Below, piece after piece: positions 1 to 32,304 of a stretch of 32,304 bases of DNA; position 1 is the first letter of the stretch; each line of letters starts with the position of its first letter. Below the pieces are notes generated by a model that saw only the letters and a program-made list of their open reading frames with translations, was not told the DNA's origin and did not search any database. The stretch spans positions 1-32,304 of the forward strand of contig CANQCR010000015.1 of NCBI GenBank assembly GCA_947589735.1. Reading direction: 5' to 3'. The translations under genes were made by a program, and so were the position numbers. This DNA is from an uncultured Bacilli bacterium (GTDB lineage Bacteria; Bacillota_I; Bacilli_A; RF39; UBA660).

Positions 1-143
1 CTTCGAGGAGATAAAATGTTTATCGTAGCCTCTCCAAGCTATGGAAATTTGGGTGATCAAGCTTTACTTCGAGGAGATAAAATGTTTATCGTAGCCTCTC
101 CAAGCTATGGAAATTTGGGTGATCAAGCTTTACTTCGAGGAGA
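1..143. repeat. exact 66-bp tandem duplication at the window edge
   Basis: Bases 1-66 and 67-132 are identical, and the first 11 bases of the unit (CTTCGAGGAGA) occur a third time at 133-143 before the sequence diverges. The unit is 22 codons, so the reading frame is kept and the peptide segment starting MFIVASPSYG is present twice. The third partial copy continues into the normal protein. It could be a real in-frame slippage duplication through the 11-base homology, or an assembly artefact at a contig end. Confidence 0.97.
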
Positions 144-1035
144 AGAAATCTTCATCGATGAACAATTTCCAAATTATCACATTGTCTATATTCCTCTTAT
201 CAGAACAAGCAAAAGACTTATTCGCGGTCTTAGACTTATATCCAAAAAAAGAGATATCTTTGCTCTACAAGCTGGTGGTAACATTGGTACTCTATATCCT
301 GGCATTCATCAATGTCAAGAAGATGCTATTAACTTATTAAGAAAAAAGAAATTAGTTATTTTTCCACAAACATTCTATTATAGTCAGGATGAAATAGGTA
401 AAAAAGCCTTAGCAAAAACAAAAAAAATATATAATAAATGTAAGCACCTAATCGTGGCTGTTCGAGAAGAAAAGTCATATAATTTTATGAAAGAAGAAAT
501 GCCAAATGTTCATGTCATTTTAACTCCTGATATGGCATTATGTATTCCAGTCTTCCGTAAAAACTATAAACGCAGTGGGGTAGCCTTATATCTAAGAAAT
601 GATGGTGAGCGTACTTTAGCTAATGATGATTTTACCTATATGGTTAAGGAACTTAAAAAGAGATTTAACAAAATTGATGAACGTGAAACACATGTTTTCC
701 ATAATTTAAAAAAAGACGAAGCTAAAGAAGAATTAAATAAATTGTGGGAGCAAATGGCAGCATCTGAATTAATTATTACAGATCGCCTACATGGTATGCT
801 CTTTGCAGCCCTAACGGAAACGCCTTGTGTAGTTATACCAAGTAAAAGTCATAAAATTTTAGGATGTTATGAATGGGTTAAACATTTAAACTACATCAAA
901 TTAATTACAAATATCAAAGATTTACCAAGTGCTATAACCCAAGTTTTAAGTATTAAAAAGCCAAGATATTATCTAAAAGATGGTCAAGCTAAATTTCAAG
1001 CTTTAGCTGACGAAATGAAAAGAGAATTTAAGTAA
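16..1035 (+). CDS. polysaccharide pyruvyl transferase family protein (5' end uncertain)
   Basis: The protein looks like a polysaccharide pyruvyl transferase, an enzyme family that adds ketal pyruvate to cell-surface sugars. The visible family signs are the N-terminal SPSYGNLGDQALLRG segment, an internal AGGNIG, and a C-terminal ITDRLHGMLFAALTETPCVV segment, where DRLHG is a typical hallmark of the family. The first 22 residues are duplicated exactly because of the 66-bp repeat, so a normal protein would be at least 22 residues shorter. The frame stays open to base 1, and the ATG at 16 and the GAGGAG before it belong to the repeat unit. The native start may therefore lie outside the window. 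The stop codon sits inside a terminator hairpin. Substrate is unknown and no other glycan genes are next to it here. Confidence 0.75.
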   Translation: MFIVASPSYGNLGDQALLRGDKMFIVASPSYGNLGDQALLRGEEIFIDEQFPNYHIVYIPLIRTSKRLIRGLRLISKKRDIFALQAGGNIGTLYPGIHQCQEDAINLLRKKKLVIFPQTFYYSQDEIGKKALAKTKKIYNKCKHLIVAVREEKSYNFMKEEMPNVHVILTPDMALCIPVFRKNYKRSGVALYLRNDGERTLANDDFTYMVKELKKRFNKIDERETHVFHNLKKDEAKEELNKLWEQMAASELIITDRLHGMLFAALTETPCVVIPSKSHKILGCYEWVKHLNYIKLITNIKDLPSAITQVLSIKKPRYYLKDGQAKFQALADEMKREFK

Positions 1036-1046
1036 ATTCTCTTTTT
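1021..1046 (+). terminator. terminator of the pyruvyl-transferase-like gene
   Basis: AGAGAATTTA and TAAATTCTCT form a perfect inverted repeat followed by TTTTT. The stop codon TAA at 1033-1035 lies within the hairpin. Confidence 0.85.
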
Positions 1047-1077
1047 ATACTTTTTATGTGTAATAAATACGCAAACA

Positions 1078-1086
1078 TGATATAAT
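1078..1086 (+). promoter_or_regulatory. extended -10 promoter of glyA
   Basis: TGATATAAT is a perfect extended -10 (TGN-TATAAT), about 20 bases before the glyA start. No good -35 is visible at the usual distance, as is typical for extended -10 promoters. The leader is too short for a riboswitch. Confidence 0.7.
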
Positions 1087-1106
1087 AGTTTTAGGGAGTG
1101 ATAGTT

Positions 1107-2333
1107 ATGATGAAAAAATTAGAAGAAGCTCTAGAAAAGGAGCTTAATAGACAACAAAACAATATTGAATTAATTGCCTCAGAAAACTTTGTATCTAAAG
1201 ACATTTTAAAACTTCAAGGCAGTGTTTTAACAAATAAGTATGCTGAAGGCTACCCTAATAAAAGGTATTATGGTGGATGCGAATATATCGATGTCTTCGA
1301 AGATACCGCTCGTGAGCTTGCTAAAGAATTATTTAAATGCAATTATGCTAATGTCCAACCGCATTCGGGTAGTAGTGCTAATATGGCCGTATACCGAGCT
1401 TTATTAAACCCCCATGATAAAGTTTTAGGAATGAATCTAAACCATGGCGGACATCTCACCCATGGACATGCTCTAAACTTTAGTGGCATCGATTATGATA
1501 TCGTCGCTTACAATGTTGATTCTTCAACCGGTCGTATTAATTATGATGAAGTTGAAGAGATTGCCCTAAGAGAAAAACCAAAAATGATTATTGCCGGAGC
1601 CAGTGCTTATTCAAGAATTATTGATTTCAAGCGTTTTAGAGAGATTGCGGATAAAGTTGGAGCTTATCTAATGGTTGATATGGCACATATTGCAGGACTA
1701 GTTGCCGCAGGATTACATCCATCCCCTATTCCTTATGCTGATGTTGTTACAACGACAACCCATAAGACTTTAAGAGGCCCTCGAGGTGGTATGATTTTAA
1801 CTAATAGTGAGGATATTGCTGCTAAGATTGATAAAGTTATTTTCCCTGGTATTCAAGGTGGCCCTTTAATGCACGTTATTGGGGCGAAAGCCGAGTGCTT
1901 TTATGAAGCCTTACAACCAGAGTTTAAAACATATCAAGAACAAGTCATTAAAAATGCTAAAGTATTAGCTGATACCTTAAAAGAAGAAGGATTTCCTATC
2001 ATATCCGATGGAACCGATAATCATTTAATGCTCGTTGATGTTAAATCTTCTCTTGGTATGACGGGTAAAGATGCCCAAAATATTCTTGATGGTGTCCATA
2101 TAACATGCAACAAAAATACGATTCCCAATGAAACAGAATCACCATTCAAAACTAGTGGTATTCGTCTTGGCACACCAGCGATGACAACAAGAGGCTTTAA
2201 AGAAGAAGACTTCATCATTGTTGGTAAACTAATTAGTAAAACACTTAAAAATTATCAAGATGAAGATGTATTAGATGAAGTTAGAACGGAAGTTAAAAAG
2301 TTAACGGAAAAATATCCATTATATGTTGATTAA
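1107..2333 (+). CDS. glyA: serine hydroxymethyltransferase
   Basis: GlyA is the cytosolic PLP enzyme that interconverts serine plus tetrahydrofolate with glycine plus 5,10-methylene-tetrahydrofolate, the main one-carbon source for thymidylate and purine synthesis. The sequence shows [10 protein letters not shown] near the N-terminus, the [20 protein letters not shown] segment, the [18 protein letters not shown] segment, and the PLP-lysine motif [14 protein letters not shown], with the lysine near residue 220. Length is about 408 residues, normal for the bacterial enzyme. I chose the ATG at 1107 because AGGGAG at 1093-1098 lies 8 bases upstream; an upstream GTG at 1098 falls inside that site, and the ATG at 1110 is an alternative. 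It is a single-gene unit with its own promoter and terminator. Confidence 0.97.
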
Positions 2334-2360
2334 AAGAAAATGTTCATTTTTCTTTTTTTC
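2334..2360 (+). terminator. probable glyA terminator
   Basis: AAGAAAATG pairs with CATTTTTCTT (one extra T) and is followed by TTTTT. The stem is A/T-rich with a tight loop, so it is weaker than the others in this window. Confidence 0.5.
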
Positions 2361-2366
2361 TTGTTA

Positions 2367-2375
2367 TGATACAAT
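2367..2375 (+). promoter_or_regulatory. extended -10 candidate upstream of the CAT-like gene
   Basis: TGATACAAT matches the TGN-TAnAAT pattern seen before other genes here. It would give a leader of roughly 95 bases containing a small AAGGA/TCCTT hairpin at 2408-2424. A second TATAAT at 2449-2454 is closer to the start, so which one is used is open. Confidence 0.4.
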
Positions 2376-2475
2376 ATTATTAGATGATAAAATAAAGCGA
2401 CATTGTAAAGGATATTAACTCCTTGCAAAAGTTTTAATCAATACTTTATATAATTGTCAAAAATGGAGGATTCTT

Positions 2476-3081
2476 ATGAAAAAATTTGAAAGAGAAGAAA
2501 TGTTTAACTATTATCAAAGCCTTGATAACCCCTTTATTGATTTAACTATTAAACTAGATGTTACTAAAATCGTTGATTATTGTAAGGAACATAAGGGTTT
2601 ATATGCTAGTATTGGTTATATTATTACCAAGGCTGTTAACAATATAGATAATTTTAAATTTCGGCTTGAAAATAATAGTATTACCTATTACGATGTTATC
2701 AGAGGCTCATACGCCGAGAGGCTTAATAATGGTGATGCCGGTTTTTTTGATTGCCCTAATGCCGATAATTATTTTGAACATCTAGAAAGCTTTAAAAAGG
2801 AGCAAGCGCGTCTTAAAGAATTAAACCAATCAACTAGTAAAGAGACCAATGATGTCATTTGGATATCTTCACTCCCTTGGTTCTCCTTTACAGGGCTTGT
2901 CCCACCTTTCACCAAAGACAATACTATTCCCCAATTTATTTGGGATAAAGTTGTAACCGAAAATAATCATCATTATGTTAACTTACTTATTCACATTCAT
3001 CATGGCCTTGCTGATGGCTACCATATTCATCTTTTACTTCAAGAAATAAATAGATTAATGGCTGAATTTCCTAATATTTAA
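2476..3081 (+). CDS. chloramphenicol acetyltransferase-fold (CatA-like) O-acetyltransferase
   Basis: This 201-residue protein belongs to the trimeric CAT family of acetyl-CoA-dependent acyltransferases. The clearest evidence is the signature HIHHGLADGYH near residues 173-183, matching HHxxxDG, where the second His (about 176) is the expected catalytic base. The segment ISSLPWFSFTG at about 130-140 corresponds to the conserved PW.SFT region of CAT enzymes. Length is slightly below the roughly 210-220 usual for drug-modifying CATs. Many CAT-fold genes in gut Firmicutes are chromosomal enzymes of unknown substrate, so resistance cannot be claimed. GGAGG at 2465-2469 precedes the ATG. No mobile-element marks are next to it. 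Confidence 0.85.
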   Translation: MKKFEREEMFNYYQSLDNPFIDLTIKLDVTKIVDYCKEHKGLYASIGYIITKAVNNIDNFKFRLENNSITYYDVIRGSYAERLNNGDAGFFDCPNADNYFEHLESFKKEQARLKELNQSTSKETNDVIWISSLPWFSFTGLVPPFTKDNTIPQFIWDKVVTENNHHYVNLLIHIHHGLADGYHIHLLLQEINRLMAEFPNI

Positions 3082-3099
3082 GCCATTATCTGTTTTTTT
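3053..3099 (+). terminator. terminator of the CAT-like gene
   Basis: AATGGCT (3057-3063, inside the coding end) pairs with AGCCATT (3081-3087), with a possible extension past a bulge, followed closely by a run of seven T. The stop codon at 3079-3081 closes the loop. Confidence 0.65.
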
Positions 3100-3100
3100 A

Positions 3101-3109
3101 TGTTATAAT
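3101..3109 (+). promoter_or_regulatory. extended -10 promoter of the HAD-like gene
   Basis: TGTTATAAT is a perfect TGN-TATAAT element, 28 bases before the ATG at 3138 and immediately after the preceding terminator. Confidence 0.65.
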
Positions 3110-3137
3110 AATAGCCAATTAACTATGGGAGGTATCT

Positions 3138-4109
3138 ATGGAAAGATATTTTCATTATTTAAAAAGTTTAGATAAAGAATCTAGGAAAGAACTTATAAAC
3201 GCTTGTATAACATATATAGTAAGACAACATAATGGTGAGAATAAGGTTATTCAAAATGGATATGAAGAAGGTTGCTTAAATAATTTTGATGAATATATTA
3301 GAGTTAGTGTTAGATGGGAAAATGAAAAACTTATTTTACTATTAAATGATTTTGATATTCGTTATTATCAAGAACCAGTACTTTATAGTCCTAATACCAA
3401 GGAACCTGATATCTATGATAATGAAAACTTATGTCGCTTTTATCACCAACTTATGTCTGATTTTTTCGGTCTACCTTATGCGAAAGATTTTAGGTCATTT
3501 TGCGATTCTAAAAAAGGCACTTCTTTAAATGATTCATATGCTGATTTAATATTACGAAACCGTCGCCTTTATAGTGAGATGTATATTGCAGCCTTTATTA
3601 ATAATGAGAGCGTCTTTATGATTGATATTGATGGCGTTATCCTTGATACCGAGTCTAGAATGCGTGAAAAAGCTAAAGAATTAGGGTGGAAAGAAGCTCT
3701 TGCTACTACCGATTGGCATAAGCATATTTATTCTTCTACCCCACTTGCCGATGGTCTTAACATTTTAAAAGAGGTTACTTATCCTTTAAAAGGTCGTGTC
3801 TTTTTAATTTCAACTAGTCATTCTTATGATGAAGAAAAAGAAAAAATTAACTATTTTAGAGATCAAGGCATTATCTTACCGATTATATCTGTTCCTCCTA
3901 AAACGCCTAAAAGTGCTATCGTCGTTCCTAAACTTTATCTTCCTTCCAAATCATCAACACGCGCTAATGTTTTTTTAATTGATGATCAAGAGAAAAACGT
4001 TGATGATTGGTGGGATAATGGTGGTCATGCCATTTTATTTACAAATGAAGAAACTACTAAACCTTACCTTAAGGTTAAAAGTTTAGATTTTTTAAGACAA
4101 ACATATTAA
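3138..4109 (+). CDS. two-part protein with C-terminal HAD-like phosphatase domain
   Basis: The C-terminal half looks like a haloacid-dehalogenase superfamily hydrolase: DIDGV at about 163-167 is motif I with the nucleophile and acid aspartates, LISTS at 223-227 is motif II, and LIDDQEKN at 280-287 is motif IV. A lysine for motif III could be one of those at 256-271. The first ~155 residues resemble nothing I recognise; they are soluble, with no signal peptide or membrane segment. HAD enzymes of this size act on phosphorylated metabolites or nucleic-acid ends, but the substrate cannot be read here. The unit has its own promoter, and GGGAGG sits just before the ATG. Confidence 0.7.
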   Translation: MERYFHYLKSLDKESRKELINACITYIVRQHNGENKVIQNGYEEGCLNNFDEYIRVSVRWENEKLILLLNDFDIRYYQEPVLYSPNTKEPDIYDNENLCRFYHQLMSDFFGLPYAKDFRSFCDSKKGTSLNDSYADLILRNRRLYSEMYIAAFINNESVFMIDIDGVILDTESRMREKAKELGWKEALATTDWHKHIYSSTPLADGLNILKEVTYPLKGRVFLISTSHSYDEEKEKINYFRDQGIILPIISVPPKTPKSAIVVPKLYLPSKSSTRANVFLIDDQEKNVDDWWDNGGHAILFTNEETTKPYLKVKSLDFLRQTY

Positions 4110-4135
4110 AAAATAAGGGGATTTAGGTTACATTG

Positions 4136-4144
4136 TGATATAAT
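4136..4144 (+). promoter_or_regulatory. extended -10 promoter of the 4160-7554 operon
   Basis: TGATATAAT is identical to the glyA element. It lies 15 bases before the ATG at 4160, so the leader is only about ten bases and carries just the GGTGG ribosome site (4151-4155). Confidence 0.7.
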
Positions 4145-4159
4145 GAAATTGGTGGTTTA

Positions 4160-4690
4160 ATGGAAATCCGGGAATATGAAGAAAAAGACGCTGATGCGGT
4201 TAAAGATTTGTTAGTTGAACTACAAGAACTGATTGTCCGTCTTGATGAAGATAGATATAATATTATAACTTCGCATTACCGCGATGAAGTATTTGCTTTT
4301 ATCATGATGAATGTTCATAAGTATGAGGGAAAAATCTTTGTTGCCGAAGATAATGGTAAACTAATTGGTCTTGTCGTTACCCTCATCAATAATGATGAAG
4401 AAGAAACATTTGACTTTAAAGCACCTAAACGGGGTCGCATTTCCGATATCGTCATTACCAAGGCCTATCAACACCAAGGCATCGGTCAAAAATTACTTGC
4501 CTATGCTGAAAATTATTTGGCAAGTGTTGGATGCCATGACGTCTTACTAGAATGCTTCGGATATAATACTAACGCCAAAGAGTTCTACCGACATCTTGGC
4601 TATAAACAAAGAACGGAAACATTAATGAAGAGAATTGAAAAAGTGAAGAAGATTGAAAGGGTTGAATATGAAGAAAGGAATAATAATTAG
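4160..4690 (+). CDS. GNAT family N-acetyltransferase
   Basis: This 176-residue protein is a GNAT-fold acyltransferase using acetyl-CoA. The acetyl-CoA pyrophosphate loop is seen as QHQGIGQKLL (R/Q-x-x-G-x-G/A), preceded by the beta-strand ISDIVITKAY, and the C-terminal part contains the usual NTNAKEFYRHLGY helix-strand element. The tail is rich in Lys, Glu and Asn. The acceptor is unknown. It is the first gene of a five-gene operon, and its last 23 bases overlap the start of the amidase gene, which suggests translational coupling. Confidence 0.9.
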   Translation: MEIREYEEKDADAVKDLLVELQELIVRLDEDRYNIITSHYRDEVFAFIMMNVHKYEGKIFVAEDNGKLIGLVVTLINNDEEETFDFKAPKRGRISDIVITKAYQHQGIGQKLLAYAENYLASVGCHDVLLECFGYNTNAKEFYRHLGYKQRTETLMKRIEKVKKIERVEYEERNNN

Positions 4691-6344
4691 TCTATACGTC
4701 ATTATTGGTCTTATCATTCTTAGTAATGGCATATATTTAGGATATCAATATTATGAAGATACCAAAGATATTAAAGTTAAAAATACTTATCAGCTAAAGT
4801 TAAACGGCGATAGTAATATTTCACTAGCCATTAATGAAGAATATAGTGATGAAAAAGCAACACTAATAACTAATGGTAAAAAACATGATATAACTTATCA
4901 AGGTTTAGTTGATAATACCCAAATTGGTAAATACTTTATTAGTTATAATGATGATACTGATAGTATCATCGGCTATAATGTCTACCGAATTATCAATGTT
5001 GTTGATAAGAATGCACCAATAATTAAACTTAAAGGTAAAGCTAATATGGAAATGTATGTTGGTGATACTTTTAAAGAACCGGGTTATGAAGTTTCAGATG
5101 ATTATGATACTGACTTACAGGATAAAGTTATCATTGATGGGGAAGTTAACCGAAAAAAAGTGGGAACTTATACTTTGACCTATAAAGTTAGTGATTCTTC
5201 AGGTAATGAGGTATCCGTTAAAAGAACTGTTAAAGTTAAAAATCGTCCGGTTTCCACTAAAGTTGTACCAACGGCTGACAAAAATGAAAAAGGAGCAACA
5301 AAAACTAAAAAGCCTAATTTAAATAAAAATACCAATACCCTAACGGCAATGAAATGGACAAATACCGGTGTTAACGTAACAGGTTATGTTAAATCTGGCC
5401 ATGGTATGTTTAAAATTCGGCTATGCAAAAGTGGTAATTGTGAACAAATAGATATGAAAGCAACTAATACAACAACTTATACAGGCGATATCAAATTAAG
5501 TAATCTAGACAATGGTACTTATGAGATGAATATTCGGACGGAAGATAATGAATACGCCGTCATTGATGAAAGAGATGTTAGTGAAAAACTAGTTCGGGCT
5601 AAAGTTGGTAACAAACTTGTTACTTTCACTTATCCTAATAATCATCCAACTATTAAAATTGAAGACTTTAAATATCTTTATGATATTGTTATAACGCCTG
5701 GTCATGGCGGTAGTGATCCGGGTGCCGTTAATAGTAAAATTAAGGAAAGAGATCTAAATCTAACCCAATCTCTATATGAAAAAAAACGTTATGAGGAACA
5801 CGGTCTTAAAGTTTTATTAACAAGAGAAGACAATGGTGAAGGCATGTTAATGGGCCCTACCAGTTTAATTAGACTTCATCGCCGTATGCAAGCTGTTGGT
5901 TACTACGGAGCGGTTGCTCACTATGTTTATGATAATCACCATAACAGTATTGGTAATGATTACTACTCTGGATGGGAAATTATCTTAACTAACCAAGGGG
6001 ATAAAAATACTTATAAAGTAGCCTATGCTGTTGCTGCCGACTGGGAAAAAATGTATCATGTAACCGAAAACCATTTACGAATATATGGTCGTAATTATAA
6101 TACTGATGCTTTACTAAAGAAAGAATCCGGTCAAACTTACAATATTAAAAACTGGTATGCATATCAAAGAATTCCTTATGAATTATTTAATGTCTATACA
6201 ACAACATATGAGGGATGTTACTTAAGTAATATGGATGATTTCAACTGGTATATGGAACATTGGCAAGAGTTAAGTGAAGTCAAAATTAAACACTATGTTG
6301 AAGCCTTAGGTAAAACTTATATACCGGTTAAGGAGGGCGCATGA
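4668..6344 (+). CDS. membrane-anchored N-acetylmuramoyl-L-alanine amidase (Amidase_3) with Ig-like DUF5011 domain
   Basis: This is a cell-wall hydrolase expected to act outside the membrane, cutting the MurNAc to L-Ala amide bond. The N-terminus has a single hydrophobic segment (about residues 4-25) serving as signal anchor. Residues ~110-190 form an Ig-like DUF5011 domain (YVGDTFKEPGYEVSDD then VGTYTLTYKVSDSSGN). A second beta-type region follows at ~225-315. The C-terminal catalytic domain shows zinc-ligand signs: TPGHGG near 344-347, the glutamate in KERDLN near 360, NHHNS near 423-427, and a later SGWEI. I chose ATG 4668 over a TTG at 4653 because AAAGGG lies 6 bases upstream. Cell-wall remodelling or sporulation-type function is possible, but no sporulation gene is adjacent. 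Confidence 0.85.
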   Translation: MKKGIIISLYVIIGLIILSNGIYLGYQYYEDTKDIKVKNTYQLKLNGDSNISLAINEEYSDEKATLITNGKKHDITYQGLVDNTQIGKYFISYNDDTDSIIGYNVYRIINVVDKNAPIIKLKGKANMEMYVGDTFKEPGYEVSDDYDTDLQDKVIIDGEVNRKKVGTYTLTYKVSDSSGNEVSVKRTVKVKNRPVSTKVVPTADKNEKGATKTKKPNLNKNTNTLTAMKWTNTGVNVTGYVKSGHGMFKIRLCKSGNCEQIDMKATNTTTYTGDIKLSNLDNGTYEMNIRTEDNEYAVIDERDVSEKLVRAKVGNKLVTFTYPNNHPTIKIEDFKYLYDIVITPGHGGSDPGAVNSKIKERDLNLTQSLYEKKRYEEHGLKVLLTREDNGEGMLMGPTSLIRLHRRMQAVGYYGAVAHYVYDNHHNSIGNDYYSGWEIILTNQGDKNTYKVAYAVAADWEKMYHVTENHLRIYGRNYNTDALLKKESGQTYNIKNWYAYQRIPYELFNVYTTTYEGCYLSNMDDFNWYMEHWQELSEVKIKHYVEALGKTYIPVKEGA

Positions 6345-6688
6345 AAAGATATCTTTTATTAATCATAATGACCTTAACAGCTACTCTTTTGATTACTATT
6401 AATGTTATCTTCTCCTTAAAGGAAAAAACGTGTACTTATAAAATTGAGGAAGAGTTTTATGAAGAAGAAGTAACCATTAAAATTAAGCGTTTTAATGATA
6501 CTAAAATAACTAAAGAATATACTTTTACTGATGAGGAAATTAAAAAGCTTGAAGAAGAAGATCTAAAAAGTGATGGTTACGAAGTAACATCTAAAGATTT
6601 AAAACTAACAGCTACTAAGAAAGAGAAATTAAAAGATTACTTTAAAGAAATTGAAAAATATGAAAGCCAAGGCTTTGTTTGCAAATAG
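6341..6688 (+). CDS. small membrane-anchored or secreted protein of unknown function
   Basis: A 115-residue protein with a strongly hydrophobic N-terminus (residues ~4-26) followed by a Lys/Glu-rich soluble part that would face outside. The only cysteines are at about 31 and near the C-terminus (FVCK), which could pair as a disulfide. I do not recognise a family. Its ATG overlaps the amidase stop as ATGA, so the two are probably translationally coupled and may work together at the envelope. Thioredoxin follows 9 bases downstream. Confidence 0.75.
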   Translation: MKRYLLLIIMTLTATLLITINVIFSLKEKTCTYKIEEEFYEEEVTIKIKRFNDTKITKEYTFTDEEIKKLEEEDLKSDGYEVTSKDLKLTATKKEKLKDYFKEIEKYESQGFVCK

Positions 6689-6697
6689 GAGGATTAT

Positions 6698-7012
6698 ATG
6701 GCAATAATTTATGGCAGTGATGAAACATTCAAAGATAGTATTAAAGAAGATGTTGTTTTAGTTGATTTTTATGCCGATTGGTGTGGCCCTTGTAAGATGT
6801 TATCGCCAATCATTGATGAAGTAGCTAAAGAAACAAGTGCTAAAATTGTTAAAATAAATGTTGATAAATGCCCTATAACGGCCAAAGAATATGGCGTTAT
6901 GAGTATTCCTACTTTAATCGTTTTTAAAGATGGGAAAGAAATTAATAAACAAATTGGTCTATGTAGTAAACAAGCTTTAATAACAATGCTAAAAATAGAG
7001 GAGGATTTATGA
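6698..7012 (+). CDS. trxA: thioredoxin
   Basis: A 104-residue cytosolic thioredoxin that reduces protein disulfides. The active site WCGPCK places the redox cysteines at 29 and 32, [14 protein letters not shown] matches the family strand-helix, and SIPTL contains the conserved cis-proline. There is no signal peptide. AGGAGG precedes the ATG by about five bases. It overlaps the dCMP deaminase start by four bases (ATGA). The genome may carry other trx copies, so the symbol is by family. Confidence 0.93.
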
Positions 7013-7554
7013 AAATAGATAAGAAAAAGCTGGGAAACAAAAGAAAAGATTATTTAACTTGGGATGAATTTTTTATCGGCATTGCGAAATTATCAGCAGG
7101 TCGTAGTAAAGATCCTTCAACCCAAGTTGGCGCATGTATCGTAAGTGACACCAATCGTATCTTATCTATCGGTTATAATGGAACTCCAAACAACTTTAAT
7201 GATGATAAGTTTCCTTGGGACCGGGAAGGTAATAGTGAAAATGAAACGAAATACCCCTATGTATGTCATGCTGAATTAAACGCCATCTTAAATTATCATG
7301 GCTCACGTTCTGATTTAAAAGGCGCAAGAATCTATGTTGATTTATTTCCTTGTAATGAATGCGCTAAAGCAATTATTCAAGCCGGTATCAGTGAAGTTGT
7401 ATACTTATCCGATAAATATGCAGATACACCAGGTACCCAAGCGTCTAAATTATTATTTAAAACCTGTGGTGTTAAATGTCGTCAGCTACCGGCTGATGGC
7501 CGTACAATTAAACTATCATTAAAACCTGACGAAAAAATCTCATACCTTAAATAA
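7009..7554 (+). CDS. deoxycytidylate (dCMP) deaminase
   Basis: A zinc-dependent deaminase converting dCMP to dUMP, the precursor for thymidylate. HAELNAI at about 87-93 provides the zinc His and catalytic Glu, and PCNEC at 114-118 supplies the two zinc cysteines; [13 protein letters not shown] near 33-45 is the classical N-terminal motif of the dCMP deaminase/ComEB group. About 180 residues is the normal size. It is the last gene of the operon and ends in a hairpin whose left arm overlaps the stop codon. Together with glyA and the HD-domain dNTPase it belongs to dNTP supply, though the three are not co-transcribed. Confidence 0.94.
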
Positions 7555-7574
7555 AGATACTTTATAGTATCTTT
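7553..7574 (+). terminator. terminator-like hairpin, first of two identical copies
   Basis: AAAGATACT and AGTATCTTT form a 9-bp stem with loop TTAT directly at the dCMP deaminase stop codon. Unlike the second copy at 7765-7786 it is followed by CAGACTG rather than a T-run, so it seems to have lost its U-tract. Confidence 0.6.
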
Positions 7575-7650
7575 CAGACTGTTGACAAACTACATTCTTG
7601 GAAAAAAACAAAAATTTAAAATTTAAAAGTGGAGACAAAAGTTTAAAAAT

Positions 7651-7692
7651 GAGTGTTATTTGATATTAAAAACCCAAATTAACTCTTTTTTT
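7651..7692 (+). terminator. internal terminator-like hairpin
   Basis: GAGTGTTATTTG pairs imperfectly with CAAATTAACTC and is followed by seven T. It lies within the repeat element, so it may end readthrough from upstream or a short transcript. Confidence 0.5.
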
Positions 7693-7717
7693 AATACTAA
7701 AGTGGGGAACCAAAAAA

Positions 7718-7761
7718 GCCGATTGACAAAGCCGGTTTGAAAAACCGACTTTGTCAACGGC
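7718..7761. repeat. long stem-loop inside the intergenic element
   Basis: The arm GCCGATTGACAAAGCCGG continuing into TTT pairs with AACCGACTTTGTCAACGGC, with one bulge and one G-U pair, around a GAAA-type loop. The stem is about 20 bp and far more stable than its AT-rich surroundings. Confidence 0.8.
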
Positions 7762-7764
7762 CAG

Positions 7765-7795
7765 AAAGATACTTTATAGTATCTTTTTCTTTTTT
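7765..7795 (+). terminator. terminator, second identical hairpin copy
   Basis: The same 22-base hairpin as 7553-7574 recurs exactly, here followed by TTCTTTTTT, so this copy keeps a U-tract and is a plausible intrinsic terminator. Confidence 0.8.
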
Positions 7796-7797
7796 AT

Positions 7798-7826
7798 TTG
7801 ACTTTAAAAGGAACTTTTTCTATAAT
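7798..7826 (+). promoter_or_regulatory. sigma-A-type promoter of the HEXXH triplet
   Basis: TTGACT at 7798-7803 and TATAAT at 7821-7826 are separated by exactly 17 bases, near perfect consensus. The first gene starts 24 bases further on, behind GGAGGG. Confidence 0.85.
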
Positions 7827-7849
7827 AATAAACTAATTGGAGGGATAGC

Positions 7850-8746
7850 ATGAGTAGTTTTAGGGATAATGTCTTCATCTTTGGTTATGACTTTGATTCG
7901 GGTATCACTTCACCTAATCAAGAAGAATTAATGCAGCTTAGTTCTGAACTTATTAGTATTGATATTACCCCTTCACCTGTAAAGGCATTAACGTTAAAAC
8001 AAGTTACAATCGGCGCTCAAAACTTTTTTAATAGACATTTAAAACTATATCCCATCTACTATGCTGATCCTGTTAAACTAATTTCAACTGCTAAAAAAAA
8101 GAATCCTGAAACAGTTAAAGATTGGAAAAAAATAATTATTAAATATCGAAAAAAAATTAGTCCTTTTAGTCTTCCTCTTACATTATCTAGTGAAGATAAT
8201 CCTACGACTGCTATCCATCACTATAGCGGTAGCATTCACTTTATGCAGGCATTAAAGGATACTCATCCCCTATTTAGTGAAATTGAGCTCGCACCATTCA
8301 TCACCTTACAAACAATTCCCTTCTATGTTCATGAAATAACCCATAGTCAAACTATGAGTCAAAGAGGTAGTGTTCAAAATTATAATCATAAAGAACTTTT
8401 ACCTTTCTTTTTAGAACTTGTTTCTAGTCAAGAACTAGATGATGTCACTAATAATATTATCAAATCGATGCTAGATACTATTACCACTTCCATAAACGAA
8501 ATCTTAACTTATAGTTATAGTGGTGAAATTATTTCAAGTAGAATGAGTTATGTCATATCAATTATGGAAGCCTTCCATTTATTTGCTTTATATAACTGTA
8601 GTAGTTATAGTGTACAAAGAAGAATAATGAAAGATATTCAAAACACATTTAAAGGTAAAATATCAGTTGAGGATATTTTAGCTAATTATCATATCTCTTT
8701 TGATAATTCAAAAGACAAACAATATGTTATGCATCTATTATCTTAA
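7850..8746 (+). CDS. putative zinc metallopeptidase, HEXXH family, paralogue 1
   Basis: A 298-residue protein with the zinc-protease motif HEITH at about 161-165 and a likely third ligand, Glu 189 in FFLELVSS. The HEXXH-x23-E layout with Ser/Thr right after the motif resembles the catalytic helix pair of M3 oligopeptidases (gluzincins), but the protein is about half their length and the rest is not recognisable. It has no signal peptide or membrane segment, so it is probably cytosolic. Paralogues 2 and 3 follow directly. Blocks shared by all three are NFF..HLKL.PI, SPF.LP/DPFDLP, the HEXXH region ending GSV, and a C-terminal DNS segment. Substrate is unknown. Confidence 0.75.
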   Translation: MSSFRDNVFIFGYDFDSGITSPNQEELMQLSSELISIDITPSPVKALTLKQVTIGAQNFFNRHLKLYPIYYADPVKLISTAKKKNPETVKDWKKIIIKYRKKISPFSLPLTLSSEDNPTTAIHHYSGSIHFMQALKDTHPLFSEIELAPFITLQTIPFYVHEITHSQTMSQRGSVQNYNHKELLPFFLELVSSQELDDVTNNIIKSMLDTITTSINEILTYSYSGEIISSRMSYVISIMEAFHLFALYNCSSYSVQRRIMKDIQNTFKGKISVEDILANYHISFDNSKDKQYVMHLLS

Positions 8747-8761
8747 TATATGGAGGTAAAT

Positions 8762-9679
8762 ATGACCTTACTTAGATTATATAGTTTAGCGCCAATTTTT
8801 GAATATGACTTAAAATTATTTAAGATACCTGAAAAAACTCATTTAATTAAAGTTAGTACGGAACTAAGTTCTATACCAATAGATTTACCAAATTCCTTTA
8901 AAAGGATATCATTAAATAAAATTAAAAAATATACCCAAAATTTCTTCGCTAATTATTTAAAACTACACCCTATATTAGGAATTGATGGTGATGAAGTTGA
9001 TAGGCGCCTAGAAGATGTTGGCCTTCCTGTTCCAACAGAAATAGCTAAACAAGCTCTAGATGGTCTATATGATTTTATCGACCCTTTTGACTTACCTATT
9101 ACACTTGTAAGCAATGGTGATTTGTTTCATGGTCAACTTTTATATATAGATGAAACCGCTAAAGCGATTGAGGGAATGCCCTTTTTAGCTAGTAGTATTG
9201 AGTTAAATAGTTTAGTTGGTATGCAAACAATGTCTCTTTATGCTCATGAGATAACCCATACCCAAGTTATGAGTGTTAAAGGTAGTGTTAAAAATTATTA
9301 TAATAATGAAGTCTTATCTATTTTTTTAGAATTACTGGCCAGTATGGAAATTGATAATTCAGGATTTATGTTAGATGCTACTTTGAAATCACTTATATCA
9401 ATGTATCAAGAATGCATTAAAAACATACTTGATAAAAAAATTAATCAAGATGCTGTCATCGAATGTATGCGTTACGCCGTTTCTATTATTAAAGTTTTTC
9501 ACTTGTTTGATTTATACTATAGTGGTGATGCAAGTTTTAAAAAAAGGATTATCCACGATATTCAAGAAATATTTGACGGGCAAAAAAATGTTGAAGCTTT
9601 TTTAGCTAATCATAATGTAACAATGGATAACTCAGCAGACAAAAAGTATGTTATGCATCTATTAAATCAAGTGGGGTGA
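8762..9679 (+). CDS. putative zinc metallopeptidase, HEXXH family, paralogue 2
   Basis: A 305-residue paralogue of the preceding gene. HEITH lies at about 162-166 and the proposed third ligand is Glu 190 in IFLELLAS, at exactly the same spacing. I chose ATG 8762 since the in-frame ATG at 8750 overlaps the GGAGG (8752-8756) that serves this start with a 5-base spacer. It begins 15 bases after paralogue 1 ends. The C-terminal block DNSADKKYVMHLL is nearly the same as in paralogue 1, while the N-terminal ~50 residues differ most, which suggests divergent partners or substrates. Confidence 0.75.
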   Translation: MTLLRLYSLAPIFEYDLKLFKIPEKTHLIKVSTELSSIPIDLPNSFKRISLNKIKKYTQNFFANYLKLHPILGIDGDEVDRRLEDVGLPVPTEIAKQALDGLYDFIDPFDLPITLVSNGDLFHGQLLYIDETAKAIEGMPFLASSIELNSLVGMQTMSLYAHEITHTQVMSVKGSVKNYYNNEVLSIFLELLASMEIDNSGFMLDATLKSLISMYQECIKNILDKKINQDAVIECMRYAVSIIKVFHLFDLYYSGDASFKKRIIHDIQEIFDGQKNVEAFLANHNVTMDNSADKKYVMHLLNQVG

Positions 9680-9681
9680 TA

Positions 9682-10620
9682 ATGATGACTGAATTAGAAA
9701 AAGAATTTCTTATATGCGGATATCATCAATTAAGACCTATCAAAGTGACCAACAAATTACTTTATGCTAGAGACATATTAGATAGTATTCCAATTAATGA
9801 TGAATATTTACAAGTCAATGTTATTCCCGAAAAAGAAGTTATTGCTAGCGCTAAAAATTTCTTTAGTGCTCACCTAAACCTTCACCCCATCTTAATGGCA
9901 GATACGCAAAGTTATCTCGAAGTAGTTAGCAAAACAAATGCTATGATGGCTAAAGAATGGATTGCTCTTTATAAACAAATTGGTATACCAATAAGTCCCT
10001 TTAATTTACCTATTCAATATACCGAAAAGCATGCTTTTGCTGGATATTTAAAAACTTTTGGCGACTATGTCGATAGTGATTATGTCTTAAAATATTCACC
10101 CGCATTATTCTTAAATATCTTTTTATCTAAAACAATTAACGAAGATACACCCATCAGTTATGTCCATGAAATAGGTCATACACAACTTATGAGTGTCAAA
10201 GGATCAGTTATTTCTTTCTATGATTGTGAAATAATTCCTATCTTCCTTGAATTAGTAGCCGCAATGGATCTTGATGATGACAATTATCTTCTTCATATCA
10301 ATATTGTTCATCGCTTGGAAACACTCATCGCTATTATTGAAAGCTTAAATGATCCCCTTTTTGAAGAGAAACTAAAAGCGGAAAACGATGAAACAGAAAA
10401 TATTCCAACTTATTGGTCATATGTTATTTCTATTTTTAAAGCTTTTCATCTATTTAGTTTGTATCATGATGGTAATATTGAGACCAAAAAAGAGATAATG
10501 GCCTATATTCAAAAAATCTTTGATGGAGAAATTAAAGTGGAAGATATGCTTAAGAAATATAGTATAAGTTATGATAATTCAATGTCTAAAAAAAGCATTA
10601 TGAAAGTATTTACACTTTAA
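9682..10620 (+). CDS. putative zinc metallopeptidase, HEXXH family, paralogue 3
   Basis: The third tandem copy, about 312 residues. HEIGH at about 162-166 is closer to the usual M3 HExGH form, and Glu 190 (IFLELVAA) sits at the shared third-ligand position. A loop around residues 225-245 (NDPLFEEKLKAENDETEN) is an insertion compared with the other two. The start is ATG 9682 or 9685; an upstream in-frame GTG at 9676 lies in the GGGGTG ribosome site. Only two bases separate it from paralogue 2. No maturation target, immunity gene or transporter is in the operon, so function remains open. Confidence 0.72.
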   Translation: MMTELEKEFLICGYHQLRPIKVTNKLLYARDILDSIPINDEYLQVNVIPEKEVIASAKNFFSAHLNLHPILMADTQSYLEVVSKTNAMMAKEWIALYKQIGIPISPFNLPIQYTEKHAFAGYLKTFGDYVDSDYVLKYSPALFLNIFLSKTINEDTPISYVHEIGHTQLMSVKGSVISFYDCEIIPIFLELVAAMDLDDDNYLLHINIVHRLETLIAIIESLNDPLFEEKLKAENDETENIPTYWSYVISIFKAFHLFSLYHDGNIETKKEIMAYIQKIFDGEIKVEDMLKKYSISYDNSMSKKSIMKVFTL

Positions 10621-10625
10621 AAAAA

Positions 10626-10673
10626 GAACTTTCTTAAAGTTAGTTATATCTAACTAAGAAAGTCCTTTTTTAT
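10626..10673. terminator. bidirectional terminator between the HEXXH operon and phosphoketolase
   Basis: ACTTTCTTAAAGTTAG pairs with CTAACTAAGAAAGT (two-base bulge) around TTATAT. A T-run follows on the + strand and an A-run precedes, so it can serve both convergent genes. Confidence 0.88.
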
Positions 10674-13021
10674 TCCCATTTCCAATTGACAACTTCCGGA
10701 AGATCCACACCATATTCACTGATATATTGTTTATGTTCAACCAACTTATCTTTCATTAACTGCGTAAGATAAGCACCCTTATTCCCTAAAGAAGGCAAAT
10801 GTTTAATACAATCAATAACAAGATGGAAACGGTCAATCTCATTTTGAACCCGCATATCAAATGGAGTTGTTATTGTTCCCTCTTCTCGGTAACCACATAC
10901 ATGCAAGTTGCGATTCGTACGATGGTATAAAAGTTCATGAATCATACTAGGATAGCCATGGAAATTGAAAATAATTGGCTTATCTTTTGTAAATAGTAGA
11001 TCAAAGTCGGTATCTGATAGGCCATGTGGATGATCAATAGCTGGCTGTAATTTCATCAAATCGACAACATTAATAAATCTTATCTTAAGCTCTGGTAATT
11101 CTTTTCTTAAGATAGTTACAGCTGCTAATGACTCAAGCGTTGGTGTATCACCACAACAAGCCATAACGATATCAGGTTCACACCCTTGATCATTACTAGC
11201 CCACTCCCATATACCAATACCTTGGGTACAATGCTTAATAGCTTGATCCATAGTTAGCCATTGAGGCCGTAAATGTTTCGAACTAATAACGACATTGATA
11301 TGATTTTTACTTTTAATAATGTGGTCAAAAACCGATAGAAGACAATTCGCATCAGGAGGCAAGTAAAGTCTTACTATATCAGCTTTTTTAGTAGCAACGT
11401 GATCAAGGAAACCCGGATCTTGATGGGTAAAGCCATTATGGTCTTGTTGCCATACATTAGAAGATAAAATATAATTTAAAGAAGCTATCTCTTGACGCCA
11501 AGGTAGGCTCTTACATACTTTTATCCATTTAGCATGTTGCGAAAACATCGAATCAACAATTCTAATGAAAGCTTCATAACTAGCAAAAAATCCATGACGC
11601 CCGGTTAATAAGTATCCTTCTAGCCATCCTTCACAAAGATGTTCACTAAGAAGAGAGTCCATAACCCGACCATCATTTTCCAAGTACTCGTCATTAGGAT
11701 ACTCTTGAGCATTCCAATCACGGTTAGTTGCTTCAAAAACCGCTCCTAGTCGGTTAGACATTGTCTCATCTGGGCCAAAAATTCGAAAATTACGATTTTC
11801 TTCATTTAACTTGAAAACATCGCGAACATATTTTCCTAATTCAGTCATATCGCTAGCTTCAATACTGCCAGGATTATTTACCTCTAATTGATAGGCTCTA
11901 AAATCGGGCAAACGTAAATCTTTAAGAAGAAGCCCTCCATTAGCATAAGGATTATCTCCCATCCGTCTTTTTCCTTCTGGCGCTAAAGCGGCAAGTTCTG
12001 GTAAAAGGCGACCTTTCTCATCAAACAATTCTTCAGGATGATAACTTTTTAACCAATCTTCTAATAATTTTAAGTGCTCATCTTTATCCATCGGAATAGG
12101 TACTTGATGCGCTCTAAAAGTTCCCTCAATCTCTTTACCATCAATATATTTAGGCCCCGTCCACCCTTTAGGTGTTCTTAAAATAATCATCGGCCAGCGT
12201 GGGCGAGTAAACTTATCTGATTCACGAGCCTCTTTTTGGATTTTACTAATATCGTGGACAACTTTATCTAAAGTAGCAGCCATTAATCGGTGCATAATAT
12301 ATGGTTCTGATCCTTCAACAAAATAAGGTTTCCAACCATAACCCTCAAATAATTTTATAAGTTCATCTTTAGGAATCCGTGATAAAATGGTTGGGTTACT
12401 GATTTTATATCCATTTAAATGCAATATCGGCAAAACAGCGCCATCCGTTTTAGGATTTAAAAACTTATTAGAATGCCAAGAAGCGGCAAGCGGTCCCGTT
12501 TCAGCCTCCCCATCGCCAACGACACAAGTAGCTATCAAATCGGGATTATCAAAAACAGCACCAAAAGCGTGGGCTAGTGAGTAACCTAACTCCCCTCCTT
12601 CATTGATAGAACCGGGTGTTTCGGGTGCAACATGGCTAGATATACCTCCGGGAAAAGAAAATTGCTTAAATAATTTACGCATTCCCTCTTCATCTTGACT
12701 TATATTAGGATATATCTCACTATAGGTTCCCTCTAAATAAGTATTAGCAACCATAAAATTACCGCCATGACCTGGTCCTGATATATAAATCATATCTAGG
12801 TCATACTTGTTAATAATACGATTTAAATGGGCATAGATAAAATTTTGCCCTGGTACGGTTCCCCAGTGACCCACAATCTTACTTTTAATATCACTCCAGG
12901 CAAGAGGCCTTTTAAGCAATGGATTATCTAATAAATATAACTGTCCAACTGATAAATAGTTGGCTGCATTCCAATAACGATTGATTTTATCAATCATTTC
13001 CTCATCTAAATCTTCAACCAT
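10670..13021 (-). CDS. xfp: xylulose-5-phosphate/fructose-6-phosphate phosphoketolase
   Basis: A thiamine-diphosphate enzyme that splits xylulose 5-phosphate (and often fructose 6-phosphate) with phosphate to acetyl phosphate plus glyceraldehyde 3-phosphate (or erythrose 4-phosphate), the key step of heterofermentative sugar use. Family marks are [18 protein letters not shown] near 51-68, SGPGHGG near 81-87, [18 protein letters not shown] near 130-147, and the TPP motif GDGEAETGP near 169-177. At 783 residues it is full length. GGAGGA lies 7 bases before the ATG. It is monocistronic. No acetate kinase gene is in the window, so how acetyl phosphate is used cannot be seen. Confidence 0.97.
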
Positions 13022-13046
13022 TTTTTATTCCTCCATACTATATTAT

Positions 13047-13055
13047 ATTTTATCA
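13047..13055 (-). promoter_or_regulatory. extended -10 candidate for phosphoketolase
   Basis: On the minus strand TGATAAAAT matches TGN-TAnAAT and overlaps a further TATAAT (13047-13042). Either lies 20-35 bases upstream of the xfp start. Confidence 0.5.
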
Positions 13056-13093
13056 TACAACGCTCTAATTGTGTATAATTTTATCATTTTGTA

Positions 13094-13102
13094 TGTTATA
13101 CT
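13094..13102 (+). promoter_or_regulatory. extended -10 promoter of the 13122-16202 operon
   Basis: TGTTATACT fits TGN-TATAnT, 20 bases before the ATG at 13122, with AGGAGTG as ribosome site in between. No convincing -35 is at the usual distance. Confidence 0.6.
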
Positions 13103-13121
13103 TTAAATATAGGAGTGTAAT

Positions 13122-13373
13122 ATGACAAAGATAATTTTTGATGGTGAAGAAATAGAAGTAGGACAAGATTTAGAACCTGGTATGATGGAGTTAGATTTAA
13201 TTACTCCTGAAGAACGTCAAAGAGCTTTAAATAAAAATGAAGATACAATAAGAATTGATACAAGCGTTATAAAAGAAGCATTAGCCCAAACTAAAGAAGT
13301 TGACTATAATATGGTACAAATGAGCATGGAAAATACAGCGGAACTAAGTGAGGTAAACACAAATGGCCAGTAA
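13122..13373 (+). CDS. small acidic protein of unknown function
   Basis: An 83-residue, Glu/Asp-rich protein without membrane segment, signal peptide or cysteine. The first strand-like stretch TKIIFDGEEIEVGQDLEPG suggests a small beta structure followed by a helical tail. I do not recognise a family. It overlaps the 601-residue gene by 11 bases and begins the operon, so it is probably made in step with that protein, possibly as its partner. Confidence 0.7.
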   Translation: MTKIIFDGEEIEVGQDLEPGMMELDLITPEERQRALNKNEDTIRIDTSVIKEALAQTKEVDYNMVQMSMENTAELSEVNTNGQ

Positions 13374-15168
13374 AGAAAAAATGATTAATGAATTTTTATG
13401 GGCTTGGCGTGATACAATGCTTCGAAATCCAAACTTTGATCCTAGCAAAAATGACATATATAGTCAGTTAATTCGGCTTGGGGTGGATAAAAAAGACCAT
13501 AAAGTAAGTTTAGATCAGAGCTGTTTCCCAAGATGGATTAGTTATTTTAAAAATCAACCCCATATTGAATGTTTTGTAAGTGAAAGTTGGCGTTATTTTT
13601 GTCAGTTTATTAATCGAGACCGCGAAGTCATTGGTCAACCCGATCAAATTAAAATATACATTCCGCAAGACGCAAAACATATTGAAAAAAGTGCTGAAGA
13701 ATTATTTTCTTTTTTAAGAGATAATAATATACCCCATCACTCTAAAATTGGTCGGGCCATCCGTTTTGATGACATTGTTATAAGAGTAGCTAACCGCGAA
13801 GATGCTAATAGGATTCTTGACTTCGCTCGAAGAAATAAACAAATTCAAAAAGGAATGATTCAGCCTAATCCTTTTACATTTAACAATGATGGAATTGCTA
13901 TGGCTGTCGATGGAAGTGTTTCATATAATGAGACAGTATCAAAATATATCAGTCTATATCTCTTAAGAAGAAAAAAAGAAAATAAATTAGCAAGCGTTAA
14001 TTGTGAAGACTTTTATCATTTCATCGCAGAATATATGCAAAACTTCACATCTAAAGAAGGTATGGAACAAGTAATCGACGACTTCAAGTTAGAAAAAGAA
14101 GCAAAGGGCTACCAAGTATCTATCCCTTCCCTTTTAGCGAATTATGCTAATGTAACTTCCCTAATTATTAAATCCCATTCTCCTTCTTTTACCGAGGAAG
14201 ACTATTATCAGCATTTTAATCAATGTAATAATCCTACCAGAGTAAAAGCTCAAGAAGAACAATTCTCATCTATTTTATATTCAGCCGTTGCATATAAATC
14301 AATGAGCGAAGAAGAAGTTTCCAGTACCCTAAATTGGATGGTTGATCAAATGTGTACCAAATATGGTAAAGAGGAGACACTAGCTCTTATCGAACTATAT
14401 ATCAAAACTGGCGACGAACGTAGGTTAAGCCGTGTTGGGGGCGTACGAGATAAAATTATTGATAGTACCTTTAGACGTGATATCATCAAAATTTTAAATA
14501 GCCGGGGAATAGACTTTAAAGCATATTATAGCCTTTGTGCAGCAACCAAAACGGAAGAAACACCAACCATTGATTTAGAACTGCAAACTCAAATGCTTAA
14601 TTTATTAATGGAAGCAATTAAACTCCTTATGGTTCGTTTTGATAGTTATGGTGCAGCCATTGACAACATTGAAGCTTATCTTAAAACTAATGATCCGATG
14701 TATATAACATCAAAAGAGAACTTACGGGCAAGAGTTGTATCTTCACCTTTTAGAGATTTTATCAATGAATATTTAAAAAAGAAAAATATCAGTTTTCGGA
14801 AATTAGTTCAACTACTTCCAACGGCTAGTCTTGACCCATCATCGCCACTAGATGAAGCGATTAATGAAACATATCAAAAATATCAAGCTCTATATGAGTG
14901 TGGCAGATATCAATATTCCGGAATGGACCAAGTTCATTTTGCTATAACCAAGCTTTTAGAAGAGCATTCTTATCAAGGATTTACCGATCAAAAAGGAGCC
15001 AGAACAAAGCTAGCAAACAGCTTATCCGTTCAAGATTGTTTAATGCTTATGTGTCAAAAAGCTAAAATCCCATCAAAAAGTGTTATGCAATCTAAAGAAG
15101 TGTTAAATATGCTAATAAGTACTTATTCCGATATGGTCATTACACAAGAAAAGGAGAAACAATACTAA
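13363..15168 (+). CDS. large cytosolic protein of unknown function (601 aa)
   Basis: A mostly helical soluble protein with no signal peptide or membrane segment. Residues ~95-200 form a mixed alpha/beta part (IKIYIPQDAKHIEKSAEEL, then SKIGRAIRFDDIVIRVANRE, then PNPFTFNNDGIAMAVDG). Its order of strand, K, R-x-D and P-F loosely recalls the HopA1-like domain of type III effectors and lanthipeptide synthetases; that is a faint visual likeness and could be wrong. The remaining 400 residues are helical with two loosely similar stretches (VRDKIIDSTFRRDIIKILNS and ARVVSSPFRDFINEYLKKK), suggesting an internal repeat. GTGAGG lies 8 bases before ATG 13363. Its stop overlaps the next start as TAATG, so it is coupled to the DUF21/CBS gene. 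Confidence 0.65.
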   Translation: MASKEKMINEFLWAWRDTMLRNPNFDPSKNDIYSQLIRLGVDKKDHKVSLDQSCFPRWISYFKNQPHIECFVSESWRYFCQFINRDREVIGQPDQIKIYIPQDAKHIEKSAEELFSFLRDNNIPHHSKIGRAIRFDDIVIRVANREDANRILDFARRNKQIQKGMIQPNPFTFNNDGIAMAVDGSVSYNETVSKYISLYLLRRKKENKLASVNCEDFYHFIAEYMQNFTSKEGMEQVIDDFKLEKEAKGYQVSIPSLLANYANVTSLIIKSHSPSFTEEDYYQHFNQCNNPTRVKAQEEQFSSILYSAVAYKSMSEEEVSSTLNWMVDQMCTKYGKEETLALIELYIKTGDERRLSRVGGVRDKIIDSTFRRDIIKILNSRGIDFKAYYSLCAATKTEETPTIDLELQTQMLNLLMEAIKLLMVRFDSYGAAIDNIEAYLKTNDPMYITSKENLRARVVSSPFRDFINEYLKKKNISFRKLVQLLPTASLDPSSPLDEAINETYQKYQALYECGRYQYSGMDQVHFAITKLLEEHSYQGFTDQKGARTKLANSLSVQDCLMLMCQKAKIPSKSVMQSKEVLNMLISTYSDMVITQEKEKQY

Positions 15169-16202
15169 TGATAATTGATATTATAATTCTTATTATTCTC
15201 ATTACTATAAATGGTATCTTTTCGGCATCAGAAATAGCCTTTTTATCAATTAATAAGTATGAACTAAGTCGCCTTATTAAAAATGGTAATAAAAAGGCCA
15301 TTAAGATTGAACGCATATTAAATGATACTAGTACTTTTTTATCAACTATTCAAATTGCCATTACTTTATCTGGCTTTTTAGCTAGTGCCTTTGCCGCTGA
15401 TCGCTTTGCTGATGAAATCCTTAAATATATAACAATTGATTATCTTTCACTTAATACTTTAAGAAATATAATAATTATTATCGTTACCATTATCTTATCG
15501 TACTTCTCCCTTGTTTTTGGTGAGTTGATACCCAAAAAAATTGGGATGGCTTACCCAATGAAAGTATCCTTAATAATGATAAAACCAATTAATATCGTAT
15601 CCAAAATATGTTATCCTTTTATTAAAATATTAAGTGCTTCGACTAATCTTTTCACTAGACTACTTCATATTAAAAAGAAAACAGAAGAGTATAGTGAAGA
15701 GGATATCAAAAAAGCTATTATGAATGCCGAAAGTAATGGCATTATTGAAAAGTTTGAAAAAGAACTCATTTTAAAAGTCTTTGATTTTAATGATACCAAA
15801 ATTAAAGATATTATGACGCCGATAAAAGATGTTATCTTTATCAATGCTAATGACGATATGAAAAGCATTATCAGTATTATCAAATACTCTAAGTATACAA
15901 GATTTCCTGTATATGAAGAACAAACTGATAATGTTATCGGCATCTTGAATGTCAAAGATTTATTAATGCAAAAAGAAAAAATAACCGATATTCATTCGAT
16001 TATTCGAAAGCCATATAACATTTCTTATGACACTAACATTGATGATACCTTTTTTCTAATGAAACAAGAACACATTGGTCTAGGTATTGTTAAAGCTAAT
16101 CAAAATGTTATTGGCATTGTAACAATGGAAGATATTGTTGAAGAAATTGTCGGTAATATCTATGATGAATATGATTTTCCTGCAAAAAAAGAATCTGCCT
16201 AA
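15168..16202 (+). CDS. CNNM/hemolysin-C-like membrane protein (DUF21 plus two CBS domains)
   Basis: This protein belongs to the CNNM/CorB family, linked to Mg2+ or other cation transport. DUF21 spans about residues 1-170 with hydrophobic segments at the N-terminus, ~58-76, ~98-116 and ~130-155; NGIFSASEIAFLS near 15-27 and GELIPKK near 118-124 are family motifs. A CBS pair follows (about 212-268 and 275-332), with MTPIKDV and TRFPVYE in the first. At 344 residues it stops right after the CBS pair, lacking the C-terminal CorC_HlyC domain seen in most ~430-residue relatives. The stop codon is in the terminator loop. Operon partners are unknown proteins, which is unusual for this family. Confidence 0.9.
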   Translation: MIIDIIILIILITINGIFSASEIAFLSINKYELSRLIKNGNKKAIKIERILNDTSTFLSTIQIAITLSGFLASAFAADRFADEILKYITIDYLSLNTLRNIIIIIVTIILSYFSLVFGELIPKKIGMAYPMKVSLIMIKPINIVSKICYPFIKILSASTNLFTRLLHIKKKTEEYSEEDIKKAIMNAESNGIIEKFEKELILKVFDFNDTKIKDIMTPIKDVIFINANDDMKSIISIIKYSKYTRFPVYEEQTDNVIGILNVKDLLMQKEKITDIHSIIRKPYNISYDTNIDDTFFLMKQEHIGLGIVKANQNVIGIVTMEDIVEEIVGNIYDEYDFPAKKESA

Positions 16203-16213
16203 GCAGATTTTTT
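16192..16213. terminator. bidirectional terminator
   Basis: AATCTGC, loop CTAA, GCAGATT, then TTTT; an A-run upstream provides the U-tract for the opposite strand. The loop holds the TAA stop of the DUF21/CBS gene, and the rubrerythrin gene ends just on the other side. Confidence 0.93.
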
Positions 16214-16752
16214 TAGTAATTAATAGCTCTTCTTTCAAAATAAGCTTGTGGATGAGCACAAACAGGGCATACCTTTGGTGCTTCTTTACCAATATGAATA
16301 TGGCCACAATTGCGGCAAATCCAAATAGCGTCACCTTCACTTGAGAATACTAATTTATCATTAATATTAGCAAGTAGTTTGCGATATCTTTCTTCATGTT
16401 CTTTTTCAATTTGAGCTACTCCTTCAAATAAGAAAGCAATATGTTCAAATCCTTCTTCACGAGCTACTTTAGCGAACTCAGCATACATATCTGTCCATTC
16501 ATAATTCTCGCCTTCAGCAGCAGCTTTTAAGTTTTCTTCTGTTCCAGGAACTTCTCCACCATTTAATAATTTAAACCATAGTTTAGCATGTTCCTTTTCA
16601 TTATTAGCTGTTTCTTCAAAAATAGCAGCAATTTGTTCATATCCTTCTTTTTTAGCTTTGCTAGCAAAATAAGTATATTTATTACGAGCTTGACTCTCAC
16701 CGGCAAAAGCTGCCATTAAATTTTGTTCTGTTTTTGAACCTTTTAATTCCAT
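16213..16752 (-). CDS. rbr: rubrerythrin
   Basis: A 179-residue non-haem di-iron peroxidase that reduces H2O2 in anaerobes and microaerophiles. The ferritin-like N-terminal domain has Glu 19 in [11 protein letters not shown] and ExxH motifs NEKEH (~51-55) and IEKEH (~115-119). The C-terminal rubredoxin-like knuckle is WICRNCG (Cys ~146, 149) and VCPVC (Cys ~162, 165) for one Fe. Order and length are those of classical rubrerythrin. It is monocistronic and has a strong promoter. It points to an oxygen-sensitive lifestyle. Confidence 0.97.
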
Positions 16753-16777
16753 TTTAATTCCATCCTTTCATTATAAA

Positions 16778-16806
16778 ATTATATCATAATGCGAAATCGA
16801 CTTCAA
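16778..16806 (-). promoter_or_regulatory. promoter of rubrerythrin
   Basis: On the minus strand TTGAAG (16806-16801), a 17-base spacer, then TATAAT (16783-16778) with the TGA extension. This is the most complete of the extended promoters here. No PerR-like box stood out. Confidence 0.75.
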
Positions 16807-16814
16807 CAAATGTT

Positions 16815-18047
16815 TTAATATTTAATGAAATAATTATCGTCTAAACTAATATTAATATCACAAAACAAATCATTACATAATGATAATTTTAAAAGACAAG
16901 AATCTGGTGCGATAACCATTTCTTTACCAGTGGCGCTATCACATATTTTTTGATAATTGAATAGCGTGCTTGTAGCTTCTATCACATCAGTCGCATTTTC
17001 TAAATAATTAAGCGTTTTAGCATACAAATTGATATCGTCCAAATCTTCTTCTGGCGACATCAATTTATCCACATTAATAAACTCTTTAAAATGACTTTTA
17101 TGCCATAATTCATATGAAACACATTCAATAAAATAACTAGCTATATATTGATATAATTCATTTTTTAAACGAGTCTTATGACTATCAGTCTCCATTTGTC
17201 TTTCTTTAATAATGGTTGTCAAAAGATTTTCCTTTTCATCTATTGTAAGTTTTTCTGCATCAATAATTTCTTGATATCCATTAATATGTATAGTAGAGTA
17301 ACGTCCAAAACAGCCAAATAAGAAAGTGCCCCTAACTTGCCATCCATCTTCATAAAAAACACCTAAAGAAGTATCTTCGGTAGTTAAAAGATAGTCTTCT
17401 AATAGTTCTATTTTATGGCTATGATCTTTATATTCCATATAATCTTCATCATTAATTACATTTATATCAGCTAAAGAAATATTAATAGAAGTGGCATTAC
17501 TTAAGTTTTCTAATAAAATATTATGATCGGCAATCAAATTAGATAAAGCGTGTTGGTGAAAATAAACAACTTCTTTTAATAACGGAATATTCGTATGGAT
17601 CGTTTTCGATGTTAAACTTAAAAACATCAAATAAGCGTCAAAATATTCATTCATGCTAAGTTTATGATAGCTTTTAATTCGGTACATAAATCCTTCAAAG
17701 TATAGATATATAACTTCCGCATTATCCTTGGTTACTTCATAAAATACTTGATTACGGTAATTCGTAAATGTCTTTTTAACCCGTGGAAGAATCAAATTAA
17801 TATTATACTTAAAAGTAGCGTCATCTTCTTTAAAGTAGTCAAAATCAAACTTATTTAACCCATTATAAAATCTTAAATGACCCATACCATCATACTTACA
17901 AAGTGATTTATTATAAATAATCTTATAATTATCAGGCATAAGAAAACTATAGCCAATCGCATCAAGTGTGACAATATGATAACGATTAGCTATTCCATTA
18001 ATGGTTAAATATTCAAAATAAACGCCATCTGTTTTACTTCGCCCCAT
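16815..18047 (-). CDS. hypothetical protein (410 aa)
   Basis: A soluble protein without signal peptide or membrane segment that I cannot assign. Its N-terminal ~150 residues are rich in aromatic residues and beta-like stretches (VYFEYLTINGIANRYHIVTL); the middle is helical and the C-terminus is again beta-like. Several His (YFHQHAL, KDHSHK) do not form a known metal motif. I placed the start at 18047 since GAGGG lies 5 bases upstream and a TGATATAAT promoter (18075-18067) lies inside the longer open frame, which otherwise would begin at 18086. It has its own promoter and no visible terminator. Confidence 0.7.
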   Translation of the reverse strand: MGRSKTDGVYFEYLTINGIANRYHIVTLDAIGYSFLMPDNYKIIYNKSLCKYDGMGHLRFYNGLNKFDFDYFKEDDATFKYNINLILPRVKKTFTNYRNQVFYEVTKDNAEVIYLYFEGFMYRIKSYHKLSMNEYFDAYLMFLSLTSKTIHTNIPLLKEVVYFHQHALSNLIADHNILLENLSNATSINISLADINVINDEDYMEYKDHSHKIELLEDYLLTTEDTSLGVFYEDGWQVRGTFLFGCFGRYSTIHINGYQEIIDAEKLTIDEKENLLTTIIKERQMETDSHKTRLKNELYQYIASYFIECVSYELWHKSHFKEFINVDKLMSPEEDLDDINLYAKTLNYLENATDVIEATSTLFNYQKICDSATGKEMVIAPDSCLLKLSLCNDLFCDINISLDDNYFIKY

Positions 18048-18066
18048 TTTATCCCTCACTAACATT

Positions 18067-18075
18067 ATTATATCA
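18067..18075 (-). promoter_or_regulatory. extended -10 promoter of the 410-aa gene
   Basis: TGATATAAT on the minus strand, 20 bases before the start at 18047. It decides the start choice because the upstream alternative would not be on the transcript. Confidence 0.65.
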
Positions 18076-18120
18076 TCCCATATCATCTTTTGGTTGATTT
18101 CATCAAGTATTTATCATTGG

Positions 18121-18149
18121 TTGACAAAAGAAATGTAAAAGTCCATAAT
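18121..18149 (+). promoter_or_regulatory. upstream promoter before the thioredoxin-like gene
   Basis: TTGACA, 17 bases, CATAAT. It would start a transcript near 18156, over 120 bases ahead of the coding start, through an inverted repeat AATTAG/CTAATT and a hairpin TCATTACT/AGTGATGA (18179-18199). Confidence 0.55.
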
Positions 18150-18227
18150 ATTAATTAGGTACTAATTATTTAAGAGAATCATTACTATAAAAGTGATGAA
18201 GCCTAGCCAAAATCTATTTAAATTTTA

Positions 18228-18256
18228 TTGACATGAATAGCTAATTAGTATATTAT
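18228..18256 (+). promoter_or_regulatory. proximal promoter of the thioredoxin-like gene
   Basis: TTGACA at 18228-18233, exactly 17 bases, then TATTAT at 18251-18256. It lies 24 bases before the ATG at 18280. Confidence 0.8.
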
Positions 18257-18279
18257 ATATATTTGAAAAAGGTGAAGTT

Positions 18280-18813
18280 ATGAAGAAATTACTTATTGTT
18301 TTAACAATGTTACTAGCCATATTTCCTAGTATGGTAAAAGCCGATGATAAAAAGAAGATTACTGTTTATATGTTTTATGGCGAGACTTGTCCGCGTTGCC
18401 ATGAAGCAATGGAGTTTTTTGATAGTATTGAAGACGAATATGGCAAATATTATGAATTAGAAAAATATGAAGTTTGGAGTATGTTCTCAGCTAGAAAAAA
18501 CAAATTAATGCGAGATGTTGCCAAAAAAATGGGAACCGATGAAGAAGAATTAGGTGTTCCTTATATCGTTATTGGTGATAAAGTATTTGTAGGATATACT
18601 AAAAACTGGGATGACAATATTATAAATGCCATTGTTAATAAATATAATGATGAAACTTATGAAGATTTAGTTCGACCATTAATTGTTGAAATGTATCAAG
18701 AAACTTATTTACTATACGCAGCTACAATATTATTAATCATTCTTTTAGTTGTTAATGTCGCTTTGCGTGACTTCAAAGAAGCTAAAGAAATGCGAGCTTT
18801 AAATAAAGCTTAA
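18280..18813 (+). CDS. membrane-tethered extracytoplasmic thioredoxin-like protein (CPRC)
   Basis: A 177-residue protein with an N-terminal signal peptide (residues ~1-21, ending MVKADD), a thioredoxin/glutaredoxin-like domain with active site CPRC (Cys 37, 40) in VYMFYGETCPRCHEAMEFF, a GVPYIVIGD segment carrying the cis-proline, and a C-terminal membrane helix (~143-161) with a short basic tail. It probably sits outside the membrane and handles disulfides or receives electrons from a partner such as a CcdA-like protein, which is not in the window. The ribosome site is AAAGGTGAAG. Two promoters precede it. Confidence 0.82.
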   Translation: MKKLLIVLTMLLAIFPSMVKADDKKKITVYMFYGETCPRCHEAMEFFDSIEDEYGKYYELEKYEVWSMFSARKNKLMRDVAKKMGTDEEELGVPYIVIGDKVFVGYTKNWDDNIINAIVNKYNDETYEDLVRPLIVEMYQETYLLYAATILLIILLVVNVALRDFKEAKEMRALNKA

Positions 18814-18823
18814 AACACCTAAA

Positions 18824-18850
18824 AACGGAAGATATTATTCCGTTTTTTTT
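18824..18850 (+). terminator. terminator after the thioredoxin-like gene
   Basis: AACGGAA, loop GATATTA, TTCCGTT, then a long T-run. The next gene starts immediately afterwards. Confidence 0.93.
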
Positions 18851-18874
18851 GTGCATATTAATAATGGTGATTTA

Positions 18875-19375
18875 ATGCAATATCTAAAACAATTTATGTT
18901 TTTTAGTGTTGCCGGTTATCTTTTTGAAACCATTTTCACATTGATGATGGGGCAACATTTTAATAGTGGTATTCTGAAAGGACCATACACCCCTATTTAT
19001 GGTTTGGGTCTTCTTTTAGTCATCTACGGCGGAGGATATCTTTTTCGGCACTTACATTTAAAAAGATGGAAAGAAATAATTGTTGTCTTTGGCATTTTTT
19101 TCTTCACAATCACCATTTTAGAATTAACCGGCGGTATTCTTATTGAAAAAATATTTCATAAAGTTTTTTGGAGCTATAAAAAGTTCCCTTTAAGTTACGG
19201 CCACTATATATCCATTGAAATATCTTTGATATGGTCTAGCCTATCACTGGTTATTTACTACTTTAAAGATAAATTGACGAAGCTAATTGATAAAATTCCT
19301 ACTTTTATTTATTGGATTTTCTATATTTGTTTTATCATTGACATTTTATATAAAATAAAAGATATTGCTTTTTAG
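18875..19375 (+). CDS. CmpB-like putative ABC-transporter type IV membrane protein
   Basis: A 166-residue integral membrane protein with about four to five hydrophobic segments. The stretch GYLFETIF, then NSGILKGPYTPIYGLGLLLV, matches the pattern of the CmpB family (PF06541-type, E followed by RGfl.GP..PiYGfG), whose function is poorly known. I chose ATG 18875 because GGTGA lies just upstream, in the same arrangement as the GNAT gene; a GTG at 18851 falls in the preceding terminator's T-run. There is no ATP-binding partner next to it. Some readthrough from the thioredoxin-like gene is possible, as no separate promoter is clear. Confidence 0.78.
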   Translation: MQYLKQFMFFSVAGYLFETIFTLMMGQHFNSGILKGPYTPIYGLGLLLVIYGGGYLFRHLHLKRWKEIIVVFGIFFFTITILELTGGILIEKIFHKVFWSYKKFPLSYGHYISIEISLIWSSLSLVIYYFKDKLTKLIDKIPTFIYWIFYICFIIDILYKIKDIAF

Positions 19376-19389
19376 TGCAATATCTTTTT
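19358..19389. terminator. bidirectional terminator
   Basis: GATATTGC, loop TTTTTAGT, GCAATATC, then TTTTT. The loop holds the TAG stop of the CmpB-like gene; upstream AAAA supplies a U-tract for the convergent dNTPase gene. Confidence 0.92.
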
Positions 19390-20515
19390 AAGACGCATCT
19401 TGATACTTATGATACATCATTTTAAAATAATCATCTGTCATACCCGCAATAAAGTCGATAACCTTTTGCTCATCACTCGTATTAATTAGGTAATTATCGT
19501 CCATATCACCTAAAAATAACTGATATATTTCACTCTGATTTTCTTTTTCTTTTAAATCCTTTAAATAGTAAGTGAATAGCGTTCGATACATCTTCTCATA
19601 ACTATCTAAAGTAAGTTTTGTGTTAGCTTTATCATATATATGCTTATAGTTAAACGCTTTTAAATCTTTAATAGCTTGGTACACATCATCACTCATCTTT
19701 AAATATGGTTTGTTTAAACTATTACTAATGATATCTAAAATAATCGTATTAATAATTTCCCGATTGGTTCGGCCTAAAACGTTAGCAATATCACTAGGTA
19801 TTTCATCACTTGTAATGATACCAACCCGAATAGCGTCCTCGATATCACGACCAATATAACCAACAATGTCACTAATTCTAACAACACAACCTTCTAAAGT
19901 CATGGGATGAAGCGTTTTAATAGCACTAGCATCAGTGTAACACAATTCATACTCTTTTAAAAACTCATCTTTAGTCTTTTCCTTGGGATAATATTCATTA
20001 CTAACAAACTCACCATTATGGCATAAAATACCATCTAAGACTTGCAAAGTAATATTCTCACCCTGACCATGATTTTCAATATCCTTTAAAATACGAACAC
20101 TATGAACATTATGATTAAAATAACGTCCCGTATATTCCAAGCTAAGGCGATTTAAAACAGCCTCACCAGGATGTCCAAAAGGAACATGGCCTAAATCGTG
20201 ACCCAAAGCAATTGCTTCAATTAAATCTTCGTTTAAGTTTAAAGCCCGACCGATGGTACGAGCAATTTTGCTAACCATTTGCACATGAGTCATCCGTCTA
20301 CTAATATGATCATTTTCGATATTACTAAAAACTTGGGTTTTGTCTAAATATCGTGTATATGAAAGGGAATAAATAATACGGTCAATATCCCGAAAAAAAC
20401 TAGTCCGCATATCTTTTTCTTCATTATTTAATCTAATTGCAGCGCTATTTTTAGTCCCATAAGGGCTTATAAATTGATCCATTTTTTGCATATTAGCCAT
20501 GATTTGTTCGTTCAT
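19388..20515 (-). CDS. HD-domain deoxynucleoside triphosphate triphosphohydrolase (dGTPase-like)
   Basis: A 375-residue HD-superfamily enzyme of the dGTPase/SAMHD1-like group, expected to cleave dNTPs to deoxynucleoside plus triphosphate. The metal ligands show as RMTHVQMV (His 77) and GHDLGHVPFGHPGE (His 106/Asp 107), with a later ISDIVGYIGRD aspartate; RNA/dNTP pool control is the likely role. The start is supported by AAAGGAG 6 bases upstream, and the first 23 bases overlap the end of the 187-residue gene, so they form one operon with coupled translation. Confidence 0.92.
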   Translation of the reverse strand: MNEQIMANMQKMDQFISPYGTKNSAAIRLNNEEKDMRTSFFRDIDRIIYSLSYTRYLDKTQVFSNIENDHISRRMTHVQMVSKIARTIGRALNLNEDLIEAIALGHDLGHVPFGHPGEAVLNRLSLEYTGRYFNHNVHSVRILKDIENHGQGENITLQVLDGILCHNGEFVSNEYYPKEKTKDEFLKEYELCYTDASAIKTLHPMTLEGCVVRISDIVGYIGRDIEDAIRVGIITSDEIPSDIANVLGRTNREIINTIILDIISNSLNKPYLKMSDDVYQAIKDLKAFNYKHIYDKANTKLTLDSYEKMYRTLFTYYLKDLKEKENQSEIYQLFLGDMDDNYLINTSDEQKVIDFIAGMTDDYFKMMYHKYQDAS

Positions 20516-21056
20516 ATATTACTCCTTTTACCTTCTTTTTATCGCCTTGAGTGGCATATTCTTCAACATATCTTTGATAATTTAAATGACATAATTCAGG
20601 TGGCAAAGCTTTTTGATAATAGTCTAAGGCCCAATCAACACGAGCATCATAGCCATAGAAAAGAGTTATTTCTTCTTCCGTCAAGCGAAAAGACATGACA
20701 AACCTTTCCATACGGTATGGTGGAAGCGCTAGAGCGTATCTAATTATTTCTTCGCGCGATAAATATTTTAGAATATCCATATCTGATGCACTATATAGGT
20801 CATAATAACCATTATAATCATCGTATCCTTCAACAATCGTCCCATATCCTTTAACAGAAGCAATGAGTACATCGCCAACGCCCTTTTCAACATTGCCATA
20901 TCTAATCGTATCTTCTAATCGCTTAGCAAAATGAATACCATGTCCCTTTAAGCCAAAACTTATTTCACCTTTTTCATGATAACTCCCGACTGGCATAACA
21001 ATGCCATGAACATTAGTACCATCGGGCGCAAAAGCTTTATAACCATTTATTTCCAT
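20493..21056 (-). CDS. hypothetical protein (187 aa) coupled to the dNTPase
   Basis: A soluble protein that opens with GYKAFAPDGTNVHGIVMPVGSY and continues to GHGIHFAKRLEDTIRYG; the order K-A-F, G-Y, G-x-H-F and LEDT-RY loosely resembles the phage-type DUF7666 fold, but I cannot confirm this. The C-terminal half is helical and aromatic-rich. GGGTGG precedes the ATG. It is the first gene of a two-gene unit with the HD dNTPase, so a link with nucleotide pools or phage response is conceivable but unproven. Confidence 0.7.
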   Translation of the reverse strand: MEINGYKAFAPDGTNVHGIVMPVGSYHEKGEISFGLKGHGIHFAKRLEDTIRYGNVEKGVGDVLIASVKGYGTIVEGYDDYNGYYDLYSASDMDILKYLSREEIIRYALALPPYRMERFVMSFRLTEEEITLFYGYDARVDWALDYYQKALPPELCHLNYQRYVEEYATQGDKKKVKGVIYERTNHG

Positions 21057-21075
21057 AATACCACCCTGTATTTAT

Positions 21076-21084
21076 ATTATAACA
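21076..21084 (-). promoter_or_regulatory. extended -10 promoter of the 187-aa/dNTPase operon
   Basis: TGTTATAAT on the minus strand, 20 bases before the ATG at 21056. It begins only a few bases after the metal-ATPase stop codon. Confidence 0.65.
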
Positions 21085-21091
21085 TAGATAC

Positions 21092-23119
21092 TTAATGTTT
21101 TAATATTCGTAAAGTATTTAAAATGGTAATAATTGTAACGCCAACATCAGCAAAAACAGCTTGCCACATTGTACTGATTCCTAAAACGCTTAAAATAAGT
21201 ACTAAAATTTTAACAATAAATGCAAAGGTAAGATTTTGTTTAATAACTTTGCTTGTAAAATATGATGTGTCAATTGCATAATTAATCTTTAATAAATCAT
21301 CAGTTAAAATGACAACATCACTTGTTTCTATAGCAGCACTACTGCCACTTAAACCTAGTGATAACCCAACATCAGCTCGCGCTAAAACGGGCGCATCATT
21401 CACCCCATCACCTACAAAAGCTACTTTATGACCTTTATTTATTTTTTCTTCCAATTTTTGATATTTATCCTGTGGTAACATAGCGCCGTAATAATCATCA
21501 ATTCCTAGTTCTAAAGCTACATTTTTAGCTATATCAGTATTATCACCTGTGAACATGCTGACCATTAAGCCTCGTTTTTTTAAAGCCTTAACCAATTCTT
21601 TAGCGCTCTTTTTTATCGTATCATTTAGGGTAACATATCCCAAGATAACATCATCAACGCTAACATAAATATGAGTACCTATTCCCTCTTTTTCTTGATA
21701 ACCAACCAATTTAGCGTTGCCAACTTTAACAACTTTCCCGTTAGTAGTGTACTTTATGCCATAGCCAGCTAGCTCTTCATAAGCACTAACATCACTTAAA
21801 GATATTTCTTTACTTTGATAATGATCTAAAATAGCAAGGGCCAATGGGTGATTGGATAGTTTCTCACCCATTAATAAATAACTAATGAAGGTATCTTTAT
21901 CTTCAGATAATGTTGTTACATTCGTTACTGTAAAGTGTCCATCGGTAAGAGTACCTGTTTTGTCAAATACAAACTCTCGGATATCCTTAAGAGCATCTAA
22001 ATAATTACTTCCTTTAATAAGAATGCCTTTTTTAGATAAAGATCCAATACCGGAAAAATAACTTAAAGGGACAGATATGACAATCGCACATGGACAGGCT
22101 ATTACTAAAAATGATAGAGCTCGGTAAATACTTCCTTCATATGAAATATCAATGATATATGGTAAGAAAATAGCAACCAAAAGTGCTAACGCAATAACAA
22201 TTGGGGTATATATTTTGGAAAGTTTACTAACGAAAGTTTCCGTTTTAGCTTTACGCTCCGTTGCTTCCTCTACCATTTTTAAGACTTTATTAACGGTGCT
22301 ATCATCATAATTAGATGTTACTTTTATTTTTAAAAGACCCGATTGATTAATTGATCCAGATAAAACATAATCATCTTTAGTAACGTTAATAGGCTTACTT
22401 TCCCCTGTTAATGACGATGTATCTAGACTACTACTACCCTCTATTATGACACCATCTAAAGGTATTTTTTCACCAATTTTAACAACGATTACATCATCTA
22501 TTTGTACGTCACTTGGACTTACCTTTTGACCATTAGCTAGATTAGCATAATCAGGTTTTATATCCATAAGATGAGAAATAGACTTTCGGCTATGATTTAT
22601 AGCTCGATTTTCTAAAATCTTACCAATTTCATACAAAATAAGTACCATTGCCCCTTCCATATATTCATTAATAGCATAGGCACCGATACAGGATACGGTA
22701 ATTAAAAAATTTTCATCAATAGTAAAATGGAAGAGTTGTTTAATAGCGTTTATGGAAACTCGAACTATTAGTAAGACGTAAGCAATTATTACAGCTACTT
22801 TAGTATAAGTATTATTACCAACAAAATAAGTAGATATTAAAAGAGCTGTAGCTATAATTATCCGTAAAAGATTGTAAATAGTAAAATCGTAATTATTGCT
22901 TTTTGAATCTAAAATATGAGCTTCAGGTTCAACGGATTGAATTATATGGTTTGCTTTTTTTTCAATGTCTGATTCGTAATCTGTTTCAAAGCTTATTTTT
23001 GATGTAGAAAAATTAACGAACACTTTATCAAAATGCTTATCATGGCTCAAGCTAGCTTGAATTTTACGCGCACAATCCGCACAGTCAAGGCCAACGATTG
23101 TATACTTACATTTCCTCAA
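21092..23119 (-). CDS. heavy-metal-exporting P1B-type ATPase (Zn/Cd/Pb type)
   Basis: A membrane pump of about 675 residues that exports soft metal ions using ATP. In order: heavy-metal-associated domain with GLDCADC (Cys 13 and 16), TGES (~238), the membrane CPC motif in IACPCAIV (~342-344), the phosphorylated Asp in DKTGTLTDG (~386), SNHP (~422), and GDGVNDAP (~570). The last membrane part has AVFADVG and a preceding FIVKIL lysine, which match the Zn2+/Cd2+/Pb2+ subgroup rather than Cu. I prefer the TTG at 23119 since GGGGTG lies 8 bases upstream; ATG 23149 and ATG 23164 are alternatives. It overlaps the ArsR gene by 14 bases, so the two are co-expressed. Confidence 0.93.
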   Translation of the reverse strand: MRKCKYTIVGLDCADCARKIQASLSHDKHFDKVFVNFSTSKISFETDYESDIEKKANHIIQSVEPEAHILDSKSNNYDFTIYNLLRIIIATALLISTYFVGNNTYTKVAVIIAYVLLIVRVSINAIKQLFHFTIDENFLITVSCIGAYAINEYMEGAMVLILYEIGKILENRAINHSRKSISHLMDIKPDYANLANGQKVSPSDVQIDDVIVVKIGEKIPLDGVIIEGSSSLDTSSLTGESKPINVTKDDYVLSGSINQSGLLKIKVTSNYDDSTVNKVLKMVEEATERKAKTETFVSKLSKIYTPIVIALALLVAIFLPYIIDISYEGSIYRALSFLVIACPCAIVISVPLSYFSGIGSLSKKGILIKGSNYLDALKDIREFVFDKTGTLTDGHFTVTNVTTLSEDKDTFISYLLMGEKLSNHPLALAILDHYQSKEISLSDVSAYEELAGYGIKYTTNGKVVKVGNAKLVGYQEKEGIGTHIYVSVDDVILGYVTLNDTIKKSAKELVKALKKRGLMVSMFTGDNTDIAKNVALELGIDDYYGAMLPQDKYQKLEEKINKGHKVAFVGDGVNDAPVLARADVGLSLGLSGSSAAIETSDVVILTDDLLKINYAIDTSYFTSKVIKQNLTFAFIVKILVLILSVLGISTMWQAVFADVGVTIITILNTLRILKH

Positions 23120-23456
23120 GGTGTTCACACCCCTTTTTAAATATTTCATATATATGATTATCATCTAAAGAATAATATACAATTTTGCCATCTTTACGAT
23201 ATTTAACTAATTTAGATTGTTTAAGTAATCTAAGTTGATGTGATACCGCTGAAACCGTAGAGCCGATGACGCTTGCTAAATCGCAAACACATAGTTCACT
23301 TTGAAGTAAGGCACAAATTATCTTCATCCTTGTTGAATCGCCAAACACTTTAAACAACTCCGCTAAGTCAATTAATTTATCATCATTCAACATCTTTTCT
23401 TTAACTTTATTAACAATTTCCGTATGAATAATGGTATTTTCACACATATCTTCCAT
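23106..23456 (-). CDS. ArsR/SmtB family metal-responsive repressor
   Basis: A 116-residue winged-helix repressor expected to leave DNA upon metal binding. The HTH region is STVSAVSHQLRLLKQSKLVKYR. It carries both classical metal sites: SELCVCDLA (Cys-x-Cys, the alpha3N site of CadC-like proteins) and, in the last helix, D-x-H-x10-H-x-x-E (DNH...EHLEE), the alpha5 site of SmtB/CzrA. I chose the ATG at 23456 because AAGGAGG lies 6 bases upstream; the in-frame ATG at 23474 is upstream of that site. It precedes the ATPase in one operon and has a palindromic operator at its promoter. Confidence 0.94.
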   Translation of the reverse strand: MEDMCENTIIHTEIVNKVKEKMLNDDKLIDLAELFKVFGDSTRMKIICALLQSELCVCDLASVIGSTVSAVSHQLRLLKQSKLVKYRKDGKIVYYSLDDNHIYEIFKKGCEHLEEM

Positions 23457-23472
23457 ATGTATCCTCCTTATC

Positions 23473-23492
23473 ATTTGAATATTTGTTCATAT
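23473..23492 (-). promoter_or_regulatory. SmtB/CzrA-type operator
   Basis: On the minus strand ATATGAACA-AA-TATTCAAAT, a 9-2-9 imperfect palindrome (7 of 9 symmetric) of the form known for ArsR/SmtB repressors. It overlaps the predicted transcription start and lies just before the ribosome site. Confidence 0.8.
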
Positions 23493-23497
23493 ATTAA

Positions 23498-23526
23498 ATT
23501 ATATGCTTGAGCATTACTTTTGTCAA
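23498..23526 (-). promoter_or_regulatory. promoter of the arsR-ATPase operon
   Basis: TTGACA (23526-23521), exactly 17 bases, TATAAT (23503-23498) on the minus strand: full consensus. The operator follows directly, so bound repressor would block initiation. Confidence 0.9.
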
Positions 23527-23563
23527 TCTTATATGATAAAAATCAGTCATGCGTGCATAAATA

Positions 23564-23592
23564 TTGACAAAAGTAGCATAAAAGCGTAATTT
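23564..23592 (+). promoter_or_regulatory. promoter of the Nudix gene
   Basis: TTGACA at 23564-23569, 17 bases, TAATTT at 23587-23592. It diverges from the arsR promoter; the two -35 regions form a perfect 13-base inverted repeat (23515-23527 and 23563-23575). Confidence 0.65.
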
Positions 23593-23610
23593 TTAAAGTG
23601 AGGTGGAATA

Positions 23611-24075
23611 ATGAAACGAAGTGCCGGAATATTAATTTATAGAAAAAAAGAACAAAAGTATCAGGTCTTTTTAGCACATATGGGAGGCCCTTTTTGGCAA
23701 AATATTAACATCGGTGCTTGGTCAATTCCTAAAGGTGAGATCAATCAAGGCGAGAAAATTGTTGATTGCGCTAGAAGAGAGTTTCAAGAAGAAACAGGGA
23801 TATCTATTCAACCTCCAATAACTTACCTTGCAAGTAAAAAAGTTAGTCATCATAAAATCGTTATTATTTTTACAAAAGAACAGGATGTAGATAACTCTAA
23901 CTTTCAAAGCAACTTTTTTAGTCGTGAATTTCCAAAAGGGTCAGGCATTATTAGACAGTTCCCAGAAATGGATAAAGCTGAATGGTTTGATATAGATGAA
24001 GCTAAAAAAATTATTAATCCTAAACAATTGTTCTTTATCAATCGGTTAGAACAATATTTAAAAAAGACGAATTAA
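23611..24075 (+). CDS. Nudix hydrolase
   Basis: A 154-residue pyrophosphohydrolase. The Nudix box G-x5-E-x7-REUxEExGU is complete: GEINQGE, seven residues, then REFQEETGI. The N-terminus KRSAGILIYRKK and the PFWQNINIGAWSIPKGE stretch resemble NTP- or Ap4A-type Nudix proteins in which the box follows SIPKG. Substrate is unknown. GAGGTGG precedes the ATG. The stop codon is in the terminator loop. It is divergent from the arsR operon and independent of it by gene content. Confidence 0.92.
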   Translation: MKRSAGILIYRKKEQKYQVFLAHMGGPFWQNINIGAWSIPKGEINQGEKIVDCARREFQEETGISIQPPITYLASKKVSHHKIVIIFTKEQDVDNSNFQSNFFSREFPKGSGIIRQFPEMDKAEWFDIDEAKKIINPKQLFFINRLEQYLKKTN

Positions 24076-24089
24076 TCGTCTTTCTTTTA
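24063..24089 (+). terminator. terminator of the Nudix gene
   Basis: AAAGACGA, loop ATTAA (with the stop codon), TCGTCTTT, then a T-rich tract. Confidence 0.88.
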
Positions 24090-24305
24090 TATATTCTATC
24101 CAATTGTAAATGATAAATACAAAAGGCCGTAATATCCATAATAAAATATAGTGTTATCAATTTTTTGTGTGAATGTTTATACCGTTGATAATTTTTCATT
24201 ATATATTTTATGTATAATTCATACAATATATAGCGTTTATATAAACACGTGATATATAGCTTATGTAATGTTATATTTTAATTAATATTGTAGTTAAGTT
24301 AGTTT
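24090..24305. other. AT-rich gene-free stretch with small palindromes
   Basis: No coding region is supported on either strand. It holds TATATAGCGTTTATATA at 24227-24243, overlapping the perfect palindrome GTTTATATAAAC (24235-24246), followed by CACGTG (24246-24251) and a second ATATATAGC. A related TATA-GCGTT motif occurs on the other side of the HipA-like pair, at 26368-26390. Confidence 0.6.
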
Positions 24306-24336
24306 ATAAAAAAAGCCAGCAATTAAAACTGCAGAC
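24306..24336 (-). terminator. terminator of the HipA-like operon
   Basis: On the minus strand AAAGTCTGC pairs (one mismatch, one G-U) with GCTGGCTTT, followed by TTTT. The TAA stop lies in the loop. Confidence 0.65.
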
Positions 24337-25273
24337 TTTTTATTTTTGTAGCCTCTTCCTTTTTTTCATCAATAAATGATTTTAAGAAAGAAATACAATC
24401 ATCACTAACAGAAATACCAGCATTATAGCATGGAGCGTATTTTTTTAAAACAGGATTAAAATCCGTTGTACATAATATATTTATGACTGCTGCTACTTCT
24501 TCGGGATAATCAAGCATTAACTCAGATATGTTATAATCTAATCCCTCAAATTGCTCCGGATGATTTTTAAACTCTAATTGACTATAAGGTATAGCTGGAA
24601 TCCATATTTTTGGATATTCGCTATCAATAACCCCGTTAGGTGAAACAGCAAACGAAGATTCACTATCAATTAGACGTGCCAAGCGAAGCGGAATCAAATC
24701 ATCAAATGATAAATCGCTATATTCAAATAACAAATTACATGAATTACGATCCAATTGATGTGTAAACCAATCAATTACATAAGTAGCAATAATTTGCAAC
24801 TTTAATTCTTCATAATTAGGAATGTCATGTCTACTAAGTATTTCCAATAGTCCTTTAATGGTAAAAGCATTATGCTGACGTGGTAAATCATAAAACAAAT
24901 TGTGCAAAGTTGTTAAATCACAATAATTAAACTCAGAACTTTGAACATTTGGTGATAACAACCCAACCCTTTCTGATAGCATCATTTTATTGGCATGCTC
25001 AACTAAAATAACAGGTTTATATTCAGCTGGCGCTAAATGAAATGAACCACCAACTAGGGAAATAACATCTTTAGATAATAATTCGCCAATAAAGCGTGCA
25101 TCTTTATGAGTTTTAAAGTAATGAACAAAATTATTAACAATATACCAGTCTGGTTTTTCACGATAAAGTTTGTGCGAAATAGCAACGCTTTTTTCAACTT
25201 GAGAAAAAGTTAACCGAGCGGGATTAATTACTCTTTCTATATATTTCCTATTAATATTTATACTATATGTCAT
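24323..25273 (-). CDS. HipA-like kinase-fold protein, second of a pair
   Basis: A 316-residue soluble protein resembling the HipA/CtkA kinase group, which phosphorylates proteins. The catalytic-loop-like segment WFTHQLDRNSCNLLFEY (about 169-185) has Asp 175 and Asn 180 at the D-x4-N spacing of HipA kinases, followed by RLIDSESSF, where Asp 203 would be the metal-binding (DFG-like) aspartate. It shares GLLSPN, HNAFTIK/YNSYTLK and W.PAIPY/W.PAVPY with its neighbour. It starts 24 bases after that gene, behind GAGG. There is no HipB-type DNA-binding partner. It may instead be a substrate-modifying effector, or inactive; the usual HipA N-terminal domain is not evident. Confidence 0.6.
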   Translation of the reverse strand: MTYSININRKYIERVINPARLTFSQVEKSVAISHKLYREKPDWYIVNNFVHYFKTHKDARFIGELLSKDVISLVGGSFHLAPAEYKPVILVEHANKMMLSERVGLLSPNVQSSEFNYCDLTTLHNLFYDLPRQHNAFTIKGLLEILSRHDIPNYEELKLQIIATYVIDWFTHQLDRNSCNLLFEYSDLSFDDLIPLRLARLIDSESSFAVSPNGVIDSEYPKIWIPAIPYSQLEFKNHPEQFEGLDYNISELMLDYPEEVAAVINILCTTDFNPVLKKYAPCYNAGISVSDDCISFLKSFIDEKKEEATKIKSLQF

Positions 25274-25297
25274 ATTTAACCTCTATACTAATTACAT

Positions 25298-26197
25298 TTA
25301 TACTAATTTCATTATTTTTTCTTTTTCTTTAGTTTTTTCTTCAGCCATATGCTTTAAATATCCAAGGGTCGCTTCAGGTAAAATTATTCCTTCATCGCGC
25401 GTTACAAAATTGTCCAAAACATGTTCTATATCAATTGATGTTACCCAATTTAATGCCTCTATAGTAGCTTCAGGGTAATCCAAAAGAAGAGATACAATAT
25501 TAGCATCTAAGCCCTCAAAAAGATAGGGTTCAGATTTAAAGTCTAAATCTTCATATGGCACGGCTGGAACCCATATACCTAAAGTTTCATCATCAAGCTC
25601 ACCATTTCTGTTTATACCAAATGATTGCTCACGATCAAATAACGGGCCAAGTTCTAGCTGATTAGTTTCTTTATTTAAGCGGAAATTATTATTACGTGGG
25701 TTACCATCTAGTTGATGTGTATACCAATCAAATACATATCTTTTTATAATTTCCTTTTCTAGCATACATCTCGTTGGTGCGTCATAATAATAAGCAAATG
25801 TTTCAAAAATCTTTTTCAATGTATAACTATTATACGTTTTGGGGAATGATGGAAGAAGTTTATATAATTCGCATAAATCAAAGTATTGGTATTTATCGCG
25901 ATTTTGAAAATTAGGCGACAAAAGACCCGTATGTTCATTTAAAGTTACGACAGAATAAGTAGCACTTTCAGCACCTAAAGCTTCTGCATAAGCTTGGGAA
26001 AGGCATTCGCAAGCAAGTCTTGCATCATTTCTTTCTTTAAAGAAATTAGCTGTCGAATCAATATAAAACCACGAGTCTTTTTCAATCAACAATGCCTCGT
26101 CAATATCAACATATGTATGAACAACATCACGACTTAATTTACAAATAGGTCCATACTTTTTAATTTTACGAGCATTTAATCTAATACTATAAAGCAT
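25298..26197 (-). CDS. HipA-like kinase-fold protein, first of a pair
   Basis: A 299-residue paralogue of the next gene in the operon. The loop YTHQLDGNPRNNNFRL (about 159-174) has Asp 164 and Asn 169, and ELGPLFDREQSFG carries Asp 188, matching the pattern D-x4-N then LxPLFD of HipA-like kinases better than its partner. The N-terminal lobe shows CECLSQAYAEALGAESATYS and EHTGLLSPNFQ, consistent with an ATP-binding lobe. A run of G before the ATG (GGGGGGTGG) is the ribosome site. No signal peptide. A tandem pair without an antitoxin-like gene is unusual. Function unknown. Confidence 0.65.
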   Translation of the reverse strand: MLYSIRLNARKIKKYGPICKLSRDVVHTYVDIDEALLIEKDSWFYIDSTANFFKERNDARLACECLSQAYAEALGAESATYSVVTLNEHTGLLSPNFQNRDKYQYFDLCELYKLLPSFPKTYNSYTLKKIFETFAYYYDAPTRCMLEKEIIKRYVFDWYTHQLDGNPRNNNFRLNKETNQLELGPLFDREQSFGINRNGELDDETLGIWVPAVPYEDLDFKSEPYLFEGLDANIVSLLLDYPEATIEALNWVTSIDIEHVLDNFVTRDEGIILPEATLGYLKHMAEEKTKEKEKIMKLV

Positions 26198-26223
26198 ACT
26201 TCCACCCCCCTTTTTCTTGGATA

Positions 26224-26254
26224 ATTATATTAACATAATTTTTCAAAAAGTCAA
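26224..26254 (-). promoter_or_regulatory. probable promoter of the HipA-like operon
   Basis: On the minus strand TTGACT (26254-26249), 19 bases, TATAAT (26229-26224). The spacer is longer than ideal. Confidence 0.5.
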
Positions 26255-26399
26255 ATTATAAATCTAAAGCTTTATATTGTAATTTTTTAGCTTATTAAAA
26301 GCGGGGTGGAGCTAATAATCATTCTTTTTGACTATATATTATAAGCTTTTAGCATATATGACGTATTTCATATAGCGTTAATTTATATGATATGAATCT
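26255..26399. other. AT-rich stretch with inverted repeats, no gene
   Basis: I see no coding region. TCATATA and TATATGA (26368-26390) are perfect 7-base arms around GCGTTAATT, close to the motif at 24227-24243. TTATTA/TAATAA arms flank a G-rich AAAGCGGGGTGGAGC near 26290-26320. Confidence 0.5.
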
Positions 26400-26428
26400 T
26401 TGACTTATATACTCATGTATGATAAACT
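26400..26428 (+). promoter_or_regulatory. promoter ahead of a 13-codon frame
   Basis: TTGACT at 26400-26405, 17 bases, TAAACT at 26423-26428 with a TGA extension. It points toward the short frame and proS. Confidence 0.55.
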
Positions 26429-26450
26429 ATAGACACACTGGAGTGATAGT

Positions 26451-26492
26451 ATGGCAAACTATGTGATATATAAACGACCGCAAATAATTTAA
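26451..26492 (+). CDS. possible 13-residue leader peptide or gene remnant
   Basis: ATG GCA AAC begins a 13-codon frame (MANYVIYKRPQII) with GGAGTGA 6 bases upstream and a complete promoter before that. The GGAGTGATAGT leader resembles the one before glyA. It has no known homologue that I can recall. It may be a leader peptide for proS, 128 bases on, or the start of a decayed gene. The AAAAAGCC/TTTTTT stretch near 26518 could act as a weak stop signal. Confidence 0.3.
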   Translation: MANYVIYKRPQII

Positions 26493-26580
26493 TCTTATTT
26501 TAACGCTAAAAATTAGTAAAAAGCCTTTTTTAAAAAGATAAATAACAGTTTTTTTAAAGAAGAAAAAGGTAATTATAGCG

Positions 26581-26586
26581 TATAAT
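26581..26586 (+). promoter_or_regulatory. -10 candidate of proS
   Basis: TATAAT 35 bases before the proS start, directly after TTATAGCG. A -35 is not clear. No T-box signature was seen in the region. Confidence 0.4.
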
Positions 26587-26620
26587 TTAATATATATTTA
26601 TTTGTTTGGAAGGGATTATT

Positions 26621-28060
26621 ATGGCAAAAGAAAAGTTAGTAAAAGATATAACCGCACGTGATGTCGATTTTGCACAATGGTATACCGACGTTGTGAAAGA
26701 GGCCGAATTATGTGATTATACTTCAGTTAAAGGCTGTCTAATTTATCAGCCAAATGGATATGCAATTTGGGAAAATATTCAAAATGCTTTAGATAAAAGA
26801 TTCAAAGAAACAGGAGTTGAAAATGTTTATCTACCTATGTTAATACCAGAAAGTTTACTTCAAAAGGAAAAAGATCATGTTGAAGGATTTGCTCCAGAAG
26901 TTGCTTGGGTTACCAAAGGCGGTAGCGAGGAATTAGAAGAAAGGCTATGTATTAGGCCAACATCAGAAACACTATTTTGTGATCATTGGTCTAAAGTTGT
27001 TAAATCATATCGTGATTTACCAAAATTATATAATCAATGGTGTTCAGTCCTACGTTGGGAAAAAACAACGCGTCCATTTTTAAGATCACGCGAGTTTTTA
27101 TGGCAGGAAGGACATACGCTTCATGCTAGCGCTCAAGAGGCCGAAGAAAGAACACAAATGATGTTAAAAGTATATTATGATTTTGTAACTGAAGATTTAG
27201 CTATTCCACTTATTTGTGGAAGAAAAACGGAAAGTGAGAAATTTGCTGGAGCTAAAGATACCTACACTATTGAGGCCATGATGCATGATGGCAAAGCTTT
27301 GCAGTCAGGAACAAGCCACTTTTTTGGTGATGGTTTCGCTGGGGCATATGGCATAAAGTTTTTAAATAAAGATAACGAATTAGAAGTTCCAAACGAAACA
27401 TCATGGGGACTATCTACAAGAATAATAGGTGCCATTATAATGGTTCATGGCGATGATAGCGGACTGGTATTACCTCCACGAATTGCGCCAACACAGGTAA
27501 TGGTTATTCCTATTGCGCAGCATAAAAATGGAGTCCTTGAAAAAGCTGATGAAATAGTAAATATTGTAAAAAATGCTGGTCTTAAAGTTAAATATGACTA
27601 TTCAGATAAAACGCCTGGTTGGAAGTTTAGCGAACAAGAGATTCAAGGTATTCCTATTAGAATTGAAATTGGTCCAAAAGATATAGAGAACAATCAAGTT
27701 GTTGTTGTTCGTCGCGATACAAGAGAAAAAATTATTGTAGCAATTAATGAATTATGCGAAAAATTGCCACAAATACTTGAAAAGATGCAGAAGGATATGT
27801 ATAATCGTGCCAAAACTTTTCTTGATGAGCATATATATGCTGCTACCACTAAAGAGGAAATGATTGATATATTTAATACTAAACAGGGTTTTGCGAAAGC
27901 TATGTGGTGTGGTAGTAAAGAATGCGAAGAAGAGATAAAGGCTATGACTGGTGGGGCTTCAAGCCGTTGCATACCATTTGATGAAGAACATCTTAGTGAT
28001 AAATGTGTATGTTGCGGTAAAGATGCTAAACATATGGTTTATTGGGGAAAATCTTATTAG
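26621..28060 (+). CDS. proS: prolyl-tRNA synthetase, archaeal/eukaryote-like class
   Basis: A class II aminoacyl-tRNA synthetase that charges tRNA-Pro. The motifs are [20 protein letters not shown] (motif 1 region), RPTSETLF and [20 protein letters not shown] (motif 2), and [13 protein letters not shown] (motif 3). The 479-residue length, the absence of the bacterial editing insertion, and the C-terminal zinc-type domain (CGSKECEE, then CVCCG, ending in VYWGKSY) place it in the archaeal/eukaryote-like group found in some Firmicutes and Mollicutes. I chose ATG 26621 with GGAAGGG 6 bases upstream; a TTG at 26606 is too early. tRNA-Pro(UGG) lies about 1 kb downstream. The stop codon is in the terminator. 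Confidence 0.97.
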
Positions 28061-28075
28061 GATTTTCCTTTTTTT
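28046..28075 (+). terminator. terminator of proS
   Basis: GGAAAATC, loop TTATTAG (with the TAG stop), GATTTTCC, then seven T. Confidence 0.93.
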
Positions 28076-28178
28076 ATGCAATCTTAAAAATCGTGAAAAT
28101 ATGAAAATTTATTAAAATGTTGCAAAACAAAAAGGAAAAGAGAAACTTGCAAATAATAATATAGGTAGGAGGGATTCG

Positions 28179-28922
28179 ATGAAAAATGATATAGAAGCAT
28201 TGTTAAAAGATTTTAATCGCATTAAAAAGATAGGATGGATAGAAAGTATGAGAAAAGGTTCAACTGGGATTGGTTACACATTTGAAACTTTACTGAACAA
28301 AGAAGAAAATAGTCTAGAAATTCCTGACTATGGTTCGATTGAGATAAAAACGAAAAATAAACATAGTAAAATGCCCGTAAGACTATTTTGTGCAACACCA
28401 GATGGTGATGATCTGTTCCCGACCAAAATAATTAGAGAAAACTTTAGCTATCCAAGTAAGAAAGATAAGAATATTGTTGTTTTTAATGGAATCATCAATG
28501 CTAAATCATTTACTAAAATTGGAAATAGATATCTATTTAAGTTAAAAGTAGATCGAATATCCAATACAATAAAATTAATCGTAATAGACATAAACTGCAA
28601 TTTAATATGTGATAATATTTCTTGGAGCTTTGATATGTTAAAAGACAAACTTTCAAGGAAGTTGACTTATCTAGCCATTATAAATGCTGAGCGAAAGTTT
28701 GAGCACAATAAGGTATTTTTTCACTATCAAAATATAGACTTTTACAAGTTAAAAAACTTTGACACTTTTATTTCCTTAGTGGAAGACGGAATTGTAAAAA
28801 TATGTTTTGCTATTGGAACATATAAAAATGGTCCCAATATGGGGAAAACACATGATCACGGGATAATGTTTGAAATAAACGAAGAAGATATTCTGAAATT
28901 ATATGATGTAATATGTGTTTAA
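28179..28922 (+). CDS. MvaI/BcnI-like restriction endonuclease without a partner methyltransferase
   Basis: A 247-residue nuclease-like protein. GSTGIGYTFETLLNKEEN at about 27-44 and PDYGSIEIKTKN at 49-60 match the MvaI/BcnI pattern (G.GyT.E.LLG..EN...PD....E.K); Asp 50, Glu 55 and Lys 57 form the D-x4-E-x-K active site, the same arrangement I recall for MvaI. Known relatives are monomeric enzymes acting on CCWGG or CCSGG; specificity here is unknown. The ribosome site is AGGAGGG. No DNA methyltransferase is within the window, which is atypical for a restriction gene and raises the options of a repair-type or solitary nuclease. It sits between proS and tRNA genes. Confidence 0.82.
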   Translation: MKNDIEALLKDFNRIKKIGWIESMRKGSTGIGYTFETLLNKEENSLEIPDYGSIEIKTKNKHSKMPVRLFCATPDGDDLFPTKIIRENFSYPSKKDKNIVVFNGIINAKSFTKIGNRYLFKLKVDRISNTIKLIVIDINCNLICDNISWSFDMLKDKLSRKLTYLAIINAERKFEHNKVFFHYQNIDFYKLKNFDTFISLVEDGIVKICFAIGTYKNGPNMGKTHDHGIMFEINEEDILKLYDVICV

Positions 28923-28957
28923 TCTAACTAAATAGTGCGACTATATATTTTTAAAGG

Positions 28958-28984
28958 TTGGTTTGGGACATAAGAGGGGTTGCA
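28958..28984 (+). repeat. inverted fragment resembling the tRNA-Pro anticodon arm
   Basis: TTGGTTTGGGAC (28958-28969) and GGGGTTGCA (28976-28984) on the + strand are identical to parts of the minus-strand tRNA-Pro (anticodon arm and the stretch before the T arm), with three extra bases between. It lies about 60 bp from that gene in opposite orientation. Confidence 0.75.
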
Positions 28985-28991
28985 CAACGTA

Positions 28992-29018
28992 ACAAAAAAA
29001 GACTTCATACGAAGTCTT
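28992..29018 (-). terminator. terminator of the Arg-Pro tRNA unit
   Basis: On the minus strand AAGACTTC, loop GTAT, GAAGTCTT, then a T-run. Confidence 0.9.
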
Positions 29019-29028
29019 CAAATACAAA

Positions 29029-29105
29029 TGGTCCGGAAAACAGGATTTGAACCTGCAACCCCTTGGTCCCAAACCAAGTGCTCTACCAAATTGAGCCATT
29101 TCCGG
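29029..29105 (-). tRNA. tRNA-Pro (anticodon UGG)
   Basis: Acceptor arms CCGGAAA and TTTCCGG, T8-G9, D arm starting GCTC, anticodon stem CTTGG/CCAAG with loop TTTGGGA (UGG), T arm GCAGGTTCAAATCCTGT, and an encoded CCA. It reads CCA codons and others by wobble. It is second in the transcription unit after tRNA-Arg. Confidence 0.95.
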
Positions 29106-29108
29106 AAG

Positions 29109-29185
29109 TGGTGCGCCCAGGAGGAGTCGAACCCCCAACCTTTTGATCCGTAGTCAAACACTCTATCCAATTGAGCTATGAGCGC
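29109..29185 (-). tRNA. tRNA-Arg (anticodon ACG)
   Basis: Acceptor GCGCTCA with TGGGCGC (one wobble), anticodon stem TTTGA/TCAAA with loop CTACGGA (ACG, deaminated to ICG for CGU/C/A codons), T arm GGGGGTTCGACTCCTCC, and encoded CCA. Three bases separate it from tRNA-Pro. Confidence 0.95.
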
Positions 29186-29209
29186 ATTGCTTTAACCAAT
29201 ACAAGATTG

Positions 29210-29238
29210 ATTATAGCACAAAATATTTATGTTTGCAA
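29210..29238 (-). promoter_or_regulatory. promoter of the Arg-Pro tRNA unit
   Basis: On the minus strand TTGCAA (29238-29233), 17 bases, TATAAT (29215-29210), starting right after the stop of the zinc-ribbon gene. Confidence 0.8.
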
Positions 29239-29253
29239 TATTTTTTTTAAGAA

Positions 29254-31677
29254 CTAATTGCCAAAAGCCTCAATATTACTTACGCTGTAAGTTGTATCTT
29301 TTTTTGTAGTTGATACAATTGTATTTAATGACTGCAAAACATCATAAGATACTTTTTGTTGACCTGAAATTACAAAACCAATACTATCTTGTGGAGTAAG
29401 TGCAGTATACGCGATTAAGTAATTATGCCCTTGTTTATCAGTTAAATCGTATACAACATAATTTACGTTGTTTATAGATTGTATTCCTTGAGAAACTGTA
29501 AAACCAAGTTTTGTATAACTATTCCGCGTTGTGGTTCGTGTTTTTGATGAACTCAAAGTGGAATATTTTTGATTCAAGCCAATGGAGATTTTGACATTAT
29601 AATTATCAACAGTTGTTACCACTGAACGATTATATATGCTGTAGTCATTTAAACTCATACTATATCCATTAAAAATGAATGTCTTCTTCTCGTTATCTTT
29701 GGCCTTAATTTCATTTTCTAAACTATTTATTTTAACGTTTAATTCTTCTTTATTATCTTCTAATCTACTAATTTTTTTGGTATTATCTTCATTAATTAAC
29801 CAATAATAAACAAGCCATGCAATACTTGCAAGTAACAAAATTACCAATACAAGAATTGGTAAAGACTTGCTAGTCTTTTTATTTTGAGCGACAAATTCCT
29901 CATTCGAAGTCAAATTGGAAGTTTTTTTACCATCATTTGACTCTTCGTGATTATCTTTCTCTTCTTGTTCTGAAACTACCTTTCCTTCCTCTTGTAATTC
30001 TTCTTCAGAATCAGAGGTAGATTTTTCATCTATATCTTTTTGATTATCTTCCTGATGTGTTTTTTCTTCATCAAATAATTCATCAACTGATGGCATAGAA
30101 ATGGTATCAAGCGTTATTTCAGTTTCATCTGCTTTTTCGTTTAATACTTCTTCTGTATCGCCTGATTGATTGTTTTCATCTTGATTGTTTTCTGATTCAT
30201 CATTTTCTTCTTGCAACTCAGGTGTTTCCCCATCTCCTTCATCAGAAGTTTCTTCATCGATACTTTCGTCTAATTGTTCACTATCTACTTCTTCTTTTGA
30301 TGTTTCAGATTCTGAAGTTTCTAAATCTTCTTCGGCAGTAGAATTATCATCAACACTAACATCTTCAGATTTTTCATCTTCGTTAAATTCTTCTTTTGAT
30401 TCATCTTCAGAATCAGAAGTAGATTTTACATCTATTTCTTTTTCATTGTCATCCTGTAATTCTAATACCTCAGTAGAATTTTCTTCTGAAACTTCTTCAT
30501 TTTCATTATTATTTTCTTGACTATCTGACTCTTCGGTTAAATCTTCTACCCTTTTGTCTTCTTCTAAAGAGTTTGTATCATCTAATTCTTCTGACAATTC
30601 TTCAGTAGATTCTTTTTCACTGTCATCTGCTTTAGAATCATTTTCTTCAACATCAGATTCTAAAGTTGAATGGTCTTCCTCTGATGTTTCTTCATGTAGT
30701 TTAGATTCATCAGGATTATCTTCTTTTGGCTCTTCTATGCTATCATCAGCCGAATCTTTACTAACTTGTTCTTCTGGTAATAGCTCTGTTAATTGATCTT
30801 CTGCTGAGGCCATTTGCTTTTCTGGTTCTTCACTAATATCAGAATTATCATTTCCTTCATCATTATTTTCGACTGCTTCGGTATTATCTTCAATATTAGA
30901 TATTACATCATTGTCACCATCATTAGAAAAGTTATTTTCATCGGATTCCGTTTCATTATTTTCGATATTTTTATCTTCATTTTCATTCAAAAGTTCATCT
31001 CCCTGAACTTGATTTTGCTGATCATTAAATGACGCTGAAGATGGTATGGATGCATCAAGAAGATCTTCACTAGTGCTATTATCCTTATTCAATAACAAGT
31101 CATCAACTTCTGATGTAGTTTTTGTAGCAGTTTCTGATTTAGGAAAAATGGTTTCATCTGGCCTAAGTAAATCTGCAACAGCGACGCGATCTGTTTTGTT
31201 ATTATCTTCAGAACTATTTTGTCCTGACAAATAACTTGTCAAAACAGCATTATTATTATCGCCAATTTTAACTTCAGGCTCAGATGATTCGTTTGCTGCA
31301 TCACCATTCATTTCTTTCAAAATATCTGCAACTTTTTTAGAAGATTCAGTTCCCAATGACAAAGTATCCATTGAACCTGGCAACACCTCAACATTAAATG
31401 TTTGCGTATTTTGGTTATATTGATTATCATCATCAGATACATCCTGCAACCCAAAACGACTAGCTTTTTTAGTTAATGCCTCAGCCTCTTCTTTTATTAA
31501 AGCGATTTTACGGATATCAATATTTTCTGTTAATTCTATATTGTGTTTTTCAGCTTCAGTTAAATCTTTATCATTAATTATGTCTTTCTCTTTATGGTCT
31601 CTATCAACAGGTGTACCACAAATACGGCAGAAACGTGCTTTTGCTGGTATATCTGTACCACAATTTTCACATCTCAC
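29254..31677 (-). CDS. zinc-ribbon protein with long acidic disordered region and single membrane helix
   Basis: An ~807-residue protein of unknown function. The N-terminus MRCENCGTDIPAKARFCRIC is a zinc ribbon (CxxC-x12-CxxC). Residues ~60-590 are extremely rich in Glu, Asp, Ser and Asn and are probably disordered, with an imperfect repeat (KSTSDSE twice). A hydrophobic helix follows at ~606-627 (LPILVLVILLLASIAWLV), then a short coiled coil (~632-662) and a C-terminal ~140-residue domain, probably outside the cell, resembling nothing I know. I chose the GTG at 31677 because GGTGA lies 5 bases upstream and zinc ribbons typically begin MRCxxC; TTG 31689 and GTG 31686 are alternatives. It has its own promoter region and is followed by the tRNA promoter. 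Confidence 0.75.
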   Translation of the reverse strand: MRCENCGTDIPAKARFCRICGTPVDRDHKEKDIINDKDLTEAEKHNIELTENIDIRKIALIKEEAEALTKKASRFGLQDVSDDDNQYNQNTQTFNVEVLPGSMDTLSLGTESSKKVADILKEMNGDAANESSEPEVKIGDNNNAVLTSYLSGQNSSEDNNKTDRVAVADLLRPDETIFPKSETATKTTSEVDDLLLNKDNSTSEDLLDASIPSSASFNDQQNQVQGDELLNENEDKNIENNETESDENNFSNDGDNDVISNIEDNTEAVENNDEGNDNSDISEEPEKQMASAEDQLTELLPEEQVSKDSADDSIEEPKEDNPDESKLHEETSEEDHSTLESDVEENDSKADDSEKESTEELSEELDDTNSLEEDKRVEDLTEESDSQENNNENEEVSEENSTEVLELQDDNEKEIDVKSTSDSEDESKEEFNEDEKSEDVSVDDNSTAEEDLETSESETSKEEVDSEQLDESIDEETSDEGDGETPELQEENDESENNQDENNQSGDTEEVLNEKADETEITLDTISMPSVDELFDEEKTHQEDNQKDIDEKSTSDSEEELQEEGKVVSEQEEKDNHEESNDGKKTSNLTSNEEFVAQNKKTSKSLPILVLVILLLASIAWLVYYWLINEDNTKKISRLEDNKEELNVKINSLENEIKAKDNEKKTFIFNGYSMSLNDYSIYNRSVVTTVDNYNVKISIGLNQKYSTLSSSKTRTTTRNSYTKLGFTVSQGIQSINNVNYVVYDLTDKQGHNYLIAYTALTPQDSIGFVISGQQKVSYDVLQSLNTIVSTTKKDTTYSVSNIEAFGN
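30002..30456. repeat. imperfect 53-bp direct repeat in the acidic gene
   Basis: Bases 30002-30054 and 30404-30456 are closely similar and in the same frame; both encode a segment around D-KSTSDSE-E. This points to internal duplication as a way the acidic region has grown. Confidence 0.75.
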
Positions 31678-31773
31678 TGCAATCACCAACCCTTTATTAT
31701 ATACATAAATAATATATCATTTTATGTCAAAACTTACAAGTTTTAATGACATATATTTAAAAATAATTTGCAC

Positions 31774-31801
31774 AAAAAAAGTAGTATAATCAACTACTTT
31801 T
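31774..31801 (-). terminator. terminator of the four-tRNA unit
   Basis: On the minus strand AAAAGTAGT, loop TGATTAT, ACTACTTTT, followed by TTTT. Confidence 0.9.
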
Positions 31802-31811
31802 CAAACCACAA

Positions 31812-31887
<76 letters not shown>

Positions 31888-31892
31888 AAAAA

Positions 31893-31968
31893 TGGCGGTT
31901 CCGACGAGAATCGAACTCGCGATCTTTTGCGTGACAGGCAAACGTGATAACCGCTACACCACGGAACC
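31893..31968 (-). tRNA. tRNA-Asp (anticodon GUC)
   Basis: Acceptor GGTTCCG/CGGAACC with discriminator G, anticodon stem TTTGC/GCAAA and loop CTGTCAC (GUC), T arm GCGAGTTCGATTCTCG, encoded CCA. Confidence 0.96.
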
Positions 31969-31971
31969 ATT

Positions 31972-32048
<77 letters not shown>

Positions 32049-32055
32049 ATCTAAG

Positions 32056-32146
32056 TGGCGGAGAAAGAGGGATTCGAACCCCCGCGCCGTCGCCGACCTC
32101 TCGGTTTTCAAGACCGATCCCTTCAACCAGACTTGGGTATTTCTCC
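32056..32146 (-). tRNA. tRNA-Ser (anticodon UGA)
   Basis: 91 bases with a long variable arm typical of Ser. Acceptor GGAGAAA/TTTCTCC, discriminator G, anticodon stem TCGGT/ACCGA with loop CTTGAAA (UGA), CCA encoded. First gene of the cluster; the order Ser-fMet-Asp-Phe is usual for Bacilli. Confidence 0.96.
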
Positions 32147-32168
32147 ACGTTTTTTTAGATACGTTTTG

Positions 32169-32198
32169 ATTATACCACATACAATTATTTTAAGTCAA
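32169..32198 (-). promoter_or_regulatory. promoter of the four-tRNA unit
   Basis: On the minus strand TTGACT (32198-32193), 18 bases, TATAAT (32174-32169) with a TGG extension, about 23 bases before tRNA-Ser. Confidence 0.8.
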
Positions 32199-32224
32199 CA
32201 TTTTTTTAATTATTATTTACTATT

Positions 32225-32252
32225 AATTGTAGTGTTACAATTGATGTGACAC
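32225..32252. other. two mutually exclusive hairpins at the window end
   Basis: AATTGTA/TACAATT (32225-32242) and GTGTTACA/TGTGACAC (32232-32252) overlap, so only one can form. They lie outside any gene; the neighbouring gene is beyond the window, so their role cannot be judged. Confidence 0.4.
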
Positions 32253-32304
32253 CGATAAGTATATACAAAAAGCGATTGATCCAGTAAAATGTTAATTATC
32301 AACA

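What the first reader, a model, noticed from the sequence alone, without database searches (positions are those of the whole stretch)
29254..31677. Zinc-ribbon, 500-residue acidic disordered region, membrane helix, new outside domain
The order is unusual: a cytosolic zinc ribbon on a very long acidic tether, then a single helix and an unknown extracellular domain. The acidic part contains internal repeats. It may act as a cytosol-to-surface sensor, or as a scaffold at the tRNA/ribosome-rich cytoplasmic side.
Basis: partly seen in the sequence, partly recalled or inferred. Interest (0 to 1): 0.5.

Follow-up and report, generated by a model that had tools for sequence, protein, structure and literature searches.

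The report
Zinc-ribbon membrane protein, variable acidic tether
This gene of an uncultured gut bacterium encodes a one-pass membrane protein with a zinc ribbon inside, a long acidic floppy tether and an outer domain of a known fold (PsbP/DcrB-like); the layout is common in its relatives, but the tether is unusually long and carries short conserved stretches that look like docking sites.

Summary
One intact gene, 29254-31677 on the MINUS strand (GTG start), encodes 807 residues: zinc ribbon (1-25), a 544-residue mostly acidic linker, one membrane helix (605-623), a coiled coil and a ~140-residue C-terminal domain. Six other genomes of the genus carry it uninterrupted, so it is no frameshift fusion.

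The outer domain is new by sequence only: its AlphaFold model (mean pLDDT 85) has the Mog1p/PsbP-like fold (best match DcrB, Z 10.2). The order of parts is ordinary here: of 48 fetched proteins with this domain, all have a membrane segment and 41 a zinc ribbon near the N-terminus; S. aureus TcaA is drawn the same way. What is unusual is the tether: about 550 residues here and in one sister species, 95-261 in the five other orthologues, poor in acidic residues in the related genes of the five remaining genus genomes. Between the sister species its core is free to change (31% identity), while residues 63-200 and 515-540 are about as constrained as the outer domain.

Best explanation: a bitopic envelope protein whose outer PsbP-like domain binds an envelope partner and whose disordered tail docks cytosolic partners. 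Partners are unknown.

The parts
29254..31677 (-). whole gene, 807 codons and stop, GTG start (alternative TTG at 31689)
   Evidence: the six orthologues have ATG at the matching codon
31603..31677 (-). zinc ribbon, residues 1-25, C3-C6...C17-C20
   Evidence: PF13240 above cut-off; AF2 pLDDT 91-92 for residues 1-20
31486..31542 (-). conserved motif NIELTENIDIRKIAL and following residues, 46-64
   Evidence: E48 L49 T50 N52 I53 D54 identical in 7 of 7 orthologues
31078..31491 (-). constrained, weakly acidic linker block, residues 63-200, with islands SSKKVADILKEMN (112-124), RVAVADLLRPDETIF (164-178), EVDDLLL (190-196)
   Evidence: dN/dS 0.07 against the G005 orthologue; low-confidence helices at 111-124 and 167-171
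30136..31077 (-). acidic core, residues 201-514, free to change
   Evidence: 31% identity, 26 gap columns, dN/dS 0.80; D+E 0.40 here and 0.38 in G005
30058..30129 (-). conserved island DETEITLDTISMPSVDELFDEEKT, residues 517-540
   Evidence: dN/dS 0.09, 85% identity for 515-540
29809..29865 (-). membrane helix, residues 605-623
   Evidence: mean hydropathy 2.75
29695..29793 (-). coiled-coil stalk, residues 629-661
   Evidence: one long helix in the model, pLDDT 62-83 by blocks; heptad-like sequence by eye
29257..29685 (-). outer domain, residues 665-807, Mog1p/PsbP-like fold
31812..32146 (-). tRNA-Phe, -Asp, -Met, -Ser upstream (context, not part of the gene)
29029..29185 (-). tRNA-Arg(acg) and tRNA-Pro(tgg) downstream (context)
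   Evidence: adjacent in 11 of 12 genus genomes

Best explanation
It is a single-pass envelope protein, N-terminus inside. Outside, a PsbP/DcrB-like domain on a coiled-coil stalk binds another envelope component (inferred from fold). Inside, a zinc ribbon at the very N-terminus and a disordered tail with several short conserved motifs (ELTxNID, SSKKVxxILKEM, VADLLRPDETIF, SMPSV[DE]ELF) dock cytosolic partners, so that the protein couples or gathers them at the place where the outer domain is bound. The acidic core between the motifs is a charged spacer whose length and exact sequence matter little. Shown by computation: anatomy, predicted fold, selective constraint of the islands and freedom of the core in one species pair, conservation in the genus. 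Inferred: orientation, disorder, binding, coupling. Unknown: the partners.
For: Orthologues with the same order of parts in 7 of 12 genus genomes and a related ribbon/linker/helix/domain gene at the same locus in the other 5. Mog1p/PsbP-like model: DcrB 6e8a_B Z 10.2, rmsd 3.3 A over 102 residues; SciW 8.9; Tsi3 8.7. Foldseek's nine matches at E <= 0.001 (1.2e-4 to 8.4e-4): six are titled PsbP, three are chains of photosystem or NDH supercomplexes that I take for PsbP-like subunits. [quoted passage not shown] a PsbP/Mog1 domain is described as a protein-protein adaptor in type VI secretion (PMC4275035, passages read). dN/dS between the sister species: 0.07 (63-200), 0.09 (515-540), 0.06 (outer domain) against 0.80 (201-514). 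The outer domain of the window protein has no cysteine, the ribbon has four.
Against: No partner, operon or phenotype: the flanks are tRNA genes. Motif conservation is uneven: ELTxNID in 7 of 7, the [VI]..[LIM]L[KE]EM word in 4 of 7, [VI][ADE][DEN][LIM][LF] in 3 of 7 (4 copies in the window and in G005, 1 in G011), and three orthologues (G010, G006, G001) have none of the last three patterns tested; the five related syntenic proteins have none of the four. dN/dS rests on one species pair, my own Nei-Gojobori script, dS of 0.8-1.3 in the blocks compared, and an uncertain alignment of the low-complexity core. Foldseek TM-scores are low (0.36-0.43 of the query for the best nine, rmsd 5.5-7.1), as the model includes a long helix. 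Charges beside the helix do not settle orientation, and one orthologue (G004) has -6 before and +2 after it, against the positive-inside rule. Disorder is inferred from composition and low pLDDT.
Confidence: 0.45

Rival explanations
1. The tail is only a spacer. The zinc ribbon and the outer domain do the work, and the acidic stretch grew by drift in one sub-lineage without a role of its own.
For: Linkers run from 95 to 552 residues among 7 orthologues; the core is nearly unconstrained; at the same locus 5 genus genomes have linkers poor in acid (D+E 0.08-0.16, P 0.07-0.21) without any of the four motifs; net charge of the shorter orthologues is mild (-0.07 to -0.17 per residue).
Against: Residues 63-200 and 515-540 are under strong purifying selection between the sister species, which a pure spacer would not need; ELTxNID is kept in 7 of 7.
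Confidence: 0.25
2. It is a signalling receptor: the outer domain senses an envelope state and the cytosolic ribbon or tail, perhaps after regulated proteolysis, changes gene expression.
For: Inside-tail, single-helix, outside-domain layout as in membrane-bound regulators; zinc ribbons can contact nucleic acid or protein (general knowledge).
Against: No sigma factor or regulator noticed by eye beside the orthologues in the ORF lists (neighbours were not annotated systematically); the zinc anti-sigma motif H-x3-C-x2-C (recalled) is absent.
Confidence: 0.2
3. It is a scaffold on the ribosome/tRNA-rich side of the membrane.
For: It lies between tRNA genes and the Arg-Pro tRNA pair is its neighbour in 11 of 12 genus genomes.
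Against: Adjacency of genes says nothing about contact of products. A stem with T-run after tRNA-Phe (read by eye) and a promoter-like site before tRNA-Arg (TTGCAA-17-TATAAT; one of 23 sites where 14.5 are expected) suggest separate transcripts; in G007 the tRNA pair is inverted. A strongly negative tail would be expected to repel RNA.
Confidence: 0.05
4. It is an assembly or sequencing artefact that joins two genes.
Against: Six further genomes, five Lapin bins and UBA5578, keep one open frame over the same parts; dN/dS well below 1 in both the N- and the C-terminal parts.
Confidence: 0.01

Closest known systems
TcaA of Staphylococcus aureus
   Same: Intracellular zinc finger, one membrane span, most of the protein outside (AlphaFold reading in PMC10328498, section 8, passage read).
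   Different: NCBIfam's TcaA model gives 15.1 bits, to the N-terminal part alone, against a cut-off of 550, and is not listed for the full protein or the C-terminal part at E <= 10; very long acidic linker here (length of TcaA's linker not looked up).
Mog1p/PsbP-like fold, nearest DcrB (PDB 6e8a)
   Same: Fold of the outer domain, Z 10.2 over 102 residues; DcrB too is membrane-anchored outside the cytoplasm (PMC7716261, passages read).
   Different: 10% sequence identity; no Pfam DcrB or PsbP match for the window domain at E <= 1; DcrB is a lipoprotein in that paper.
Other ribbon/linker/helix proteins of the same GTDB family
   Same: 41 of 48 fetched ORFs with this domain have the ribbon, 48 of 48 a hydrophobic segment before the domain.
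   Different: Linkers of the other 46 at most 334 residues by the same count, against 584 here and 592 in G005; 33 of 48 linkers have D+E under 0.20 (recounted).
Single-pass zinc-ribbon proteins noted beside Skillet-2 lipocones
   Same: Zinc ribbon in the cytoplasmic part of a one-helix protein (PMC12419801, section 26, passage read).
   Different: Paired with a lipocone gene there; no such neighbour was looked for here.

Membership tests
Zn_Ribbon_1 (PF13240) | Two CxxC knuckles with score above the curated cut-off | tested here: met
   28.5 bits against 25 for the whole protein, residues 3-24
Mog1p/PsbP-like fold | Three-dimensional fold of the outer domain | tested here: met
   On a predicted model only: Foldseek prob 1.00, E 1.2e-4 to 8.4e-4 for the best nine, but TM-scores only 0.36-0.43; DcrB Z 10.2, rmsd 3.3, 102 aligned
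DcrB (PF08786, accession recalled) or PsbP Pfam families | Sequence profile match of the outer domain | tested here: not met
   Window domain: no such family at E <= 1 (table A); PsbP_2 (PF18933) weakly in 2 of 28 rows, best E 0.0029 (table B, first 25 of 80 families shown)
TcaA | Intracellular zinc ribbon and one membrane span | tested here: met
   the orientation itself is inferred
TcaA | Full-length equivalog model above cut-off | tested here: not met
   NF053815: 15.1 bits against 550, residues 2-58 of the N-terminal fragment; not listed for the full protein
TcaA | TcaA-type outer domains | tested here: inconclusive
   No TcaA chain among the 50 listed fold matches; absence from the list excludes nothing
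Zinc-dependent anti-sigma factor | H-x3-C-x2-C motif in the cytosolic domain (motif recalled) | tested here: not met
   Only cysteines are 3, 6, 17, 20, with no His four residues before C3 or C17

The most novel reading that the evidence does not exclude
In this lineage of small-genome gut Bacilli the N-terminal zinc ribbon is a common plug: different surface proteins (with PsbP-like, WG-repeat or thioredoxin-like outer parts) present the same ribbon inside, and this locus has turned the linker into a 550-residue charged strip with several docking helices, a multivalent inner platform held under one outer domain.
Probability: 0.2. Interest if true: 0.5.

Novelty: new variant of a known kind. 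Interest (0 to 1): 0.33.

Why it matters
It gives an uncharacterised gene, present in one form or another in all 12 held genomes of its genus, an anatomy and a fold, and shows a disordered tail whose conserved islands can be told from free spacer. If many surface proteins of these uncultured gut bacteria share one inner zinc-ribbon plug, finding its partner would explain a whole class of unnamed proteins at once.

Tried and rejected
Frameshift or chimera: rejected, six intact orthologues. tRNA/ribosome scaffold: no evidence beyond gene order. Mobile insertion into a tRNA cluster: not supported, since each of the 12 genus genomes has this or a related gene there. Anti-sigma reading: motif absent. 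A lipoprotein in G158 (L009) first matched at E 2.6e-4 and would have fixed the domain outside; profile searches gave 2.8 and 3.9 bits, so I dropped it. L010 was dropped likewise. The family search with helix and coiled coil in the model (122 of 386 genomes) is not used as a count: most of its weak matches cover only the helix and coiled coil. PDB sequence searches gave no significant match to the outer domain; hits such as the monofunctional glycosyltransferase (E 2.9e-4) cover the membrane helix and coiled coil. VIA-align and Foldseek list no TcaA chain; that excludes nothing. AF2 of residues 1-212 is poor outside the ribbon (mean pLDDT 53.7, pTM 0.18), so its short helices are hints only. 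I first called the linkers of the five related syntenic genes 'non-acidic'; their net charge (+0.03 to -0.12 per residue) overlaps that of one orthologue (G010, -0.07), so I now say only that they are poorer in D+E. Joint ancestry of the 7 acidic and 5 related syntenic genes: neither shown nor rejected (two clades, 99/98 and 100/99; p-AU 0.209). Paper searches for zinc ribbon with PsbP (3 papers, two looked into by passages) and for three of four terms zinc ribbon, single transmembrane, disordered linker, Firmicutes (1 paper, not opened) showed no description of this architecture in what I saw. Searches listed only papers off topic; two found none.

Full report
What is there. The finding's coordinates hold one open reading frame on the minus strand, 29254-31677, 807 residues with a GTG start. 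A TTG four codons further upstream is possible; the six orthologues have ATG at the GTG position, giving M-x-C, so the GTG is preferred. The parts are: zinc ribbon, residues 1-25 (PF13240 above its cut-off); a motif NIELTENIDIRKIAL at 46-60; a linker to residue 604; a membrane helix at 605-623; a long helix at about 629-661; a folded domain at 665-807. The protein has exactly four cysteines, all in the ribbon.

Is it real? A protein search with the C-terminal part over the 12 held genomes of the genus, the window's own included, found it in 7 of 12. All seven genes are open from ribbon to domain, with lengths 807, 815, 364, 526, 416, 491 and 409. Six of them were found again under named records: five 'uncultured Bacilli bacterium' Lapin bins and Bacillales bacterium UBA5578 (identical ORFs). 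A frameshift joining two genes is therefore excluded.

The locus. In the window the gene lies between tRNA-Ser-Met-Asp-Phe and tRNA-Arg(acg)-Pro(tgg). The five genus genomes without a match were searched for the Arg-Pro pair; each has a gene for a zinc ribbon, linker, helix and related outer domain beside it. So 12 of 12 genomes have this or a related gene; the Arg-Pro pair is adjacent in 11 of 12 (in G005 the contig ends about 100 bases after the gene); in 10 of these 11 the pair is downstream on the same strand, in G007 it is inverted. The linkers of the five are poorer in D+E (0.08-0.16 against 0.22-0.33 in the seven), though in net charge the two sets overlap (+0.03 to -0.12 against -0.07 to -0.26 per residue). 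The domains form two well supported clades of 7 and 5; whether these are one clade is open (p-AU 0.209). A stem with T-run after tRNA-Phe (by eye; the scan's own terminator rule did not list it) and a promoter-like site before tRNA-Arg suggest that the gene is transcribed apart from the tRNAs.

The outer domain. AlphaFold2 on an alignment of seven orthologues gave mean pLDDT 84.6, by blocks 85-96 over model residues 41-160, with order b-b-b-b-b-a-a-b-b-b-b-a. Foldseek has nine matches at E <= 0.001: six titled PsbP, three chains of photosystem or NDH supercomplexes that I take for PsbP-like subunits; TM-scores are low, 0.36-0.43. VIA-align puts DcrB first (Z 10.2, rmsd 3.3 A, 102 residues), then SciW (8.9), BT_1490 (8.9) and Tsi3 (8.7), with PsbP chains at 5.8-7.8, LpqN 6.6 and Mog1 6.2-6.6. 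Values under 8 can mean only a common arrangement, but several members of one fold agree and DcrB stands above. No Pfam family matches the window domain at E <= 1 except a weak GMP_synt_C (E 0.04). So: known fold, new sequence family.

How common is the layout? A domain-only profile (A6, 31 rows) found matches in 43 of 288 genomes of the order sample; every genome listed there, matching or not, belongs to the window's GTDB family, so this does not test spread beyond it. In the phylum sample 3 of 295 matched: the window genome, one of at least ten other listed genomes of its family, and one weak match (E 7.8e-4) in another family of the class. Among 48 distinct ORFs with the domain in the loci that I hold (not a random sample, and including the rows of the profile), 48 have a hydrophobic segment before the domain and 41 a ribbon near the N-terminus. 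The ribbon-to-helix distance is 592 and 584 residues in G005 and the window, 334 or less in the other 46. In the window's genome 8 places match the N-terminal profile; 5 are N-terminal ribbons followed by membrane helices (four with one, one with two), 3 are ribbons elsewhere in two ORFs; outer parts include WG repeats and a weak thioredoxin match. Of 74 far-related ribbon loci (L096-L169), 3 were dropped as cut by contig ends; of 71, 30 have one membrane segment, 21 several, 20 none, by simple hydropathy. The layout is therefore ordinary; the length and charge of this tether are the extreme.

The tether. Between the window and its sister species G005, my Nei-Gojobori script gives dN/dS 0.27 for the ribbon, 0.27 for 26-62, 0.07 for 63-200 (138 codons, no gap), 0.80 for 201-514 (307 codons, 26 gap columns, 31% identity), 0.09 for 515-540, 0.25 for 541-603, 0.26 and 0.24 for helix and coiled coil, 0.06 for the outer domain. 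Charge is kept where sequence is not: D+E 0.40 and 0.38, net -0.36 and -0.30 per residue. The conserved parts hold short amphipathic motifs: SSKKVADILKEMN (a form of it in 4 of 7 orthologues), VADLLRPDETIF, VDDLLL, SMPSVDELF. The word [VI][ADE][DEN][LIM][LF] occurs four times against 0.055 expected from shuffles, a test made after seeing it; it is in 3 of 7 orthologues, and three orthologues have none of the patterns tested beyond ELTxNID. None of the four motifs is in the five related syntenic proteins. AF2 of residues 1-212 folds only the ribbon; of its four low-confidence helices, 111-124 and 167-171 fall on these motifs, 59-74 follows ELTxNID, and 41-48 falls on none. This is the usual look of short binding motifs in a disordered tail, with the acidic core as spacer.

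Mechanism. I commit to a bitopic envelope protein that links an outer PsbP-like binding domain to cytosolic partners docked on ribbon and motifs (0.45). Anatomy, predicted fold and selection are computed results; orientation, binding and coupling are inferred; partners are unknown. Against it stand the uneven conservation of the motifs, the single species pair behind the selection estimate, and the flanking charges, which in G004 even point the other way.

Known kin. TcaA has the same topology (PMC10328498, passage read) but this protein fails its family model. DcrB shares the fold (PMC7716261, passages read) but not the sequence family. Verdict: new variant of a known kind, of modest interest; the constrained islands in the tail are the part worth following.

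Noticed in passing
window 28179-28922 (+): An MvaI/BcnI-family restriction endonuclease (PF15515, E 2.7e-43); no methyltransferase noticed by eye among the neighbouring ORFs. Similar genes sit beside the same tRNA pair in L005/L013, L006/L014, L184, L185 and L186 (by eye).
   Followed up: partly
window 7850-10620 (+): Three tandem genes of about 300 codons that look paralogous, each with an HExxH word (YVHEITHSQ, YAHEITHTQ, YVHEIGHTQ) like a zinc metalloprotease core; no Pfam match for the middle one.
   Followed up: no
window 1-110: The first codons of the polysaccharide-pyruvyl-transferase gene are duplicated in frame (MFIVASPSYGNLGDQALLRG twice) at the very contig end, probably an assembly-end artefact.
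   Followed up: no
window 24323-26197 (-): Two adjacent similar genes, one with a HipA_C match below its cut-off, the other without a Pfam match; no HipB-like partner noticed by eye.
   Followed up: no
L182 4457-5995 (-); L183 6003-7571 (-) and 7540-8001 (-): In G002 and G003, 1.5-2 kb from the syntenic gene, a membrane protein resembling RsgI-type anti-sigma factors (by eye only), in G003 with an ECF-sigma-like ORF beside it.
   Followed up: no
L009 3-2423: In G158 a small lipoprotein lies behind two LiaF-like membrane genes and before an MscL-like gene (names by eye); its likeness to the outer domain was not confirmed.
   Followed up: partly
L183 939-1095: G003 has a second Pro-Arg tRNA pair (cgg, ccg) about 2 kb from the first (tgg, acg), perhaps a duplicated and recoded pair.
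   Followed up: no
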